Below, in pieces: positions 1-64,000 of a stretch of 64,000 bases of DNA. A model generated the notes under the pieces. It was not told the DNA's origin, did no database searches, and was given only the letters and a program-made list of their open reading frames with translations. This DNA is from Vineibacter terrae (GTDB lineage Bacteria > Pseudomonadota > Alphaproteobacteria > Reyranellales > Reyranellaceae). The DNA is taken from contig NZ_VDUZ01000003.1 in the NCBI RefSeq assembly GCF_008039615.1, forward strand, positions 1 to 64,000. The letters are read 5' to 3'. Position 1 is the stretch's first letter, and each line of letters starts with the position of its first letter. Made by a program: the position numbers and the translations under genes.

Positions 1-147
1 CCGTAGCACAATATATCCATAATTGCTACTCAAAAACACCATTTACATGCCTACATACTGGACGCAAAATCGCCGCTTTTTTCAACAAAGCCAAATACTT
101 ACCTGACTCTGTCAGGGGTAACTTCGGTTTAGCGAGGCGGACCGGCA
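1..147. other. Non-coding upstream region of the DUF2252 gene
   Basis: The first 130 bases are clearly richer in A+T than the rest of the window and hold no convincing gene. They probably contain the promoter of the DUF2252 gene that starts at 148. A short inverted repeat, CCTGA-ctctg-TCAGG, lies near 101-115. No clear -35/-10 pair stands out, and the copy of the 17-bp motif seen before other genes here is absent. Confidence 0.4.
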
Positions 148-1524
148 ATGGCTTCCCAGATTCCTTCCCGCCAGGCGCGCCGCGAGCATGGCAAGGCGCT
201 GCGCAAGGCCTGCCCGCGCGCCTCGCATGCCGAGCCCGGATCCGACCTGCAGGGCCGCGACCCCGTGGCCCTGATCGAGGCCTCCAATGTCGGCCGGCTG
301 CCGCACCTGCTTGCGATCCGCCATGAGCGCATGGCGGAATCGGCCTTCGCCTTCTTCCGCGGCACGGCGCTGATCCAGGCCCACGACCTTGCGCGCACGC
401 CGTCATCCGGCATCACCGTCCAGGCGTGCGGCGATTGCCACCTGCTGAACTTCGGCGGTTTCGCCACGCCCGAGCGGGCCCTGGTCTTCGACGTCAACGA
501 CTTCGACGAGACCTTCGCTGCGCCCTGGGAGTGGGACCTCAAGCGCCTGGCGACCAGCTTCGTGCTCGCCGCCCGCTGGCGCGCGCTGGGCAGCGCCGAC
601 GCCGCCGCGGCAGCCTTTCGTGCCGTCGAGGCCTACAAGGATGCGCAGCTCCGCTATGCCGGCATGAAGACGATGGAGATCTGGTACGACCACTTGCCCC
701 TCGACGCGCTGCGTGCGGCGCTGCAGGACGACGCCGTCGGCGCCCGGCAGCTCGACGCGTTGATCGACAAGGCGCGCCACCAGACATGCGAGCAGATCTA
801 CCACAAGCTGACCCGGCCGGTGGACGGCGTGCCGCGCATCGTCGATCAGCCGCCGCTGCTCTTTCACGGCACCGGCGACGAGCAGGAGACCCGCGAGCTG
901 GCGGCGCCGTTCCTGAAGGCCTATCGCGACTCCTTGTCCAGCGACCGGCGGGCGCTGTTCGACCGCTGGGTTCTGGTCGATGCCGCCCACAAGGTCGTGG
1001 GCGTCGGCAGCGTCGGCACGCGATGCCTGATCGCGCTCCTGATGGCCGATGCGGACGATCCGCTGTTCCTGCAGGTCAAGGAGGCGCGCGCCTCGGTGCT
1101 GGAAGGCTTCGCGGGTCCGTCGCCCTGGGCCAGCAACGGCGAGCGGGTCGTCACCGGCCAGCGCCTGATGCAGGCGGCCAGCGACATCTTCCTGGGCTGG
1201 GCGCGCGATGGCGATGGCCGCGATTTCTACATCCGCCAGCTGCGCGACATGAAGACGGCTGCCGACATCACCCGCATGAACGGCCGGCTGCTGAAGCTCT
1301 ACGCCGATCTTTGCGGCCGTTGCCTGGCGCGGGCCCACGCCAAGGCCGGCGATGCGGCCGCGATCGCCGGCTATCTCGGCAGCGGCGATGCCATGGGCGA
1401 TGCCGTCAGCCGCTACGCCGTGCGCTATGCCGACCAGGTCGAGCGCGACCACGCGCTGTTCCTGCGCGCCGTGCGCGGCGGCCGCCTGCCGATCCGTCCG
1501 GCCGACGAGACCTTGGTGCGCTGA
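148..1524 (+). CDS. DUF2252 family protein
   Basis: This 458-residue protein belongs to the DUF2252 family, whose biochemical role is not established. The family signature is easy to see: GDCHLLNFG at about residues 95-103, DVNDFDET at 115-122 and WEWDLKRL at 127-134. The spacing of GDxHxxN and DFD recalls the catalytic loop and metal-binding motif of aminoglycoside-phosphotransferase or kinase-like folds, so a kinase-like activity is possible but only inferred. There is no signal peptide or membrane segment, so it should be cytosolic. The ATG at 148 is preceded by GAGGCGGA. It stands alone: its 3' end faces a family-A palindromic repeat and a convergent HdeA-like gene. Confidence 0.88.
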   Translation: MASQIPSRQARREHGKALRKACPRASHAEPGSDLQGRDPVALIEASNVGRLPHLLAIRHERMAESAFAFFRGTALIQAHDLARTPSSGITVQACGDCHLLNFGGFATPERALVFDVNDFDETFAAPWEWDLKRLATSFVLAARWRALGSADAAAAAFRAVEAYKDAQLRYAGMKTMEIWYDHLPLDALRAALQDDAVGARQLDALIDKARHQTCEQIYHKLTRPVDGVPRIVDQPPLLFHGTGDEQETRELAAPFLKAYRDSLSSDRRALFDRWVLVDAAHKVVGVGSVGTRCLIALLMADADDPLFLQVKEARASVLEGFAGPSPWASNGERVVTGQRLMQAASDIFLGWARDGDGRDFYIRQLRDMKTAADITRMNGRLLKLYADLCGRCLARAHAKAGDAAAIAGYLGSGDAMGDAVSRYAVRYADQVERDHALFLRAVRGGRLPIRPADETLVR

Positions 1525-1540
1525 AACGCCCAATACACCT

Positions 1541-1625
1541 GTCATCCCGAGCGCAGCGAGGGATCTCCTGCGAGGGACGCACGGTGCGCCATTGGCGGGA
1601 GATCCCTCGCTGCGCTCGGGATGAC
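1541..1625. repeat. Family-A palindromic repeat, copy 1 (short form)
   Basis: An 85-bp imperfect palindrome whose arms read GTCATCCCGAGCGCAGCGAG and its complement, with a small GCGCACGGTGCGC hairpin in the centre. It lies between convergent genes, where the RNA hairpin could end or protect both transcripts. The same unit recurs at 12541, 17349, 20335, 28243, 52387, 57952 and 63672, with a diverged copy at 7803. Confidence 0.9.
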
Positions 1626-1657
1626 GGTCACGACTCGCCTTTTACCGATAGCCGGTA

Positions 1658-1990
1658 TCAGCGCTTCGCCAGCTTGTCGCGCTCGGCCAGGATCGCGCGG
1701 TCGATCACCGCGAACAGATGCGAGTCGGGTGACAGCGTGCAGCCGCCGCGCACCAGCATGGCAAGCTGGCCGCCTTGATCGCCTTCCGGCAGGCGCACGC
1801 CGCGGTGGCGTGCCGCGTGCTCGCCCAGGAAGATCGCGAGCGAACGGCGCTGTGGCGGCTGCATCGCCTGGGCCTCGCGGCAGGAGATGTAGGCGGCATC
1901 GTCGAAGCGCCAGGTCTGTGCGTGCGCTGCGCTGAGGTTCGTCATGGCAGCGCAGGCCGCGATGCACAGCGCGCGAAAGACTAGGGGCAT
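1658..1990 (-). CDS. HdeA/HdeB-like periplasmic protein
   Basis: This 110-residue protein has an N-terminal signal peptide ending near AHAQ and resembles the HdeA/HdeB family of small periplasmic acid-stress chaperones. Two cysteines, in ISCREAQ and RGGCTLS, sit where HdeA proteins form their disulfide, and the QPPQRRSLAIFLGEHAA segment fits the family helix. I chose the ATG at 1990 because AGGAGA lies just upstream; the longer frame to 2050 begins inside the preceding gene. It follows the glycine-zipper lipoprotein gene by about 30 bp on the same strand, so the two are probably co-transcribed from the conserved motif at 2284. The family call is moderately sure; the acid role is inferred. Confidence 0.75.
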   Translation of the reverse strand: MPLVFRALCIAACAAMTNLSAAHAQTWRFDDAAYISCREAQAMQPPQRRSLAIFLGEHAARHRGVRLPEGDQGGQLAMLVRGGCTLSPDSHLFAVIDRAILAERDKLAKR

Positions 1991-2021
1991 GGTATGATCT
2001 CCTGTTGGCAGCGGCTGGCGT

Positions 2022-2234
2022 TCACTTGCCGGCCGCGCTGCCGGCCACATATCCGAGGCCGCCGCCGATCAGGCCGGCGCCGAGAACCTCGCCAAAGCTG
2101 CCGCCGGCCACCAGGCCGATGCCACTGCCAACCGCGCCACCGACCACCGCGCCCTTCTGGCCGGACGACATGTTCTCGCAACCGCCGCTCAGGAAGGCAG
2201 CGGCGAGCGCGAATGCTGCAAGCATGCGGACCAT
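2022..2234 (-). CDS. Small glycine-zipper lipoprotein
   Basis: A 70-residue protein with a short hydrophobic leader followed by SGGC at about residues 16-19, a slightly atypical lipobox. The rest is a glycine-zipper stretch of GAVVGGAVG and GLIGGGLGYVAG type, as in Rick_17kDa/OmpA-associated or YMGG-like outer-membrane lipoproteins. It probably sits in the outer membrane or periplasm; no enzyme function is expected. The ATG at 2234 follows AGGGAGA. It lies directly before the HdeA-like gene, and the 17-bp conserved motif lies 49 bp upstream, so it is the first gene of a two-gene envelope operon. Confidence 0.8.
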   Translation of the reverse strand: MVRMLAAFALAAAFLSGGCENMSSGQKGAVVGGAVGSGIGLVAGGSFGEVLGAGLIGGGLGYVAGSAAGK

Positions 2235-2283
2235 GATTGTCTCCCTCACTACGGCTGTCATAGGCCGCGGCCAGTGCAGCCCG

Positions 2284-2300
2284 CTATCCGAAAGCCGAAC
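2284..2300 (-). promoter_or_regulatory. Conserved 17-bp motif, copy a
   Basis: On the minus strand this reads GTTCGGCTTTCGGATAG. It lies 49 bp before the ATG of the glycine-zipper lipoprotein and just after the stop codon of the Pro/Gly-rich gene. It is one of nine copies in the window, all pointing at the next gene. I infer a promoter core or activator site; which protein reads it is unknown. Confidence 0.7.
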
Positions 2301-2303
2301 ATG

Positions 2304-2936
2304 TCACGTCGGCGGTGCGACCACGGCATAGACGATCTGGTTGCCCTGGAAGCGCGGCGCGTACCATGTCGTGCCGCAGAGCTGATACGTGATGCCGCCG
2401 ACCGCGACGGCGCGGCAATCGGCCGGCAGCGCCGAAATGAGCGTGCCGACAGCCAAGGCGGTGGTCGCGGCGGCGGCTGCCGTCGCCCATGGAGCGTAGT
2501 CGTCGTACCAGGGATACGGCGCCGGCCAGTATCCGGGGTAGATCGGTGGCGGCGGCGGTGGCGGTCCGGGCGGGTGGGGGCCCGGTCCGGGGCCAGGCGG
2601 GCCCGGCGGATGCGGGCCAGGGCCTGGACCGGGTGGGCCGGGCGGATGCGGCCCGGGACCCGGACCGGGACCCGGCTTGGGTCCCGGCCCGGGTTTCGGC
2701 TCGGGGCCGGGTGGCCGCGGCGGGGGACCAGGTGGCCGCGGTCCCGGCTCCGGCGGCCGTGGCCGAGGCTGGAACTGTCCGAACTCGCGCGGTCCGTTGA
2801 AGTGAGGGCCGACGTTGAAGTGGGCCATGCGCCCGCCGCCGAAGCCGGGCCGTGCGTCGGCCGGCTGCAGCGCGGTCATGCCCCAGATGCCGGTGAAGAG
2901 CGTCGCCAGCGCGATGGCGGGGAGGGGGCGCTTCAT
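2304..2936 (-). CDS. Pro/Gly-rich secreted protein
   Basis: A 210-residue protein with an N-terminal signal peptide, a long proline/glycine-rich middle (about residues 57-135) and a C-terminal domain with GITYQLCGTTWYAP, a pattern seen in small bacterial surface proteins of the DUF6515 type. The middle holds three tandem 12-residue units ending HPPGPP (about 91-126). The C-terminal domain has a hydrophobic alanine stretch and two cysteines (DCRAV and QLCGT). No enzyme function is suggested; a cell-envelope or surface role is likely. Its ATG overlaps the end of the DUF2092 gene by 4 bp, so the two form an operon led by DUF2092. Confidence 0.7.
   Translation of the reverse strand: MKRPLPAIALATLFTGIWGMTALQPADARPGFGGGRMAHFNVGPHFNGPREFGQFQPRPRPPEPGPRPPGPPPRPPGPEPKPGPGPKPGPGPGPGPHPPGPPGPGPGPHPPGPPGPGPGPHPPGPPPPPPPIYPGYWPAPYPWYDDYAPWATAAAAATTALAVGTLISALPADCRAVAVGGITYQLCGTTWYAPRFQGNQIVYAVVAPPT
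2559..2666. repeat. Three tandem 36-bp coding repeats
   Basis: On the minus strand three near-identical 36-bp units each encode a 12-residue GPGPGPHPPGPP block in the Pro/Gly-rich protein. Such in-frame tandem units can gain or lose copies by slippage, so the linker length may vary between strains. Confidence 0.75.
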
Positions 2937-3793
2937 TTCGGCGTCCCCTTCGTCGCCGGGCCTTTGGGCGCCGGGGCTGCGGGGCCGCGTGTCGGCGCGA
3001 CCGGCTGGAACTCGATGCGCCTGGCGTCGGCGGCCGGCGCGTGCACGAAGACGTCGTCGGCGACGTCGGCCTTCTCGGTCCAGGTCAGGATCGCCTCATA
3101 GCGCGGCCGCGCCCGATCCGACGTGTTGACGATCGACAGCTTCAGCGGCAGCGGCGCATCGCCGGCGCGGATCCATATCTCCCAGTCATGCCCCGGGCCG
3201 CGGAATGCCCAATGATCGCACTCGATGCCGCCGATGCGGGCCTTGCCGACCCGGAAGCCTTCGCGCACGCGGCGATGCGGCGCGTCGGGCGTGCCCCAGT
3301 CGAACAGGTCGGCCAGCGGCATCTCGACCCCGAACGTCTGCGCCGCCCATGCCAGCGTCTCCTTGATCGTGGGCTTGGCGTCGACCTGGGCGTAGTAGCT
3401 TTCCTTGGGCGCGGTGACGGTCAGCGTCTTGCCGTCATACTGGAAGACGCGGTCGAGCACGTCGGTGGCGAGGTCGACCCGCAGCCTGTCGGGCCGCCGC
3501 ACGCGATGGCGCACGGTGCCGCCGATCTGGATCTTCTGGTCGTTGTCCAGCACGTAGTCGAACGCGATCACCGACGTGATCTCGAACGATTGCAGCGTCA
3601 GCAGATGCTCGCCCAGCCGTTTGAGCGCCTCGACCGAGGCTGGTTCCAGTGTCGGCGCCGCTGGTGCGCTCGGGGCCGCTTTCGGCTTGGGCGCCTGGGC
3701 CAGGACGGCATCCGGTGCCGCCGCGAGGCCGGCGGCCAGCACCAGGATTGCGAGCTGCAGCCGTCGGGCCCTGTCGGAATGCCAGCGTCGCAC
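2933..3793 (-). CDS. DUF2092 domain protein, periplasmic
   Basis: A 286-residue secreted protein of the DUF2092 family, related in fold to the outer-membrane lipoprotein-sorting LolA/LolB group. The mature part includes a conserved VFQYDGKTLTVTAP segment, a YYAQVDAKPTIKETL region and HWAFRGPGHDWEIWI. The signal peptide ends near VLAQA. I chose the GTG at 3793 because CAGGGGGAG lies six bases before it; the open frame extends further upstream to 4363 but there is only an antisense shadow of the next gene. The 17-bp motif lies 56 bp upstream. The downstream Pro/Gly-rich gene overlaps by 4 bp. A role in envelope maintenance is inferred from the fold only. Confidence 0.82.
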   Translation of the reverse strand: MRRWHSDRARRLQLAILVLAAGLAAAPDAVLAQAPKPKAAPSAPAAPTLEPASVEALKRLGEHLLTLQSFEITSVIAFDYVLDNDQKIQIGGTVRHRVRRPDRLRVDLATDVLDRVFQYDGKTLTVTAPKESYYAQVDAKPTIKETLAWAAQTFGVEMPLADLFDWGTPDAPHRRVREGFRVGKARIGGIECDHWAFRGPGHDWEIWIRAGDAPLPLKLSIVNTSDRARPRYEAILTWTEKADVADDVFVHAPAADARRIEFQPVAPTRGPAAPAPKGPATKGTPK

Positions 3794-3849
3794 GCAACTC
3801 CCCCTGGACCACGCGATGCGACCAGCAACCATGGAACCGAACGGGGCGG

Positions 3850-3866
3850 CTATCCGAAAACCGAAC
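3850..3866 (-). promoter_or_regulatory. Conserved 17-bp motif, copy b
   Basis: Minus-strand GTTCGGTTTTCGGATAG, 56 bp before the GTG start of the DUF2092 gene. It lies back to back with copy c, so one short spacer serves two divergent units. The variable seventh base is T here. Confidence 0.7.
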
Positions 3867-3897
3867 GTGAGCCATGAAACGCATCGCACCGTGACGG

Positions 3898-3914
3898 GTT
3901 CGGCTTTCGGATAG
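3898..3914 (+). promoter_or_regulatory. Conserved 17-bp motif, copy c
   Basis: Plus-strand GTTCGGCTTTCGGATAG, 50 bp before the ATG of the small secreted protein at 3965. With copy b it forms a divergent pair separated by 31 bp, so both could be bound from the same face region. Confidence 0.7.
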
Positions 3915-3964
3915 GCGCGCTGCATGGTTGTCGCTACCACTATCCGCTGATGATGGAGGTTGTC

Positions 3965-4324
3965 ATGCGACAGACATATGCGTTGTTGGCCGTCGCGGCT
4001 GCTTTGCTGACAGGCACCGCCGCGGCGCAGCAGCCGGCGACGTTCCGGCTCACCAAGAGCCCATCCAATACCGGTGTCTGCAATGGGCTGGACGCCGCGA
4101 TGTCGCGCGAGCACACGGTGACGCCGGCCGGCGACAAAGCGGTCCTGAAGTTCCCTGGCGGCAATGACGAGGACATGAAGCAGGTGACGCCGGGCACCTA
4201 TCGCACCGAGCTGGAGCTGGGGCGCGTGAAGGTCGAGTTTGTCGCCGATCTGTCGAAGACGCCGAAGACCCTCGTGGTGCGCGAGCCGCGCGAGGGCTGC
4301 CGCTGGACCGGCGAGGCGCCGTAG
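3965..4324 (+). CDS. Small secreted protein of unknown function
   Basis: A 119-residue protein with a clear signal peptide ending near AAAQQ and a mature part of about 95 residues. It contains two cysteines (GVCNG and EGCRW) that could form a disulfide. I do not recognise the family. The start is the ATG at 3965, preceded by ATGGAGG; two in-frame ATGs at 3950 and 3953 lack a ribosome site. It is a single-gene unit behind motif copy c and is followed by motif copy d. Confidence 0.75.
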   Translation: MRQTYALLAVAAALLTGTAAAQQPATFRLTKSPSNTGVCNGLDAAMSREHTVTPAGDKAVLKFPGGNDEDMKQVTPGTYRTELELGRVKVEFVADLSKTPKTLVVREPREGCRWTGEAP

Positions 4325-4367
4325 GGAACTTGCGGTTGCGTGAGCCGAGATCGGCGATCGCACCCTC

Positions 4368-4384
4368 GTTCGGCTTTCGGATAG
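4368..4384 (+). promoter_or_regulatory. Conserved 17-bp motif, copy d
   Basis: Plus-strand GTTCGGCTTTCGGATAG, 53 bp before the ATG of the HdeD gene at 4438. Confidence 0.7.
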
Positions 4385-4437
4385 TCGCCGCGGACATATG
4401 TGCTTAGCTGGCCGCCTCGACCGATGGAGGCCATGCG

Positions 4438-5010
4438 ATGTCCGCCGATACCTCGACGCTTTCCGGGCCGCTGCTGCTGCACGGGCTGGCGCGCAACTGG
4501 TGGCTGTTCCTGATCCGCGGCATCGCGGCCATCATCTTCGGCGTGCTGGCCTTTGCATGGCCGGGGCTCACGCTCGTAACCCTGGTGCTGTTCTATGGTG
4601 CCTTCATGCTCGTCGACGGCATCTCGGCGCTGGTGGCTGCCATCACCGGCCGGGTGTCGATGGCGCCGCGCTGGTGGCTGGCCATCGTCGGGCTCCTGGG
4701 CATCGCTGCCGGCGTCCTGACATTCCTGTGGCCGGGCATGACGGCGCTGCTGATCCTGCTGTTCATCGCCGGCTGGTCGATCGCGACCGGTGTGTTCCAG
4801 ATCATCGGCGCGATCCGCCTGCGCAAGGAGATCGACAACGAGTGGCTGCTGATCCTGAGCGGCGTGCTGTCCGTGCTGGTCGGCATCGTGCTGTTCGTCA
4901 TGCCCGGCGCCGGCGCCTTGGCGCTGATCTGGCTGATCGCCGCCTTTGCCATCGTGCACGGCGTGATCACCATCGCGTTCTCGTTGCGCTTGCGCCGACA
5001 CAAGGCGTGA
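4438..5010 (+). CDS. hdeD: HdeD family (DUF308) membrane protein
   Basis: A 190-residue inner-membrane protein with six predicted membrane segments arranged as three repeated pairs, each carrying the family pattern of a short GIxxxxxGxxxFxWPG turn (for example FGVLAFAWPGLT and AGVLTFLWPGMT). This is the HdeD/DUF308 family, linked in enterobacteria to acid resistance; its molecular action is not settled. GGAGG precedes the ATG at good spacing. It is its own transcription unit behind motif copy d. With the HdeA-like gene nearby it suggests an acid or envelope stress theme. Confidence 0.9.
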   Translation: MSADTSTLSGPLLLHGLARNWWLFLIRGIAAIIFGVLAFAWPGLTLVTLVLFYGAFMLVDGISALVAAITGRVSMAPRWWLAIVGLLGIAAGVLTFLWPGMTALLILLFIAGWSIATGVFQIIGAIRLRKEIDNEWLLILSGVLSVLVGIVLFVMPGAGALALIWLIAAFAIVHGVITIAFSLRLRRHKA

Positions 5011-5041
5011 GCGCCGGCGCGCTTTGTCATGTCCGCTGCGA

Positions 5042-5058
5042 GTTCGGCTTTCGGCTAG
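5042..5058 (+). promoter_or_regulatory. Conserved 17-bp motif, copy e (one mismatch)
   Basis: Plus-strand GTTCGGCTTTCGGCTAG, with C instead of A at position 14. It lies 52 bp before the GTG start of the formylglycine-generating enzyme gene. Confidence 0.65.
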
Positions 5059-5110
5059 ATGAACTGCTGCAGCATCTCCTAAGAGGGAGCATGCGCGTGG
5101 AGGAACGGGC

Positions 5111-6094
5111 GTGAGCGTCATCGACGTGGTGCCGCCGACGGCGGCCGGCAGCGCCGTGTCCAGCGGCATGATCCGGATCGCCGGCGGCACGTTCCGCATG
5201 GGCTCGGATCGGCATTATCCGGAAGAGGCGCCGGTGCATCGCGTCACGGTGTCCGACTTCTGGATCGACCCGGCGCCGGTCACCAACCGTGCCTTCCGTG
5301 CCTTCGTGGAGGCCACCGGCCACGTCACCATGGCCGAGCAGCCGCCCGACCCGAAGGATTATCCCGGTGCCTTGCCCGAGATGATCAAGGCGGCCTCGCT
5401 GGTCTTCACGCCGCCGGACCATGCCGTGGATCTGCGTGACTGGAGCCAGTGGTGGTCCTTCACGGCGGGCGCCGACTGGCGGCACCCCGACGGCCCGCAT
5501 AGCACGCTCGACGGGCTCGACGATCACCCGGTGGTGCATGTCGCCTACACCGATGCCGAGGCCTACGCGGCGTGGGCCGGCAAGGCCCTGCCGACCGAGG
5601 CGGAGTGGGAGTTCGCGGCCCGCGGCGGGCTGGAGGATGCCGAATTCGCGTGGGGCGACGAGTTCATGCCGCGCGGCAAGCGCATGGCCAACACATGGGA
5701 AGGCGAGTTCCCGCACAAGAACCGCAAGCGCGGCCGCGGCCGGCGGCGCACCACGCCGGTCGGCGCGTTCCCGGCCAACGGCTACGGCCTGTACGACATG
5801 ATCGGCAATGTCTGGGAGTGGACCACAGACTGGTACACGCCGCGGCATGAAGCCGATGCGCCCAAGGCCTGCTGCATTCCCGAGAACCCGCGCGGTGGGC
5901 GCCAGGAGGAGAGCTACGACCCCCGCCTGCCCGCGGTCCGCATTCCCCGCAAGGTGCTGAAGGGCGGTTCGCACCTGTGCGCCCCCAACTACTGCCGCCG
6001 CTACCGGCCGGCAGCGCGGCATGCGCAGCCCGTGGACACGTCCATGAGCCATGTCGGCTTTCGCTGCGTCCTACGAGAAGGGAAAACTTCATGA
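5111..6094 (+). CDS. Formylglycine-generating enzyme (SUMF1 family)
   Basis: A 327-residue protein of the FGE-sulfatase (SUMF1) family. FGE oxidises the active-site cysteine of sulfatases to formylglycine with oxygen and a copper ion held by two cysteines. Those two are present: the C-terminal motif GGSHLCAPNYCRRYR carries Cys290 and Cys295 with the C-x4-C spacing of true FGEs, which separates it from EgtB-like relatives. The N-terminal GGTFRMGS and the GNVWEWTTDWY motif are also intact. It has no signal peptide, so it should act in the cytosol before Tat export of its target. The GTG start has GGAGG upstream. Its stop overlaps the ATG of arylsulfatase 1. Confidence 0.92.
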   Translation: MSVIDVVPPTAAGSAVSSGMIRIAGGTFRMGSDRHYPEEAPVHRVTVSDFWIDPAPVTNRAFRAFVEATGHVTMAEQPPDPKDYPGALPEMIKAASLVFTPPDHAVDLRDWSQWWSFTAGADWRHPDGPHSTLDGLDDHPVVHVAYTDAEAYAAWAGKALPTEAEWEFAARGGLEDAEFAWGDEFMPRGKRMANTWEGEFPHKNRKRGRGRRRTTPVGAFPANGYGLYDMIGNVWEWTTDWYTPRHEADAPKACCIPENPRGGRQEESYDPRLPAVRIPRKVLKGGSHLCAPNYCRRYRPAARHAQPVDTSMSHVGFRCVLREGKTS

Positions 6095-7752
6095 GCGAAC
6101 GTGATACATCCAAGGAGCCGGCGCGCGTCGCATCATCCGACGCGGCGAGCCTTCCGCGACGCAATCTGCTCTTGGGCGGCACGTCGATCATGACCGCGTC
6201 GGCGCTGGCCGCCGCCGCCATCGTGCCGACGGCGCGCGCCCAGCAGCCGCCGGCATCCGGACGCAAGCCCAACATCCTGGTCATCTTCGGCGACGACATC
6301 GGCATTCCGCAGATCAGCGCCTACACGATGGGGCTGATGGGCTACCGCACGCCCAATATCGACCGCATCGCCAGCGAAGGCGCGATCTTCACCGACGCCT
6401 ATGGCCAGCAGAGCTGCACCGCCGGGCGCGCCTCGTTCATCCTGGGGCAGGAGCCGTTCCGCACCGGCCTGCTGACCATCGGCATGCCGGGTGATCCGCA
6501 CGGCATCCAGGACTGGATGCCGACGATCGCCGATGCGCTGAAGACGCAAGGCTATGCCACCGGCCAGTTCGGCAAGAACCACCTCGGCGATCGTGATGAG
6601 CACCTGCCGACCAAGCACGGCTTCGACGAGTTCTTCGGCAACCTCTATCACCTCAACGCCGAGGAGGAGCCCGAAGGATACTTCTATCCGAAGGATCCTG
6701 AGTTCAAGAAGAAGTACGGCCCGCGCGGCGTCATCAAGTCGACGGCCGACGGCAAGATCGAGGACACCGGGCCGCTGAACACCAAGCGCATGCCGACGGT
6801 GGACGAGGAGTTCCTCGGCGCCGCCAAGGATTTCATCGATCGCCAGGCGAAGGCCAACCGGCCCTTCTTCTGCTGGTTCAACTCCACGCGCATGCACGTC
6901 TTCACCCATCTCAAGCCGGAATCGATGGGCAAGACCGGCAAGGGCATCCATGCCGATGGCATGGCTGAGCACGATGCTATGGTCGGCGAGCTGCTGAAGC
7001 AGCTCGACGACCTGAAGATCGCCGACAACACGATCGTGCTCTACACGACCGACAACGGCGCCGAGCTGGCGCTGTGGCCGGACGGCGCCATGACCATGTT
7101 CCATGGCGAGAAGGGCACGACCTGGGAAGGCGGCCTGCGCATCCCGATGATGGTCCGGTGGCCCGGCGTGGTGAAGCCGGGCACGCAGTACAATGACATC
7201 ATCTCGACGATGGACTGGTTCCCGACGTTCTGCGCCGCGGCCGGGATCCCCGACATCAAGGAGAAGATGAAGACCGGCTTCGCCGCCGGATCCAAGACCT
7301 TCAAGGTCCATCTCGATGGGTACAACTTCCTGCCCTACTTCAAGGGCGAGGCCAAGGCGGGACCGCGCGACGCGATGTACTACTTCGACCAGGGCGGCAA
7401 CCTCAACGCCGTGCGCTGGAACGACTGGAAGGTGAGCTTCGCCGTCGCCTCCGAGGGCAACATCGCAACTGCGACGCGCGAGGTCACGTCCTGGGCCATG
7501 ATCACCAATCTGCGCATGGATCCTTACGAGCGCGGCTTGAAGGAGGGCGGCAACGCCATGGACTTCTTCGCCCGACAGATCTGGCTGCTCGTGCCGATCC
7601 AGGCGAAGGTCAAGGAGTTCTTCGTCGACTTCGATCAGTTCCCCTACCAGGCGGGCAGCTCGCTCAACGCCGCCGGCATCAACTACGGCCTGCTGCAGCA
7701 GCAGGCGGCGCTGAAGCGGCTGAAGGACATGGAAGGGCTGCGGCCACGCTAG
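6091..7752 (+). CDS. Arylsulfatase 1, Tat-exported, FGE partner
   Basis: A 553-residue type I sulfatase. The modified cysteine is Cys109 in SCTAGR, matching C-x-(P/A)-x-R; metal ligands are in ILVIFGDDIG (about 62-71) and YTTDNG. GKNHLGD replaces the common GKWHLG. The leader has a twin-arginine motif, LPRRNLLLGG at about 21-30, and ends near ARAQ, so the folded enzyme probably leaves by Tat after FGE has acted. The ATG at 6091 overlaps the FGE stop by 4 bp, implying translational coupling. The longer frame from 5977 lies inside the FGE gene. The substrate cannot be read from sequence. Confidence 0.93.
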   Translation: MSERDTSKEPARVASSDAASLPRRNLLLGGTSIMTASALAAAAIVPTARAQQPPASGRKPNILVIFGDDIGIPQISAYTMGLMGYRTPNIDRIASEGAIFTDAYGQQSCTAGRASFILGQEPFRTGLLTIGMPGDPHGIQDWMPTIADALKTQGYATGQFGKNHLGDRDEHLPTKHGFDEFFGNLYHLNAEEEPEGYFYPKDPEFKKKYGPRGVIKSTADGKIEDTGPLNTKRMPTVDEEFLGAAKDFIDRQAKANRPFFCWFNSTRMHVFTHLKPESMGKTGKGIHADGMAEHDAMVGELLKQLDDLKIADNTIVLYTTDNGAELALWPDGAMTMFHGEKGTTWEGGLRIPMMVRWPGVVKPGTQYNDIISTMDWFPTFCAAAGIPDIKEKMKTGFAAGSKTFKVHLDGYNFLPYFKGEAKAGPRDAMYYFDQGGNLNAVRWNDWKVSFAVASEGNIATATREVTSWAMITNLRMDPYERGLKEGGNAMDFFARQIWLLVPIQAKVKEFFVDFDQFPYQAGSSLNAAGINYGLLQQQAALKRLKDMEGLRPR

Positions 7753-7802
7753 CGCTATCCTGACTGAATGAAGCCGGGTAGCCCGTAGGCTCGGCACAAG
7801 CA

Positions 7803-7866
7803 GTCATCCAGATCGTCGCGAGGGATCCAGGCACTGTTCCTGGATCCCTCGTTGCGTTTGGGTGAC
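7803..7866. repeat. Diverged family-A repeat with a perfect 12-bp hairpin
   Basis: The outer bases GTCATCC...GGGTGAC and the AGGGATC arms mark this as a relative of family A. Its centre is a perfect hairpin, GAGGGATCCAGG-7 nt-CCTGGATCCCTC, at 7820-7850. It lies between sulfatase 1 and motif copy f, where it could act as a terminator or 3' stabiliser for the FGE-sulfatase transcript. Confidence 0.7.
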
Positions 7867-7898
7867 GGTCGGGGTGCCGTTGGAATTGGCCGCGGACC

Positions 7899-7915
7899 GT
7901 TCGGATTTCGGATAG
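7899..7915 (+). promoter_or_regulatory. Conserved 17-bp motif, copy f
   Basis: Plus-strand GTTCGGATTTCGGATAG, the seventh base being A. It lies 99 bp before the ATG of sulfatase 2, a longer leader than most copies; copy g before sulfatase 3 also has a long leader. Confidence 0.65.
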
Positions 7916-8014
7916 CCGGGCCGAAGCTTGCCATTTGAGGATGCGGTTCCCGGCGATTGGCCGCCGGAAGCTTCTTCACGCCACGCATGGCGCCGTCGAA
8001 GAAAGGACCGCTTC

Positions 8015-9691
8015 ATGGAAGCTTCGAAAGCATTCGCACCGGGCCTGGCTCGGGCCATGATCGAGGGCGGCCCCCCTCGAACTGATCCTGATCGTCGCGT
8101 CAGCCTGCTCGCCGGCACGACAATCGCCGCCGTGCTGGCCCTCGCGTGCACGGCCTTCGACGCGGCGCCTGCGCAGGCCCAGGCGCCGGCCAAGCCCAAC
8201 ATCCTCGTGATCTTCGGCGACGATGTCGGGCAGGCGAACCTCAGCGCCTACACGCACGGCGTGATGGGCTACAAGACGCCCAACATCGACCGCATCGCCA
8301 CGGAAGGCATGCTGTTCACCGACTACTACGCGGAGAACAGCTGCACGGCGGGACGTTCGTCGTTCATCACCGGCCAGACGCCGCTGCGCACCGGCCTTTC
8401 CAAGGTCGGCATCCCTGGGGCGCCGGTCGGCCTGCAGAAGGGCGACATCACCATCGCGCAGGCGCTGAAGCCGCTCGGTTATGCCACCGGCCAGTTCGGC
8501 AAGAACCACCTGGGCGACAAGGACGAGTACCTGCCGACCGCCCATGGCTTCGATGAGTTCTTCGGCAACCTCTATCACCTCAATGCCGAGGAGGAGCCGG
8601 AGCGGCCATATTGGCTGAAGAACGATCCGGCGTTCGTCAAGGCCTACGCGCCGCGTGGCGTGATCAAGTCATCCGCCGACGGCAAGATCGAGGACTCCGG
8701 CCCGCTGACACGCAAGCGCATGGAGACCATCGACGACGAGACCACGGGTGCCGCGATCGACTTCATGACCCGCCAGGCACGCGCCAACCGGCCGTTCTTC
8801 ACCTGGATGAACTTCACCCGCATGCACATCTTCACGCATGTGCGCGAGTCGATGCGCGGTCAGAGCGGCATGCCGGGCAACGAATACGCCGACGGCATGA
8901 TCGAGATGGACATGAACGTCGGCAAGCTGCTGAAGACGCTCGAAGACCTTGGGATCGCCAACAACACGATCGTCATCTTCACCACCGACAACGGCCCGAA
9001 TGCGTTCACCTGGCCGGACGCGGCGACGACGCCGTTCCGCTCGGAGAAGGACACGAACTGGGAGGGCGCGTTCCGCGTGCCGGCCATGATCCGCTGGCCA
9101 GGCCAGATCAAGCCGGGGGGAATCGCCAACGGCATCGTCTCCGGCCTCGACTGGTTCCCGACCTTGCTCGCTGCGGCGGGAGACACCGCGGTGAAGGACC
9201 GGCTGCTCAAGGGCTGGCAGCCGCAGGGCAACCCGACGACCTTCCGCAATCATCTGGATGGCTTCAACCAGCTCGACTACCTCATGGGCAAGACCGACAA
9301 AAGCGCGCGTGACGAGTTCTTCTACTTCAACGACGACGGCGATCTCGTCGCGATGCGCTTCGACAACTGGAAGTTCGTCTTCGAGAAGCAGGAGCAGCCT
9401 GGCCAGTTTGACGTCTGGGCACATCCCTTCACCCGTCTGCGGGTGCCCAAGATGTTCAACCTGCGCATGGACCCGTACGAGCACGCTGAGATCTCAGGCA
9501 GTGGCTACGATCAGTGGCGGGTGGAGAACGCGTATCTGTTCGCCAAGGCTGTGATGAGCTCGGCTGCCTTCCTGCAGACCTTCGTCGAGTACCCGCCGAG
9601 CCAGCGGCCGGCGAGCTTCAGCATCGACCAGATCCGCCGGCAGGTCGACAAGAAGATCGACGAGTCCTTCAAGAAGCGCGGCGTGGAGTAG
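8015..9691 (+). CDS. Arylsulfatase 2, Tat-type leader
   Basis: A 558-residue paralogue of sulfatases 1 and 3. The formylglycine site is Cys110 in SCTAGR, metal ligands lie in ILVIFGDDVG (about 63-72) and FTTDNG, and GKNHLGD is kept. The leader contains DRRVSLLAG at about 26-34 and ends near AQAQA, again consistent with Tat export. The ATG at 8015 is preceded by GAAAGGA; the open frame upstream to 7928 has no ribosome site. It is a separate unit behind motif copy f and depends on FGE, encoded 2 kb upstream, for activation. It is closer in sequence to sulfatase 3 than to sulfatase 1 over the first 200 residues. Confidence 0.92.
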   Translation: MEASKAFAPGLARAMIEGGPPRTDPDRRVSLLAGTTIAAVLALACTAFDAAPAQAQAPAKPNILVIFGDDVGQANLSAYTHGVMGYKTPNIDRIATEGMLFTDYYAENSCTAGRSSFITGQTPLRTGLSKVGIPGAPVGLQKGDITIAQALKPLGYATGQFGKNHLGDKDEYLPTAHGFDEFFGNLYHLNAEEEPERPYWLKNDPAFVKAYAPRGVIKSSADGKIEDSGPLTRKRMETIDDETTGAAIDFMTRQARANRPFFTWMNFTRMHIFTHVRESMRGQSGMPGNEYADGMIEMDMNVGKLLKTLEDLGIANNTIVIFTTDNGPNAFTWPDAATTPFRSEKDTNWEGAFRVPAMIRWPGQIKPGGIANGIVSGLDWFPTLLAAAGDTAVKDRLLKGWQPQGNPTTFRNHLDGFNQLDYLMGKTDKSARDEFFYFNDDGDLVAMRFDNWKFVFEKQEQPGQFDVWAHPFTRLRVPKMFNLRMDPYEHAEISGSGYDQWRVENAYLFAKAVMSSAAFLQTFVEYPPSQRPASFSIDQIRRQVDKKIDESFKKRGVE

Positions 9692-9776
9692 GGCGGCCGT
9701 CTGACCCATATCGCTGACCGCCTCATCGTGGGGCGGTCAGCGTGTTCTCGGTCGTCCCGAGCGAAGCGAAGGACAG

Positions 9777-9889
9777 CCGGGAGCGCGCCACTCCAGTGGC
9801 GCACCGGCCCGGAGGGCCGGCTCTTGTCTTCGAGCCGACCATGATCCGGCGCTGCGCGCCGGTGCGCCACTGGAGTGGCGCGCTCCCGG
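9777..9889. repeat. Perfect 31-bp inverted repeat
   Basis: Arms at 9777-9807 and 9859-9889 begin CCGGGAGCGCGCCACTCC and pair perfectly over 31 bp, with an inner GGCCCGGAGGGCC hairpin. A GTCGTCCCGAGCGAAGCGAAG stretch just before it resembles the family-A arm. It fills most of the gap between sulfatase 2 and the next gene; no gene is seen here. Confidence 0.85.
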
Positions 9890-9959
9890 CGAAGATTCAG
9901 CCCGATTTGCGGGCGAGAGTGACTGTACGATCATGTCCGGACCGGTAGGATCAACGCGA

Positions 9960-12506
9960 ATGCCATCCCGCAAGCGTCCGGTTGGTGCGCCGCGCAAGGC
10001 GCCACGTGCGGAGACGGCTCCCGGCGGCGCGGCGGTCGAGGGCCGTGCGCTCGCCGCGCTGGCGCTGCTGCTGTTCCTGTCCGGCGCCGCGGCGCTGGTC
10101 TACCAGGTCCTCTGGATCAAGCAGCTTTCCCTTGTCGTCGGCGTCGATGTCCATGCCGTGGCGGCCGGCGTCAGCGCCTTCTTCGCCGGCCTCGCGCTCG
10201 GCGGCTTCGTGCTCGGGCGATGGGCCGACCGCGTGGCGCGGCCGTTGTTCTTCTACGCCGTGCTGGAGGCCGGTGTCGCCGTGCTCGGCGTGGCGACGAC
10301 GCTGGGCCTGGCCCACGCCGCGCCGCTGTTCGCCACCCTCGAGGCGCATGGCGGGCTGCTGGCCTGGGTGCCGCTGCTGGCGCTTGTCGGCGTGGCGCCC
10401 TTCCTGATGGGCGGGACGCTTCCCGTGCTGGTCCGGGCCCTGCGCCTCCAGGCCGGGCAGGTCGGCGGCGGGGGCGGGCGCCTCTACGCGGCCAACACCG
10501 CCGGCGCGATCGCCGGGGCCTTGCTGGCGTCCTTCCTCCTCATCCCGGCGCTCGGCGTGCGGGGCTCGGCCTACGCGGCAGCCGCGGCCAACCTGGTCGC
10601 TGCCGTCGGCGCCCTGGCGCTCGTCCGCCGCGCGCCGCCGGCCGTGCGCATCGCTGCGCTGGCTAGGCCGGCAAGCGACGCACGCGCGGCCATCATCCTC
10701 TATGCGCTCGCCGGCGGCATCGCGCTGGGCTACGAGGTGGTGTGGTCGCAGGCGATCGTGCAGTTCGTCAGCACCCGCAGCTTCGCGTTCTCCGTCGTGC
10801 TGGCGACATACCTCACAGGCCTGGTGGCCGGCGCCGCGTTGTTCGCGCGCTGGGTGGATCGCGTGCGCGATCCCTGGGCGGCGTTCGGCCTGCTGATCGC
10901 GGCGGCCGGGCTTGTCGCGCTGCTCGAGATCGCGGTCCTGGGACGCTGGGTGATCATCCTGCAGACCGCCGTCGAGTCCGCGATCCTGGCCTGGACGGAC
11001 AGCGCCTTCGCCGGCATGTGCGCGCGTTTCGCCGTGGCGGCGGCGTGCTTCGTCTTCCTGCCGACGCTCCTGCTCGGCGCGGCCTTCCCGGCCGTGCTGC
11101 GGCTGGCGGTCGATCCGCGGCATGTCGGCCGCGACGTGGGCGCGGTGGTCGCGTTCAACACCATCGGCGGCATTGTCGGTACGGTCCTCACCGGCTTTGT
11201 CCTGGTGCCGCAGCTCGGGCTTGTCCGCACCCTGGCGGCCCTGGCGATCGCGGCCGCGGCGCTGGGCATCGTGGCGGTGATGCGCGGCCAGGCATCGAAC
11301 GCACGCGCCGGCTGGGCCGTGGTCGGCCTCGGGATTGCTGCCGTGATCGCCGCGGTCGTGACGCCGTCCGATCGCCTCGCCAGCCTGCTGGCAGGGTCGC
11401 GCGGCGGCAGGCTGGTCTCCTACGAAGAAGGCCGTGGCGCCACAGTCGCGGTGATCGAGCAGTCGCTGGGACGCACCCGGTTCCAGCGTCTTTACATCCA
11501 GGGCGTCTCGAACTCCGGCGATGCCATGCCCTCGCTGCGCTACATGCGCCTGCAGGCCCTGCTGCCGCTGATTATCCATGGCGGCGAGCCGCGTTCGGCG
11601 CTGGTGATCGGCCTGGGCACCGGCATCACGGCCGGGGCGCTGCTGCCGTACCCCGGCCTGGAGCGGCGGGTCGTCGCCGAGCTGCTGCCGGCGGTGCGGC
11701 GCTCCGCACCGATCTTCCGTGGCAATTTCGGTGCCGGCTCGGATCCGCGGCTCGATATCCGGCTGCGCGATGGCCGGCGCGAGCTGCTGCGCAGCGCCGA
11801 CACCTACGATCTCATCACCCTGGAGCCGCCGCCGCCATCGGCTGCCGGGGTCGTGAACCTCTACTCGAGCGACTTCTACCGGCTCGCCGCCGCACGCCTG
11901 GGGCAGGGCGGCCTCATGGCCCAATGGCTGCCGCTGGCGACGCAGAACGACGAGGATTCCCGCTCCCTGGTGCGCAGCTTCCTGGACGTCTTTCCGCACG
12001 CCTCGCTGTGGACGACGGAGTTCCACGAGATGCTGCTGATCGGCTCCCAGGAGCCGGTCGTGCTGGATGTGCCGCGCATCGCGCAACGGTTCGCGCAGCC
12101 CGGTGTGGCCGCCGCCCTGCGCGAGGTCGGCGTCGCGTCGCCGGCCGCGCTGCTCGCGACCTGGGTCACCGGCCGCGGCGGCCTGGAGCGCTACGCCGGC
12201 GATGCGTCGCCGGTCACCGACGACCAGCCGCGGATCGAATACGCGCCCTGGGTGCGCCAGCAGGAATTCGCGCGCGTGCTGCCGCGCCTGCTCGATCTGC
12301 GCAGCGATCCGCCGCTGCGTGGCGCCGACGAGGCGTTCGTGGCCGCGCTGGCGCGGGAGCGCGACCGGCTGCTGGCCTTCTACGGCGCGGGCCTGCACGC
12401 CTACAAGGGAGAGCGTGCGCTCTGGGCCAGCCAGATCCAGCAGGTGATGAAGGAAGACAGCCTCAATCCCTATTATTCCTGGTTCAGCGGAGGCGCACGC
12501 CAATAG
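9960..12506 (+). CDS. Fused membrane transporter-like / spermidine synthase-like protein
   Basis: This 848-residue protein joins an N-terminal block of many membrane segments (about residues 30-460) to a C-terminal soluble domain of the spermidine/spermine synthase fold. The soluble part has a SAM-type glycine loop, VIGLGTGITAG, and ITLEPPPPSAAGVVNLYS, where the acidic site of true spermidine synthases would lie. Family members are annotated as fused MFS/spermidine synthase; aminopropyl transfer is unproven and the key aspartates look altered. The start is uncertain: ATG 9960 follows TAGGAT, and an in-frame ATG at 9933 has no ribosome site. It stands between repeats, so probably monocistronic. 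Confidence 0.85.
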   Translation: MPSRKRPVGAPRKAPRAETAPGGAAVEGRALAALALLLFLSGAAALVYQVLWIKQLSLVVGVDVHAVAAGVSAFFAGLALGGFVLGRWADRVARPLFFYAVLEAGVAVLGVATTLGLAHAAPLFATLEAHGGLLAWVPLLALVGVAPFLMGGTLPVLVRALRLQAGQVGGGGGRLYAANTAGAIAGALLASFLLIPALGVRGSAYAAAAANLVAAVGALALVRRAPPAVRIAALARPASDARAAIILYALAGGIALGYEVVWSQAIVQFVSTRSFAFSVVLATYLTGLVAGAALFARWVDRVRDPWAAFGLLIAAAGLVALLEIAVLGRWVIILQTAVESAILAWTDSAFAGMCARFAVAAACFVFLPTLLLGAAFPAVLRLAVDPRHVGRDVGAVVAFNTIGGIVGTVLTGFVLVPQLGLVRTLAALAIAAAALGIVAVMRGQASNARAGWAVVGLGIAAVIAAVVTPSDRLASLLAGSRGGRLVSYEEGRGATVAVIEQSLGRTRFQRLYIQGVSNSGDAMPSLRYMRLQALLPLIIHGGEPRSALVIGLGTGITAGALLPYPGLERRVVAELLPAVRRSAPIFRGNFGAGSDPRLDIRLRDGRRELLRSADTYDLITLEPPPPSAAGVVNLYSSDFYRLAAARLGQGGLMAQWLPLATQNDEDSRSLVRSFLDVFPHASLWTTEFHEMLLIGSQEPVVLDVPRIAQRFAQPGVAAALREVGVASPAALLATWVTGRGGLERYAGDASPVTDDQPRIEYAPWVRQQEFARVLPRLLDLRSDPPLRGADEAFVAALARERDRLLAFYGAGLHAYKGERALWASQIQQVMKEDSLNPYYSWFSGGARQ

Positions 12507-12513
12507 CGTCAGC

Positions 12514-12540
12514 CCTCGCCCCGCGAGAGCGGGGAGAGGG
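12514..12540 (+). terminator. Hairpin after the spermidine synthase-like gene
   Basis: CCCTC-g-CCCCGC-gaga-GCGGGG-a-GAGGG forms a strong stem eight bases after the stop codon. There is no T-run, so it may be a 3' stabiliser or Rho-assisted end rather than a classic terminator. A similar CCCCGC hairpin occurs at 23792-23807. Confidence 0.45.
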
Positions 12541-12693
12541 CAGGGCATTCGCATATGCCCCTACCGTCATACCGAGCGTAGCGAGGGATCTCCCGCGAAT
12601 TGCGCACCGTGCGCCTTGCCGCAGGAGATCCCTCTCCTGAGCCTGTCGAAGGGGGCGCTCGGGATGACAGCGAGGTCATATGCGAATCCCCTG
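12541..12693. repeat. Family-A palindromic repeat, copy 2 (long form)
   Basis: The short-form core is nested inside longer arms CAGGGCATTCGCATATG and CATATGCGAATCCCCTG. An extra TCTCCTGAGCCTGTCGAAG insert breaks the right arm, as in copy 4. It lies between the spermidine synthase-like gene and the TRIC-family gene, and ends 21 bp before the latter's start. Confidence 0.85.
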
Positions 12694-12714
12694 GCTGTGA
12701 TCGGGTGTCGACCT

Positions 12715-13344
12715 ATGCTTCTCTACTATCTTGAAATGATTGGAACCGCGGTGTTTGCCGCCACGGGCGTGCTGGCGGTCAAGCGTCAAGGCCTGGATGT
12801 GATCGGTGGGCTGATCCTGGGGGTCGTGGCTGCGCTGGGCGGCGGAACGGTGCGCGACATGGCCATCGACGCGCCGGTCTTCTGGATCAGGGACTTCAAC
12901 TATGTCTGGGTCGCCGTGGTAGCCGCGCTCGTGGCCTTCTTTTTCAAGCGCCCATCGCTGCGCCACCGGCCTCTGCTCTACCTGGACGCATGGGGCGCGG
13001 CGCTGTTTGCCGTGGTCGCCACGGACAAGGTGCTTGCCCTCCAGCTCGGCGCGCCCGTGGCTGTCACCATGGGGGTGCTTACCGGCATCGGCGGCGGCTT
13101 GCTGCGCGATATCCTGGCCGGGCGGCCGACGCTGCTCATGTCGCGCGAAATCTATGCAACCCCCATCCTGCTGGGCTGCGTCCTGCTGGTCCTGCTGCGG
13201 CACGCCACCCCCGGCCTTGCCTACAGCGGCCTGGCCGCGCTGGCGTTCATCGGCGGTCTGCGCAGCTGTGCGCTCTACTGGAGCCTGCAGATGCCGGCCT
13301 GGTTGACCAGCCGGGAAGACGCGCCCCGCGACGCCGCGGAATGA
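12715..13344 (+). CDS. TRIC/UPF0126 family membrane protein
   Basis: A 209-residue inner-membrane protein with seven predicted membrane segments in two related halves. Each half has the family signature: GGLILGVVAALGGGTVRDM near residues 31-49 and GVLTGIGGGLLRDIL near 119-133. This is the UPF0126 (YadS/YicG) family; prokaryotic TRIC members of this fold form trimeric cation channels, so ion conduction is a reasonable inference. The ATG at 12715 starts the conserved region directly; frame extending to 12616 reads through repeat A and is rejected. The ribosome site is weak. It is followed at once by motif copy g for the next unit. Confidence 0.88.
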   Translation: MLLYYLEMIGTAVFAATGVLAVKRQGLDVIGGLILGVVAALGGGTVRDMAIDAPVFWIRDFNYVWVAVVAALVAFFFKRPSLRHRPLLYLDAWGAALFAVVATDKVLALQLGAPVAVTMGVLTGIGGGLLRDILAGRPTLLMSREIYATPILLGCVLLVLLRHATPGLAYSGLAALAFIGGLRSCALYWSLQMPAWLTSREDAPRDAAE

Positions 13345-13377
13345 CGGTCGTTTCGCACCCCGGATACCAGCGACGCG

Positions 13378-13394
13378 GTTCGGGTTTCGGATAG
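13378..13394 (+). promoter_or_regulatory. Conserved 17-bp motif, copy g
   Basis: Plus-strand GTTCGGGTTTCGGATAG, the seventh base being G. It lies 91 bp before the ATG of sulfatase 3. Confidence 0.65.
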
Positions 13395-13485
13395 AGGACC
13401 GGCCACCCGCCGCAGGAAGATGTCGCCACAGCGGCGCATTATCGGGCCTTGTCGCGGCCTGTCGTCAACGAAAGGAGCGGCGTGG

Positions 13486-15168
13486 ATGTCCAGGAAATCC
13501 GTCGAGCCCGAAGCTGCGGGCGGCAACCGTGTGTCCGATCCTGAACATCCCGGTGTCAACCGGCGCAACGTGCTGCTGGGCGGCACGACCCTGGCGACAG
13601 CGTCGGCGGCCGTCGCGTCGGTGCTGGTGGCGCAATCCACCGCCCCAGCCCGGGCGCAGGCACCCACGCCGCCTTCCGGGCGCAAGCCGAACATCCTGGT
13701 GATCTTCGGTGACGACATCGGTCAGACCAACCTCAGCGCCTATTCCTTCGGCCTGATGGGCTACAAGACGCCCAACATCGATCGCATCGCCCGCGAAGGC
13801 ATGATGTTCACCGACTACTACGCCGAGCAGAGCTGCACGGCGGGCCGGTCGACCTTCATCACGGGCCAGTGCACGCTGCGCACCGGTCTTTCCAAGGTGG
13901 GCATGCCGGGCGCCACCGTCGGGCTCCAGGCGCGGGATGCGACGCTGGCCGAGCTTCTCAAGCCGCTGGGCTATGCCACCGGCCAGTTCGGCAAGAACCA
14001 TCTCGGCGATCGCAACGAGTTCCTGCCGACCAATCACGGCTTCGACGAGTTCTTCGGCAATCTCTACCATCTCAACGCCGAGGAAGACCCGGAGAACCGC
14101 TTCTATCCGCGCGATCCCGAGTTCCGCAAGCGCTTCGGTCCGCGCGGTGTCGTGAGGTCGTCCGCCGACGGCAAGATCGAGGACACCGGTCCGCTGACCC
14201 GCAAGCGCATGGAGACGATCGACGACGAGACGTCGGCGGCGGCCATCGATTTCATGCAGCGCCAGGCAAAGGCCAACCGGCCATTCTTCTGCTGGTTCAA
14301 TTCCACCCGCATGCATTTCCGCACGCATGTGCGCGAATCGCATCGCAGCCCGCCGGGCCTGACCGCCAGAACCGAGTACGCCGACGGCATGGTCGAGCAT
14401 GACGCCACCATCGGCCAGATCCTGAAGGCGGTGGACGACCTCGGGATCGGCAACGATACCATCGTCCTCTATACCACCGACAACGGTCCGCATCAGAATT
14501 CCTGGCCCGATGCGGGAACGACGCCGTTCCGCAGCGAGAAGAACACCAACTGGGAAGGCGCCTTCCGCGTCCCCTGCATGATCCGCTGGCCCGGCCGCAT
14601 TCAACCGGGCTCCGTCTCGAACGAGCTGATCAGCGGCCTCGACTGGGTGCCGACTCTGATGGCGGCGGCGGGCGAGGCCGACATCAAGGAAAAGCTGCTC
14701 AAGGGTCACCAGGCCGGCGCCAAGACCTTCAAGGTCCATCTCGACGGCTACAACCAGCTTGCCCATATCACCGGCCAGCAGCCGAAGGGCGCGCGCAAGG
14801 AGTTCATCTACTTCAACGACGATGGCGACCTCGTGGCCTTGCGCTACGAGAACTGGAAGGTCGTCTTCGAGGAGCAGCGGGCGACCGGCACGATGCGGAT
14901 CTGGGCCGAGCCATTCACGTCCCTGCGTGCCCCTAAGCTGTTCGATTTGCGGGCCGACCCGTTCGAGCGCGCCGACATAACCTCGAATACCTACTACGAC
15001 TGGCTCATGTCGGATGGGGCGGGCGTGTTCTTGGCGGCGCCCGCCATCGTGGGCCAGTTCCTCGCCACGTTCAAGGAATACCCTCCCAGCCAGCGGCCTT
15101 CGAGCTTCAGCATCGACCAGATCGTCGAGAAGATGCAGCGCAGCTTCGACGCGGCGCACGGGAAATAG
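13486..15168 (+). CDS. Arylsulfatase 3, Tat-exported
   Basis: A 560-residue type I sulfatase, the third paralogue in the window. The site converted to formylglycine is Cys117 in SCTAGR; ILVIFGDDIG (about 70-79), GKNHLGD and YTTDNG supply the usual metal and sulfate ligands. The leader has a twin-arginine motif, NRRNVLLGG at about 25-33, and ends near ARAQA. The ATG at 13486 follows AAAGGAG; the frame open to 13420 has no such site. The HAD phosphatase gene starts 12 bp after its stop, so the two form an operon, possibly running on into moxR. Confidence 0.92.
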   Translation: MSRKSVEPEAAGGNRVSDPEHPGVNRRNVLLGGTTLATASAAVASVLVAQSTAPARAQAPTPPSGRKPNILVIFGDDIGQTNLSAYSFGLMGYKTPNIDRIAREGMMFTDYYAEQSCTAGRSTFITGQCTLRTGLSKVGMPGATVGLQARDATLAELLKPLGYATGQFGKNHLGDRNEFLPTNHGFDEFFGNLYHLNAEEDPENRFYPRDPEFRKRFGPRGVVRSSADGKIEDTGPLTRKRMETIDDETSAAAIDFMQRQAKANRPFFCWFNSTRMHFRTHVRESHRSPPGLTARTEYADGMVEHDATIGQILKAVDDLGIGNDTIVLYTTDNGPHQNSWPDAGTTPFRSEKNTNWEGAFRVPCMIRWPGRIQPGSVSNELISGLDWVPTLMAAAGEADIKEKLLKGHQAGAKTFKVHLDGYNQLAHITGQQPKGARKEFIYFNDDGDLVALRYENWKVVFEEQRATGTMRIWAEPFTSLRAPKLFDLRADPFERADITSNTYYDWLMSDGAGVFLAAPAIVGQFLATFKEYPPSQRPSSFSIDQIVEKMQRSFDAAHGK

Positions 15169-15180
15169 GAGAAATCCGAT

Positions 15181-16185
15181 ATGCATGGTCGTCGCGCCTT
15201 GCTGAGGTCGGGCCTGGTCGCTGCGCTCTGCGGCATGGGTGCCGTGCCGGTCCGGGCGCAGGCTGAGCCGCTGCCGTCGTGGAATGATGGCGATGCGAAG
15301 AAAGCGATCACGGACTTCGTCGAGCGGGTGACACACGAAGGTATCGCCAACTATGTCAAGCCCGCCGAGCGTATCGCTGTTTTCGACAACGACGGCACCC
15401 TGTGGGCCGAACAGCCGGCCTATTTCCAGCTCGCCTTCGCGCTCGATCGGGTCAAGGCGATGGCGCCGCAGCATCCGGAGTGGAAGACGAAGCAGCCCTT
15501 CAAGGCGGTGCTCGAGGGCGACCAGCGGGCATTGGCCGCTGCGGGTGAGAAAGGCCTGCTGCAGATCGTGGCTGCCACGCACGCCGGGATGACGACCGAG
15601 GCCTTCGCCAAGACTGTCGCCGACTGGCTTGCCACCGCCCGCCATCCGCGCTTCAACCGGCCATATGATCAGCTCGTGTACCAGCCGATGCTGGAAGTGC
15701 TGGCCTGGCTGCGTGCCAACGGCTTCAAGACGTTCATCGTGTCCGGCGGCGGCGTCGAGTTCATGCGCGTCTTCGCGGAACGGACCTACGGCATTCCGCC
15801 GGAGCAGGTGGTCGGCTCGTCGGGCGTCGTGAAGTTCCAGATCGGCAAGGACGGCAAGCCATCCCTCACCAAGGAGGCCAAGGTCGAGTTCATCGACGAT
15901 GGGCCGGGCAAGCCGGTCGGCATCAACCGCTTCATCGGCCGGCGTCCCATCTTCGCCTTCGGCAATTCGGATGGCGACCAGCAGATGCTTCAGTACACGG
16001 CAGCGGGCGAGGGCGCGCGTTTCATGGGGCTGGTGCACCACACCGATGCCGAGCGCGAGTTCGCCTACGACCGGAAGTCGCATGTCGGCAAGCTCGACAA
16101 GGCGTTGGACGAGGCGATCGCCCGGAAATGGACGGTGGTCGACATGAAGAAGGACTGGCGCACGGTCTTCCCGGCGCCAAAGTAG
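15181..16185 (+). CDS. Periplasmic HAD-family phosphatase
   Basis: A 334-residue haloacid-dehalogenase superfamily hydrolase. The nucleophile motif AVFDNDGTLW gives Asp69 and general acid Asp71. Motif II is FIVSGGG, and the motif III/IV region is FAFGNSDGDQQM. The leader has GRRALLRSG and ends near VRAQA, so export, possibly by Tat, is likely. Relatives are annotated as HAD or phosphoserine phosphatase-like proteins and often adjoin arylsulfatases. It sits 12 bp behind sulfatase 3. A phosphatase acting on the same sulfated or phosphorylated substrates is an inference. A family-B repeat separates it from moxR. Confidence 0.9.
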   Translation: MHGRRALLRSGLVAALCGMGAVPVRAQAEPLPSWNDGDAKKAITDFVERVTHEGIANYVKPAERIAVFDNDGTLWAEQPAYFQLAFALDRVKAMAPQHPEWKTKQPFKAVLEGDQRALAAAGEKGLLQIVAATHAGMTTEAFAKTVADWLATARHPRFNRPYDQLVYQPMLEVLAWLRANGFKTFIVSGGGVEFMRVFAERTYGIPPEQVVGSSGVVKFQIGKDGKPSLTKEAKVEFIDDGPGKPVGINRFIGRRPIFAFGNSDGDQQMLQYTAAGEGARFMGLVHHTDAEREFAYDRKSHVGKLDKALDEAIARKWTVVDMKKDWRTVFPAPK

Positions 16186-16200
16186 GCATGTCTTTCCATT

Positions 16201-16300
16201 CGGACCGCGCGCGTCCACGCGCGCATCGGCGCGTCAGCGCCGACGAGGATCCGCTCTTCGCTTCGCTTCGAGCGAGTGCGCGCGTGGACGCGCGCGGTCC
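16201..16300. repeat. Family-B palindromic repeat, copy 1
   Basis: A 100-bp inverted repeat with arms CGGACCGCGCGCGTCCACGC and its complement, and an inner GTCAGCGCC/CTTCGCTTCG loop region. It lies between the HAD phosphatase and moxR. Copies 2 and 3 are at 22683 and 25465. Confidence 0.88.
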
Positions 16301-16325
16301 AAGGTAAGAGAAGACCGAGCGAGAT

Positions 16326-17345
16326 ATGACCGACGTAAGCACACCGACTCAACCCGCCCCATCACCCACGCGCGACGCCGTGCTCGAGCTCAAGGCGCGC
16401 ATCGGCCGTGCCGTGCTGGGCCAGGACCGCCTGATCGAGAGCATGCTGATCGGGCTGCTGGCCAACGGCAACCTGCTGCTGGAGAGCCTGCCGGGCCTGG
16501 CCAAGACGCGTGCCGTCAAGACGCTGGCGAAGAACCTCGCCGCCGACCTGTCGCGCATCCAGTTCACGCCCGACCTGCTGCCGTCGGACGTGACCGGCGC
16601 GGAGATCTACCTGCAGACCGAGAAGGGCGGCGAGTTCCGCTTCCAGCAGGGGCCGATCTTCGCCAATCTCGTGCTGGCCGACGAGATCAACCGCGCCCCG
16701 GCCAAGGTGCAGTCGGCGCTGCTGGAGGCGATGGAGGAGCGCCAGGTCACCGTGGCCGGCAAGACGTACAAGATGCCCGCGCTGTTCATGGTGCTGGCAA
16801 CGCAGAACCCGATCGAGCAGGAGGGAACATACCCGCTGCCGGAAGCGCAGATGGACCGCTTCCTGATGCATGTCGTGATCACCTATCCCGACGAGGCGGC
16901 CGAGGGCGAGATCATCAAGCTCGTGCGCGAAGAGAATGCGCAGGCGCCCAGGTCAGGGGAGGGCGCGCCCCCGCCGCCTAAGCCGATCCCGCAGCAGGCG
17001 ATCCTCGACGCGCGGCGCGAGATCGACCACATCTTCGTCTCGGATCTGGCGCAGCGCTACATCGTCGACGTGGTCTTCGCGACCCGCTTCCCCGATCGCT
17101 ACGGCGAGCCGCTGAGCAAGTGGATCCAGATCGGCGCCAGCCCGCGCGGCAGCCTGGGGCTCGATCGCTGCGCGCGCGTGCGCGCCTGGCTCGACGGCAA
17201 AGGCTTTGTGACGCCTGATCACGTGCGCGCCGTCATGCATGACTGCCTGCGCCACCGCCTGATCCTGACCTACGAGGCGTTGGCCGAGGGCATCACCGCC
17301 GACCAGGCGATCGACAAGATCGCGTCCGTGGTCGCGGCGGCGTGA
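16326..17345 (+). CDS. MoxR family AAA+ ATPase
   Basis: A 339-residue MoxR AAA+ ATPase. Walker A is ESLPGLAKT (about 53-61), the MoxR variant of GxxxxGKT; Walker B is NLVLADE (114-120); sensor 1 lies in VLATQNPIEQ. The C-terminal lid domain is complete. MoxR ATPases act with von Willebrand factor A proteins as chaperone-like systems for metal-enzyme maturation or envelope stress. Its usual partners (DUF58, DUF4381, BatA, BatB/C, BatD) start only at 21296, 4 kb away, with an accessory island between. The ATG at 16326 has only a weak ribosome site (GAGCGAG). Confidence 0.93.
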   Translation: MTDVSTPTQPAPSPTRDAVLELKARIGRAVLGQDRLIESMLIGLLANGNLLLESLPGLAKTRAVKTLAKNLAADLSRIQFTPDLLPSDVTGAEIYLQTEKGGEFRFQQGPIFANLVLADEINRAPAKVQSALLEAMEERQVTVAGKTYKMPALFMVLATQNPIEQEGTYPLPEAQMDRFLMHVVITYPDEAAEGEIIKLVREENAQAPRSGEGAPPPPKPIPQQAILDARREIDHIFVSDLAQRYIVDVVFATRFPDRYGEPLSKWIQIGASPRGSLGLDRCARVRAWLDGKGFVTPDHVRAVMHDCLRHRLILTYEALAEGITADQAIDKIASVVAAA

Positions 17346-17348
17346 AGG

Positions 17349-17484
17349 CAGGGCGTTCGCATATGACCTCGCTGTCATCCCGAGCGTCGCGAGGGATCTC
17401 CTGCGGCAAGGCGCACGGTGCGCAATTCGCGGGAGATCCCTCGCCACGCTCGGGATGACGGTAGGGGCATATGCGAATGCCCTG
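17349..17484. repeat. Family-A palindromic repeat, copy 3 (long form)
   Basis: The best preserved long-form copy: outer arms CAGGGCGTTCGCATATG and CATATGCGAATGCCCTG flank the GTCATCCCGAGCG core and the central GCGCACGGTGCGC hairpin. It starts four bases after the moxR stop, marking the left edge of the accessory island. Confidence 0.9.
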
Positions 17485-17509
17485 CCCTTCCGGGGAAGGA
17501 GCGAAGGAT

Positions 17510-17666
17510 CTCTTGAACTGCCGATATGCACGGGCCGTCTGCCGTGAAGCAGGTTTCCTGACAGAGAGGGACTTCCCTGAGAACCTGCGCGGCGACATCA
17601 GCGTGTCGCCGTGTCGGGACGAGCACTCCAAGCCCAGGTGAGCCGAGCAGGGCCGAGACGAACGCC
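17510..17666 (-). pseudogene. Remnant of a vapC PIN-domain toxin gene
   Basis: Directly downstream of the vapB-like gene on the same strand, one frame reads GVLVPTRRHADVAAQVLREV and another resumes with GNLLH. Both match the C-terminal half of VapC toxins, where TPRHxxVAAxVL is followed by RGNLLHDAHTA. The N-terminal half with the first catalytic aspartate is missing and the frame is broken after REV. The sequence then fades into unrelated DNA before repeat A. I read it as a deleted, frameshifted toxin whose antitoxin survives. Confidence 0.6.
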
Positions 17667-17668
17667 CG

Positions 17669-17896
17669 CTATCGCCCTTCCATGGCCTGGTACAGAGCGT
17701 CCCGGTCCGCGATGTCGATCAGCGCGCCGCCGCTATGGAACACCGGCAACGGACCCGCAGCCCCGGGCTCCTTCTGCGTCTGGAGCAGGTTGCGCAGCGC
17801 GGTATCCGCCAGCTCGGACTTCGTGCGGCCCTGACGCGCGGCCTCGCGCTTGAGCTGCACCCTGACCTTGTCGTCGATCTGGAGTGTGGTCTTCAT
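17669..17896 (-). CDS. Ribbon-helix-helix antitoxin, toxin partner decayed
   Basis: A 75-residue protein beginning MKTTLQIDDKVRVQLKREAA, the strand-helix pattern of ribbon-helix-helix antitoxins of the VapB type. Residues 1-45 form the DNA-binding domain; the tail with PVFHSGGALIDIADRDALYQAM is the toxin-binding region. Antitoxins of this group usually precede a PIN toxin; here only a broken vapC remnant follows, three bases after the stop. It could still bind DNA or act against a related VapC, for example that at 20421. No strong ribosome site is seen (GGATTCCCT before ATG). Confidence 0.8.
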   Translation of the reverse strand: MKTTLQIDDKVRVQLKREAARQGRTKSELADTALRNLLQTQKEPGAAGPLPVFHSGGALIDIADRDALYQAMEGR

Positions 17897-18094
17897 AGGG
17901 AATCCATATGTCGAGCTCGCGATCCGTCGTTCTTGGTGCGGCGGCCCAGGCGCGGCTTTATCACCTCACCATATCAGCGAACGTGTCCGGCAATCCTTGG
18001 CAGGTACGCGTTCGTGGCGTCGGCCATGCACGTTTGGGAGTTTACAGACAAACGACTTTTAGCTGTACAGTTGTCAGGGCCTGATCATGCCAGG

Positions 18095-19087
18095 ATGACC
18101 GTGGAATACGCATTCGACTGTCAGCACATCAGCGGCCTGGATGAATACCAGGAACACTGCCGCGGGTTGCAGTCGGAAGCGGTCCAGCTGTCGGCCGGCC
18201 CCCTGTCCATGGCATTCGACAGCTTCAATGCCGGTGACCTGATCCTGACGCACATCAGGTTCGATCGCGATGCGATCTTCCGATCGGCGCGGGATGCCGG
18301 ATGGCATTGCTTTGCCCTCGACCTGTCGCCCAAGCTCTGGTGCGGCATGGACCTTCCGGCGGGCTCGTTGCGCACGATCGGGCCGCGGCGCGAGACCGTG
18401 GCCATCAGCCATGTCCCCTGGGATTCGATATCCATCAACATCCGACATGACACGTTGGCGGCGTGGGGAACGCGGCTGTCCGAGCCGTTCCAGGCGGACC
18501 TCGGCCCGGAGCAGGGCGTGTACGCGACCGATCCTGGCGCCGTGGCCCGGTTTGCAGGCTGGGTGGAGGCGCTGTTCGCCGCCCGCATGCCGGCCGGCGC
18601 CGGCGCCGACACCGCGCTCTGGATCGCGGCGCTGCGCGCGCACGTGCGGCAGCACTTGGCGGCGATGTTGGGATGCCCTGCCGATCCCACGCCCGTCTCT
18701 TCGATCCACCGGGTCGCCCGCTACGACCTCGCTCTGGCCGCCCTGCGCGTCATCCATCGGCAAGACGAGGACCGCACCACCGTGACCGACGTTGCGCGCG
18801 CGCTCGGCGTTGGGACACGCGCCGTGGAATACGCCTTCGCGCACGTCGTCGGCGTCAGCCCAGCTCGATACATGCTCGCCGAGCGCCTCAACCGCGCTCG
18901 CCATTGCCTGCGTATCGGCATTGGCTCGGTCACGAGCATTGCCTTCGAGCATCAATTCGAGAATTTGAGCCGCTTCGCGCAGCAATACGCCCGTCTTTTC
19001 GGCGAGCGCCCATCCGACACGTTGCGTGCGGCGCGGCAGTCGTTCCACGGCATGGGGTCGCCACGAGTGAAAGCAGGGCTTGATTGA
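18095..19087 (+). CDS. AraC family transcriptional regulator
   Basis: A protein of about 330 residues with the double helix-turn-helix of the AraC/XylS family at its C-terminus: TVTDVARALGVGTRAVEYAF, then VGVSPARYMLAERLNRAR and the second helix pair ending FARLFGERPSDTLR-like. The N-terminal 200 residues would hold an effector or dimerisation domain and are not clearly assigned. The start is uncertain: ATG 18095 and ATG 18026 are both in frame and neither has a good ribosome site. It sits alone among toxin-antitoxin debris, so its target is unknown. Its base composition is a little less GC-rich than the operons on either side, consistent with an acquired segment. Confidence 0.75.
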   Translation: MTVEYAFDCQHISGLDEYQEHCRGLQSEAVQLSAGPLSMAFDSFNAGDLILTHIRFDRDAIFRSARDAGWHCFALDLSPKLWCGMDLPAGSLRTIGPRRETVAISHVPWDSISINIRHDTLAAWGTRLSEPFQADLGPEQGVYATDPGAVARFAGWVEALFAARMPAGAGADTALWIAALRAHVRQHLAAMLGCPADPTPVSSIHRVARYDLALAALRVIHRQDEDRTTVTDVARALGVGTRAVEYAFAHVVGVSPARYMLAERLNRARHCLRIGIGSVTSIAFEHQFENLSRFAQQYARLFGERPSDTLRAARQSFHGMGSPRVKAGLD

Positions 19088-19131
19088 ATGACCGGCCCAG
19101 GGACGATCCCGCATGCGAGGATCGCTCGTCC

Positions 19132-19490
19132 TCAGGCAGGGCATTGCAGGTCGTCGAAGCGCGCGGGGGACGGTTGCGCCATGCCCGATGCCAGCGCCGC
19201 AAGACGGGCATCCGTTGTCAGATTGCCCGTGCTGGCGGACCTTAATCGCCCGAGTATTTCGAAGTGCCGCTCGCCGGGATGCACAACCCGAGCCCCGGGG
19301 ATGCGCCAGCCAGTGCTCAAGGACGCGCAGGGTGTCTTCCACCAAGAGCGTTGCGGAAAGATCGCGTGGCGCAGGAAAGGCACGAACAGGGCCCCTGCAA
19401 ACCCGACTCCGCGCGGATCCTCGAAGCTCTGCCTCAATGCCGTGAGCGCCACTGCATGCTGATCGCTGGAGCTGTTGATCCTACAGACGG
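19132..19490 (-). pseudogene. Frameshifted vapC PIN-domain toxin gene
   Basis: Translations of this stretch in two frames together give most of a VapC protein. One frame reads NSSSDQHAVALTALRQSF, then VGFAGALFVPFLRHA; another frame supplies VEDTLRVLEHWLAHP; the first resumes with GARVVHPGERHFEILGRL and GNLTTDARLAALAS, ending ARFDDLQ. These match the order of VapC motifs (LxxFLRxxTxP, VEEALxxVxxWL, GNLxxDAxLAALA, DxDFARF). At least two frameshifts and a loss around the final DRDF motif make it non-functional. No intact antitoxin adjoins it. Confidence 0.6.
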
Positions 19491-19506
19491 CTTGGTGGAT
19501 GGTGCC

Positions 19507-19728
19507 TCAGTTCGAATTATGAGGCTTGCTCTCCTGCCGGGCCAGCCTCGCGCGGGAGCGCGCCAGCCTCTCTGCCGACTTGGCGCACATTCTGTCACTA
19601 GCCAGCCCCAGCTCATGCGATCGCGTCAGGCGACCCTGGCTCTCGGTCACGCGGACGGCAGCGCGCGCGATAGTATCGGCGGCCTGCTCCATGCCAGGAA
19701 TGGAATATATGCGTGGATTGGTGACCAT
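19507..19728 (-). CDS. Hypothetical 73-residue protein
   Basis: A small, strongly basic open frame from ATG 19728, with GGAG 12 bases upstream. It is rich in Ala, Arg and Ser, looks largely helical (AADTIARAAVRV, CAKSAERLARSRARLARQ) and could be a short coiled coil. I do not recognise it. It lies among decayed genes, so it may be a chance frame or the remains of a larger gene. Confidence 0.3.
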   Translation of the reverse strand: MVTNPRIYSIPGMEQAADTIARAAVRVTESQGRLTRSHELGLASDRMCAKSAERLARSRARLARQESKPHNSN

Positions 19729-19968
19729 TGACGCGCTCCGCTGGAACACAGGCGGGAGCGCAAGAACCGTCTCTCAGCCGCCGGCGCCTGTGGCAAAGCA
19801 CGCTGCCGATGGTGAGATATAAGCGCACCTTTCGGCGGCGCTGGCGAGTCCTGATTAGGCCGGCGTACGGGCCGCGCTTCGCTGGGTTGCGTCAATCATA
19901 ACGGCGATATTCTCCATCGACCACAACCTGTTCGCACCTTCGCGACCATCGTCGGGATGACGTGCAAC

Positions 19969-20241
19969 GTCCTATGGATGCACGACCGTCAGACGCATGC
20001 CTTGATCAAGAACATGCCCAGGCCGAGCCGCTCCTCGCAGATACCCGCGATGCAGAAGAACGCCGACGGTTCGATCGATGTCCATTTCGGCCCGAAAGCG
20101 CCGGCGGGAAAGGAGGCGGACTGGGTGCCGGCCGCCCCGCAGCGCGGCTTCGACCTGATGTTCCGCGTCTATGCGCCGACGAAGACGTTCTTCGACAAGG
20201 GCTGGGTGCTGCCCGACGTCGAGAAGGTCGCGGCGCAATAG
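19969..20241 (+). pseudogene. C-terminal fragment of a DUF1254/DUF1214 protein
   Basis: The frame reads RQTHALIKNMPRPSRSSQ, then NADGSIDVHFGPKAPAGKE and FFDKGWVLPDVEKV. This is the C-terminal DUF1214 end found in proteins with an N-terminal DUF1254 domain, normally 350-480 residues and secreted. Everything before about the last 90 residues is missing and no ribosome site is seen, so this is a truncated remnant. Full-length relatives often lie next to arylsulfatase and HdeD genes, so it may be a leftover of the surrounding island broken by rearrangement. Confidence 0.7.
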
Positions 20242-20334
20242 CACCGGGAGCCGTCGATGTGAGGCGATCTCGCGGCACTTGCGATCACACACCGGTCATC
20301 CCGAGAGTGTGTGACTTAATCCTTCCCCGGAGGG

Positions 20335-20402
20335 CAGGGCATTCGCATATGTCCCTACCGTCATCCCTCTCCTGAGCCTGTCGAAGAGACGCTCCGGATG
20401 AC
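20335..20402. repeat. Family-A palindromic repeat, copy 4 (decayed long form)
   Basis: The left outer arm CAGGGCATTCGCATATG is intact, but the core is replaced by a CTCCTGAGCCTGTCGAAGAG insert and the right arm is reduced to CGGATGACGG. The same insert occurs in copy 2. It lies just downstream of the vapC gene. Confidence 0.75.
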
Positions 20403-20420
20403 GGGTGTCAGCTCCGGATG

Positions 20421-20855
20421 CTAGGCTGATGCGACCGGCTCGCGCCAGTCCAGGTCCGGAAAGCGGGCGTAGTCACGGTCGTAGGTGATCCATGTGCACG
20501 CGTGCTCGATCGCCAGGGCCGCAAACCAGGCGTCTGCAACGCGAGGCCCTCGGGTGCTTGTCTCGAGGCACAGGCGGGTGAATATCTTCCAGTGGCGATC
20601 GCCGGGCCGCACGGCCTGGCAGTGCGGCTGGCTTAGAAGATTGTTGCAGTAGGCGAAAACTTCGCGCGACGGGCTGGGATTCTTGAAAATTCGAGGATTG
20701 GTCGTGATCCGCACCACGGCGCTGAGCGCAAGTGGAGATACGCCGAACTGCGCGTCGCTGCCGATGATCTTGTCGAGCCAGGGTTTGCAGACGGCATGAT
20801 ATTCCGAATCCTGGCGAAACGCATAGATCAGCACATTTACGTCAGCGAGAATCAT
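20421..20855 (-). CDS. vapC: VapC-type PIN-domain ribonuclease toxin
   Basis: A 144-residue PIN-domain toxin of the VapC family, which cleaves RNA with a Mg-dependent acidic site. The N-terminal ILADVNVLIYAF carries Asp5. GVSPLALSAVVRITTNPRIF follows, then ADAWFAALAIEH with the second aspartate and ITYDRDYARF with the last acidic pair. Alanine or serine stands where many VapC proteins have a glutamate (LSAVVRI), a feature I recall from this subfamily. The ATG overlaps the vapB stop by 4 bp, giving the usual antitoxin-first coupled pair. The operon is complete, unlike the two vapC remnants upstream. Confidence 0.9.
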   Translation of the reverse strand: MILADVNVLIYAFRQDSEYHAVCKPWLDKIIGSDAQFGVSPLALSAVVRITTNPRIFKNPSPSREVFAYCNNLLSQPHCQAVRPGDRHWKIFTRLCLETSTRGPRVADAWFAALAIEHACTWITYDRDYARFPDLDWREPVASA

Positions 20856-21118
20856 CTGAGTCGCCGCGCATAGTCCAGGTCGTCCAACTCCTCCAACGAA
20901 GCCATGTCCTTCAGGTCGATTCCCGGCATCAAACCTCCGGTGGACGTGCTCACCGGCGGCAATACCCGTCTCGTCTTGCGTGTCGCTGCGTTCTCGTTCA
21001 ACACGCGGCGCAGTCCTTCTTCGATCAAGGCGGTCAGGGAGCGGCCTTCGGCGGCAGCCTTGCGTTTGGCGCGCCGTATCAGATCTTCAGGAAGACGGAC
21101 CGTGGTTCGCTCGACCAT
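20852..21118 (-). CDS. vapB: VapB-type ribbon-helix-helix antitoxin
   Basis: An 88-residue antitoxin. Residues 1-40 (RTTVRLPEDLIRRAKRKAA, then SLTALIEEGLRR) form a ribbon-helix-helix DNA-binding domain; the tail with MPGIDLKDMASLEELDD would wrap the toxin. It ends four bases into vapC. The promoter reads so close to the ATG that the transcript is probably leaderless (see 21119-21154), and an inverted repeat overlapping the -10 box fits autorepression by the VapBC complex. Confidence 0.9.
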   Translation of the reverse strand: MVERTTVRLPEDLIRRAKRKAAAEGRSLTALIEEGLRRVLNENAATRKTRRVLPPVSTSTGGLMPGIDLKDMASLEELDDLDYARRLR

Positions 21119-21154
21119 ATGTCAAAACATATCGTCCGTATGCTAATATGTCAA
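21119..21154 (-). promoter_or_regulatory. vapBC promoter and operator, probably leaderless
   Basis: On the minus strand TTGACA (21149-21154) is followed after exactly 17 bp by TATGTT (21126-21131), and the vapB ATG begins seven bases later, about where transcription should start. The sequence ATATGT-tttg-ACATAT forms an inverted repeat across the -10 box and start codon, a natural operator for VapBC autorepression. A further TGACATAT half-site overlaps the -35 box. Confidence 0.7.
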
Positions 21155-21221
21155 GAGCAGCGGGAACCGTCGAACCGGCGGCCATACGGCGCAATACGCA
21201 GCGCGCCAGGGCCACGGGAGT

Positions 21222-21238
21222 GTTCGGCTTTCGGATAG
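21222..21238 (+). promoter_or_regulatory. Conserved 17-bp motif, copy h
   Basis: Plus-strand GTTCGGCTTTCGGATAG, 57 bp before the ATG of the DUF58 gene. It lies between the vapBC promoter and the Bat operon, so it gives the separated half of the MoxR/Bat cluster its own control point. Confidence 0.7.
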
Positions 21239-21295
21239 GCGAGGGATGCGGGAGGGCCTAAACCGCTTCGGACATGTCTTCGTACGTGGTCGCCG

Positions 21296-22282
21296 ATGTG
21301 TGCGCAGCCGAGCGGTGATACCGGCATCTATGTTGACCTGGCGGCGCTGATCGCGCTGGAGCACCGGGGGCGCAAGGTCTCGTTCCTCTCGCGTCAGCCG
21401 GTGCACAGCCTGCTGGCGGGGCGCTTTGCCTCGCGCATGCGTGGGCGGGGCCTCAATTTCGAGGAGATCCGGGACTACCGACCGGGTGACGATGTCCGGT
21501 CGATCGATTGGAAGGTGACGGCCCGCCTGCAGAAGCCGCATGTCCGGGTGTTCAACGAGGAGCGCGATCGCCCAGGGATCCTGGTCGTCGACCAGCGGCT
21601 GTCGATGTTCTTCGGCAGCCGCCGCGCCCTGAAATCGGTGGCCGCTGCCGAAGCCGCCGCGATCGGCACCTGGCGCATCCTGGGCGCCGGCGACCGTGTG
21701 GGCGCGATCATCTTCAACGACAGCGACCTTGCCGTGGTGCGGCCGCAGCGCAGCCGGCGCACCGCGCTGCATCTGCTGGAGGTGCTGGCGACCCAGAACC
21801 GGCAGCTCGGGGTCGGCCGCGGCATCGTGCCGAACCCTGACATGCTCAACCGCGCGCTCGACCAGGCGCGGCGGCTGGCGCTGCATGACGCCGTGGTGGT
21901 GATCATCGGCGACTTCGACGGCGCGGACCACGACACCCGCAATGCCGTCAGCGCCCTGGCCGCGCACAACGACGTCGTCGCCGTGCTCGTGCATGACCCG
22001 GTGCGCAGTCAGCTGCCCTCGACCGGACGCATGACGGTCACCGACGGCGAGCTGCAGATCCTGCTCGATGTCGGCCGCGCCGGCGCGCGGCAGGGAATCC
22101 TGGATCTGGCCGAGAACCGGCTTCGTGACGTGTTTCAGTGGACGCACGATTTCGGCGTGCCGGTGCTGCCGCTCAGCACCGCCGAAGACCCTGCCCAGCA
22201 GATCGCTCACCTCATGGGCCATCGGTTGCCGGGCGGGCGGGGCGGCCGGCCCGGTCCTGCTGGTGGAGCGGGCCATGGATAA
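21296..22282 (+). CDS. DUF58 domain protein (MoxR partner)
   Basis: A 328-residue DUF58 protein, a von Willebrand A-like family always found near MoxR ATPases. The signature RDYRPGDDVRSIDWKVTAR is at about residues 59-77, and ILVVDQRLSMF and VVVIIGDFDG mark the strands of the vWA-like fold; the MIDAS motif is imperfect, as is common in the family. No membrane segment is seen. ATG 21296 has no strong ribosome site. Its 3' end overlaps the next gene by 8 bp. It begins the distal half of the MoxR/Bat operon behind motif copy h. Confidence 0.9.
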   Translation: MCAQPSGDTGIYVDLAALIALEHRGRKVSFLSRQPVHSLLAGRFASRMRGRGLNFEEIRDYRPGDDVRSIDWKVTARLQKPHVRVFNEERDRPGILVVDQRLSMFFGSRRALKSVAAAEAAAIGTWRILGAGDRVGAIIFNDSDLAVVRPQRSRRTALHLLEVLATQNRQLGVGRGIVPNPDMLNRALDQARRLALHDAVVVIIGDFDGADHDTRNAVSALAAHNDVVAVLVHDPVRSQLPSTGRMTVTDGELQILLDVGRAGARQGILDLAENRLRDVFQWTHDFGVPVLPLSTAEDPAQQIAHLMGHRLPGGRGGRPGPAGGAGHG

Positions 22283-22820
22283 GGACGCGCCCGCCGATCC
22301 GCTTGCCGGCCTGGCCGACATCCCGTTGCCGCCGGTGGTCAGCCTGTGGCCGCAGACCTGGCCGTCGCGCATCGTGATCGCCGTGCTGGCCATTGGTCTG
22401 GTCGTGGCGGTTTGGTGGCTTGCACACCGCTGGTGGGCAAACCGCTACCGCCGCGCGGCGCTGGCCGAGCTCGATGCCCTTGCGGAACCGACGGCCGGGG
22501 CCCTGGCGCTGCTGGTGCGCCGCACGGCCCTGTCGGCTTTCCCGCGTGCCGATGTGGCCGCGCTGTCGGGCACGGCCTGGCTCGCGTTCCTCGACCGCAG
22601 CTACGGCGGCACCGGCTTCACGCAGGGCCCCGGTCGCGCGCTGGCGGCCGGACCATACGAGCCTTCGTCTGACGACGTCATGTTTCGGACCGCGCGCGTC
22701 CACGCGCGCACCGGCGCGGAGGCGCCGGATCATGAGCGCGCGTGGACGCGCGCGGTCCGAAAAGAGGACACCACCTTGCCCGGCCTGGTCCGGCACTGGA
22801 TCCGTGCGCACCATGCTTGA
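22275..22820 (+). CDS. DUF4381 domain membrane protein with in-frame repeat B
   Basis: A 181-residue protein of the DUF4381 family. One membrane segment (about 36-55, IVIAVLAIGLVVAVWWLA) follows LPPVVSLWPQTWP. The cytosolic part has the family run AEPTAGALALLVRRTALSAFPR and GTAWLAFLD. From about residue 137 to 163 the coding DNA is a complete family-B palindromic repeat, read in frame (RTARVHAR through ARAVRKE); the usual C-terminal end, LVRHWIRAH, then resumes. The protein thus carries about 27 residues of repeat-derived sequence. It overlaps the genes on both sides, so translation is coupled within the Bat operon. Confidence 0.85.
   Translation: MDKDAPADPLAGLADIPLPPVVSLWPQTWPSRIVIAVLAIGLVVAVWWLAHRWWANRYRRAALAELDALAEPTAGALALLVRRTALSAFPRADVAALSGTAWLAFLDRSYGGTGFTQGPGRALAAGPYEPSSDDVMFRTARVHARTGAEAPDHERAWTRAVRKEDTTLPGLVRHWIRAHHA
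22683..22762. repeat. Family-B palindromic repeat, copy 2, inside a gene
   Basis: Arms TTTCGGACCGCGCGCGTCC and its complement, 80 bp in all. It is the same element as at 16201 and 25465, but here it lies wholly inside the DUF4381 gene and keeps the reading frame open. Confidence 0.88.
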
Positions 22821-23853
22821 GTTCGCCTGGCCCTACGTGTTCGCGGCGCTGCCGTTGCCCCTGCTGGCATGGTGGCTGCTGCCGGCCTACCGCGAGCGGC
22901 GGGCCTCGGTGCAGGTGCCGTTCTTCGGTCAGCTCGCGGCGGCGGTCGGGCAGACGCCGCAGCGCGGCGCGGTTGTCATGCGGCGGCTGGCGGTCCAGAC
23001 CATCGTCGCGGCCATCGCCTGGGTGCTGATCGTCGCGGCGCTGGCGCGGCCGCAATGGGTGGGCGGGCCGATCACGCGCGACGTCTCGGCACGCGACCTC
23101 ATGCTGGCGGTCGACCTGTCGGGGTCGATGGAGCAAGCCGATTTCCGTGCGCCGGACGGGCAGATGCAGCAGCGCCTCGCCGGCGTCAAGCAGGTGGTCA
23201 GCGCGTTCGTGGCCCGGCGGCACGGTGATCGCATCGGGCTGATCCTGTTCGGCACCAAGGCCTATGTGCAGGTCCCGTTCACGCAGGATCTGGCCACCGT
23301 GCAGATGCTGCTCGATCAGACACAGGTCGCCATGGCGGGTCAGCAGACGGCAATCGGCGATGCGATCGGACTGGCGATCAAAGCCTTCGAGCAGAGCAAG
23401 GCGCAGCAGAAGGTGCTGATCCTGCTGACCGACGGCAACGACACCGCAAGCCGGGTGCCGCCGGCACATGCCGCCGATATCGCCCACCAGCGCGGCCTCG
23501 TCATCTACACCATCGGCATCGGTGATCCGCACGCGAAGGGCGAGAACCGCGTCGACCTCGATGCCCTGAAGACGGTTGCCGACACGACGAAGGGGCAGTT
23601 CTTCCGCGCCGAGGATGCAGCCCAGCTCGAGACGATCTATGGCGACATCGACAAGCTCGCGCCCGTGAAGCTGCAGACGCTGTCCTGGCGGCCCAGGTTG
23701 CCGTTGTTCCACTGGCCGCTCGGTGTCGCTATCGTGCTGGTGCTGGGCCTGTGGGCGCTGCTGCTGGCGCGCGATGTGATTTTATCTTTCTCCCCGCGAA
23801 GGCGGGGAGGGGAGCGCGAACAAGGCCTTCATGGTGAGCTTGTCGAACCATGA
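22813..23853 (+). CDS. BatA-like von Willebrand A membrane protein
   Basis: A 346-residue BatA-type protein. Two N-terminal membrane segments (about 5-24 and 60-78) precede a von Willebrand A domain with a full MIDAS site: DLSGSM at 101-106, the distal threonine in GQQTAIGDAIG and the aspartate in ILLTDGND. A final membrane segment lies near FHWPLGVAIVLVLGLWALLLA. The last dozen residues, including GELVEP, are encoded by repeat DNA (a CCCCGC hairpin and the family-C arm), so the original C-terminus appears to have been replaced. The ATG overlaps the DUF4381 stop. It should act with MoxR at the inner membrane, its vWA domain facing the periplasm or cytosol. Confidence 0.9.
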   Translation: MLEFAWPYVFAALPLPLLAWWLLPAYRERRASVQVPFFGQLAAAVGQTPQRGAVVMRRLAVQTIVAAIAWVLIVAALARPQWVGGPITRDVSARDLMLAVDLSGSMEQADFRAPDGQMQQRLAGVKQVVSAFVARRHGDRIGLILFGTKAYVQVPFTQDLATVQMLLDQTQVAMAGQQTAIGDAIGLAIKAFEQSKAQQKVLILLTDGNDTASRVPPAHAADIAHQRGLVIYTIGIGDPHAKGENRVDLDALKTVADTTKGQFFRAEDAAQLETIYGDIDKLAPVKLQTLSWRPRLPLFHWPLGVAIVLVLGLWALLLARDVILSFSPRRRGGEREQGLHGELVEP

Positions 23854-23910
23854 AGGCCCTGCACGATGGTGGTGCGAAACGCTTCATGGTTCGACAAGCT
23901 CACCATGAAG
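23827..23910. repeat. Family-C inverted repeat
   Basis: Arms at 23827-23855 and 23882-23910 begin CTTCATGGTGAGCTTGTCG and CTTCATGGTTCGACAAGCTC and pair over 29 bp; each arm is itself partly palindromic (CTTCATGGT...ACCATGAAG). The left arm contains the stop codon and last residues of BatA, and the right arm ends 24 bp before the next start. Confidence 0.85.
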
Positions 23911-23934
23911 CGTTCAGCGAAGGGCGCATTCGCC

Positions 23935-25449
23935 ATGCCTGACGCCTTTCCCTTCCATTTTCTGCGGCCATGGTGGCTGATCGCGCTGCTGCCGGCGATC
24001 GCCATGCTGGTGCAGATCCTGCGGCGGGACCGTGCCGAAGCCCAATGGCGCGGCGCGATCGAGCCGCACCTGTTGAAGCACCTTGTCGTGCGCCCTCAAG
24101 GGCTGGGACTCGTCCGCCCGGCGCACCTCGTGGCGGCGGCGCTGGTGATCGGAACCATCGCGCTGGCCGGGCCGAGCTGGCGCCGCGAGCTGCCGCCTTT
24201 CGTGGAAGACAAGGCGCCGCTGATGATCGCGCTCGACGTCTCCGCGTCGATGGGCGGCACGGACGTGGCCCCCTCGCGCCTGGAACGCGCCAAGCAGAAG
24301 ATCCGCGATCTGCTCGGTGCGCGTGCCGGCGCACGCACCGGCCTGGTCGCCTATGCCGGCAGCGCCCATCTGGTGATGCCGCTGACGGACGACAGGGCGG
24401 TGATCGAGCCGTTCCTGATGGCGCTGGCACCGGGGCTCATGCCCGTGCAGGGCAAGAAGGCCGTGGCGGCGCTGACGCTCGCGGCCGGCGCCCTGGCGCC
24501 GGAGCCGGTCGCTGGCACCATCCTCCTGGTCGCCGACGATGTCGTCGGCGCCGACGCGGCCGCGGTGCAGCAGGCGGCCGGCCGCAACGGCGTGGTGATC
24601 CTGCGGGTGATGCAGCCCGGCGCGGCAGGCCAGATGGATTCGAGCCTGCGATCACAATCCGTGGCGGTCACCGTGGATGACGATGATATTCATACGCTGG
24701 AGGGCCGCATCGAGACCCACTACCAGGCGGCCCAGGCCGAGCAGGTCGGCGCGCGCTGGCGCGACGAGGGCTACTGGCTGGTGCTGCCGGTGGCGTTGCT
24801 GGGGCTGTTCTGGTTCCGCCGCGGTTCCACCGTGCCGTGGGTGCTGCTGGTTGCGTTCGCGCTGGCGCCGGCCCCGCCGGCGCGCGCCCAGGAGCAGGCG
24901 GCGCCGAAGTTCCTGGACCTGTGGCTGACGCTGGACCAGCAGGGGCGCTTGGCGTTCGACCGTGGCGACAACGCGGCGGCTGCCAAGTTGTTTACCGATC
25001 CGATGTGGCGCGGCATCGCGGCTTATCGCGCGTTCGATTATCTGGCGGCAGCCGAGGCGTTCCGGAAGATCGACACGGTCGAGGGGCACTTCGCGCTGGG
25101 CAATGCGGAGGCGCATAACCACGCCTGGGAGAAGGCGATCAAGGCCTATGAGGAGGTGCTGGCGGCGCAGCCCGGCCATGCCGCGGCCAAGCAGAACCTC
25201 GCGATTGTGCGCGCCGCGCTCGAGGCGGCCGAGGCCAAGCGGCGCAAGGAGGAGAAGGGTGAGCAGCCGCCGGACATGAAGGCCGACGAGACGAAGGTCG
25301 ATCCCAAGCAGAAGGGCGGCAAGCGGGTCGAGGTGCAGCCCCAGGACGTCACCACGGAGGGCGCCGCCGAGGCGTGGATGCGCGCCGTGCAGACCTCGCC
25401 GGCCGACTTCCTGAAGCTGAAGTTCGCCATCCAGGCCGCGAAGCCATGA
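23935..25449 (+). CDS. BatB-BatC fusion: von Willebrand A plus TPR protein
   Basis: A 504-residue protein joining two Bat proteins that are often separate. Residues 1-310 are BatB-like: N-terminal membrane segments (about 12-28 and 64-79), a von Willebrand A domain with DVSASM at 101-106, and a membrane segment near YWLVLPVALLGLFWF. A second hydrophobic stretch ending PARAQ follows. From about 330 to 430 come TPR-like helices (FDRGDNAAAAKLF, YLAAAEAF, WEKAIKAYEEVLAAQPGHAAA), and then a lysine/glutamate-rich tail typical of BatC. The ATG at 23935 begins the conserved part; frame upstream reads repeat C. Confidence 0.9.
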   Translation: MPDAFPFHFLRPWWLIALLPAIAMLVQILRRDRAEAQWRGAIEPHLLKHLVVRPQGLGLVRPAHLVAAALVIGTIALAGPSWRRELPPFVEDKAPLMIALDVSASMGGTDVAPSRLERAKQKIRDLLGARAGARTGLVAYAGSAHLVMPLTDDRAVIEPFLMALAPGLMPVQGKKAVAALTLAAGALAPEPVAGTILLVADDVVGADAAAVQQAAGRNGVVILRVMQPGAAGQMDSSLRSQSVAVTVDDDDIHTLEGRIETHYQAAQAEQVGARWRDEGYWLVLPVALLGLFWFRRGSTVPWVLLVAFALAPAPPARAQEQAAPKFLDLWLTLDQQGRLAFDRGDNAAAAKLFTDPMWRGIAAYRAFDYLAAAEAFRKIDTVEGHFALGNAEAHNHAWEKAIKAYEEVLAAQPGHAAAKQNLAIVRAALEAAEAKRRKEEKGEQPPDMKADETKVDPKQKGGKRVEVQPQDVTTEGAAEAWMRAVQTSPADFLKLKFAIQAAKP

Positions 25450-25464
25450 TGAGGGTGTTCATTC

Positions 25465-25567
25465 TTTCGGACCGCGGGCGTCCACGCCCGCAATCGCCCG
25501 GAGCGAAGCGGAGGGCGACATGGTCGGCGCTTCGCGCCGATGCGGGCGTGGACGCCCGCGGTCCAAA
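25465..25567. repeat. Family-B palindromic repeat, copy 3
   Basis: Arms TTTCGGACCGCGGGCGTCCACGC-like, at 25465 and its complement near 25545-25567, with an internal GCGAAGCG/CGCTTCGCG stem. It starts 15 bp after the BatB-BatC stop. Confidence 0.85.
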
Positions 25568-25876
25568 GAAAAATGGTTCGCCTCGTTTCGTACTCTTGCA
25601 ACCATTCAGAACGCCTTATATACCGGCCAGAGCAACACCACGCATACCCGCCGCCGGGGTTTCGGGCGTTCCGCTGGCCCGGCCGTCACAGGGCAAGCCG
25701 CCGCCGGGCTGCTGTCTCGGGCGCTGTCGCCGGTTGCCGACGTCAGGCAGCACCACGCTCCACACGCAACCGTGGTGGTGCCCATGAGCATGCCCGTGAT
25801 CAATATCGACGCGAGTTTTTGTCAGTTTCTGTCAATCTCCGCTCTCGATTCGGTCTGGAGCAAGTATTTGAAATCA
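25568..25876. other. Intergenic region before BatD
   Basis: About 310 bp with no convincing gene on either strand. The last 80 bases are distinctly A+T-rich (GTTTTTGTCAGTTTCTGTC and similar) and lead into the first codons of BatD, which are also A+T-rich. TTGCAA and TATATA boxes near 25595-25625 are 15 bp apart, a weak promoter candidate. The break suggests that BatD may have its own transcript. Confidence 0.4.
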
Positions 25877-27313
25877 ATGAGGAAAATAGTTTCTGTGCTT
25901 TTTGTCATTCTTGTCACGGCCTTCGGTGCGCCATCTTGCGTGATCACCGCCTGGCTGTTGTGCTGCGCAACAGCCGCGGCGCAGCCGGCGGCGGGACCCG
26001 AGCCGATCCTGCGCGTGACGCTCGAGCCCAAGCGTGTCGTGGTCGGCCAGCCGGTGACGCTGCGCATCGAGCTGATGGCGCCCAACTACTTCACCGCGCC
26101 ACCCGAGTTCCCCGACATCCAGGTGCGCAATGCCGTCAGCCGGCCTCTGGGGAACATCAATCTTTCCGAGCAGAAGGACGGTGCCACCTATGCCGGCATC
26201 CGGCACGAGATCGCCATCCATCCGCAGGAGGCGGGGCGCTACGCGATCGCGCCGGACAGCATCGCCTTCACCTACGCCGCCGAGCCGCCGGCCGGGCGGC
26301 AGGGCAAGGTGACGCTGCCCGCCCTGGCCTTCGAGGCATTCATCCCGGCGGCTGCGCAGTCGCTCGATCCGTTCATCGCCGCAAACGGCCTCGCGGTGCG
26401 TCAGGCCGTCGACCCGCCATCCGGCGACAGGAAGGTGGGCGATGCCGTGACCCGCACGATCACGATCGAGGTCCAGGGCCTGCCGGCAATGGTCCTGCCG
26501 CCGCCGTCGTTCCCGGCGGCCGACGGGCTGGCCGTCTACCCGGATCAGCCGACGCTGCAGGACCACACCGACCAGCGCTCGGGCGTCCTGACCGGCACGC
26601 GCGTCGATCGCGCCAGCTACATCCTGCAGAAGCCGGGCGACTACGCCTTGCCCGCGATCGAGATCGCGTGGTGGAACCTGGCCGAGCAGAAGGTCGAGCG
26701 TGTGCGGGTCGATGCGGTCACGCTGCATGTCCTGGCAAATCCGACCCTGCCGGGCAGCGCGCAAGGCGGTCGCTCCGTCGCCATGTCATGGCGTGCCTGG
26801 GTGAGCACGATCCTGGCGCACTGGCCCTGGATCGTGCTCGTCGCGGCGATCCTGGCTGGACTGGGATGGATCGCGCCTCGCGCGGCGGCATACGGCAAGC
26901 GGTGGCATGCCGGCCGGCAGGCCGCCTATCTGCAGTCCGAAGCCTGGTCGTTCGCACGCTTCAGGCAGATCGCGCGCCGCGGCGACGCGCGCGCGACCTA
27001 TTTCGCGCTGGAAGGCTGGCTGGCGCGGTTCGGGCCGGTGGCGCCAGGCCATACCATCGCCGCCTTGGGGGCGGCCGTGCAGGATCCGATGCTCGACCGG
27101 GAGCTGGCGCTGATCGAGGCCCGGCTGTTCAGTGCCGACGCCGACACGGGCGTCTGGTCACCGGCATCGTTGCTGCGCCGCGTCACGATGGCGCGCCGGC
27201 GGCTGCGTGGCCGGGATGCACGGAGCAGGCGTAGGATGCCGTCACTGGCTGCCACCCTCAATCCGGGTGCATCCGGCGCCGCGCTGCGCGCGCTGCGTCC
27301 GGTCGCCCGTTGA
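25877..27313 (+). CDS. BatD-like protein
   Basis: A 478-residue BatD-family protein. A signal peptide (MRKIVSVLFVILV to about residue 37) is followed by periplasmic beta-sandwich domains with the family start LEPKRVVVGQPVTLRIEL, and a membrane segment near ILAHWPWIVLVAAILAGLGW (about 315-335). The cytosolic tail has the helical YFALEGWLARFG region. BatD is the exported partner of the MoxR/BatA/BatB system. I chose ATG 25877 because it starts the signal peptide; the frame open to 25520 reads repeat B. It is separated from BatB-BatC by 427 bp, unlike the overlapped genes before it. PPK2 follows after 16 bp. Confidence 0.87.
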   Translation: MRKIVSVLFVILVTAFGAPSCVITAWLLCCATAAAQPAAGPEPILRVTLEPKRVVVGQPVTLRIELMAPNYFTAPPEFPDIQVRNAVSRPLGNINLSEQKDGATYAGIRHEIAIHPQEAGRYAIAPDSIAFTYAAEPPAGRQGKVTLPALAFEAFIPAAAQSLDPFIAANGLAVRQAVDPPSGDRKVGDAVTRTITIEVQGLPAMVLPPPSFPAADGLAVYPDQPTLQDHTDQRSGVLTGTRVDRASYILQKPGDYALPAIEIAWWNLAEQKVERVRVDAVTLHVLANPTLPGSAQGGRSVAMSWRAWVSTILAHWPWIVLVAAILAGLGWIAPRAAAYGKRWHAGRQAAYLQSEAWSFARFRQIARRGDARATYFALEGWLARFGPVAPGHTIAALGAAVQDPMLDRELALIEARLFSADADTGVWSPASLLRRVTMARRRLRGRDARSRRRMPSLAATLNPGASGAALRALRPVAR

Positions 27314-27329
27314 ACGCGCAGGATCCGCT

Positions 27330-28220
27330 ATGAATCTCGCCGAGTTCGTCCGGCGCTTCCGTGTCGCTGACCCGCAACATTTCCGGCTCGCCGACCGCGA
27401 TCCCGGCGACACCAGCGGGCTCGACATCAACAAGAAGGAAGGCAAGGACCTGCTGGAGGAGGGCATCAAGCGCCTCGCCGACCTGCAGGAGCGGCTGTAT
27501 GCGCAGCAGCGCCATGCGGTGCTGGCGATCTTCCAGGCCATGGATGCCGCAGGCAAGGACAGCGCCATCAAGCACGTGATGTCGGGCGTCAATCCGCAAG
27601 GCTGCGACGTCCATTCCTTCAAGGCCCCGACCGAAGAGGAGCTGCGCCATGACTTCCTGTGGCGCACCACGCTGCGGCTGCCCGACCGCGGCCGCATCGG
27701 CATCTTCAACCGCTCCTACTACGAGGAGGTGCTGGTCGTGCGCGTCCATCCCGAGATGCTGGCGCGGCAGCGGCTGCCCGGCAACCCGGCGGGCGAGGAG
27801 GCCTTGTGGCAGGAACGGTTCGAGGACATCCGCGCCTTCGAGCGCCACCTCGCGCGTAGCGGCACGATCATCCTCAAGTTCCATCTGCAGCTGTCGCGCA
27901 AGGAGCAGAAGAAGCGCTTTCTCGAGCGCATCGACACGCCGTCCAAGAACTGGAAGTTCTCCATGGGCGACATCGCCGAGCGCAAGCTGTGGGATGCGTA
28001 CATGGCCGCCTACGAGGACATGATCCGCAACACCAGCACGCCGGAGGCGCCCTGGTATGTCGTGCCGGCCGATGCGAAGTGGTTCACGCGCCTGATCGTC
28101 GCTGGCGCGCTGGTCGAGGCGCTGGAGCGGCTGGGTCCGGCATATCCCACGCTCGATGACGCCGCGCGCGGTCAGCTGGCCAAGGCGCGCGAGGAGCTGC
28201 TGAAGGAAGACGAAGCGTGA
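27330..28220 (+). CDS. ppk2: Polyphosphate kinase 2, class III-type
   Basis: A 296-residue PPK2 enzyme, which phosphorylates nucleotides with polyphosphate. Walker A is MDAAGKDS at 71-78, followed by the class III-like IKHVMSGVNPQGC; Walker B lies in RIGIFNRSYYEEVLVVRVHPE. The lid region includes FLERIDTPSKNWKFS. Class III members act on both AMP and ADP, so this one may make ATP from AMP; that is inferred from the Walker A neighbourhood. GCAGGA precedes the ATG. It is 16 bp behind BatD, suggesting co-transcription and perhaps energy supply for the ATP-driven MoxR system under stress. Confidence 0.92.
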   Translation: MNLAEFVRRFRVADPQHFRLADRDPGDTSGLDINKKEGKDLLEEGIKRLADLQERLYAQQRHAVLAIFQAMDAAGKDSAIKHVMSGVNPQGCDVHSFKAPTEEELRHDFLWRTTLRLPDRGRIGIFNRSYYEEVLVVRVHPEMLARQRLPGNPAGEEALWQERFEDIRAFERHLARSGTIILKFHLQLSRKEQKKRFLERIDTPSKNWKFSMGDIAERKLWDAYMAAYEDMIRNTSTPEAPWYVVPADAKWFTRLIVAGALVEALERLGPAYPTLDDAARGQLAKAREELLKEDEA

Positions 28221-28242
28221 AGCCTTCTCTCCGCTGAAAGCG

Positions 28243-28379
28243 CAGGGCATTCACATATGCCCCTGCCGTCATCCCGAGCGTAGCGAGGGATCTCCCGTGA
28301 ATTGCGCACCGCGCGCCTTGCCGCAGGAGATCCCTCGCTGACGCTCGGGATGACAGAGAGGTCATTTGCGAATGCCCTG
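28243..28379. repeat. Family-A palindromic repeat, copy 5 (long form)
   Basis: Long-form element of 137 bp with outer arms CAGGGCATTCACATATG and CATTTGCGAATGCCCTG, one or two substitutions each, around an intact core. It follows ppk2 and ends 39 bp before the antiporter start. Confidence 0.88.
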
Positions 28380-28417
28380 GCGGAAAGCGGGGCAGACTTC
28401 AATGGGGGACCACGGTC

Positions 28418-29683
28418 ATGGACATCATTCCTGCCGCCGGCCTGGACCTGCCGCCGCTGACGCGGTTCGTGGTGATCACCTTCGTCCTTCTGTTCCTGCC
28501 GCGCGTGACGGAGCGGCTGCGAATCCCGGGTGTCGTGGCCTTCATCATCGCCGGCGTTCTGGTCGGTCCGCACGGGCTGGGCGTGATGCCGCGCCATGCC
28601 GAGGCGGCGAACTTCATCGCCGAGCTGGGCAAGCTGCTCCTGATGTTCTTCGTCGGGCTGGAGATCGACCTGCAGCAGTTCAAGGCCGCGCGCCGCCGCT
28701 CGCTGGCCTTCGGCCTTACGACCTTCGCCCTGCCCATGGCGGCCGGCATGGCTGTTGGCTTCGCCTTCGGCTATGGCGCGATCTCGGCGATCCTGATCGG
28801 CTCGCTCATGGCATCGCATACGCTGGTCGCCTACCCGATCATCCAGAAGGCAGGGCTGGTGTCGCGTCCGTCGGTCACCATCACCGTGGGCGCCACGATC
28901 CTCACCGACATGTTGTCGCTGCTGGTGCTGGCCGTCTGTCTCACCACGCACCAGACCGGCTTCGACATTGCGGCGCTCGCCCTTCAGCTCGGCGAGCTGG
29001 CGGCGTTGATCGCCATCGCCGTGGTCGGCCTCGGCTACGCCGGCAAGTGGCTGTTCGATCGTTTCGGCAATACGGAAAACGGTGCCTTCACCCTCATGCT
29101 GCTCATTGTCGCGGCGATGTCCTCGATCGCCGAGCTGATGAAGCTCGAAGGCATCCTGGGGGCTTTCCTGGCCGGCCTCGCGGTCAATGCGGTCGTGCGC
29201 AAATCGCCGGCCAAGGAGAAGCTGGAGTTCCTCGGCGATGCCTTCTTCATCCCGGCCTTCTTCCTGGTGACCGGCTTCCTTATCGATCTGAAGGTGTTCG
29301 TCGCCACCATCCTGGACAACGCGCCGCTGGTGCTCGCGGTCGTGCTGGGCCTGCTGGCCAGCAAGTGGCTGGCGGCGCAGATCGTGGGTTGGCGCTGGGG
29401 CTTCTCGACGATCGACCGCGGCCTGATGGGGTCGCTCACCATGCCGCAGGTGGCGGCCACGCTGGCGGCGGCGCTGGTCGGCTACCAGGCCGTCAATGAA
29501 GCCGGCGTGCGGCTGATCGACGAGCGCATGCTGAACACGATCCTCGTGCTGGTCGTGGTCAGCTCGGTCCTGGGGCCGATCCTGACCGAGCGCTTCGTGC
29601 GCATGCTGCCGGGCGGGAAGGACGCAGCCGCCGGACCACCCCCGCGAGCCGTCCCGGCAAGCGCCGATGGAAGGCCTTCATGA
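28418..29683 (+). CDS. CPA2-family cation:proton antiporter
   Basis: A 421-residue inner-membrane protein with about 12-13 membrane segments of the Na+/H+ exchanger (CPA2, KefB-like) fold. Family marks include RIPGVVAFIIAGVLVGPHGLG near 34-54, ELGKLLLMFFVGLEID near 67-83 and GAFLAGLAVN near 251-260. It lacks the C-terminal RCK/TrkA-N domain of full KefB proteins, ending shortly after the last segment, so it is the short form. Transported ion (Na+ or K+) cannot be read directly. The ATG follows a GGGGGAC site. It stands alone between repeat A and motif copy i. Confidence 0.9.
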   Translation: MDIIPAAGLDLPPLTRFVVITFVLLFLPRVTERLRIPGVVAFIIAGVLVGPHGLGVMPRHAEAANFIAELGKLLLMFFVGLEIDLQQFKAARRRSLAFGLTTFALPMAAGMAVGFAFGYGAISAILIGSLMASHTLVAYPIIQKAGLVSRPSVTITVGATILTDMLSLLVLAVCLTTHQTGFDIAALALQLGELAALIAIAVVGLGYAGKWLFDRFGNTENGAFTLMLLIVAAMSSIAELMKLEGILGAFLAGLAVNAVVRKSPAKEKLEFLGDAFFIPAFFLVTGFLIDLKVFVATILDNAPLVLAVVLGLLASKWLAAQIVGWRWGFSTIDRGLMGSLTMPQVAATLAAALVGYQAVNEAGVRLIDERMLNTILVLVVVSSVLGPILTERFVRMLPGGKDAAAGPPPRAVPASADGRPS

Positions 29684-29735
29684 TAGCGCCCTGTTGGAAT
29701 GCCTCCCCGGTCGCCACCCAGGTTCAGGATGGACG

Positions 29736-29752
29736 GTTCGGTTTTCGGATAG
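29736..29752 (+). promoter_or_regulatory. Conserved 17-bp motif, copy i
   Basis: Plus-strand GTTCGGTTTTCGGATAG, 52 bp before the ATG of the SphA-like outer-membrane protein. It is the most distant copy seen, and none was noticed after 30 kb. Confidence 0.7.
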
Positions 29753-29804
29753 TCGTGCCGCTGCCGCAGCCGTGAAGATGGAGGCTGTATCCCGTGGGAG
29801 CCTT

Positions 29805-30833
29805 ATGAAGAATCAGCGTTTTGACAGGTCGTCCAGCCATGCCGGCAGTCCGCGGCGGCGCCTGGGCTTCACCCGGATCCGTCGGCTGGCCGCCGCGGCG
29901 GTGGCGGCTATTGCGATGTCCGGCGGCGCACAGGCGGCCGAGAACGGCGCCGGGTTCTATCTGCTGGGGAACAAGGGGCCGGGCGCGGGTGTGCTGCCGC
30001 CGCCCGGCGTGTTCTTCCAGAACGACTTCTACTTCTACGACGGCCATTTCGGCGGCTCCAAGGGCCTGCCCTTGAACGGGAATATCGTCGCCGGCGTCAA
30101 GGCGCAGCTCTACGGCGATTTCCTGACGTTCCTTGCCGTGGCGCCATGGGACGTCGCCGGCGGCAATCTCGGCTTCACCATCGTGATCCCGGTCGGCGGC
30201 CCCAGCATCACGGCGCTGGCGTCTGTCGTCGGACCGCGCGGCAACGAGTTCAGCCGGTCGGTCTCCGACAGCACCTTCACGATCGGCGATCTGGTCTTCG
30301 GGCCGATGCTGGGCTGGCATGCCGGCAAGTTCCACTGGAATGTCACCGCCCTCGTCAACACGCCGACCGGCGACTACCATCCCGGCCAGCTGGCCAACGT
30401 CGCGTTCCACCACTGGGGCGCCGACTTCACGGGCTCGCTCACATGGCTGGACCCCGAGCTCGGCCTCGACCTGTCGATGGCGATCGGCGTCACGGTGAAC
30501 GGCAAGAACCCGGTGACGAACTACAAGACCGGCACCGAGTTCCATCTCGAGTGGTCAGTCTCGAAGAACATCGGCAAGCAGTTCTCGGTCGGCCTGCTGG
30601 GCTACCATTACCAGCAGCTCTCCAACGACAGCGGCTCAGGCGCGCGCCTGGGCGGCTTCAAGGGAAGGGTGACGGCGGTGGGCGCCACCATGGCCTACAA
30701 CATGCTGATCGCCAGCCACCCGGTCTCGGCCCGGATCAAGTTCTTCAGTGAGTTCAACACCCAGAACCGTCCCGAAGGGCAGGCCGTGTTCCTGACCCTG
30801 TCCACCCCGATCACGATGTTCGGCGCCGAATAG
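29805..30833 (+). CDS. SphA/MetA-type outer-membrane protein
   Basis: A 342-residue secreted protein with a long, arginine-rich signal peptide ending near AQAAE. The mature part alternates amphipathic strands (FLTFLAVAPWDVAGGNLGFTIVIP, FHWNVTALVNTPTGDYH, WSVSKNIGKQFSVGLLGYHYQQL) and resembles the COG4313 group annotated as SphA or phenol-degradation meta-pathway protein, likely an outer-membrane barrel for uptake of hydrophobic compounds. The ATG at 29805 follows GGGAG; an in-frame ATG at 29778 also has a GATGGAG context but is weaker. Transport substrate is unknown. It is controlled, like the sulfatases, behind the conserved motif. Confidence 0.78.
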   Translation: MKNQRFDRSSSHAGSPRRRLGFTRIRRLAAAAVAAIAMSGGAQAAENGAGFYLLGNKGPGAGVLPPPGVFFQNDFYFYDGHFGGSKGLPLNGNIVAGVKAQLYGDFLTFLAVAPWDVAGGNLGFTIVIPVGGPSITALASVVGPRGNEFSRSVSDSTFTIGDLVFGPMLGWHAGKFHWNVTALVNTPTGDYHPGQLANVAFHHWGADFTGSLTWLDPELGLDLSMAIGVTVNGKNPVTNYKTGTEFHLEWSVSKNIGKQFSVGLLGYHYQQLSNDSGSGARLGGFKGRVTAVGATMAYNMLIASHPVSARIKFFSEFNTQNRPEGQAVFLTLSTPITMFGAE

Positions 30834-31030
30834 GTGACCGCGCATATCTATCCACCAATGAATAACCCTGCCGTAAACTTGTATTATCTTTCTATAGCTG
30901 GAGCCGGCTAGAAATTGGCACTTCGGTGCATCTGAGAGGCTCGGGAAGGATGCGGGAGGAAACGACAGCGGTCGTCGGCTTCGAGTCGGCGAGGGCGCCG
31001 ACGGCTGAGCTGGGCCGGAGCAGCGTGACC

Positions 31031-31429
31031 ATGCAGACACCTTCAGATACGATCTCCTTGTTCTTCCAGCATCTCGACGCTGCCGAGTTCGAGAAGCTGG
31101 CGGCGCTGATGGCCGCCGACGGCGTGTGGCACCGCCAGGGCAAGGCCCTCGAGGGGCCTGACATGGTGCGGCAGGCGATGCGGGAGCGCCCCAAGGATCT
31201 CTCGACGTGCCATATCGTGAGCAACCTGGTGGTCGATGCCGCCGACGCCGACCATGCCGAGGTGAGCTTCTACAACACGGTGTTCGCTCATACGGGCGAA
31301 GCAGGCGAGGGACCGGCGCCGCTGGATGTGCCGATGGCCATCTATCGGTTCGAGACCAGCCTGGTGCGCGTTGACGGCAGCTGGCGCTTCGCCAAGATGG
31401 CCGGTCGTCCGATGTTCCGCCGGCGGTGA
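31031..31429 (+). CDS. SnoaL/NTF2-like domain protein
   Basis: A 132-residue protein of the nuclear transport factor 2-like (SnoaL/DUF4440) fold: an N-terminal helix pair (TISLFFQHLDAAEFEKLAALMA), ADGVWHRQGKALEGPDMVRQAM and the final curved sheet MAIYRFETSLVRVDGSWRFAKM. Members of this fold are isomerases, hydratases or ligand-binding subunits, so the reaction cannot be told. GGAG lies 10 bases before ATG 31031. The FAH-family hydrolase follows after 4 bp, implying one catabolic operon. Upstream (30834-31030) lies an A+T-rich stretch with TTGTAT and TATCTT-like boxes that may be its promoter. Confidence 0.8.
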   Translation: MQTPSDTISLFFQHLDAAEFEKLAALMAADGVWHRQGKALEGPDMVRQAMRERPKDLSTCHIVSNLVVDAADADHAEVSFYNTVFAHTGEAGEGPAPLDVPMAIYRFETSLVRVDGSWRFAKMAGRPMFRRR

Positions 31430-31433
31430 GATC

Positions 31434-32276
31434 ATGAAGCTTGTCAGCTATTCGGCCGCGGGCCGCGCATCCTTCGGGCTGGTGCAGGGCGACGGCATCG
31501 TCGATGTCGGTCGGCGCCTGGGCGAGCGCTATCCCACGCTGCGGGCTGCCGTGGCGCAGGCGCTGCCGCAGCTGCGCGACCTGGAGGGCAGCGCTGCCGA
31601 TATCGCGCTGGCCGACGCCACGCTGCTGCCGCCGATCACCGATCCCGACAAGATCATCTGCGTCGGCCTCAACTACCGCAAGCATGCCGCGGAGGCGGGA
31701 CTCAAGGTGCCGGAGCAGCCCAGCCTGTTCCTGCGGCTTGCCAACACCATGGTGCCGCATGGCGGCGGCATGGTGTGCCCGCGCATCTCGACGGCGTTCG
31801 ACTTCGAGGGTGAGCTGGCGCTGGTGATCGGCAAGCCCGGCCGCCACATCGCCGCCGCCGACGCGATGCAGCACGTGCTGGGCTATACGTGCTTCAACGA
31901 CGGCTCGGTGCGCGACATCCAGCTCAAGCACTCCGTCACGGCGGGGAAGAACTTCGTCGCCACCGGCGGCATCGGCCCGTGGATCGTGACCCGCGACGAG
32001 GTGCCGGATGTCGGCGATCTGACGCTGACGACGAGGCTGAACGGGCAGGAGGTCCAGCACGGGCGCCTGGACGACCTCATCTTCGATGTGCCGGCGCTCA
32101 TCGCGTATGTGTCCGCCTTCACGCCGCTCGTCGCCGGCGACGTCATCTCGACCGGCACGCCCGAAGGCGTCGGCTTCGCGCGCAAGCCGCCACTTTTCAT
32201 GAAGCCGGGCGACGCCATCGAGGTCGAGATCTCGCGCATCGGCGTGCTGAAGAACGAGATCGTGGCGGAGCGCTGA
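31434..32276 (+). CDS. Fumarylacetoacetate hydrolase family protein
   Basis: A 280-residue FAH-fold hydrolase or decarboxylase acting on beta-keto acids. The N-terminal domain is of FAA_hydro_N type; the catalytic domain begins with IICVGLNYRKHAAEAG. Metal ligands are in FDFEGELALVIG (two glutamates) and CFNDGSVRDIQ (aspartate), and STGTPEGVGFAR is the usual C-terminal loop. Such enzymes open fumarylpyruvate, acylpyruvates or 2-hydroxyhepta-dienedioates in aromatic catabolism. It starts 4 bp after the SnoaL-like gene and 83 bp before an NMT1/SsuA-type importer, so it probably works on the imported compound. Confidence 0.92.
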   Translation: MKLVSYSAAGRASFGLVQGDGIVDVGRRLGERYPTLRAAVAQALPQLRDLEGSAADIALADATLLPPITDPDKIICVGLNYRKHAAEAGLKVPEQPSLFLRLANTMVPHGGGMVCPRISTAFDFEGELALVIGKPGRHIAAADAMQHVLGYTCFNDGSVRDIQLKHSVTAGKNFVATGGIGPWIVTRDEVPDVGDLTLTTRLNGQEVQHGRLDDLIFDVPALIAYVSAFTPLVAGDVISTGTPEGVGFARKPPLFMKPGDAIEVEISRIGVLKNEIVAER

Positions 32277-32359
32277 CTGCCCGGTGCGCGCCAGTGCGTG
32301 GCGCGCACCCTGCGCAAGTCATCCACTGCACAAATCATCCATTGCAACGGGAGGATGGG

Positions 32360-33373
32360 GTGATCAATCGATTGACGCGTGCCGCTGCGGCACTGGCGGT
32401 GCTGCTCGCGGTCGCGGCACCGGGGGAACGTGCGGCGGCGCAGGTGGAGAGCACGACGATGGCCATCCCGGCCAATGCCGTGCTGTTCGCGCCCATCTAC
32501 ATCGCGGCCGACACCGGGATCTTCAAGGCCAACCAGCTCGACGTGAAGCTGGTGATGGTGGCCGGCCCCGGCGCGGCCAACGCGGTCCTGGCGGGCAGCG
32601 CCGATTTCGCCAGCATCGCCGGCGGCTCGGTGCTGCGCACGGCGGCGCGCGGCCAGCCGATGCTGGCCATCGCCAACACCATCGACAAGCTGCTGCTGGA
32701 GGCCATCGTCAGCAAGGCGAGCCTGGAGAAGCACAAGGTTTCGGCGGAGGGCGACTTCGCCAAGCGGGTGATGGCGCTGAAGGGCATGACCGTGGCCGTC
32801 GATACCGTCAACGGCCTGCCGCACGGCTACCTGCGCTACATCTCCAAGAAGGTGGGGCTGGATCCCGAGAAGGACGTGGTCGTCACCAGCATGCAGCCGC
32901 CCAACATGCTGTCGGCGCTGAAGTCGGGCACGGTGGATGCCTTCATCTTCACCGATCCGTTCACCACCATGGCGGTCAAGGACGGCGGCATCGTCCTGAT
33001 CCGCAACCCCGAGCTCGATGCGCCTGAGCTCAACCCCTTCGCCTTCAACCTGATCATCACCCGGCAGACCTTCTGCACCGAGAAGCGCTCGATCTGCCAG
33101 AAGATCGTCGCTTCGCTGAAGACCGCGGTCGAGAAGATGCAGAAGGAGCCGGACGCCATGCTCGCGGTCATCAAGCCGCGCTTCGCGCAGGTGCCACCGG
33201 ACATGCTGGCGGCCTCCTTCAAGCTGATCGCCGCTTCCTCCAATCCGTCGCTCACGGTGTCGGAGCAGGCAATGCGCAACACCCAGGAGTACAGCATCGG
33301 TGCCGGGCTGATGACGCCGGCGGAGCGGATCGAGCCGCTGAGCAAGATCTACACCAACGACTTCACCAAGTGA
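32360..33373 (+). CDS. NMT1/SsuA-type ABC substrate-binding protein
   Basis: A 337-residue periplasmic binding protein with a signal peptide ending near RAAAQ. AIPANAVLFAPIYIAADTGIFK and ADFASIAGGSVLRTAARGQ are the hallmarks of the NMT1/SsuA/TauA family that binds sulfonates, nitrate-like anions or pyrimidine and aromatic compounds. The GTG at 32360 follows GGGAGG at good spacing and begins the signal peptide. It opens a four-gene importer (binding protein, permease, ATPase, permease). The actual ligand is unknown; the adjacent FAH-family hydrolase and aldehyde dehydrogenase favour an aromatic or carbonyl compound. Confidence 0.9.
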   Translation: MINRLTRAAAALAVLLAVAAPGERAAAQVESTTMAIPANAVLFAPIYIAADTGIFKANQLDVKLVMVAGPGAANAVLAGSADFASIAGGSVLRTAARGQPMLAIANTIDKLLLEAIVSKASLEKHKVSAEGDFAKRVMALKGMTVAVDTVNGLPHGYLRYISKKVGLDPEKDVVVTSMQPPNMLSALKSGTVDAFIFTDPFTTMAVKDGGIVLIRNPELDAPELNPFAFNLIITRQTFCTEKRSICQKIVASLKTAVEKMQKEPDAMLAVIKPRFAQVPPDMLAASFKLIAASSNPSLTVSEQAMRNTQEYSIGAGLMTPAERIEPLSKIYTNDFTK

Positions 33374-33409
33374 TGCGCTGCCGTCGGTTCGGCGCCACGG
33401 TCCGCTGTC

Positions 33410-34198
33410 ATGACTAGCCGGGTGCGGACCGTCGTTGATCGCGTCGTCGTTGGTGTCGGCCTGCTGCTGCTCTGGCAGGTCGCCCACATGGCGGCCGGCA
33501 CCTACTGGCTGAGCTCGCCGTGGCAGACGCTGCAGCGGCTCGGCGAGCTGGCGGCCAGCGGCGAGCTGGCCCGCCATGCCGCCTACACACTGCGCGCGGC
33601 CGGCTACGGCTTCGTGCTGGGCGGCGTCCCGGGCCTGCTGTTGCCGTTCCTGCTGCGGCGCCTGCCGATCGTGTCCGCCACCATCATGCCGTTCATGGTG
33701 GCGGGCTACGGGCTGCCGAAGCTGGCGCTGGCGCCGCTCTTCATCCTGTGGTTCGGGATCGGCATCGAATCCAAGGTCGCGGTGGTGGCCGCCGCCACCT
33801 TCTTCCTGGTGTTCTTCAACGTCGAAGCGGGCGTGCGCGCGCTCGACCTCAAGCTGGTGCGGATGGCCCAGATCCTGGGTGCTTCGGAGATGCAGGTGGC
33901 GCGGCATGTCATCCTGCCGGGGGCGGTGCCGTTCGTGTTCGCCGGCATCCGCACCGCGACGCCCTACGCCATCGGCGCCGCCGTCATCGCCGAGCTGATC
34001 TCGTCCAATCGCGGGCTGGGCTACCTGGTGCAGCTCGGCGCGTCGAACTTCGATGCCAGGACGATGATCGCGGCGGTGGTCGCCACGACCGCCATCGTCG
34101 TCGGCGCCAATTCAGTGGTCAATGCGCTCGAGAGGTGGCTGTTGCGCTGGCGCCCGCGCTCGGGCTTCGCCGCCGGCGCGGCGTCCGGAGAGTTCTAG
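33410..34198 (+). CDS. ABC transporter permease 1 (SsuC/TauC type)
   Basis: A 262-residue inner-membrane permease with about six membrane segments. The EAA loop that contacts the ATPase is seen in KLVRMAQILGASEMQVARHVILPGAVPFVFAGIR (about 144-176). It pairs with the second permease at 34990 to form a heterodimeric channel, unlike most SsuC systems with a single permease. Its stop is directly followed by the ATG of the ATPase gene. Confidence 0.9.
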   Translation: MTSRVRTVVDRVVVGVGLLLLWQVAHMAAGTYWLSSPWQTLQRLGELAASGELARHAAYTLRAAGYGFVLGGVPGLLLPFLLRRLPIVSATIMPFMVAGYGLPKLALAPLFILWFGIGIESKVAVVAAATFFLVFFNVEAGVRALDLKLVRMAQILGASEMQVARHVILPGAVPFVFAGIRTATPYAIGAAVIAELISSNRGLGYLVQLGASNFDARTMIAAVVATTAIVVGANSVVNALERWLLRWRPRSGFAAGAASGEF

Positions 34199-34993
34199 AT
34201 GGAAGAGCCGCTGCTGAGGGTCCAGGACGTCGGGAAATTCTTCCCGCCGCGTGAGCGTAACGCCCAGCCGTTCTGGATCATCCGTGGGCTGACGTTCACG
34301 GTCGCCGAAGGCGAGTTCGTGACCATGATCGGCCCGTCGGGCGCCGGCAAGTCGACATTGCTCAACCTCATCGCGCAGGTCGACACCCCGAGCGAAGGCG
34401 AGATCGCGTTCCGCGGCCGCACGATCTCCTCGCCGCGGTCCACGGTCCTGCGGCCGGGCTTCGACCGTCAGATCGGCTACGTGACCCAGGAGGACAACCT
34501 GCTGCCCTGGCGCACGACGCTGGACAACGTGCTCTTTCCCCTGGAGCTGCGGGGCGGGGCCGATGCGCAGGGCCGCGCGCGCGCCGGGGAGCTGATGGCG
34601 GCCGTCGGCCTCGCCGGGTTCGAGCGGCACTATCCGCATGAGCTGTCCGGCGGCATGCGCAAGCGCTGCGCCCTGATCCGCACGCTGCTGTACGATCCGC
34701 CGATCATCCTGATGGACGAGCCGTTCGGGGCGCTGGATGCGCAGACGCGGGCCCAGCTGCAGGAGGACCTGCTGCGCCTGTGGTCGATGCGGCGCAAGAC
34801 CATCATCTTCGTCACCCACGACATCGCCGAGGCGATCGTGCTGGGCGACCGCACGCTGATCCTGTCGCGGCCGCCGACGCGCATCGCGGGCGCGCACAGC
34901 ATCGCGCTGCCGCGGCCGCGCGATGTGCACGCTGCCGCCCGGCAGGAGGGCTTTGCCGCCCTGCACGATGCGATCCGCGAGCAGGTGCGATGA
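34199..34993 (+). CDS. ABC transporter ATPase (SsuB/TauB type)
   Basis: A 264-residue ATPase. Walker A is GPSGAGKS at 45-52, the Q-loop is TQEDNLLPW, the signature is LSGGMRKR, Walker B is IILMDEPFGALD and the switch histidine is in FVTHDIAEA. The pattern VTQEDNLLPWRT is typical of taurine, nitrate and sulfonate importers. It follows the first permease with no gap, and its stop overlaps the start of the second permease (ATGA). Confidence 0.93.
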   Translation: MEEPLLRVQDVGKFFPPRERNAQPFWIIRGLTFTVAEGEFVTMIGPSGAGKSTLLNLIAQVDTPSEGEIAFRGRTISSPRSTVLRPGFDRQIGYVTQEDNLLPWRTTLDNVLFPLELRGGADAQGRARAGELMAAVGLAGFERHYPHELSGGMRKRCALIRTLLYDPPIILMDEPFGALDAQTRAQLQEDLLRLWSMRRKTIIFVTHDIAEAIVLGDRTLILSRPPTRIAGAHSIALPRPRDVHAAARQEGFAALHDAIREQVR

Positions 34994-35760
34994 CGGCGCG
35001 CCGCACGGTCCTGGCCGGGCGTGTCCTGCTCCTGCTGGGCGTCCTGGCGGCTTGGCAGTGGGGCCACTGGGCGCTGGGGGACCTGTTCATCCCCTCGCTG
35101 CTGGCGGTCCTGCAGCGCCTGTACGAGGTGACCGCCGGGGGTGAGATCTTCGGCCACCTGGCCATCACCGGCGAAGCGGCCGGGCTGGGGTTCGTGATCG
35201 GCACCGTGTGCGGCGTCCTGCTGTCGGTGATGCTGCGGCTGTCGAGCCGCCTGGCGCTGGCGATCGAGCCCTACGTCATGACGTCGATGGGCATCCCGCT
35301 CTTCGCCCTGGTGCCGCTGCTGATCCTGTGGTTCGGCATCAACATGGCGCCGAAGGTGGTGATCGGCGCGGCGATGGTGTTCTACATCATCTTCATCGCC
35401 GTCTTCGCCGGCCTGCGCGCCGTCGACGGCCGGCTGATCACGATGGCGCGCGTGATGGGGGCCGCGCCGCTGCAGATCGTGCGCAAGGTCTACTGGCCCG
35501 GGATCCAGCCCTATCTGTTCGCCGGCCTGAAGCTGGCGCTGCCGCGCGCCCTGGGGGCGACCATCGTGGGCGAGTTCCTGGTCGGCGACCGTGGCCTGGG
35601 CTTCTACATCGAGAATGCGCGCCAGCAGGCCGACACGGTCGGCGTGTTCACCGGCATCGTCATCGTGACCGTGGTCGTGCTGGGCACCGACATGCTGCTC
35701 GAGCGGCTGCAGGCCCGGTCCCTGGCGTGGCGCCCGATCGACCGGGACATGGTGGCGTAG
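34990..35760 (+). CDS. ABC transporter permease 2 (SsuC/TauC type)
   Basis: A 256-residue permease related to permease 1, with six membrane segments and an EAA loop in LITMARVMGAAPLQIVRKVYWPGIQPYLFAGLK (about 136-168). The ATG overlaps the ATPase stop by 4 bp. Together with the binding protein, permease 1 and ATPase it completes the importer. Confidence 0.9.
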   Translation: MTARRTVLAGRVLLLLGVLAAWQWGHWALGDLFIPSLLAVLQRLYEVTAGGEIFGHLAITGEAAGLGFVIGTVCGVLLSVMLRLSSRLALAIEPYVMTSMGIPLFALVPLLILWFGINMAPKVVIGAAMVFYIIFIAVFAGLRAVDGRLITMARVMGAAPLQIVRKVYWPGIQPYLFAGLKLALPRALGATIVGEFLVGDRGLGFYIENARQQADTVGVFTGIVIVTVVVLGTDMLLERLQARSLAWRPIDRDMVA

Positions 35761-35887
35761 GCGGCATCGACCTGGGCCTCTTGTCTCCACGGCGCGGCCG
35801 GACCACACTGGCGGCATCATGACATCCTGATGGACAGGGCGCTGCGGCATGGTCGCGGCGCCTGTCCGGCACGCAAGGAAGGTCCCC

Positions 35888-37396
35888 ATGTCCGCGATCG
35901 CGCAACCGCAGTCCCTCCCGCCTGTCCCGACGCCGCAGCCCAAGGGCATGCTGATCGACGGCCAATGGGTGGGCGCGGCGTCGAACGGCCGGATCGCGGT
36001 CGAGAATCCGGCCCGGCGCACGGCCGTCGCCGAGGTGCCGCGCGGCGGCGCGGCCGATGTCGAGCGCGCCGTGGCGGCGGCCAGCAAGGCTTTCCCGGGC
36101 TGGAGCCGGGTCGTGCCGCGCGAGCGCGGCAAGCTGCTGCTCAAGATCGCAGACGCGATGGAAGCGCGCGCCGAGGAGATGGGGCGCCTGATCGCGCTCG
36201 AGACCGGCAATGCGCTGCGCACGCAGGCGCGGCCCGAAGCGCGCGGCGCGGCCGACATCTTCCGCTATTTCGGCGGCCTGGCGAGCGAGCTGAAGGGCGA
36301 GACCATCCCGCTGGGCGAGCATGTGCTGAGCTACACGCGGCGCGAGCCCCTGGGCGTGGTGGGCGCCATCATCCCGTGGAACGCCCCGGTGCTGCTGGGC
36401 GCGCTCAAGATCGCGCCGGCGCTGTGCGCCGGCAACACGCTGGTGCTGAAGGCGGCCGAGGACGCGCCGCTGGGCGTGCTGCTGATGGCCGAGATCTGCC
36501 AGGAGCTCCTGCCACCGGGCGTGCTCAACGTCCTGACCGGACTGGGCGACGAATGCGGCGGGCCGCTCGCCAACCATCCCGCGATCCGCAAGCTGTCGTT
36601 CACCGGCTCGACCGAGGTCGGCAAGATCGTGATGCGCGCCGCGGCCGAGCGCATCGTGCCGGTGTCGCTCGAGCTGGGCGGCAAGAGCCCGTCGATCGTC
36701 TACCCCGATGCCGGGGAGGACTGGGTGGTGGACGGCATCATCGCGGCCATGCGCTTCACGCGCCAGAGCCAGTCCTGCACCGCCGGATCGCGGCTCTTCC
36801 TGCACGCCGACATCTTCGATTCGTTCCTCGACAGGCTGGGCAAGAAGACGGCGGCGCTGAAGCTCGGCGACCCGCTCGACGAGGCGAGCGACATCGGCAC
36901 CATCATCAACGCCAGGCAGTTCGGCAAGGTCTGCGGCTATGTCGAGGAGGGCCTCAGGCGCAGCGACGCGCGGCTGGTGTTCGGCGGGCTGCCGCCCAAG
37001 AGCGGGCCGCTGAGCGAAGGCTACTACGCCATCCCGACGGTATTCGCCGACGCATCCAACGACTGGCGGCTGGCGCGCGAGGAGATCTTCGGACCGGTGC
37101 TGGTGGCGATCCGCTGGACCGACGAGGACGCGGTCATTCGCATGGCCAACGACAGCCATTACGGGCTGGCCGCCTATGTCTGGACGCATGACATCGGCGT
37201 CGGCCTGCGCGCCGCGCACGCCATCGAGTCGGGCTGGGTGCAGGTCAACCAGGGCCTGGGCCAGACGCCGGGACACTCCTATGGCGGCTACAAGCAGAGC
37301 GGCATCGGCCGCGAGTTCTCGCTCGAGGGCATGCTCGACAGTTTCACCCAGCGCAAGAACGTCACGGTCAACCTCAACGTGCCGCGGCGTGCCTGA
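35888..37396 (+). CDS. Aldehyde dehydrogenase (NAD(P)+-dependent)
   Basis: A 502-residue aldehyde dehydrogenase that oxidises an aldehyde to the acid. Asn165 (IIPWNAP), the general base Glu262 in LELGGKSP and the nucleophile Cys297 in SQSCTAG are all present, as is the final GGYKQSGIGREFSLEG loop. ATG 35888 has AAGGAAGG just upstream; the frame open to 35849 has none. It lies 127 bp behind the ABC importer and on the same strand, so it may act on the aldehyde made from the imported compound. Confidence 0.95.
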   Translation: MSAIAQPQSLPPVPTPQPKGMLIDGQWVGAASNGRIAVENPARRTAVAEVPRGGAADVERAVAAASKAFPGWSRVVPRERGKLLLKIADAMEARAEEMGRLIALETGNALRTQARPEARGAADIFRYFGGLASELKGETIPLGEHVLSYTRREPLGVVGAIIPWNAPVLLGALKIAPALCAGNTLVLKAAEDAPLGVLLMAEICQELLPPGVLNVLTGLGDECGGPLANHPAIRKLSFTGSTEVGKIVMRAAAERIVPVSLELGGKSPSIVYPDAGEDWVVDGIIAAMRFTRQSQSCTAGSRLFLHADIFDSFLDRLGKKTAALKLGDPLDEASDIGTIINARQFGKVCGYVEEGLRRSDARLVFGGLPPKSGPLSEGYYAIPTVFADASNDWRLAREEIFGPVLVAIRWTDEDAVIRMANDSHYGLAAYVWTHDIGVGLRAAHAIESGWVQVNQGLGQTPGHSYGGYKQSGIGREFSLEGMLDSFTQRKNVTVNLNVPRRA

Positions 37397-37498
37397 AAAA
37401 AAGCAGGCGTCCCTGTCGGGAGGCCAGCGTCGCGAGCGTCCTTGGAGAAGCGCCGGGTCGGCGACGGTCCTGGTCGCGCGTTCACTGGAGGGATTTAC

Positions 37499-37858
37499 AT
37501 GGCGTATGTCGACGGATTCGTTGTCCCGGTGCCGAAGAAGAACCTGGCAGCCTATCGGCGCATGTCGCAGAAGGCCGGCAAGGTGTGGCGCGAGCATGGG
37601 GCGCTGGAGTATCGCGAATGCGTCGCCGATGACGTGAAGCCGGGCAAGGTCACGTCGTTTCCGCAGGGCGTCAAGCTGAAGCCCGACGAGGTCGTGGTCT
37701 TCGCCTGGATCGTCTACAAGTCGCGCGCCCAGCGCGACCGCATCAACGCCAAGGTGATGAAGGACCCACGCCTGGCATCGATGATGGATCCGAAGAACCC
37801 GCCCTTCGACGGCAAGCGCATGGTCTATGGCGGCTTCAAGGTGTTCGTGAGCCTCTGA
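37499..37858 (+). CDS. DUF1428 family protein
   Basis: A 119-residue DUF1428 protein, a small ferredoxin-like-fold family of unknown reaction. The family opening MAYVDGFVVPVPKKNLAAYR and YRECVADDV are intact, and FAWIVYKSRAQRD and MVYGGFKVFV fit the family ending. It has TGGAGG before the ATG. It lies 102 bp after the aldehyde dehydrogenase and ends just before a strong hairpin. Confidence 0.9.
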   Translation: MAYVDGFVVPVPKKNLAAYRRMSQKAGKVWREHGALEYRECVADDVKPGKVTSFPQGVKLKPDEVVVFAWIVYKSRAQRDRINAKVMKDPRLASMMDPKNPPFDGKRMVYGGFKVFVSL

Positions 37859-37866
37859 GGCATCGT

Positions 37867-37997
37867 GCCCTCCCCCAACGCAGTTGGGGGAGGTGGCCGG
37901 AGGCCGGAGGGGGAGCCGACGAGGTCTTGGTAACTGAGACCACGTCGGCTCCCCTCCGCCCCTTCGGGGCACCTCCCCAGCAAGGCCGGGGAGGGAT
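37867..37997. repeat. Palindromic repeat D, likely bidirectional terminator
   Basis: An 11-bp perfect hairpin, CCTCCCCCAAC-gca-GTTGGGGGAGG (37869-37893), is followed by a longer inverted repeat whose arms begin GGGGAGCCGACG (about 37909-37954) and by a GCCCCTTCGGGGC hairpin. It fills the gap between convergent genes, DUF1428 and the branched-chain binding protein, and could end both transcripts. Confidence 0.75.
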
Positions 37998-38007
37998 GAT
38001 GTTGAGG

Positions 38008-39237
38008 CTACTTGCGCTGGTCGAAGGCCGGGGCGGGGTAGACCGCCTTGGCCGTGGCGACCTGCGGCGGGTAGACCACCTCGAGGCCGCCGCCCGGCAG
38101 GTTCTGCATGATGGAGAAGGCGTTCTTGAACTGCTTGCCGGTCTGGTCGATCTGGTACTCGCCGGTGACCGTCACGATCTTGTCGTTGAGCTTGAGCGCC
38201 GCCTCCTTGAGCTTGGCGGCCTCCAGCGACTGGGCGGCCTTGATGACCTCTTCCGTCACGACGCCGGCGCCGTAGGCCAGCGCGGTCTGGAAGTCGGCGG
38301 CGTACTGCGCGTTGGGGAACAGCTTGCCGTAGCGCTCCATCATCTGCGCCCGGTTCAGGCCGTGCGTCACCTTCCAGTTGATCTTCTCGTGCAGGAGCGT
38401 CTGGCTCAGGATGTAGTCGGCATCCTTGCCGGCCTGCTGCAGGAACTGCGGCTGCGAGCCGTAGACGAGATAGACCGCCTTGAAGTTCACGTTGGCCTCG
38501 CGCAGCTGGCGCGCGATGGTCATCTGGTCGCCTTCATAGGCGGTCGGGTAGAACGCATCGGCGCCGCTGGCCCTGGCCTTCTGGATCAGGATGTTGAAGT
38601 CCTTCGTGCCCTTGGCGAACTTCTCGTTCATGGTGATTTCCATGCCGAGCTGCTTGGCGAGGTCGGCGGCACCCTGCGTCAGCGAGGCGGGGAACGGCTC
38701 GTCGAGATAGGCGAAGGCGATCTTCTTGGCGCCCAGGGCATGGATGGCCCGCACGCCGGGCTGGCCGAGCAGCGAGCCGGCGATCTGGGTCGCCGAGATG
38801 ATGTGCTTGAAGCCCTGGGCGTAGATCGAATCGGCCGATGCCGACCAGATCACCATGAACTTGCCGGCGGTCTCCGTGGCGTTGACCGCGGCTGCCGTCA
38901 GGGTCGAGCCGAACGGCCCGAACAGCAGGTCGACCTTCTCGTCCTTGATCAGCGTCTCGTAGACCTTGGGAACGGTCGTCTTGTCGCTGCGGTCGTCGAG
39001 CTTCACCAGCTCGACCTTGCGCTTCTTGCCGCCGATCTCGATGCCGCCGCGGGCGTTGACGTCATCGACCCAGATCTCGACGCCGCGCAGCCCGGACTGC
39101 GCCGCCAGGGCGAACGTGCCGGTCGACGACACCGTCATGCCGATCCGGATCGGCGGCTCGGCTTGCGCCAGCGCTGCGCCGGCGCCGGTCGCCAGGGCCG
39201 AGGCTGTTGTCGTCATCAGAAATGTGCGCCGCTTCAT
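38008..39237 (-). CDS. Branched-chain amino-acid/amide-type ABC binding protein
   Basis: A 409-residue periplasmic binding protein of the leucine/amide (Peripla_BP_6) family. A signal peptide with a twin-arginine-like KRRTFL start ends near ALAQA; the mature protein begins PIRIGMTVSSTGTFALAAQSGLRGVEI, the family hallmark, with VDLLFGPFGST for the ligand pocket. GGGAGG precedes the ATG. It is the last gene of the amidase-LivMHGFK operon, 27 bp after the ATPase. Such systems carry leucine, short-chain amides or urea; the leading amidase gene favours an amide. Confidence 0.92.
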   Translation of the reverse strand: MKRRTFLMTTTASALATGAGAALAQAEPPIRIGMTVSSTGTFALAAQSGLRGVEIWVDDVNARGGIEIGGKKRKVELVKLDDRSDKTTVPKVYETLIKDEKVDLLFGPFGSTLTAAAVNATETAGKFMVIWSASADSIYAQGFKHIISATQIAGSLLGQPGVRAIHALGAKKIAFAYLDEPFPASLTQGAADLAKQLGMEITMNEKFAKGTKDFNILIQKARASGADAFYPTAYEGDQMTIARQLREANVNFKAVYLVYGSQPQFLQQAGKDADYILSQTLLHEKINWKVTHGLNRAQMMERYGKLFPNAQYAADFQTALAYGAGVVTEEVIKAAQSLEAAKLKEAALKLNDKIVTVTGEYQIDQTGKQFKNAFSIMQNLPGGGLEVVYPPQVATAKAVYPAPAFDQRK

Positions 39238-39264
39238 GACGTCCTCCCGTGGATAGGTTCTTGT

Positions 39265-40011
<747 letters not shown>

Positions 40012-40018
40012 CGGCGCC

Positions 40019-40729
40019 TCACGATCCGAGATAGGCTTCGATCACCGCGGGGTTGCCGCGGATCGCGTCCACGCCGCCGTCGGCGATCACGCGGCCCTGG
40101 TTCAGGGCCAGCACGCGGCTCGACAGCCGGTAGATCGACGTCAGGTCGTGGCTGATCAGCAGCACGGTCGTGTGCGCCGCGGCCATGGCCTCGATCTGCT
40201 CGATCATGAAGCGGCACAATGTCGGATGCACCCCGGCGAACGGCTCGTCGAGCATCACGACCTTGGGTTCCGGCATCAGCATGCGGGCCATCTCCAGCAG
40301 CTTCTGCTGTCCGCCCGACAGCTCCTCGGCGAAGTTGTGGCGCAGGTCGATGAGCCGCATGCGCTCGAGCATCGCCTCGGCCGCCTCGATCAGCGTCCTG
40401 TCCGGTGCCCGGCGCTTGAGGACCGGCACCAGCAGGTTGTCGATCAGCGACATGCGGCGGAACACGCGCGGCACCTGGAAGGTGCGACCCACGCCGCGCG
40501 TGGCGATGTCGTGCGGCGCCATGCCGGTCACGACGGCGCCATCGAGGTGGATGGTGCCGGCGTCGGGGCGATAGATGCCGCAGATGCAGTTCATCAGGGT
40601 GGTCTTGCCGGCGCCGTTCACGCCGATGATCCCCAGCACCTCGCCCGGCGCGGCGGCGAAGGCGACGCCGTCGAGCGCCACCAGGCCGCCGAAGCGCTTG
40701 ACGAGCCCGTCGACGTCGAGCTTGCTCAT
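40019..40729 (-). CDS. livG: LivG-type ABC ATPase
   Basis: A 236-residue ATPase with GVNGAGKT at 36-43, SGGQQK, VVMLDEPFAGVHP and LLISHDLTSI. These are the marks of LivG. The start is ATG 40729, overlapping the LivH stop by 4 bp; the frame stays open to 42907 but that stretch is antisense-like to no coding sense of its own and overlaps two permease genes in another frame. Confidence 0.92.
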   Translation of the reverse strand: MSKLDVDGLVKRFGGLVALDGVAFAAAPGEVLGIIGVNGAGKTTLMNCICGIYRPDAGTIHLDGAVVTGMAPHDIATRGVGRTFQVPRVFRRMSLIDNLLVPVLKRRAPDRTLIEAAEAMLERMRLIDLRHNFAEELSGGQQKLLEMARMLMPEPKVVMLDEPFAGVHPTLCRFMIEQIEAMAAAHTTVLLISHDLTSIYRLSSRVLALNQGRVIADGGVDAIRGNPAVIEAYLGS

Positions 40730-41607
40730 CGGCCGACCCGCCAGCGCATGAACCCGGCATTGCGGAACAGGATCACCGCCACCAGCAGGCCGAAGCCCAC
40801 GATCTGGGCCAGTGCCTGCGGCAGGAACACCGTCGCCAGCTGCTCGACCAGGCCGTAGGCCACGCCGGCCAGCAGGGCGCCGATGGGATTGCCCAGCCCG
40901 CCCAGCACGATGACGATGAAGCCGATGATGGAATATTCCGGGCCGGAGAAGGCGTTGAAGGCAGGGAAGACCAGGGCCACCAGCACGCCCGTTATGCCCG
41001 CCAGCCCGGTGGCCAGCGCGAAGGCGAAGGCCGACAGGCGCACGATGTCGACGCCCATGATCTGGATCGCCTCGCGGTTCATGATCGCGGCGCGCAAGGC
41101 CTTGCCAGGCAGGGTGGCGAACAGGAACAGGCCGACGGCGGCGGACACGACGATGGTGATGGCAAGCGCCACGACCCGGGCGGTCGAGACGTACACAGGT
41201 CCGATCTTCATGGAGATCGGGTTGAACGTGTAGTCGATCGACCGGGAATCCGCCTCGAACAGCAGCAGCATCAGCGCCGCGAGCGCGATCGACACGCCGT
41301 ACATCATCAGGAACGACATGCTTTCCGGATCGTCGCTGCGCGCCAGCCGCGGGATCAGCAGGTAGTAGGCGACATAGCCCAGGGCGAAGAACGACACCGC
41401 CGCGACCGGCAAGGCCAGCAGCGGCGGGATGCCGGCGGCATGGAACAGCACATAGGCCAGGAACGAGCCGCCGATCACCATCTCGCCGTGCGCGAAGTTG
41501 ACGACCCGCAGCACGCCGTAGAGCAGGGTGAGGCTCATGCCGATCAGGGCATAGACGCCGCCCACGACCAGCCCGTTCACGATGCCGTTGAGGACCAGGA
41601 TCTCCAT
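40726..41607 (-). CDS. livH: LivH-type ABC permease
   Basis: A 293-residue permease with eight or so membrane segments. The signature GGVYALIGMSLTLLYGVLRVVNFAHGEM near residues 16-43 is that of LivH, and VLGGLGNPIGALLAGVAYG near 230-249 is the coupling region. It overlaps livG by 4 bp and follows livM by 9 bp. Confidence 0.93.
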   Translation of the reverse strand: MEILVLNGIVNGLVVGGVYALIGMSLTLLYGVLRVVNFAHGEMVIGGSFLAYVLFHAAGIPPLLALPVAAVSFFALGYVAYYLLIPRLARSDDPESMSFLMMYGVSIALAALMLLLFEADSRSIDYTFNPISMKIGPVYVSTARVVALAITIVVSAAVGLFLFATLPGKALRAAIMNREAIQIMGVDIVRLSAFAFALATGLAGITGVLVALVFPAFNAFSGPEYSIIGFIVIVLGGLGNPIGALLAGVAYGLVEQLATVFLPQALAQIVGFGLLVAVILFRNAGFMRWRVGR

Positions 41608-41616
41608 GGCGGCGCC

Positions 41617-42594
41617 TCAGGGCACGAAGCGACGCCAGCCGGGGCGCCAGCGCAGGACCGTGCCGACGATGCCGCGCGGCAGGAACAGCACCAGCAGCAC
41701 CGTGGCCAGCCCGAGGATCAGCAGGTTGAGCAGCGGGAAGCGCCGCCAGATCAGCTCGTCCAGCCAGACCATGGCGATGGCGCCGACAACCGGCCCGGTG
41801 ACGGTACCCAGGCCACCGGCAACGGCGTAGATCACCGTCTTGGCGGTGATCAGCGTGTTGAAGGCGGTCTCGGTATCGACGACGTTGGTGTACCAGGCCT
41901 CGACGCCGCCGCAGACCGCGGGGAAGAAGGCTGCGATCAGCCAGCCCTGCAGGCGGACCCGGGCGATGTTGATGCCCATCATGTCGGCGGCCTCGGCGTC
42001 GTCGCGCACCGCGCGCAGCGCCTTGCCCAGCCGCGAGCGCGACAGCCACAGGATGGTGCCCAGCGCCACCAGCATCACCACCATCATGACGTAGAACGAC
42101 AGCACCGGCTCGGCATGGCTGCCCAGCTGCAGCCCGAAGCTGCCGCCGGTGATCGTCTCGGGCATGTTGGTGATCACCAGCCGGCAGATCGCCGCCAGCG
42201 CCAGGCTGACGATGGCGAAGTAGATGCCTGACAGGCGCAGCGTCGGCGCGAACAGCAGCGCCAGGATCAGGCCGGCAAGGCCGGCCAGCGGCAAGGTGGC
42301 CAGCACGGGCATGCCCACCTTCTTGACCAGGATCGCGGTGGTGAAGGCGCCGACGCCGTAGAAGGCGACGTAGCCGAAGGGCATGTATCCGGAAAACCCG
42401 GACGAGACGTTGAAGCCCGAGGCCATGGTGATCCACAGCATCAGGTAGAAGTGGAAGGCGAGGTTGCCGCCCAGCAGCGGCACGCAGGCGAAGTAGACGA
42501 TGACGATGCCGCCCAGCAGCGCCGCCAGCGTGAAGTAGATCCGGTCGGCGCGTTCGCGGTCGGCGGTTCGCGACGAGGGCGTGGCTGTCGCCAT
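41617..42594 (-). CDS. livM: LivM-type ABC permease
   Basis: A 325-residue permease. SGFNVSSGFSGYMPFGYVAFYGVGAF near residues 59-84 and RAVRDDAEAADMMGINIARVRLQGW near 189-213 are the usual LivM motifs, the latter being the ATPase-coupling loop; GGLGTVTGPVVGAI follows. It is the second gene of the operon, 21 bp after the amidase. Confidence 0.92.
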   Translation of the reverse strand: MATATPSSRTADRERADRIYFTLAALLGGIVIVYFACVPLLGGNLAFHFYLMLWITMASGFNVSSGFSGYMPFGYVAFYGVGAFTTAILVKKVGMPVLATLPLAGLAGLILALLFAPTLRLSGIYFAIVSLALAAICRLVITNMPETITGGSFGLQLGSHAEPVLSFYVMMVVMLVALGTILWLSRSRLGKALRAVRDDAEAADMMGINIARVRLQGWLIAAFFPAVCGGVEAWYTNVVDTETAFNTLITAKTVIYAVAGGLGTVTGPVVGAIAMVWLDELIWRRFPLLNLLILGLATVLLVLFLPRGIVGTVLRWRPGWRRFVP

Positions 42595-42615
42595 GGCAGC
42601 GGCTCGTGCGGTGCG

Positions 42616-44019
42616 CTAGAGGCCGAGTGCCGCCAGGTCGGGCTTGCGGCTGTTGAAGCCGGTGGCGTCCTGGAACGCCTTGCCCAGCGCCAGCACGGTG
42701 GCCTCGGCGTAGGGCTTGCCGACGATCTGGATGCTGACCGGCAGGCCATCGACGAAGCCGGACGGCATCGCGAGGCCGCACAGGCCGAGATAGTTCGCCG
42801 GCCGGGTCAGGTAGCCCGGGATCGGCGACATCTCCTCGATCTCTGTCAGAGAGATCGCGGGGATCGCCACCGTCGGCAGCAGGACCGCATCGAAGGGATG
42901 GAGCCATTGCGCGAAGATGCGGCGGCGCTGGTGCATGTCGCGCAGTGTCTCGGCATAGGCGGCCGGCGGGAAATGCTTCGCGTTGAGCACGCGCTGGCGC
43001 ACCACCGGACCGATCGGCTGCCGTTCATCCTCGATCCAGCCGCGGTGCAGCGAGAACGCCTCCGAGGCGATGATGGTGCCTGCCGGGACCGACAGGTCGA
43101 AGTACCAGTCGGGCAGGCGGACCGTCTCGACCACCGCGCCCAGTTGCTCGAACGTGCGCGCAGCCTGTTGCCAGGCGGCGACGACGCCCGCGTGCATGAA
43201 GGCCGGCAGCTGATCCGCATCCGGCAGGGCGACACGCATGCCTTTGACCGGACGCCCGACCGCGGCCACGAAATCATCGGCCGGCTGGTGCAGGGTCGCC
43301 GGGTCGCGCACATCGGGGCCTGCCAGCGTCTGCAGCAGCAGGGCGCAGTCCTCGACCGAGCGGCCCATGGGCCCGATCGAGTCCAGCGTCCAGCTCAGCA
43401 GGCCGGTGCCGTGCAGCGAGATCCGGCCGAACGTCACCTTCAGCCCGATCAGGCCGTTGAAGGCCGACGGGATCCGCACCGAGCCGCCGGTGTCGCTGCC
43501 GATGCCGGCGGGTGCGAGCCGGGCCGCGACCGCCACGCCGGTTCCGCTCGAGGAGCCGCCGGCGCAGCGGTGCACGGCGAGGTCCCAGGGATTGCGCGGC
43601 GCGCCCATCAGCGGATTGGTGCCCCAGCCGCCGAATGCGAACTCCACCATGTGGAGCTTGCCCAGCGGCACCATGCCGGCAGCCAGCAGGCGTTCGACGG
43701 TGGCCGATGTCTCGGTGGCGCGACGTTCGGCCCACATCCGCGATCCGGTGGTGCCGACCCGGTCCTTGATGTCGCACAGATCCTTGATCGCGGTCGGCAG
43801 GCCCAGCAGCTTCCCGTGCGGCAGGTCGGCCGAGCGCGTCCGGTCGGCGCCGTCGGCGATCGCGCGCGCATCGGCGGCATAGACCTCCGTGAAGGCGTGC
43901 AGCGTGCTGTCGGCCTTCTCGATGCGGTCCAGGAAGGCATCGGTGATCTCGCGCGCCGAAGTCTGCTTGCGCGCCAGCGCCGCGGCCAGCTCGGTCAGTG
44001 TCAGGTCGGTCAGGCTCAC
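42616..44019 (-). CDS. Amidase (amidase signature family)
   Basis: A 467-residue amidase-signature hydrolase cutting C-N bonds of amides. The catalytic triad is visible: Lys79 in AIKDLCD, the cis-serine in GGSSSGTG (154-161) and the nucleophile Ser180 in GSDTGGS. It has no signal peptide. I chose GTG 44019, which follows a GGGGGTG site; the frame is open to 44340 across a divergent promoter region and another gene. It leads the operon amidase-livM-livH-livG-livF-binding protein, so the transporter probably brings in the amide that it hydrolyses. Confidence 0.92.
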   Translation of the reverse strand: MSLTDLTLTELAAALARKQTSAREITDAFLDRIEKADSTLHAFTEVYAADARAIADGADRTRSADLPHGKLLGLPTAIKDLCDIKDRVGTTGSRMWAERRATETSATVERLLAAGMVPLGKLHMVEFAFGGWGTNPLMGAPRNPWDLAVHRCAGGSSSGTGVAVAARLAPAGIGSDTGGSVRIPSAFNGLIGLKVTFGRISLHGTGLLSWTLDSIGPMGRSVEDCALLLQTLAGPDVRDPATLHQPADDFVAAVGRPVKGMRVALPDADQLPAFMHAGVVAAWQQAARTFEQLGAVVETVRLPDWYFDLSVPAGTIIASEAFSLHRGWIEDERQPIGPVVRQRVLNAKHFPPAAYAETLRDMHQRRRIFAQWLHPFDAVLLPTVAIPAISLTEIEEMSPIPGYLTRPANYLGLCGLAMPSGFVDGLPVSIQIVGKPYAEATVLALGKAFQDATGFNSRKPDLAALGL

Positions 44020-44218
44020 GGCACCCCCGTCTTGCGCAAGAAGAGCGGCGCAGCGGAAGGCGCCCCCGTGCGGGCTACCGCGCGGGAGCCTGCCGCGCGA
44101 GTGTGGCTTGCAGATCGAAACTGTCAACGTCGCAATGCGGATGCCCGGCTGCAAGACGCTGGCCACGCGCCTTGCGCCTGCGTAAGAGGCAAGGTGGCGA
44201 CGGCTGAGGGGACGGACC

Positions 44219-45028
44219 ATGCTGCAACAGGTGACGGATCTGCGCGACGAGGCGGACGAGCTGCACCGCCTGCTGGCGCCGCTGGCAGCCGACGACTGGA
44301 GCCGGCCGACGCAGTTCAAGGCGTGGACGGTGAACGACATCGTTCAGCACCTGCATGTCAGCGACCTCCTGGGACTGGCATCGGCCACGGATGCCGCCGC
44401 CTTCGCGGCGCTGCATGCCGAGATCAGGGCCCGGCGGGAAGCGGGGCTCAGCCGCCTCGAGGAGACGCGGCAGCGCATGGACGGCCTGACCGGCGCCGCG
44501 CTGCTGGCGCGCTGGCGCCAGGTCCTGTCGGACCTGTGCGATGCCCTGGGAGCCAAGGCGCCGGATGCGCGGCTGACATGGGTCGGGCCGGACATGGGCC
44601 TGCGCATGTTCGCGACCGCGCGGCAGATGGAGATCTGGTCCCATGCCCAGGCGATCTACGACCTGCTCGGCATCACCCGGCCGGCGCCGTCGCCGCGCAT
44701 CCGCAACATCGCCGAGCTGGGTGTGCGCACCTTCGGCTGGGCCTATCGCAACCGCGGCCTGGACGTGCCGCAGACGATGCCGTCCGTGCGGCTGGAGAAC
44801 GGCTTCGGTCCGGCCTGGGAATGGCCGGCGCCGGATACCGGCAATGCCGTCAGCGGCAGCGTGCTGGCGTTCTGCCAGGTCGTGACGCAGACCCGCAACG
44901 TCGCCGACACCGACCTCGTGGTGAGCGGCGACGTGGCGCGGCACTGGATGAGCATCGCGCAATGCTTCGCCGGTCCGCCGGAAACGCCCCCGGCGCCGGG
45001 AACCCGCAACGCCACGCCGCGGGGCTGA
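44219..45028 (+). CDS. TIGR03084-type DinB-like metal-binding protein
   Basis: A 269-residue protein of the DinB-fold group close to mycothiol-dependent maleylpyruvate isomerases (TIGR03084). It begins with a DLRDEADELHRLLAPLAADDW helix, has FKAWTVNDIVQHLHVSD, whose histidines fit the metal site, and a later ATARQMEIWSHAQAIYD that gives the third histidine. In mycobacteria relatives the family is of unknown function. GAGGGGAC precedes the ATG. It is transcribed divergently from the amidase-Liv operon and ends 10 bp from the convergent soxG. Confidence 0.85.
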   Translation: MLQQVTDLRDEADELHRLLAPLAADDWSRPTQFKAWTVNDIVQHLHVSDLLGLASATDAAAFAALHAEIRARREAGLSRLEETRQRMDGLTGAALLARWRQVLSDLCDALGAKAPDARLTWVGPDMGLRMFATARQMEIWSHAQAIYDLLGITRPAPSPRIRNIAELGVRTFGWAYRNRGLDVPQTMPSVRLENGFGPAWEWPAPDTGNAVSGSVLAFCQVVTQTRNVADTDLVVSGDVARHWMSIAQCFAGPPETPPAPGTRNATPRG

Positions 45029-45038
45029 TTTTTGTTAT

Positions 45039-45539
45039 CTAAGGAGAGGAGCCGGGTGTGAGCCACGCCGTCAGGCTGCGGGCGTAGCTGCGGGCGACGA
45101 GGATGTCGATGGCGCCATCACGGTCGCGCGGAGCCAGCAGTAGCACGGCGAAGGCACCGAGCCGGGCTTGCGCGAAGCGGCCGCGGGACAGCGCGCCACC
45201 GTCAAGGTCGAGCGCGCAGCCGGTGGCCAGCAGGTCGGCGGCGCCGGGACCGTCGAGCCGCAGGACCGATCGGGCCGAGGAGACATCGACGGCGATCACG
45301 GGCGATGGCGGGTCGCCTTCTGGCCTGACGCCGATCACCAGCCATTCATCGGGCCCCAGCCGGCAGATGCTGGCGTCGCCGCGGCGCGACATCTCGTTAT
45401 AGGAGTCGGGCAGGTCCTGGCCCAGCCAGCGTGCCGCACCGGCGATGAAGGCGGCATCGTCGCCACGGCCGCGCAGCACGGTGAGGGCAATGCCCTCGAC
45501 CGTTTGCAGCCGCACGCCCGCGACAGGGGACTCAGGCAT
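45039..45539 (-). CDS. soxG: Sarcosine oxidase gamma subunit
   Basis: A 166-residue SoxG-like protein, the smallest-function subunit of heterotetrameric sarcosine oxidase. LGPDEWLVIG and DVSSARSVLRLDGPGAADLLATGCALDL are typical of the family, with a fold like the aminomethyltransferase (GcvT) domain. It overlaps the end of soxA by 8 bp and is the last gene of the operon. Confidence 0.9.
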   Translation of the reverse strand: MPESPVAGVRLQTVEGIALTVLRGRGDDAAFIAGAARWLGQDLPDSYNEMSRRGDASICRLGPDEWLVIGVRPEGDPPSPVIAVDVSSARSVLRLDGPGAADLLATGCALDLDGGALSRGRFAQARLGAFAVLLLAPRDRDGAIDILVARSYARSLTAWLTPGSSP

Positions 45540-48450
45540 GGAGGCGCTTTCCTTCCGGATCGACGAAGACGGGCTCGCTCACCATCACCGCGACGCTGGT
45601 GCTGGCGGTGGGTGACGTCGCGAACAGACGCTGGCCCATGCGATCGCGGCCCGCCTTGACCAGCGCCAGGGCAATCGGCCGGCCCAAGGTCGGGCTGTAG
45701 GCCTGCGAGGTGATGAAGCCCAGCGACTCCTGCGGCCCGGCGCGGCCCTCGGCCACGACATGGGCGCCCACGGGCAGCCGGTCATCCGCGCGCTCGACCA
45801 CGAGGCCGACGAGCTGCTTGCGGCCCGGCTCGATCAGCGCCGGCAGCGACAGCGAGCGACGGCCGACATAGTCCTTGGTCGTGGCGCACAGCTTGGCCAG
45901 GCCCAGGTCGTCCGGCGTGGCGCGGCCATCCGCCTCCCGGCCGACCACGACATGGCCTTTCTCGATGCGCAGCACGCCCATCGACTCGGTGCCATAGACC
46001 ATGAGGTCATCGACGCGGCCGGCATCCAGCAGGCGCTGCCATAGCGCCGGCCCGTCCGCTGACGGCACGTTGATCTCGTAGGACAGCTCGCCCGAGAAGC
46101 TCAGGCGGAAGACCCTTGCCGTCAGGCCGGCGACACGGCCGCAGCGCACCGACATGTGCGGCATTGCCTTGTCCGTGACGTCGATGCCGTCGGCGACGCG
46201 CGCCAGCACGCGGCGCGCGTTGGGGCCGGCCAGCGCGGCTGCGAACCATTGCTCGGTGACGGGTGTCACGAACACGCGCAGGCCGCGCCATGCCGTGCGC
46301 AGCAGCAGCTCGATATGCTCGACCACGGCCTCGGCATTGCCGGTCGTGGTGCTCATCAGATAGTGCTGCTCGCCCAGGCGCGCAGTGACGCCGTCATCGA
46401 ACACCATGCCGTCCTCGCGCAGCATGATGCCGTAGCGGCTGCGGCCGACCGCGAGCTTCTTCCAGCTGTTGGTGTAGAGGCGGTCCAGCAGCTCGGCCGC
46501 GTCCGGCCCCTGGATATCCAGCTTGCCCAGGGTCGCCACGTCGATGACGCCGACATTGCGGCGCACCGCCATCACCTCGCGATTGACGGCGTCGAGGTCG
46601 CTCTCGCCGTCACGGCGGTAGAACAGCGGCCGCACCCAGGATCCGGCCTGGTTGAACACGGCGCCATGCGCGGCGTGCCAGTCGTGCAGAGCCGTGTAGC
46701 GCGACGGCTGCAGCCCCTCGCCGTGGTCGCGTCCGATCAGGGCGCCGAACGGCACCGGCGTGTAGGGCGGCCGGAAGGTGGTTGTACCGACGTCGCTAGG
46801 CGCGCAGCCCAGCTCGGCGGCAAGCAGGCTGAGCCCGTTGAGGCCGCCCAGCTTGCCCTGGTCGGTGCCCATGCCCAGCGTGGTGTAGCGCTTGAGGTGC
46901 TCGACGGAGCGATAGCCCTCGCGCGCCGCCAGCCGGATATCGGCGGCGGTCACGTCGTTCTGGAAATCCACGAAGCTCTTGCGGCCGCCGCCCTGGAACG
47001 CCTGCTCGACTGATATCGGCGCTGCTGGCGCCGCGCGCCGCAATGGCGCCGCCGGCGTGGCGTCGTTGCCCGCGGCGGTGCCGTGCGCCACGGCGTCGGC
47101 CGCATCGAACGTGCCGGCGCAGGCGCCGACGCTGCGCACGCCCTCGATGGGACGGTCGGGCAGAAAGGCGTGCGCGGCCTCGTCGTAGCGCAGCGTGCCG
47201 CGGGTCTGCGAGTGCAGGTGGATGGTCGGGATCCAGCCGCCCGACATGCACAGGCCATCGCAGGCCAGACGCCCGCCGCCGCCCGCGGCGCTCCAGCGCA
47301 GGCCGGTGACACGCTGCCGGCCGTCCACCCGCGTGATGACGGCGCCGCCATGGATCGGGATCGCGCGCTGCCGCGCTGCTTCTTGCGCCGCAGGATCGAC
47401 GTCGTTGCGGATATCGAGGACAGCGGCGATCGCGACACCTGAATCGTGCAGGGAAGCGGCGGTGCGGTAGGCGCCGTCGTTGTTGGTGACGATGGCGAGC
47501 CGCCGGCCGGGCGCGGCGGCGTAGCGCGTGATGTAGCCCAGGGCGGCGGACGCCATCATGACGCCGGGCCGGTCGTTGCCGGGGAACACCAGCGGCCGCT
47601 CGATCGCGCCGGTGGCCAGGACCAGCCGCCTGGCGCGCACCTTCCAGAGCCGGCAGCGCAGGCCGGCACGCTCCGTGCTCTCGACCAGGACGGCGAAGCC
47701 GTGATCATAGGTGCCGACGACGGTGGTGCGGGTCAGCACGCGCACATTGCCCATGGCCGACAGCTTGGCCGCAGTGCCGGCGATCCAGTCGGCGACGGGC
47801 AGCCCTTCGACCATCTCGCCGCCAGCGAAGGGGGCGCCGCCGAGAGTGATATCCTCGTCGGCCAGGATCACGCGCTCGCCGCGCCTGCCCGCGGCCAGCG
47901 CCGCTGCCAGGCCAGCCAAGCCGCCGCCGGCGATCAGCACGTCGGCGTGCGCATGGCGTTTGTCGTAGGGATCCGGATCGGCGCCATCGGGCGGCCGGCC
48001 CAGGCCGGCGGCGCGCCGGATGTAGGGCTCGTAGACCATCCAGGCGTCGCCCGGGCCCATGAAGGTCTTATAGTAAAAGCCGGCCGGCAGCAGGCGCGAG
48101 AGCAGGTCCGCGGCCTGGCCGAGATCGAAGCGCAATGACGGCCAGCGGTTCTGGCTCTGCGCCACCAGCCCGTCGGTCAGCGCCACCGTGGTCGCACGCA
48201 TGTTGGGCTCGGCACGATCGCCGGTGCCGATGCGCAGCAGCGCATTGGATTCCTCGGCGCCCAGGCCGACGATGCCGCGCGGGCGGTGGTACTTGAAGCT
48301 GCGGCTCACAAGGTGCACGCCGTTGGCGATCAGGGCCGAGGCCAGCGTGTCGCCGGCATAGCCTTCATAGGCACGGCCGTCGAAGGTGAAGGCCAGCGGC
48401 TGCGAGCGGTCGATGCGGTCGCCGCCGGGCAGGCGGAAGGGCTGGGTCAC
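45532..48450 (-). CDS. soxA: Sarcosine oxidase alpha subunit
   Basis: A 972-residue SoxA subunit. In order: an N-terminal 2Fe-2S-ferredoxin-like fold (about 15-100), a dinucleotide-binding domain with VLIAGGGLAGLAAALAAG (about 168-185) that binds NAD+, and a C-terminal GcvT-like folate-binding domain (about 600-970). The enzyme demethylates sarcosine to glycine, passing the methyl group to tetrahydrofolate and making hydrogen peroxide. The GTG at 48450 overlaps the soxD stop (GTGA), and longer frame to 48555 lies in soxD. Length matches known SoxA proteins of 960-1000 residues. Confidence 0.95.
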   Translation of the reverse strand: MTQPFRLPGGDRIDRSQPLAFTFDGRAYEGYAGDTLASALIANGVHLVSRSFKYHRPRGIVGLGAEESNALLRIGTGDRAEPNMRATTVALTDGLVAQSQNRWPSLRFDLGQAADLLSRLLPAGFYYKTFMGPGDAWMVYEPYIRRAAGLGRPPDGADPDPYDKRHAHADVLIAGGGLAGLAAALAAGRRGERVILADEDITLGGAPFAGGEMVEGLPVADWIAGTAAKLSAMGNVRVLTRTTVVGTYDHGFAVLVESTERAGLRCRLWKVRARRLVLATGAIERPLVFPGNDRPGVMMASAALGYITRYAAAPGRRLAIVTNNDGAYRTAASLHDSGVAIAAVLDIRNDVDPAAQEAARQRAIPIHGGAVITRVDGRQRVTGLRWSAAGGGGRLACDGLCMSGGWIPTIHLHSQTRGTLRYDEAAHAFLPDRPIEGVRSVGACAGTFDAADAVAHGTAAGNDATPAAPLRRAAPAAPISVEQAFQGGGRKSFVDFQNDVTAADIRLAAREGYRSVEHLKRYTTLGMGTDQGKLGGLNGLSLLAAELGCAPSDVGTTTFRPPYTPVPFGALIGRDHGEGLQPSRYTALHDWHAAHGAVFNQAGSWVRPLFYRRDGESDLDAVNREVMAVRRNVGVIDVATLGKLDIQGPDAAELLDRLYTNSWKKLAVGRSRYGIMLREDGMVFDDGVTARLGEQHYLMSTTTGNAEAVVEHIELLLRTAWRGLRVFVTPVTEQWFAAALAGPNARRVLARVADGIDVTDKAMPHMSVRCGRVAGLTARVFRLSFSGELSYEINVPSADGPALWQRLLDAGRVDDLMVYGTESMGVLRIEKGHVVVGREADGRATPDDLGLAKLCATTKDYVGRRSLSLPALIEPGRKQLVGLVVERADDRLPVGAHVVAEGRAGPQESLGFITSQAYSPTLGRPIALALVKAGRDRMGQRLFATSPTASTSVAVMVSEPVFVDPEGKRLHA

Positions 48451-48722
48451 GGCGCGCCTGCATCCTCGGCCAGAAGCGGTGGCGCCACGATGGCGTGGCT
48501 GCGCGTGTCGCGCCGCACCCTCAGCCAACGGCGGCAGCCGAAGCGATGGAACCACAGCTCGTCATGCGGGCCGGCAGGGTTGTCGCGGCGATAGAGGAAG
48601 GCGGTCCAGGCTTGGTCGTCGCACGCCATCGGGTCGGCGGGACGAACGGCCGAGGCATCGCCGCCGAAGACGAATTCGTCCTCATCACGCGGGCCGCATA
48701 CCGGACAGCGTATGGAGAGCAT
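48447..48722 (-). CDS. soxD: Sarcosine oxidase delta subunit
   Basis: A 91-residue SoxD subunit with the full zinc site: Cys6 and Cys9 in CPVCG, His59 and Cys63 in FHRFGC. The strand CPxCGxRDExEF is the family signature. It binds zinc and ties the heterotetramer together. It lies between soxB (9-bp gap) and soxA (overlap). Confidence 0.95.
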   Translation of the reverse strand: MLSIRCPVCGPRDEDEFVFGGDASAVRPADPMACDDQAWTAFLYRRDNPAGPHDELWFHRFGCRRWLRVRRDTRSHAIVAPPLLAEDAGAP

Positions 48723-48731
48723 CTCAGCCTC

Positions 48732-49991
48732 TCAATGCAGGTGCGGAGCCGGGCCGGCGCCACGTTCGTTGATGGTGTGGCCGGTGGTGAAGCGGTCCAG
48801 ACGGTGGCGCTCGGCCAGGGGATGCGGCGCGTCGTTGGCGATCAGATGCGCGAAGCACCAGCCCGACGCCGGGGTGGCCTTGAAGCCGCCGTAGCACCAG
48901 CCGCCGTTGAGGTAGAAGCCCTCGACCGGCGTCTTGGAGATGATGGCGCTGCCGTCCATGGTCATGTCTACCAGGCCGGCCCAGCTGCGCATCAGGCGCA
49001 GCCGCTTCAGCCGCGGCAGCAGCGCGGCGGCGCCCGCAGCGATCTCCTCGATCACCGGCAGGCTGCCGCGCTGGGAGTAGGAGTTGTAGCCGTCCAGCCG
49101 GCCGCCGATCAGCACCTCGCCCTTGTCGGTCTGGCTGACATAGACGCGGTGCGCGCCCGACGACAGCACGACGTTCAGGAACGGTTTGACCGGCTCGCTC
49201 ACCATGGCCTGCAGCAGATGGCTTTCGATCGGCAGGCGCAGTCCGGCCATCTCGCCGATGCGCGAGGAGTTGCCGGCGACGCATGACGCCACCTTGCGAG
49301 CCAGGATGCGGCCGCGCGTGGTCTCGACGCCCACGACGCGGCCGCCTTCGCGCACGATGCCGGTCACGGCGCAGTTCTGGATGATGTCCACGCCACGCTG
49401 GTCAGCGGCGCGGCCGAAGCCCCAGGCGACGGCGTCATGGCGGGCGACGCCGGCGCGGCGCTGGATCACGCCGCCCAGCACGGGATGGCGGCCGTGCGGC
49501 GACAGGTCCAGGTCGGGGACGAGGGCCGCGATCTCGGCGGTGCCCAGCACCGCCGCGTCGATGCCGTTCAGGCGCATCGAGTTGTAGCGCCGCACCCAAC
49601 TGTCGCGCTCGGCCGTCGTATGGAAGAGGTTGATCATGCCGCGCTGACTGAACATCACGTTGAAGTTCAGGTCGCGGCTGAGGCCTTCCCACAGCTTGAC
49701 CGAATGCTCGTAGAACCGCGCGTTGCCGTCCTGCTGGTAGTTCGAGCGGATGATCGTTGTGTTGCGCGCCGTGTTGCCGCCGCCGATCCAGCCTTTCTCG
49801 AGCACGGCGACGTTGGTGATGCCGTGGTTCTTGGCGAGGTAGTAGGCGGTGGCCAGCCCATGCCCGCCGCCGCCGATGATGATCACGTCATAGGATGCCT
49901 TGGGCTCCGGCATGCGCCAGGCCGCCGGCCAGTCGCGGTGTCCGGATAGGGCATGGCGCAGCAGCGCCGCCAGCGAGTAGCCGCGCGCCAT
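48732..49991 (-). CDS. soxB: Sarcosine oxidase beta subunit
   Basis: A 419-residue FAD-dependent oxidoreductase, the catalytic subunit. YDVIIIGGGGHGLATAYYLA at 34-53 is the FAD loop, and EKGWIGGGNTARNTTIIRSNY holds the conserved NTxxxR segment where the FMN-bearing histidine face is formed. The C-terminal GGFKATPASGWCFAHLIA closes the FAD site. ATG 49991 overlaps the stop of the ABC ATPase gene (TGATG), so transport and oxidation genes are translationally coupled. Confidence 0.95.
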   Translation of the reverse strand: MARGYSLAALLRHALSGHRDWPAAWRMPEPKASYDVIIIGGGGHGLATAYYLAKNHGITNVAVLEKGWIGGGNTARNTTIIRSNYQQDGNARFYEHSVKLWEGLSRDLNFNVMFSQRGMINLFHTTAERDSWVRRYNSMRLNGIDAAVLGTAEIAALVPDLDLSPHGRHPVLGGVIQRRAGVARHDAVAWGFGRAADQRGVDIIQNCAVTGIVREGGRVVGVETTRGRILARKVASCVAGNSSRIGEMAGLRLPIESHLLQAMVSEPVKPFLNVVLSSGAHRVYVSQTDKGEVLIGGRLDGYNSYSQRGSLPVIEEIAAGAAALLPRLKRLRLMRSWAGLVDMTMDGSAIISKTPVEGFYLNGGWCYGGFKATPASGWCFAHLIANDAPHPLAERHRLDRFTTGHTINERGAGPAPHLH

Positions 49992-50743
49992 CACAGCACC
50001 TGGGTCAGGAACTCGCGGGTGCGCGGGTCCGAGGCGCTGGTGAAGAACGCCTTGGCGTCCCCCGATTCCACGATGCGGCCGTGATCGGTGAAGTGGACCG
50101 TGTCGGCGACCTCGCGTGCGAAGCCCATCTCGTGGGTCACCAGGATGCAGGTCATGCCCTCGGCGGCCAGCTCGCGGATCGTGTTGAGGACCTCCTTGAC
50201 CGTTTCCGGGTCGAGCGCGGCGGTGACCTCGTCGAACATCATCACGTCGGGCATCATGCACAGGCTTCGGGCGATGGCGACGCGCTGCTGCTGGCCGCCC
50301 GATAGCTCGCCGGGATAGGAATCGGCCTTCTCGCTGAGCCGCACCTTGGCCAGCAGCTTGCGGGCACGCGCCTCGACCTCGGCCTTGTCCTGGCGCAGCA
50401 CGTGCACCGGCGCCATCATGATGTTCTGCAGCGCCGTGCGGTGCGGAAAAAGATTGTAGCTCTGGAACACGATGCCGACACGGCGGCGCAAGGCGAGCTC
50501 GTCCAGCTTGGGGTCGTTGACCTCGATGCCGTCCACCTTGATCGAGCCCTTGTCGATCGGAACCAGGGCGTTGATGCAGCGCAGCAGGGTCGACTTGCCC
50601 GATCCTGAGGGACCGATGATGCAGACCACCTCCGATTTGCGCACCGACATCGACACACCCTTCAGCACCTGCACCGTGCCGAAGGACTTGTGCACATCGG
50701 TGATGACCACCTGCGGCTCCTTGAGGGCCTTGTCCATCGCCAT
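49991..50743 (-). CDS. Polar amino-acid ABC ATPase (GlnQ type)
   Basis: A 250-residue ATPase. GPSGSGKS at 44-51, QSYNLFPHRT (Q-loop), LSGGQQQR (signature), VMMFDEVTAALDPE (Walker B) and VTHEMGFAREV are the pattern of glutamine/histidine/arginine-type importers. ATG 50743 follows GAAGGGG; the open frame to 51403 lies within the permease gene. It overlaps the permease stop by one base and soxB by three. Confidence 0.93.
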   Translation of the reverse strand: MAMDKALKEPQVVITDVHKSFGTVQVLKGVSMSVRKSEVVCIIGPSGSGKSTLLRCINALVPIDKGSIKVDGIEVNDPKLDELALRRRVGIVFQSYNLFPHRTALQNIMMAPVHVLRQDKAEVEARARKLLAKVRLSEKADSYPGELSGGQQQRVAIARSLCMMPDVMMFDEVTAALDPETVKEVLNTIRELAAEGMTCILVTHEMGFAREVADTVHFTDHGRIVESGDAKAFFTSASDPRTREFLTQVL

Positions 50744-51600
50744 CACCCCTTCACCGACCATTTGCGCTCGAGCCGCACGGTGGCGACGCTGATCGGGTAG
50801 ATGTACAGGAAGAACCAGACCAGGATGTAGGCATACATCGGCATCAGCAGGTCGGTCCGGCGCTCCGACGCCAGGACGTCGCGCACGATGGTGAGCGACT
50901 CCGAGACGCCGACGATATTGGCCAGCACGGTGCCCATGGTCAGGATGGAGTACAGGTTCATCCACGGCGGCAGCATCCGCTTGAGGCACTGCGGGATGAT
51001 GATCATCCACAGCGTCTGGCGGCGCGTGAAGGCGAGCGACCGGGCGGCTTCCCATTGCGTGGCCGGGATCGAGCGGATCGCGCCGCGCACGATCTCCGAG
51101 ACATTGGCCATCACCGGCAGGGTGAAGCCGAAGGTGGCCTTGATCCAGTCGGGCAGGGGGATGACCGTGCCGCCGATCTTCACCTCGAACGGCACGAGGT
51201 ACATGATGTAGAAGATCGTCACCAGCCACGGCGAGTTGCGCAGGACCTGGGTCAGCGCCCATGATCCGGTGCGCACCGGCGGCAGCAGCGAGATCTGCGC
51301 CAGCCCCAGGAGCGCGCCCAGGATGGTGCCGAACGCCATCGCCAGCGCGCTCATCAGCAGGTTGAGGCAGAAGCCCTGGAACAGCAGCGGCGTCCATTTC
51401 CACAGGATGGCGTAGACGCTGCTGCGCGCGGCGCCGCTCTGGGCGTCGGCATTGAACGCCACCAGCAGGAACGTCGCCACGATCAGGATGCCGGCCGGCC
51501 AGCGCAGATCGACGAAAGGCAGGCCGGTGTCGCGGCAGAACAGGGTGGCACGGGGCGTGCTCCCCCAGCGGGGCGAGGAGAAGAACCTCGATCCGCTCAT
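50743..51600 (-). CDS. Polar amino-acid ABC permease 2
   Basis: A 285-residue permease of the HisM/GltK type. After a 30-residue cytosolic lead, membrane segments begin at about residue 33. The EAA loop is in SIPATQWEAARSLAFTRRQTLWMIIIPQCLKRMLP. It pairs with permease 1, whose end overlaps its start by 4 bp. Confidence 0.9.
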   Translation of the reverse strand: MSGSRFFSSPRWGSTPRATLFCRDTGLPFVDLRWPAGILIVATFLLVAFNADAQSGAARSSVYAILWKWTPLLFQGFCLNLLMSALAMAFGTILGALLGLAQISLLPPVRTGSWALTQVLRNSPWLVTIFYIMYLVPFEVKIGGTVIPLPDWIKATFGFTLPVMANVSEIVRGAIRSIPATQWEAARSLAFTRRQTLWMIIIPQCLKRMLPPWMNLYSILTMGTVLANIVGVSESLTIVRDVLASERRTDLLMPMYAYILVWFFLYIYPISVATVRLERKWSVKG

Positions 51601-52352
51601 GATGGCGTGTATCCCGGCACGTGCAGCGCCCGCTCGATGCGGCTGACGCCGAACACGAACAGCCCGACCAGGGTCAGGTAGGTCACCAGCACCACGTTCA
51701 TCATCTCGGGCACGTTGAGGTTGTCGCTCCACAGCTGGTTGGCGACGTACAGCGCCTCGGGCACGGCGATGGCGTAGGCGATGGCCGTGGTCTTGACCAG
51801 GTTCACGAGGTTGTTGTTGAGCGACGGCAGGCAGATGCGGATCGCCAGCGGCAGCACGATGTGGATGTAGGATTTCAGCCGGCTGTAGCCGAGCGCGCGC
51901 GCCGCCTCGACGGTGGTGTGCGGCACGGCCTCGATGCCCGATCGGAAGATCTCGACGTTGAACGCGCCGGCGAAGAACGACAACGCGATCACCGCCCACT
52001 GGAAGTTGTTCAGGATCGGCTCGGCCAGGCCGAAAGCGTTGGTCGTCGTGGGCACCAGGGCGCCCAGGCCGAAGTAGAAGAAGTAGAGCTGCGCCAGCGG
52101 CGGCGTGTTGCGGAAGAACTGGATGTAGCCGTAGACCAGCCAGCGCAAGGGCGCGAAGCGCACGCCCTGCAGCCAGGCGCCGACGACGCCGACGACCAGC
52201 GAGAGCAGGACGGACAGGACGGCCAGCTCAATCGTGAGCCCGATGCCCTTGAGGTACTTCAGCCCGTCCCATGGATCATAGAAGATCGTGAGATTGATGC
52301 CGGTCTCGTCGTACAGCCGGCGGAACCACGCCTGGATCGACTCCACGCACAC
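51597..52352 (-). CDS. Polar amino-acid ABC permease 1
   Basis: A 251-residue permease of the HisQ/GltJ type. GIGLTIELAVLSVLLSLVVGVVGAWL (about 36-61), FFRNTPPLAQLYFFYFGLG and the EAA loop VEAARALGYSRLKSYIHIVLPLAIRICLP are typical. The start is GTG 52352, with GGGGGT before it. Between it and the binding-protein gene lies a family-A repeat. Confidence 0.9.
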   Translation of the reverse strand: MCVESIQAWFRRLYDETGINLTIFYDPWDGLKYLKGIGLTIELAVLSVLLSLVVGVVGAWLQGVRFAPLRWLVYGYIQFFRNTPPLAQLYFFYFGLGALVPTTTNAFGLAEPILNNFQWAVIALSFFAGAFNVEIFRSGIEAVPHTTVEAARALGYSRLKSYIHIVLPLAIRICLPSLNNNLVNLVKTTAIAYAIAVPEALYVANQLWSDNLNVPEMMNVVLVTYLTLVGLFVFGVSRIERALHVPGYTPS

Positions 52353-52386
52353 CCCCGAACGCGCTCAAGCCCTCGCTGACCGATCC

Positions 52387-52464
52387 GTCATCCCGAGCGT
52401 AGCGAGGGATCTCCCGGCTGCGGATCTCCGCTCGCGGAAGATCCCTCGCTGCGCTCGGGATGAC
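52387..52464. repeat. Family-A palindromic repeat, copy 6 (short form), within operon
   Basis: A 78-bp short-form copy between the binding-protein gene and the first permease gene of the sarcosine operon. In RNA it forms a long stem starting 9 bases after the binding-protein stop. This is the position where REP hairpins in other importers protect the upstream message and lower downstream expression. Confidence 0.88.
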
Positions 52465-52473
52465 GGTGTAAGG

Positions 52474-53313
52474 CTACTTCGCCTTGTACTTCTCGTGCAT
52501 GTCCTTGACGAAGTCGGTAGGCACGATGCCCCATTTCTTCTCCAGCTCGACGATCTTGCCGGTCTTGTGCCAGTCGATCGACGCGTCGGTCATGATCTTG
52601 AACAGCTCGTTGTCGCCGTGCTGCACCGCCAGGCCCCAGGGCTTGGTGTCCTGGGTGGGTAGCTTGATCTCGTAGTCGCCCCAGATCTCCTTGTCGGTGA
52701 GGCGGGAGGCGGCCAGCGAGTCGTCGGTCAGCGACCCGATGCAGCGGCCATCGCGCAGCGCCTGCTCCGATTCGGCGATGCCGGCGAAAGCCAGCAGCTT
52801 GAGCTCGTACTTGCGCTCATACTCCTTGTTCCAGAACGCGCCCTGGCTGGTGCACAGCGTCTGGCCGCGGATGTCGTCCCACTTCTTGATCGGGGTCGAC
52901 TTCTTGGCCATGACGGTGATGCCCGAGGCATAGTAGTTGGGCTCGACGATATGGATGAGCCGGCGCCGCTCCGGCGTGTCGGTCATCGTCGCCATCAGCA
53001 TGTCGCACTTGCCCTGCTCGAGGAACTGCACGCGGTTGGCGGCGATCACCGGGATGCGCTGCACCTTGATCGGCTTGCCCAGCGCTGCCGTCAGCCGCAC
53101 CTGGATGTCATCGACAAGGTCATGCTCCAGCCCGATCATGGTGCCGGACGGGTCGCGGAAGCCGAAGGGACGGTAATCGACCTTGATGCAGGCGACGATC
53201 TCGCCGCGCTCCTTGATCTTGTCGAGCACCGCGCCGGCCTGCGCCGTGCCCGCCACTGCCAGCGCCAGCCCCAGAACCACCGCGCCGCCTGCCATACGCT
53301 TGACCGCTGTCAT
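52474..53313 (-). CDS. Polar amino-acid ABC binding protein
   Basis: A 279-residue family 3 solute-binding protein. The signal peptide ends near AQAG; the mature part begins VLDKIKERGEIVACIKVDYRPFGFRDPSG, the hallmark of amino-acid binding proteins, and has MTDTPERRRLIHIVEPNYYASG. Cysteines at CIKVD, GKCDM, TLCTS and GRCIG may form disulfides. ATG 53313 is preferred over the frame start at 53343 because GAGGATGGA lies upstream and the signal peptide begins there. Its ligand is likely sarcosine or a related N-methyl amino acid, inferred from soxBDAG downstream. Confidence 0.9.
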   Translation of the reverse strand: MTAVKRMAGGAVVLGLALAVAGTAQAGAVLDKIKERGEIVACIKVDYRPFGFRDPSGTMIGLEHDLVDDIQVRLTAALGKPIKVQRIPVIAANRVQFLEQGKCDMLMATMTDTPERRRLIHIVEPNYYASGITVMAKKSTPIKKWDDIRGQTLCTSQGAFWNKEYERKYELKLLAFAGIAESEQALRDGRCIGSLTDDSLAASRLTDKEIWGDYEIKLPTQDTKPWGLAVQHGDNELFKIMTDASIDWHKTGKIVELEKKWGIVPTDFVKDMHEKYKAK

Positions 53314-53472
53314 TGGCCGTTTCCATCCTCTTTTTGATCGCAAGGGCGGCGACCTTATCGCCTCGCCATGGCAGCCGTCTGCAAAAAAGAACTTGGCGTG
53401 ACGGATAGAAAAATTGACGGCAGTGACGGGGCGGATTTGCCTGCCGTCGGCAACGGCACATTGCAGTTAAAT

Positions 53473-53488
53473 AGGTAGCTTGCTATCT
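53473..53488. promoter_or_regulatory. Candidate MarR operator in the divergent gap
   Basis: AGGTAGC-tt-GCTATCT is an inverted repeat with one mismatch, lying 7 bp before the marR ATG in an A+T-rich stretch. MarR proteins usually bind such short palindromes in their own promoter. A TTGACG box near 53415 could be part of a promoter for marR. The same 180-bp gap also holds the promoter of the divergent sarcosine operon. Confidence 0.5.
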
Positions 53489-53495
53489 TTATGCC

Positions 53496-53981
53496 ATGAC
53501 GAGCACGGGCAAGCCGCGCCCGATCGACTTCGGGTTCCAGGTGGCGCGGATCGCACGCCGGCTGCGGCAGGCCGTGGACGCCGAGCTGCGGGTGCTGGGG
53601 CTGACCGAGGCGACGTGGCGGCCGCTGGTCTATGTCGGCCGCCTGGGCGAGGGCGTGCGCCAGAAGGAGCTGGCTGCGGCGCTGGGCATCGAAGGGCCGT
53701 CGCTGGTGCGGCTGCTCGACGGCCTGGAACGGCGCGGGCTGATCGAACGCCGCGAGACCGATGCCGATCGCCGGGCGCGCGGCATCTATCTGACGCCGGC
53801 TGGCCGGGATCTGGAGAAGCGGGCCGCGCGTACAAGCGGCGCCATCCAGCGGCGCATGCTCGCTGCGATCGCGCCGGCGGATCTGGCGGCCTGCGAACGG
53901 GCTTTCCGCACCATCGAGCAGGCCCTGGACGACGTCGAGCAGGCCGTGCGGCCATGGGAGAAGGGTAGCGATGCGCAGTGA
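53496..53981 (+). CDS. MarR family transcriptional regulator
   Basis: A 161-residue winged-helix regulator of the MarR family. The recognition helix region is RQKELAAALGIEGPSLVRLLDGLERRG and the wing is IERRETDADRRARGIYLT. N- and C-terminal helices form the dimer interface. It is divergent from the sarcosine operon and translationally coupled to the alpha/beta hydrolase and Bcr/CflA exporter genes that follow, the standard layout for a MarR protein controlling a drug or aromatic exporter; control of the sarcosine operon is also possible. Confidence 0.92.
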   Translation: MTSTGKPRPIDFGFQVARIARRLRQAVDAELRVLGLTEATWRPLVYVGRLGEGVRQKELAAALGIEGPSLVRLLDGLERRGLIERRETDADRRARGIYLTPAGRDLEKRAARTSGAIQRRMLAAIAPADLAACERAFRTIEQALDDVEQAVRPWEKGSDAQ

Positions 53982-54879
53982 CGATGAGGCTGAGGCCAGC
54001 ATGAAGCGGTTCCGCATGTCCGATGGCGTCGAGCTGATTGCCGATGCCTGGGGGGCGCCGGACGCGCCGCCGGCGATCCTGCTGCATGGTGGCGGCCAGA
54101 CCCGGCATGCCTGGAAGCGCACGGCGCAGACGCTGGCGGCGCAGGGCTACCATGCGCTGTCCGTCGACCTGCGCGGCCATGGTGACAGCGGCTGGTCGGC
54201 GGATGGCGACTACGGCATGGATCGCTTCGCGGCCGATGTGCGCACGCTGGCGCAGATGCAGGCGGCCAAGCCGATCCTGATCGGCGCCTCGCTGGGCGGC
54301 ATCTCCAGCCTGCTGGCGGAGGGCGATGCGCCGCAGTCGGTGGCGGCGGCGCTGGTCCTGGTCGATATCACGCCCAAGGTGGACCCGCAGGGCGTGGCGC
54401 GGATCCGCGGCTTCATGGCTTCGCATATCGATACCGGGTTCTCATCGGTGGACGAGGCGGCTGACGCGGTCGCGGCCTATCTGCCGCACCGGCCGCGGCC
54501 GCGCAGCGTCGAGGGCTTGCGCAAGAACCTGCGGCTGGGCGACGACGGCCGCTACCGGTGGCACTACGATCCTGCCTTCGTGCACGACCGCCAGACCCGC
54601 GACGACTCGGGACGCGAGCAGCGGCTGTCCATCGCCGCGGCGCGCATCGAGGTGCCGGTGCTGCTGGTCCGTGGCGGCTCCAGCGAGCTGGTGTCGCAGG
54701 AGGCGGCGCGCGCGTTCATCGACCTGGTGCCGCACGCGACCTATGTCGATGTGCGCGGCGCCGGCCACATGGTGGCAGGCGACGTCAACGACGTCTTCAC
54801 ACAGGAGGTCGTGCGCTTCCTCGAAGGCTTGCCGCCCGGACCGTCGACGCGCCCGCCCCAGCCGGCCGTCGCGTCCTGA
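53971..54879 (+). CDS. Alpha/beta hydrolase
   Basis: A 302-residue alpha/beta-fold hydrolase. The oxyanion segment ILLHGGGQTRHAW is at about 36-48, the nucleophile elbow GASLG at 105-109 gives Ser107, and the catalytic histidine lies in GAGHMVAGD near the C-terminus; the acid is probably the glutamate or aspartate region around RGGSSELVS. The ATG at 53971 overlaps the marR stop and has AAGGG in front; ATG 54001 is an alternative. Such enzymes in MarR-exporter operons may hydrolyse the toxic ester or lactone. Substrate unknown. Confidence 0.88.
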   Translation: MRSDDEAEASMKRFRMSDGVELIADAWGAPDAPPAILLHGGGQTRHAWKRTAQTLAAQGYHALSVDLRGHGDSGWSADGDYGMDRFAADVRTLAQMQAAKPILIGASLGGISSLLAEGDAPQSVAAALVLVDITPKVDPQGVARIRGFMASHIDTGFSSVDEAADAVAAYLPHRPRPRSVEGLRKNLRLGDDGRYRWHYDPAFVHDRQTRDDSGREQRLSIAAARIEVPVLLVRGGSSELVSQEAARAFIDLVPHATYVDVRGAGHMVAGDVNDVFTQEVVRFLEGLPPGPSTRPPQPAVAS

Positions 54880-54880
54880 G

Positions 54881-56092
54881 ATGGCGCCGGGGCCGGAACA
54901 GCCGCCGGAGGCCATCGCCGCCGGCGCGGCGCGGCCCAGCCTTGCCATCCTGGCGGCGATCGCGGCCAGCGGCACGCTGTCCATGCACATCTTCGTGCCG
55001 GCGCTGCCCGCCGTGGCGCGCCAGTTCGACGTGCATCCTGCCACGGCGCAGCTCACGCTCACGCTCTACCTGATCGGCATCGCCGCCGGCCAGCTGCTGT
55101 ATGGGCCGCTGTCGGACCGGTTCGGCCGTCGGCCGGTGCTGATCGTGGCCCTGGCGATCTTCCTCATCGGCACGCTGCTGGCGGGGATCGCGCCGCGCAT
55201 CGAATGGCTGATCACGGCCCGGGTGCTGCAGGCGCTGGGCGCCTGCGGCGGCCTGGTGCTGGGCCGCGCGATGGTGCGCGACGGCGTGCCTCCGGACCAG
55301 GCGGCGCGGCAGATCGCCTTCCTGGTCATGGCGATGACGATCACGCCGGCGCTGGCGCCCCTGGTCGGCGGGACGATCACCGACTGGTTCGGCTGGCGCG
55401 CGATCTTCGCCTTTCTCGGCATGGCCGGCCTGGCAGTGCTGGTGCTCACGGTGACGGCGCTGCCGGAGACCAACCGCCAGCGCGTCACGCTGTCCAATCC
55501 CGCCGCCATGGTCGGGGTCTACGGCCGGCTGCTGGCACTTCGGCAGTTTCGCCTGCTGGCGGTCGGCGGCGCCTGCATGTCGACCAGCATGTATGCCTTC
55601 TTCGCTGCCTCGCCGTTCCTGTTCATCGAGGTCCTGCACCGTCCGACCTCCGAGATCGGCTGGTACTACATCGCGATGATGCTGTGCGTCATGCTGGGCA
55701 GCTGGATTGCCAGCCGCGTCACCGTCGGCGCGCGGGCCGGCATGATCCTGCCCGTGGCGGCGGCGCTGGGCTCGACCGGCGCGGCGGCGCTGCTGGTGAT
55801 CGATCTCGCCGGGTGGCTCTCGGTGGTCTCGGTGATGGCCGCCATGTGCGTGTTCGCCTTGGGCGTCGGGCTGGCCAGCCCGGTGGCGACGGCGCGCGCG
55901 ATCGGTGTCGATCCGCGCGCGATCGGGGCGGCATCGGGACTCTACGGCTTCCTGCAGATGGGCTTCGGCGCGCTCAGCACCCTGCTGGTCGGGATCTGGC
56001 ATGCCGATTCGGCGCGGCCTGCCGCCTGCATCCTGCTGGCCGCGTCGCTCGTCTCCCAGCTCGCGTTCTCCGTCGCCCAGCGGCGGACGTAG
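54881..56092 (+). CDS. Bcr/CflA family multidrug exporter
   Basis: A 403-residue major-facilitator protein with 12 membrane segments. LSDRFGRRPVLI near 76-87 is the conserved loop between segments 2 and 3, and ALGACGGLVLGRAMVRDGV the motif C-like region of drug/H+ antiporters of the Bcr/CflA type. It begins one base after the hydrolase stop, forming an operon with marR and the hydrolase. Its 3' end is 15 bp from the convergent NHL-repeat gene. Confidence 0.9.
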   Translation: MAPGPEQPPEAIAAGAARPSLAILAAIAASGTLSMHIFVPALPAVARQFDVHPATAQLTLTLYLIGIAAGQLLYGPLSDRFGRRPVLIVALAIFLIGTLLAGIAPRIEWLITARVLQALGACGGLVLGRAMVRDGVPPDQAARQIAFLVMAMTITPALAPLVGGTITDWFGWRAIFAFLGMAGLAVLVLTVTALPETNRQRVTLSNPAAMVGVYGRLLALRQFRLLAVGGACMSTSMYAFFAASPFLFIEVLHRPTSEIGWYYIAMMLCVMLGSWIASRVTVGARAGMILPVAAALGSTGAAALLVIDLAGWLSVVSVMAAMCVFALGVGLASPVATARAIGVDPRAIGAASGLYGFLQMGFGALSTLLVGIWHADSARPAACILLAASLVSQLAFSVAQRRT

Positions 56093-56107
56093 AAGAACGG
56101 CGGCCGA

Positions 56108-57073
56108 TCACGCCACCTTGGCGAGCTTCTGCAGCGAGCGCAGGGGGCGGGGCATGGGCGTATCCGGGAAGCTGGTCGACCAGTTGGTGTAGCTCACCTC
56201 GCCGACATAGATGTCGCCGCGCGAATCGACGGCAAGCCCGTGCGGCGCCAGGAACCGGCCGGCCTGCGTGCCCGGACCGTCCTCGCCGCCGAGCCGCGCC
56301 AGCAGCTGGCCGGTCTTGTCGACGACGCTCAGGCGTGGCCCGAGGTTGAGGTATTTCAGGTTGACCGGCATGCCCGGGCCCAGCTCGCCGACGATGAACC
56401 GCGGCCCGTGCGCGCCATTGCAGCAATAGAGCGCGCACGGCCGGTGGAGGTTGTTCCACTGCGCTTCGTACTTGCCGTTGCCGTCGAAGACCTGCACGCG
56501 ATGGTTCTCGCGGTCGGCGACATAGACCCAGCCATCGGGGTCGGAGGCGATGTTGTGCACCAGGTTGAACTCGCCCGGCCCGGTGCCTGAGGTGCCCCAG
56601 GACATCAGGTGGCGGCCGTCAGGCGTGTATTTGTGCACGCAGGCATTGCCGTAGCCGTCCGAGACGTAGATGTCGCCGCGCGGCGACAGGGCGGTGTGGG
56701 TGCAGCGGTTGAACGGCTTGCCGCTCATGAACGGGGCAGGCGCCTCGGGCACGCCGATGGTCAGCAGCACCTTGCCCTCGGTCGTGCATTTGCGCACCGT
56801 GTGATCGCCGTCGTCGGTGCAGTAGAGATTGTCGTCGGCATCGATATGGATGCCGTGCGCGCGCCGGAACAGGCCTTCGCCCCAGGAGCGCAGAAAGTTG
56901 CCGTCGCGGTCGAACACCATCATCGGATGCTCGCCGCGATTGAACACATAGACCTGGTCCTTGCTGTCGACCGCGACCGCGGCGACATCCCTGAACTCCC
57001 AGCCGTCCGGGAGCTTCGCCCAGTTCTCGACCACGCTGTAGCGATGCTCGCCACTGCCCAGGACAACCGGCAT
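56108..57073 (-). CDS. NHL-repeat six-bladed beta-propeller protein
   Basis: A 321-residue protein built of NHL repeats, each with a V(Y/F)V-(A/F)-(D/N)R core: QVYVFNRGEHPMMVFD, NLYCTDDGDHTVRK, DIYVSDGYGNACVHKYTPDG, WVYVADRENHRVQVFDGNG and LAVDSRGDIYVGEVSYTN. The fold is like peptidyl-alpha-hydroxyglycine amidating lyase and other six-bladed propellers; a lyase or binding role is possible. There is no signal peptide. The PPOX gene follows it at 57175 on the other side of its start, so it is transcribed after it on the same strand with a 101-bp gap. Confidence 0.88.
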   Translation of the reverse strand: MPVVLGSGEHRYSVVENWAKLPDGWEFRDVAAVAVDSKDQVYVFNRGEHPMMVFDRDGNFLRSWGEGLFRRAHGIHIDADDNLYCTDDGDHTVRKCTTEGKVLLTIGVPEAPAPFMSGKPFNRCTHTALSPRGDIYVSDGYGNACVHKYTPDGRHLMSWGTSGTGPGEFNLVHNIASDPDGWVYVADRENHRVQVFDGNGKYEAQWNNLHRPCALYCCNGAHGPRFIVGELGPGMPVNLKYLNLGPRLSVVDKTGQLLARLGGEDGPGTQAGRFLAPHGLAVDSRGDIYVGEVSYTNWSTSFPDTPMPRPLRSLQKLAKVA

Positions 57074-57174
57074 CGCATGCCTCCCTCGCTTTGCGTCAGC
57101 GCGGGCAGGCTATCACCGGCGGGCGACCAGCGCACGCTGCCAGCCCAATCGTCATGTGATGACAGCTGCCCGCC

Positions 57175-57849
57175 TCACCACATGGTCTTGCGGTAGGCTT
57201 CCTCCAGGCGCTGCTCGCGCTCGGCGTTCTGCTCCGGCGGCAGCTTGAGCTGCTCGCCGATCATCACCGACAGCGACGGCAGCAGCGAGCGCTCGACCTG
57301 CGCCGCCGGGTCCCACAGGCGGCTGCGGCGGAAGGCCTTGGCGCAATGCAGGTAGGCCTCGCGCACCTTGATCACCATCACCGAGCGCGGGTTCTTGCCT
57401 TCGGCCGCCATCGCCGCCAGCAGCCGGGAGTCGACCGAGAGCCGTGCCGTGCCGTTGATGCGCACGGTCTCCTCGAACCCCGGGATCAGGAACAGCATCC
57501 CGACCTCGGGGTGGCTGAGGATGTTGCGCAGGCTGTCGAGGCGGTTGTTGCCGGGGCGGTCGGGCAGCACCAGCGTCTTCTCGTCGAGGACCTTCACGAA
57601 GCCAGGCTTGTCGCCCCGCGGCGTGACGTCCAGCCGGCCCTGCTTGTCGGATGTCGCCAGGCAGCAGAACGGCGACATCTCGATGAAGCGGCGGATATGG
57701 CGATCGATGCGGCCGATATCCTTGGCCAGCACGCCCGGGCTCGGCTGCGGATAGACTGCTTCGACCAGATGGCGGGCGCCGGCTTCGTCCAGCAGCTCGG
57801 GGTCGGACGGCAGGCCTCCGGCGAGGGGACCGACATTCGTATCGGGCAT
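57175..57849 (-). CDS. PPOX-type FMN flavoprotein (MSMEG_1061-like)
   Basis: A 224-residue protein of the pyridoxamine 5'-phosphate oxidase split-barrel fold. RFIEMSPFCCLATSDKQGRLDVTPRGDKPGFV (about 54-85) and LVLPDRPGNNRLDSLRNIL (about 92-110) are the FMN-binding features of the MSMEG_1061 subfamily. It would reduce or oxidise an unknown small molecule with FMN. The start ATG 57849 directly follows a weak AGGAGCCTC site in the leader. It may be co-transcribed with the NHL-repeat gene. Confidence 0.9.
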   Translation of the reverse strand: MPDTNVGPLAGGLPSDPELLDEAGARHLVEAVYPQPSPGVLAKDIGRIDRHIRRFIEMSPFCCLATSDKQGRLDVTPRGDKPGFVKVLDEKTLVLPDRPGNNRLDSLRNILSHPEVGMLFLIPGFEETVRINGTARLSVDSRLLAAMAAEGKNPRSVMVIKVREAYLHCAKAFRRSRLWDPAAQVERSLLPSLSVMIGEQLKLPPEQNAEREQRLEEAYRKTMW

Positions 57850-57951
57850 GTGAGGCTCCTGACTTGCGGCCAGCGGTGCTGCCTTTCACTGATCCTAAAA
57901 GCATTCGATGTTGCGAATCAATCGCATATCGTCGAAGGCAAGGGCACAACT

Positions 57952-58036
57952 GTCATCCCGAGCGCAGCGAGGGATCTCCTGCGGCAAGGCGCATGGTGCG
58001 TCATTCGCGGGAGATCCTCGCTGCGCTCGGGATGAC
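57952..58036. repeat. Family-A palindromic repeat, copy 7 (short form)
   Basis: An 85-bp short-form copy between the dipeptide-type binding-protein gene and the PPOX gene, both on the minus strand. It begins 30 bases after the binding-protein stop when read on that strand and may form its 3' hairpin. Confidence 0.88.
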
Positions 58037-58065
58037 AGGTGTGTCACGGTCCGTGATTCCAGGCA

Positions 58066-59610
58066 CTATTCCTTCCAGACACCCCAGGGCACCGGCCGGT
58101 CCGCCGCCCAGGTCTTGTAGCCGTGGACGTTGGACCGCACGGCATCGATATTGGGATCGTAGTACATGCCGATGATCGGCACCTGCTCGGCCATCATCGC
58201 ATGCAGCTTGAGGAAGATGTCCTTGCGCTTGGTCTCGTCCATGGTGCGCGCGCTCTCGGCCAGCAGCTCAATCGCCTTGGGGTCATCCCACTGCGCCCAT
58301 TTCGACTTCGACTTGTCGGCGATCAGCGCCATGTACATCAGGCCCGGATCGAGCCGCGCCGAGTAGCCGAACGACTGCACCTGGAAGGTGCCTTTCAGGT
58401 AGTTGTCGAGCTGCGTCGCCCAGTCGAGCGTCTCGAGCTCGACCTTGAAGCCGGCCGCGGCGAGCATCGCCTGCGCGATCACCGAGCGCTCGTACATGCC
58501 GGTGTAGCGCTTGTTTGTCTGGATCTTGATCACCTGTCCGGCGTAGCCGGCTTCCTTGAGCAGCGCCGCGGCTTTCTTCGGATCATAGGCCGGCCACTCC
58601 AGAAAGCGCTTGTCGAAGTAGCTGCTGGACTCGCTGACCGCCGAGGGGTTGCCTTTCACGAGGCCTTCGGTGCGCGCTTCGGCGATCTGGTTGATGTCGA
58701 TGGCGTGCGCCATGGCCTGGCGCAGCTTCACGTTCGACAGCAGCGGGTCCTGGGTCTGGATCAGCAGCGGCCCCCAGTTGAGGCCTGGCGTGCTCTGGAT
58801 CGTCACGTCGCGCCGCTTCTTGAGCTCGGCGACACGCGGCGCATCGACCTGTGGCAGGATGTCGACCGCCCCGGTCAGCAGGGCGGCCTCGGCCGCGTTG
58901 GGGTCGGGGATGACACGGAAGACGACCTGATCGACATAGGCGTTGCGCGCGCCGGCATAGCCGCTTTGCGGATCCTTGCTGGCCTGGTAGCTGGCGAAGC
59001 GCTCCAGGGTGACGAGCTCGCCGCGCTTCCATTCCTTCAGCTTGTAGGGGCCGGACCCGATCGGTGTCATCCATTTGCCGTCGGCGCCGACGCTGTCGGG
59101 GTGCGCCACCAGGACGTGGCATTGCACATTGGCGAGCTGCTTCAGGAACACGGCCTGGGGCTCGGCGAGGCGATAGACGACCGTGCGGGCGTCCGGCGCC
59201 GCGACCTCGAGCACCTTCAAGCCGGAGCTGCCATCGAACGTGCGACGGCAGTTCCAGCCCGTCTGCGCCATCAGGCGGTCCCAGGTCCACTTGACCTCGG
59301 TCGCGGTCAGCGGCGCGCCGTTGTGGAACTTCGCGCCTTCGCGCAGGCGGAAGGTGTAGGTCCTGCCGTCATCGGAGACGGTCCATGACTCGGCCAGCGC
59401 CGGGCCGACGCTGAGGTCGGCACGATGCGCCACGAGCCCTTCGAACAGGACCTGGATCACCGTGTCGGTGTTGGCGTCGCGGTTGATGCCAGGCTCGAGG
59501 CTCCTGATATCGGCGTTCAGCGCGATGGTGAGGGTGCCGCCGTTGCGCTGCGCCAGCGCCGAGGCCGGCAGCGCCGCGCAGGCGGCGAGGATGAGGATGG
59601 TCTTCTTCAT
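58066..59610 (-). CDS. Dipeptide-type ABC substrate-binding protein 1
   Basis: A 514-residue family 5 solute-binding protein (DppA/OppA type). The signal peptide MKKTILILAACAAL ends near ALAQ. The family motif LAESWTVSDDGRTYTFRLREGAKFHNGAPLTATEV is at about 66-100, and GSGPYKLKEWKRGE and YGSARLD-like FGYSARLDPG follow. It starts divergently from the GntR gene. No permease or ATPase gene lies next to it, so it must share a channel encoded elsewhere. A close paralogue is at 62120. Confidence 0.92.
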   Translation of the reverse strand: MKKTILILAACAALPASALAQRNGGTLTIALNADIRSLEPGINRDANTDTVIQVLFEGLVAHRADLSVGPALAESWTVSDDGRTYTFRLREGAKFHNGAPLTATEVKWTWDRLMAQTGWNCRRTFDGSSGLKVLEVAAPDARTVVYRLAEPQAVFLKQLANVQCHVLVAHPDSVGADGKWMTPIGSGPYKLKEWKRGELVTLERFASYQASKDPQSGYAGARNAYVDQVVFRVIPDPNAAEAALLTGAVDILPQVDAPRVAELKKRRDVTIQSTPGLNWGPLLIQTQDPLLSNVKLRQAMAHAIDINQIAEARTEGLVKGNPSAVSESSSYFDKRFLEWPAYDPKKAAALLKEAGYAGQVIKIQTNKRYTGMYERSVIAQAMLAAAGFKVELETLDWATQLDNYLKGTFQVQSFGYSARLDPGLMYMALIADKSKSKWAQWDDPKAIELLAESARTMDETKRKDIFLKLHAMMAEQVPIIGMYYDPNIDAVRSNVHGYKTWAADRPVPWGVWKE

Positions 59611-59753
59611 GTATCAGCCGCCCCGGTTCGTTGGCGTGGCAGGAAGCCCGCGCGAAAGTGACGCATATTTTTGTTGCGACGAAAAGCACTTTCTGGGGCA
59701 ATCCGTGCCGTGCAATATGCGCGCCGTTGGGACAGCTTGCTCGGGAGACACGC
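59611..59753. promoter_or_regulatory. Divergent promoter region of binding protein 1 and GntR
   Basis: A 143-bp gap with an A+T-rich centre (CGCATATTTTTGTTGCGAC) between two divergent starts. GCATAT near 59662 and ATATGC near 59714 face each other and could belong to a GntR operator, but the 45-bp spacing makes this weak. No copy of the 17-bp motif is present. Confidence 0.4.
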
Positions 59754-60761
59754 GTGGCCAAGGTTCGGCACCAAGGCAGCCAGGCGACACCGCTGCAAAG
59801 CGAGCTCGCCCGGCAGATCCTGGCGCGTATCGAAAAGGATGATCTGCAGGCCGGCGCGCCGGTGCGCGAGCTGGCGCTGGCGCAGGCCTTCGGGGTCTCG
59901 CGCACGCCGGTGCGGGCGGCGCTGGGCGTCCTCGAAGGGCTGGGCTATGTCCGCCGCACGCCCGGCCGGGGATTTGTCCTGGCCAAGAAGCTCAATGGCG
60001 CGGGGCGGGCATCGGCCCGGCTGCCGCGCTCGCCGTTCGACGAGCTGCTCACCGCGCTGATGACCGACCGGGCGCGCAACCGTATCCCGGCCGAAGTGTC
60101 GGAAGCGGAGCTGATGCCGCGCTACGGCGTGTCGCGCGGCGCGCTGCGGCGCGTGCTGATGAAGCTTGCGGACGACGGCCTGGTGCGGCGCCAGCGCGGT
60201 CACGGCTGGCGCTTCGTCGAGGCGCTCGATTCGCGCGAGGCGGTGACCGAGAGCTATCGCTTTCGCATGATCGTCGAGTGCGCCGCCTTGCGCGAGCCCG
60301 GCTTCACGCCGGACCCGGCCGAGCTGCACCGCCTGCGCGAGGCGCACCTCGAGCGTTTGCGCGAGGGCAGCGACACCGATCCACGGCGCTGGTTCGAGAC
60401 CAACCGCCAGTTCCATGAGACGCTCACGGTGTGGTCGGGGAACCGCTACCTGGTGGAAGCGGTACGCCGGCAGAACGCGCTGCGCCAGCTTGGCGAATAC
60501 AGCACCTTCCCGCGGCTGTCGCCCGAGCGCATCGCCCAGTCGACACGCGAGCATATCGGCATTCTCGACGCCCTCATCGCCGGCGACCGCGACTGGGCGG
60601 CGACGCTGCTGCACCGTCATCTCGACCTGACGGTGCGCATCTATGGCGGAGCGGGCGGCGGGCCCACGCCGCCGCCTCAGGCGGTCGGGTCGACCGGCGT
60701 CAAGACGCCGGCGCGCCGCTCGATCGCCTCGGCCGCATCGAGGCAGAGGTCCTCGCGGTAG
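59754..60761 (+). CDS. GntR regulator with two winged helices and FCD domain
   Basis: A 335-residue regulator. Residues about 12-78 form a GntR winged helix (VRELALAQAFGVSRTPVRAALGVLEGLGYV), and about 88-155 a second, diverged one (EAELMPRYGVSRGALRRVLMKLADDGLV), followed by an FCD effector domain (about 165-300) with the RFMIVECAALRE and HRHLDLTVRIYGG helices. The final 30 residues are low-complexity and run antisense over the end of the amidase gene. The GTG at 59754 follows CGGGAG. It is divergent from binding protein 1 and probably controls it and the amidase. Confidence 0.88.
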   Translation: MAKVRHQGSQATPLQSELARQILARIEKDDLQAGAPVRELALAQAFGVSRTPVRAALGVLEGLGYVRRTPGRGFVLAKKLNGAGRASARLPRSPFDELLTALMTDRARNRIPAEVSEAELMPRYGVSRGALRRVLMKLADDGLVRRQRGHGWRFVEALDSREAVTESYRFRMIVECAALREPGFTPDPAELHRLREAHLERLREGSDTDPRRWFETNRQFHETLTVWSGNRYLVEAVRRQNALRQLGEYSTFPRLSPERIAQSTREHIGILDALIAGDRDWAATLLHRHLDLTVRIYGGAGGGPTPPPQAVGSTGVKTPARRSIASAASRQRSSR

Positions 60762-62086
60762 CGGCCGGCGATCAGCTGCACGCCGACCGGCACGCGTCCG
60801 GTGGCGCCAGTGGGCACCGACACCGCCGGCAGCCCCAGCGCCGGCACCGCGAGCTGGGTCGATTGCGCCTTCATCAGGCGCGCCGTCGTAGCGGCGTCGA
60901 TCACGTCCTGGCCGACCTCGAACGGCAGCGCCGCGGAGGTGTGGGTGAGGACCAGCGGCCGCTCATCGAGGAAGAGCTGCCATAGCCGCAGCAGCCTGTC
61001 ACGGTCGGCCAGGGCTTCGAGGATGCCCCGCGGCTCGGCCGCGGGGAAGACGTCGCGCCAGTAGCCGAGCGCGGTCTTGATGCCGTCGTCGCCGTATTGG
61101 GCGACGGCCGGCTCGAGCGCCGCGATCACGTCGTCCATGGCCAGCCGCGCCCACAGGTCGATCACCTCGCCGAAGGCCGGTGGCTCGGCTTCCTCGACGC
61201 GATAGCCGGCGTCTTGCAGCCAGCGCCCCGCCTGGCGGATCGCCGCTTCGACCTCGGGAGCGATGTCGCCGCGGCCGTCCGGGTCGACGACCATCGCGAT
61301 GCGGATCGGCGCCGCGGGGCGTGGTCCTTCGAGCGGGACATCGACCCAGCGCGGATCGTTGCCGTCGCCGGCCGCCATGGCCGCGAACGCCAGCCGGGCG
61401 TCGCGCACCCGCCGTGTCAGCGGGCCTTGCACGGCCATGAGCTGCGACGAGATCGGCCGCTTGCCGGTCGCCGTGAAGTTGTGCGCCGGGATGCGGCCGT
61501 AGGTCGGGCGCAGCCCCACCAGGCCGCAGCAATAGGCCGGATAGCGCACCGAGCCGGCGATGTCGTTGCCCTGGCCGATCGCGCCGATGCCGGCGGCCGT
61601 GGCCGCGGCGGCGCCGCCGCTGGAGCCGCCGGCCGTGCGCGTGCGGTCCCACGGGTTCAGCGTCAGCCCGTGCAGGGCATTGTCGGTGAACCACCGCATG
61701 GAGAAGGCCGGCGTGTTGGTGCGGCCGATGACGATGGCGCCGGCGCGGCGCAGGTTGGCGATCGTGGGATTGTCCTGCGCGGCGATGAGGTCCTTGAACG
61801 CCGTCACGCCGTTGTCGGTGGCGCAACCCGCCTGGTCGAGGTTGACCTTGGTGGTGACCGGCACGCCATGCAGCGGCCCCAGCGCCTTGCCGTCGGCGGC
61901 AGCCCGGTCGGCGGCATCGGCGGCGGCCAGCGCTTCCTCGTGCAACGGCCGCACCACCGCGTTGATCGCGGGGTTGACCGCATCGAGCCGGGCCAGCGCC
62001 GAGACGATGACCTCGCGGCAGGAGACCTTGCGGCTGCGTGTCAGATCCGCCACCGCGGCGGCGTCCAGCGCCCAGAGCTCACTCAT
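60677..62086 (-). CDS. Amidase (amidase signature family)
   Basis: A 469-residue amidase. Lys80 in VTTKVNLD, GGSSGGAA (153-160) with the cis-serine, and Ser179 in GNDIAGSVRYP give the triad. The GQGNDIAGS variant in place of GSDTGGS is known in part of the family. It has no signal peptide. Binding protein 2 ends 33 bp upstream of its start on the same strand, so imported peptide-like amides may be its substrate. Its 3' end overlaps the 3' end of the GntR gene by 85 bp, tail to tail. Confidence 0.92.
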   Translation of the reverse strand: MSELWALDAAAVADLTRSRKVSCREVIVSALARLDAVNPAINAVVRPLHEEALAAADAADRAAADGKALGPLHGVPVTTKVNLDQAGCATDNGVTAFKDLIAAQDNPTIANLRRAGAIVIGRTNTPAFSMRWFTDNALHGLTLNPWDRTRTAGGSSGGAAAATAAGIGAIGQGNDIAGSVRYPAYCCGLVGLRPTYGRIPAHNFTATGKRPISSQLMAVQGPLTRRVRDARLAFAAMAAGDGNDPRWVDVPLEGPRPAAPIRIAMVVDPDGRGDIAPEVEAAIRQAGRWLQDAGYRVEEAEPPAFGEVIDLWARLAMDDVIAALEPAVAQYGDDGIKTALGYWRDVFPAAEPRGILEALADRDRLLRLWQLFLDERPLVLTHTSAALPFEVGQDVIDAATTARLMKAQSTQLAVPALGLPAVSVPTGATGRVPVGVQLIAGRYREDLCLDAAEAIERRAGVLTPVDPTA

Positions 62087-62119
62087 CGATCAACTCCCGT
62101 TGCACGTCGCACGAACCGG

Positions 62120-63676
62120 TCATTCCTTCCACACGCCCCAGAACCGCTCGTTGCCGGCCGGCCAGGTCTTGTAGCCGCGCACGCGCGGCCCGGCTGCCGA
62201 GACCTCGACCGGATTGTAGATGCCGAGGATCGGCACGGCGTCGGCCATGCGCTGGTGCAAGGACGCGAACAGCCGGCCGCGCTCGGCCGGCTCGCTGGAC
62301 GCCTTGGCGGCATCCAGCAGCGCCTTCGCTTGCGGGTCATCCCATTGCGCGAAGGGGAAGCGTGTCTTGTCGCCGATCAGCGAGGCATAGCCCAGCGCCG
62401 GGTCGAGGCGCGACGAATAGACGAAGGAGGAGAGCTGGAACTTGCCCGTGTTGTAGTTCTGCAGCTGGGTCGCCCATTCCAGCGTCTCGAGCTTGGCATT
62501 GATGCCGGCCTCGGCCAGCATGGCCTGGATCATGACGGCGGCATCGAAATAGCCGCCGGGCCGCGTGCTGGTCTGGATCCGGAGCGGCTGGCCGGCATAG
62601 CCGGCCTCCTTGAGCAGGCGCTTGGCGGCAGCCGGATCATGCGCCGGCCAGGCCGCGAAGGCGCTGCCGTAATAGGGGCTGGCCAGGGGCACGGCAGCAG
62701 GGTTCGGGCCGGCGAGGCCGAAGGACAGCGACTGCGCCACCTCGCGCAGGTCGACGGCGTGGGCAATGGCGCGGCGCATGCGCATATCGGCCAGCAGTGG
62801 GTCGCGCGTCTGCATCAACATCACCTGCCAAGCGAATGTCGACTGCACGGAAACCTGGACGCCGCGCGCCTTGGCGTCATCGACATCGTTGGGCGACAGC
62901 ACCGGCACGACGTCGACATTGCCGGTGAGCAGGGCCGCCTTCATCACCGAGGCATCGGTGATGGCCAGAAAGCGCAGCCGCTCGGCGTAGGCGATCTTGG
63001 CGCCGGCCATGCCGTCGCGTGTCCCCTCCGCCGGGCGGTAGCCCGAGAAGCGCGCCAGCTCGATCTGCCGGCCGCGCTGCCAGTCGCGAAGCACGTAGGG
63101 GCCGGTGCCGATCGGCGCGCGCCAGGCGCCGTCGGGCCCGACCGAGTCAGGATGCAGGATCGCGGCGTTGCACTGCAGGTTGGCCATCGCGATCAGGAAC
63201 AGGCCGGAAGCTTCCTGCAGGCGGAACACGACCGTTCTCGGGTCCGGGGCCTCGACATCGAGCACCTTCGGGCCTTGCGTGCCGTCGAAGAAGCGGGTGC
63301 ACGCCCACAGGGTCTTGGGATCGAGATACCGGCGCCAGCTCCAGACGACCTCTGCCGATGTGAGCGGCGCGCCGTTGTGGAACGACACGCCTTCGCGCAG
63401 GCGGAAGCGATAGGTCCGGCCGCCATCCTCGACCAGCCAGGATTCGGCCAGCATGGGCGCGACGGACAGATCCTCGCGATAGGCCACGAGGCCTTCGACG
63501 ACGTGGTGCAGCACCGTGTCGGAATTGGCATCGCGGTTCACGCCGGGGTTGCTGCTGCGGATGTCCGAGATCAGCGCCACGGTGAGCGCATCGGTGCGGC
63601 GTCCCTCCTGCGCCAGCGCGCCGCCGACTGTCAGCAGGGTGGCGGCGAGAATGATGATCTTCCGCCCTCCCGTCAT
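62120..63676 (-). CDS. Dipeptide-type ABC substrate-binding protein 2, start in repeat A
   Basis: A 518-residue family 5 solute-binding protein, close to binding protein 1 along its length (NRDANSDTV against NRDANTDTV; LAESW; RLREGVSFHNGAPLT; YSSRLDP). The signal peptide begins MTGGRKIIILAATLL and ends near ALAQ. Its ATG at 63676 is part of the family-A repeat, within the arm sequence CTCGGGATGACGGG; the arm's CTCGGG takes the place of a ribosome site. Aligning signal peptides of the two paralogues supports this start. The frame is open through the repeat to 63898, but that upstream part is repeat translation. Confidence 0.88.
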   Translation of the reverse strand: MTGGRKIIILAATLLTVGGALAQEGRRTDALTVALISDIRSSNPGVNRDANSDTVLHHVVEGLVAYREDLSVAPMLAESWLVEDGGRTYRFRLREGVSFHNGAPLTSAEVVWSWRRYLDPKTLWACTRFFDGTQGPKVLDVEAPDPRTVVFRLQEASGLFLIAMANLQCNAAILHPDSVGPDGAWRAPIGTGPYVLRDWQRGRQIELARFSGYRPAEGTRDGMAGAKIAYAERLRFLAITDASVMKAALLTGNVDVVPVLSPNDVDDAKARGVQVSVQSTFAWQVMLMQTRDPLLADMRMRRAIAHAVDLREVAQSLSFGLAGPNPAAVPLASPYYGSAFAAWPAHDPAAAKRLLKEAGYAGQPLRIQTSTRPGGYFDAAVMIQAMLAEAGINAKLETLEWATQLQNYNTGKFQLSSFVYSSRLDPALGYASLIGDKTRFPFAQWDDPQAKALLDAAKASSEPAERGRLFASLHQRMADAVPILGIYNPVEVSAAGPRVRGYKTWPAGNERFWGVWKE

Positions 63677-63757
63677 CCCGAGCGCAGCGAGGGATCTCCT
63701 GCGGCAGGGCGCACGGTGCGCTATCCGCGGGAGATCCCTCGCTGCGCTCGGGATGAC
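63672..63757. repeat. Family-A palindromic repeat, copy 8, carrying a start codon
   Basis: An 86-bp short-form copy. Its left arm in window coordinates overlaps the first codon of binding protein 2, so the repeat forms that gene's leader and start. An RNA hairpin here would hide the start codon. Confidence 0.88.
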
Positions 63758-63822
63758 GGGAAGGACGGCAGCGCGATGCCGCGCCACAGGTGAGCCGCCC
63801 GCCCGCCACGCGGGGAAGAGTT

Positions 63823-64000
63823 TCACGCTACGCTCCGCTTCGCGCCGTCCTGCAGCACCGCCGTGAAGAAGGCGATGACCGGCTCGAGCGTCTTCCAACC
63901 CTCGTGCCCGATGCCGGGCACGATATCTTGCCGCACGGCGATGCCGTGCTGCTCGTAGTTCGCCTTCAGCGTCGCCAGGCGGTCGATGCGGGTCGCGCCG
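63823..64000 (-). CDS. Alpha/beta hydrolase, C-terminal part (cut by window edge)
   Basis: The last 58 residues of a protein read on the minus strand from the window edge: ATRIDRLATLKANYEQHG, then AVRQDIVPGIGHEGWKTL and the end LQDGAKRSVA. PGIGHEG is the catalytic-histidine motif of alpha/beta hydrolases of the dienelactone-hydrolase or esterase type, and the IDRLATLKANYEQHGI segment is where such proteins position the returning helix. The start and nucleophile lie outside the window. It is upstream of binding protein 2 on the same strand and may belong to the same unit. Confidence 0.65.
   Translation of the reverse strand, partial: GATRIDRLATLKANYEQHGIAVRQDIVPGIGHEGWKTLEPVIAFFTAVLQDGAKRSVA

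Follow-up and report, generated by a model that had tools for sequence, protein, structure and literature searches.

How a dispersed palindromic repeat comes to be read as protein is the question raised by a DUF4381 gene of Vineibacter terrae. The gene lies within a 64,000-nucleotide stretch of contig NZ_VDUZ01000003.1 (hereafter the window; Table 1), in a row whose members, according to profile matches, are DUF58, DUF4381, a BatA-like VWA protein, a VWA protein with TPR, and a BatD-like protein. Its frame runs from the ATG at 22275 to the TGA at 22818-22820 with no intervening stop, and in the sequence the ATG of the BatA-like gene overlaps its end by eight bases. Inside this open frame, an inverted-repeat search finds two arms (22683-22709 and 22736-22762) of 27 nt each, 100% complementary and separated by a spacer of 26 nt. 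Direct reading of the sequence places the start of codon 137 at 22683 and codon 163 at 22761-22763. A preliminary description, made from the sequence without database searches, had reported an in-frame palindromic repeat here, at 22683-22762 and spanning residues 137-163; its coordinates are exact, the residues agree with the codon positions, and, as read from the letters, the palindrome is perfect and the frame open throughout.

Table 1 Features of the DUF4381 locus and related repeats in the window
Feature	Position	Strand	Remarks
DUF58 gene, upstream	21296..22282	+	PF01882, E 5.7e-42
DUF4381 gene, 181 aa	22275..22820	+	Contains the repeat; shares bases with both neighbors, DUF58 (5') and BatA-like (3'); PF14316, E 1.8e-30
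Short-type REPIN (best-fitting name)	22683..22762		Codons 137-163 of the DUF4381 gene, in frame; perfect inverted repeat, family member
Left REP	22687..22709	+	Tag GGACC, 8-bp stem, CC loop; exact pattern match; stem covariation in the family
Short-type spacer	22710..22735		Small inner hairpin CCGGCG..CGCCGG plus ATCATGA (sequence, fold)
Right REP, inverted	22736..22758	-	Exact pattern match
18 final codons 3' of the repeat, EDTTLPGLVRHWIRAHHA	22764..22817	+	Conserved end; W-I/V region common to homologues
BatA-like VWA gene, downstream	22813..23853	+	PF00092; NF047508 168 bits, below the cut-off of 380
Long-type REPIN, same family	16199..16303		105 bp, intergenic
Long-type REPIN, same family	25466..25567		102 bp, intergenic

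The Pfam match of the DUF4381 protein, which covers positions 2-126 of the 145 in the profile, stops at base 22682, one base 5' of the repeat. The nine C-terminal residues (RHWIRAHHA) are identical to those of a homologue on one contig of an alphaproteobacterial metagenome bin (L053), and homologues share the W-I/V region; the conserved end thus resumes in frame after the repeat, as had been proposed. Besides L053, homologues were drawn from 61 genomes (nine with a match, V. terrae included) and from the class, where 25 of 385 genomes, V. terrae again included, have a match. Removal of three loci without an alignment reduced the initial 33 to 30, and 20 were measured after two duplicates and eight rows without an anchor had been set aside. 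Between the two anchors, the window protein holds 46 residues vs. 15-22 in all 20 measured homologues (20 and 21 residues in six each, 15 in four, 22 in two, and 16 and 18 in one each). The rows left out for a missing anchor include two apparent true homologues that lack the tryptophan, L133 with 20 residues and L147 with 24 (the range including L147 being 15-24); the others are short, misplaced matches. Because the DUF4381 match ends at 22682 and the homologues have 15-22 residues as against 46, the segment 22683-22762 is considered an insertion. Chance convergence, in which the residues would be native and their likeness to the repeat fortuitous, has virtually no probability left: the 27-bp arms are perfect, the family match is exact, and this reading was rejected when each of the 20 measured homologues proved to be without the residues. 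Repeat-less orthologues sharing the same 27 residues, which the preliminary description had named as the sign of such convergence, are therefore not among the 20.

The expectation that orthologues without the repeat would close the gap holds, but not the expectation of an exact length, as their own spacing varies. With an ancestral linker of 20 residues, the insertion would comprise 26 residues, which corresponds to a 78-bp core; with 18, as in L053, it would comprise 28. The linker of the four same-family homologues has 15 residues, which would make the addition 31 residues, not 26, and counts against a 26-residue insertion. A site without the repeat was sought in the same species or genus and not found, three same-genus genomes having no DUF4381 match; among the same-genus DNA matches listed, none covers DUF4381, and the best, at about 74% identity, lies over other genes. 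Structure prediction of the DUF4381 protein, based on a two-sequence alignment, is uninformative on the insert (mean pLDDT 51.4, pTM 0.24).

The repeat is a member of a large family. With up to one mismatch, the arm pattern has 127 matches in the 8,756,861-base genome and the reversed control pattern has 0, which, along with a fold about 10 SD more stable than dinucleotide shuffles, places the family beyond chance. For the isolated repeat at 22683-22762, the RNA fold has an energy of -76.5 kcal/mol (z -10.15) and the DNA fold one of -53.2 kcal/mol (z -10.64), both z values relative to dinucleotide shuffles. Counted as listed places, there are at least 76 elements of this GGACC family in the V. 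terrae genome and at least 52 in the same-genus genome G002. Exact arms are present in five of the 61 genomes, namely V. terrae (112), G002 (85), G003 (3), G028 (3), and G030 (1). Spacer comparison distinguishes two main forms, a long one of typically about 105 bp and a short one; a few copies are shorter still. Counted between their TTC and GAA ends, the eight complete short-type copies measured, including the one in the gene, have lengths of 78 bp (seven copies) or 79 bp (one copy), and between two and five of their six frames are open. The length of long copies of 95-115 bp is divisible by three in 19 of 37. The window copies at 16201 and 25465, which had been described as further examples of the 80-bp unit, are indeed intergenic, but they measure 105 and 102 bp and have another spacer; the part common to them and the in-gene copy is the 23-nt end hairpins, not an 80-bp unit. 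Some copies of 34 bp (L101:2499-2532 and L113:2499-2532 in V. terrae; L199, L213, and L228 in G002) constitute a single REP hairpin between both tags (GGACC..GGTCC) and resemble what would be left of a complete REPIN after loss of the spacer and one of its hairpins.

Judging from its sequence, the element at 22683-22762 is best named a REPIN, i.e., two inverted REP hairpins with a short spacer. The family combines inverted REPs and a spacer with a conserved hairpin in each REP and with a large number of scattered copies, most of them extragenic. Watson-Crick pairing between stem position 4 and its partner is kept in 111 of 113 arms in V. terrae (one more is G-T and one a mismatch) and in 78 of 79 arms in G002. 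Comparison of both hairpins within an element nevertheless shows a difference at this position in 8 of 39 dimers in V. terrae and in 13 of 28 dimers in G002. As the local pair is kept even though the hairpins of a dimer differ, it is the small hairpin that is conserved and not a long cruciform, and this is what characterizes REPs that are paired in a REPIN.

REPINs are linked to RAYTs (REP-associated tyrosine transposases). Of genes with the Y1_Tnp domain (PF01797), there are two in the V. terrae genome and ten in five of the six relatives searched. A hairpin with a GG[AG][CG]C tag, an 8-bp stem, and a CC loop occurs at 8 of 12 RAYT loci (21 hairpins in 37,726 bases) vs. 4 of 71 control loci (7 in 232,634 bases), the controls being loci fetched for other genes, partly from outside the family; two of these seven belong to the GGACC family itself, and one control locus (L264) is the MetE-like locus of V. 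terrae with a copy of that family. The GGACC tag itself is found at four RAYT loci (L185, L186, L189, and L191), none with the stem sequence of the family at 22683-22762. In G028 and G030, GGACC hairpins lie on both sides of the RAYT gene, and a TCATG-like sequence adjoins the stem. The only two Y1_Tnp genes found in V. terrae (L054 on contig C74 and L055 on contig C23) each stand beside a hairpin of another stem, and examination of both loci did not reveal the stem of the GGACC family. Their products fall slightly short of the NCBIfam threshold for RAYTs (78.3 and 72.7 of 80 bits). We infer that the mobilizing enzyme of the GGACC family is or was a RAYT.

The tag is unusual. The foot of the hairpin is GGACC rather than an unpaired GTAG, GYAG, GTRG, or the like, as in the GTAG-tagged REP super-family, and with its CC loop it also differs from the CGTC-tagged super-family. 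The latter, as described in PMC3733652, is characterized by an unpaired CGTC, TGTC, or CCTC at the foot, a stem of 8-9 bp, a loop of 4-5, and no RAYT link. Studies of RAYTs (PMC6006769 and PMC8266576) describe four bases at the foot of the hairpin, in most cases GT[AG]G, as a guide; no word beginning with GGAC was found in the texts of these two papers. A GGACC tag beside RAYT genes thus falls outside the GTAG pattern described for REPs, as far as these sources present it.

The window contains other repeats and genes of some interest. At 9776-9890 lies a second REPIN of the same build, with the tag GGAGC and the stem GCGCCACT; its hairpin also flanks RAYT genes in relatives (L187, L189, and L190). 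Inverted repeats built on GTCATCCCGAGCG (1541-1625, 12541-12693, 17347-17486, 28243-28379, 52385-52466, 57945-58043, and 63665-63764) resemble CGTC-tagged REPs in sequence. At 23827-23910, the last residues (..HGELVEP) and the stop of the BatA-like protein lie within a perfect 29-bp inverted repeat, CTTCATGGTGAGCTTGTCGAACCATGAAG, which belongs to another family; this stretch has many relatives in G002 and G003. The ORF called from 23866 overruns the right arm of this repeat and therefore probably starts at a later position. On the minus strand at 20421-21118, the translations of two small adjoining ORFs resemble a PIN-domain toxin and its antitoxin; the region of this putative pair has a 74% DNA match in G002.

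To find the coding frames that flank each element, a codon-usage model was seeded with four window genes of the Bat row and refined on the fetched loci. An earlier model trained on the longest ORFs was dropped, having favored the antisense frame of the known DUF4381 gene. Many copies lie in long open frames, which in this genome of 69% G+C are mostly not coding frames by the codon-usage model. In V. terrae, 67 of the at least 76 elements are scorable, nine being at contig ends, and one of the 67, the DUF4381 copy, is read through. Five calls place a stop inside an element; two of them (L075 and L115) are boundary errors of one-armed copies, whereas in the other three the element supplies the gene end. 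Thus, L081, related to iron-sulfur proteins of lactate oxidation, ends ..AIGEPERTEAPVSDRARPRAHRRTSAGS; several of its relatives end AIGEPERG or AIGEPERS, and two same-genus ones continue for roughly ten more residues that are specific to them. In L111, a relative of methionine synthases, the end is ..LWRRKSSTGFRTAGVHARIRSKRSAERKHDRR, and in its closest relative ..LWRRRTRAARPKAARA; the family matches all lie below curated cut-offs. The third, L100, is an apparent FAD oxidoreductase. The search for further in-gene copies, suggested in the preliminary description, thereby yields one read-through and three gene-end copies among the 67. Among the 52 elements in G002, no read-through is supported by the coding scores of both flanks: the 'through' calls at L200, L220, and L226 have a coding score of at most 0.06 on one side, and the one-armed L211 is an automatic 'inside' call only. 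In the same genome, gene L237 ends inside an element and gene L223 at the edge of one. Of the gene 3' ends that face an element, 79 of 86 in V. terrae and 58 of 67 in G002 have their stop codon outside the element at a distance of at most 35 bp. The position just after stop codons is the usual place of REPs.

The DUF4381 copy is, with high probability, a short-type, non-autonomous REPIN that inserted, with the frame kept, in the linker of variable length that joins the DUF4381 core to the conserved C-terminal end. A RAYT acting on single-stranded DNA would have moved it there. Counting against this explanation are the failure to find an empty site, the varying spacing of the homologues, the other stems beside the two V. 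terrae RAYTs and their scores below the cut-off, and a tag that is GGACC and not GTAG. To judge from the frame, the net added length would be a multiple of three, with 78, 81, or 84 bp all fitting; the insertion phase would have avoided the TGA present in the REPIN spacer, and the overlapping junction with the BatA-like gene would have been preserved. The copy may have survived because both the frame in the linker and this junction were kept, whereas selection presumably removes most insertions at other places in genes, which would account for the position of the family just after stop codons. Most likely, the REPIN has no useful role in the DUF4381 gene and is either tolerated or a very young insertion.

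Several other explanations have to be weighed. The gene might be damaged, i.e., a recent insertion could have kept the frame by luck while DUF4381 no longer works; this is unlikely. In its favor, the identical arms and their exact match to the family pattern suggest that the copy may be young, it is the sole read-through copy among the 67 scored, and chance keeps the frame for one in three lengths. On the other hand, the gene carries no stop or frameshift, and its conserved end and both overlaps with its neighbors are intact. The same considerations bear on the preliminary description, which was right that the element inserted in coding DNA; its statement that such an insertion can be tolerated is too strong for one copy with identical arms, which may be recent. 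It is improbable that the repeat is retained because its hairpin modulates the mRNA at the junction of DUF4381 with the BatA-like gene, which starts 50 bases 3' of the repeat: although the predicted RNA hairpin is very stable and sits just 5' of the overlapping start codon, translating ribosomes would open it, many unrelated genes have the same hairpin after them, and a single copy in a single gene is no sign of selection. An assembly artefact at the repeat is even harder to credit. Nine of the at least 76 family copies, whose spacers are those of the short form or of even shorter ones, are no more than about 100 bp away from a contig end, so assemblers do stumble on such copies; however, both flanks of the DUF4381 copy come from one gene and one gene row, which a chimeric join via the repeat would not yield.

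A bolder and rather doubtful idea sees in the 78-bp short type a REPIN form that has spread recently, is frame-neutral by build (26 codons), hops into genes in this lineage, adds peptides, and possibly excises. If this were true, the DUF4381 copy, together with the three copies at gene ends, would show single moments of a process by which a GGACC-tagged REPIN shapes the proteins of living populations.

Insertion of a REPIN with the frame kept has precedents. Di Nocera, De Gregorio and Rocco (2013, PMC3733652) describe intragenic REPs from several species; dimers or groups, which encode 20-30 residues, make up more than half of these inserts; some REPs provide stop codons, and most copies lie just after genes. 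The DUF4381 copy is likewise a dimer in frame within a gene, but the super-families described there are tagged GTAG or CGTC, and the V. terrae family GGACC. The REPINs of Bertels and Rainey (2011, PMC3116915) also consist of inverted REPs and a spacer in many copies, mostly between genes; they are linked to RAYTs, whereas the V. terrae family has the GGACC tag, no V. terrae RAYT flanked by its stem, and no excision seen with one genome per species. Rickettsia palindromic elements, as presented in PMC2229807, measure 105-146 bp, have a 12-bp terminal repeat, and occur in 19 reading frames, and an enzyme with such an insert is still active. Like the DUF4381 copy, they are palindromes in frame inside genes of conserved proteins; here, by contrast, there is one internal copy, a REPIN of 78-80 bp, the two being set apart by description and not by sequence. 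The parallel with Rickettsia that had been drawn is therefore a fair analogy, although not a first case outside that genus, as the intragenic REPs of PMC3733652 attest. ERIC, Correia, and other MITEs are similarly short and non-autonomous, and some are fused in frame to genes (PMC2229807); they have terminal inverted repeats, with target duplications for ERIC and Correia, while the conserved unit in V. terrae is a local hairpin. Among the literature listed for REPIN, RAYT, intragenic REP, and Rickettsia, no title concerns a REP in a DUF4381 gene.

The phenomenon is thus already known; the DUF4381 case is real, clean, and counted, and has an unusual tag. One internal case among 67 scorable elements, with none supported among 52 in the relative, gives a rough number for how seldom such insertions persist. 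By its sequence, the DUF4381 gene would be a clean example of a RAYT-type repeat that has become protein sequence, accompanied by homologues and a genome-wide background rate.
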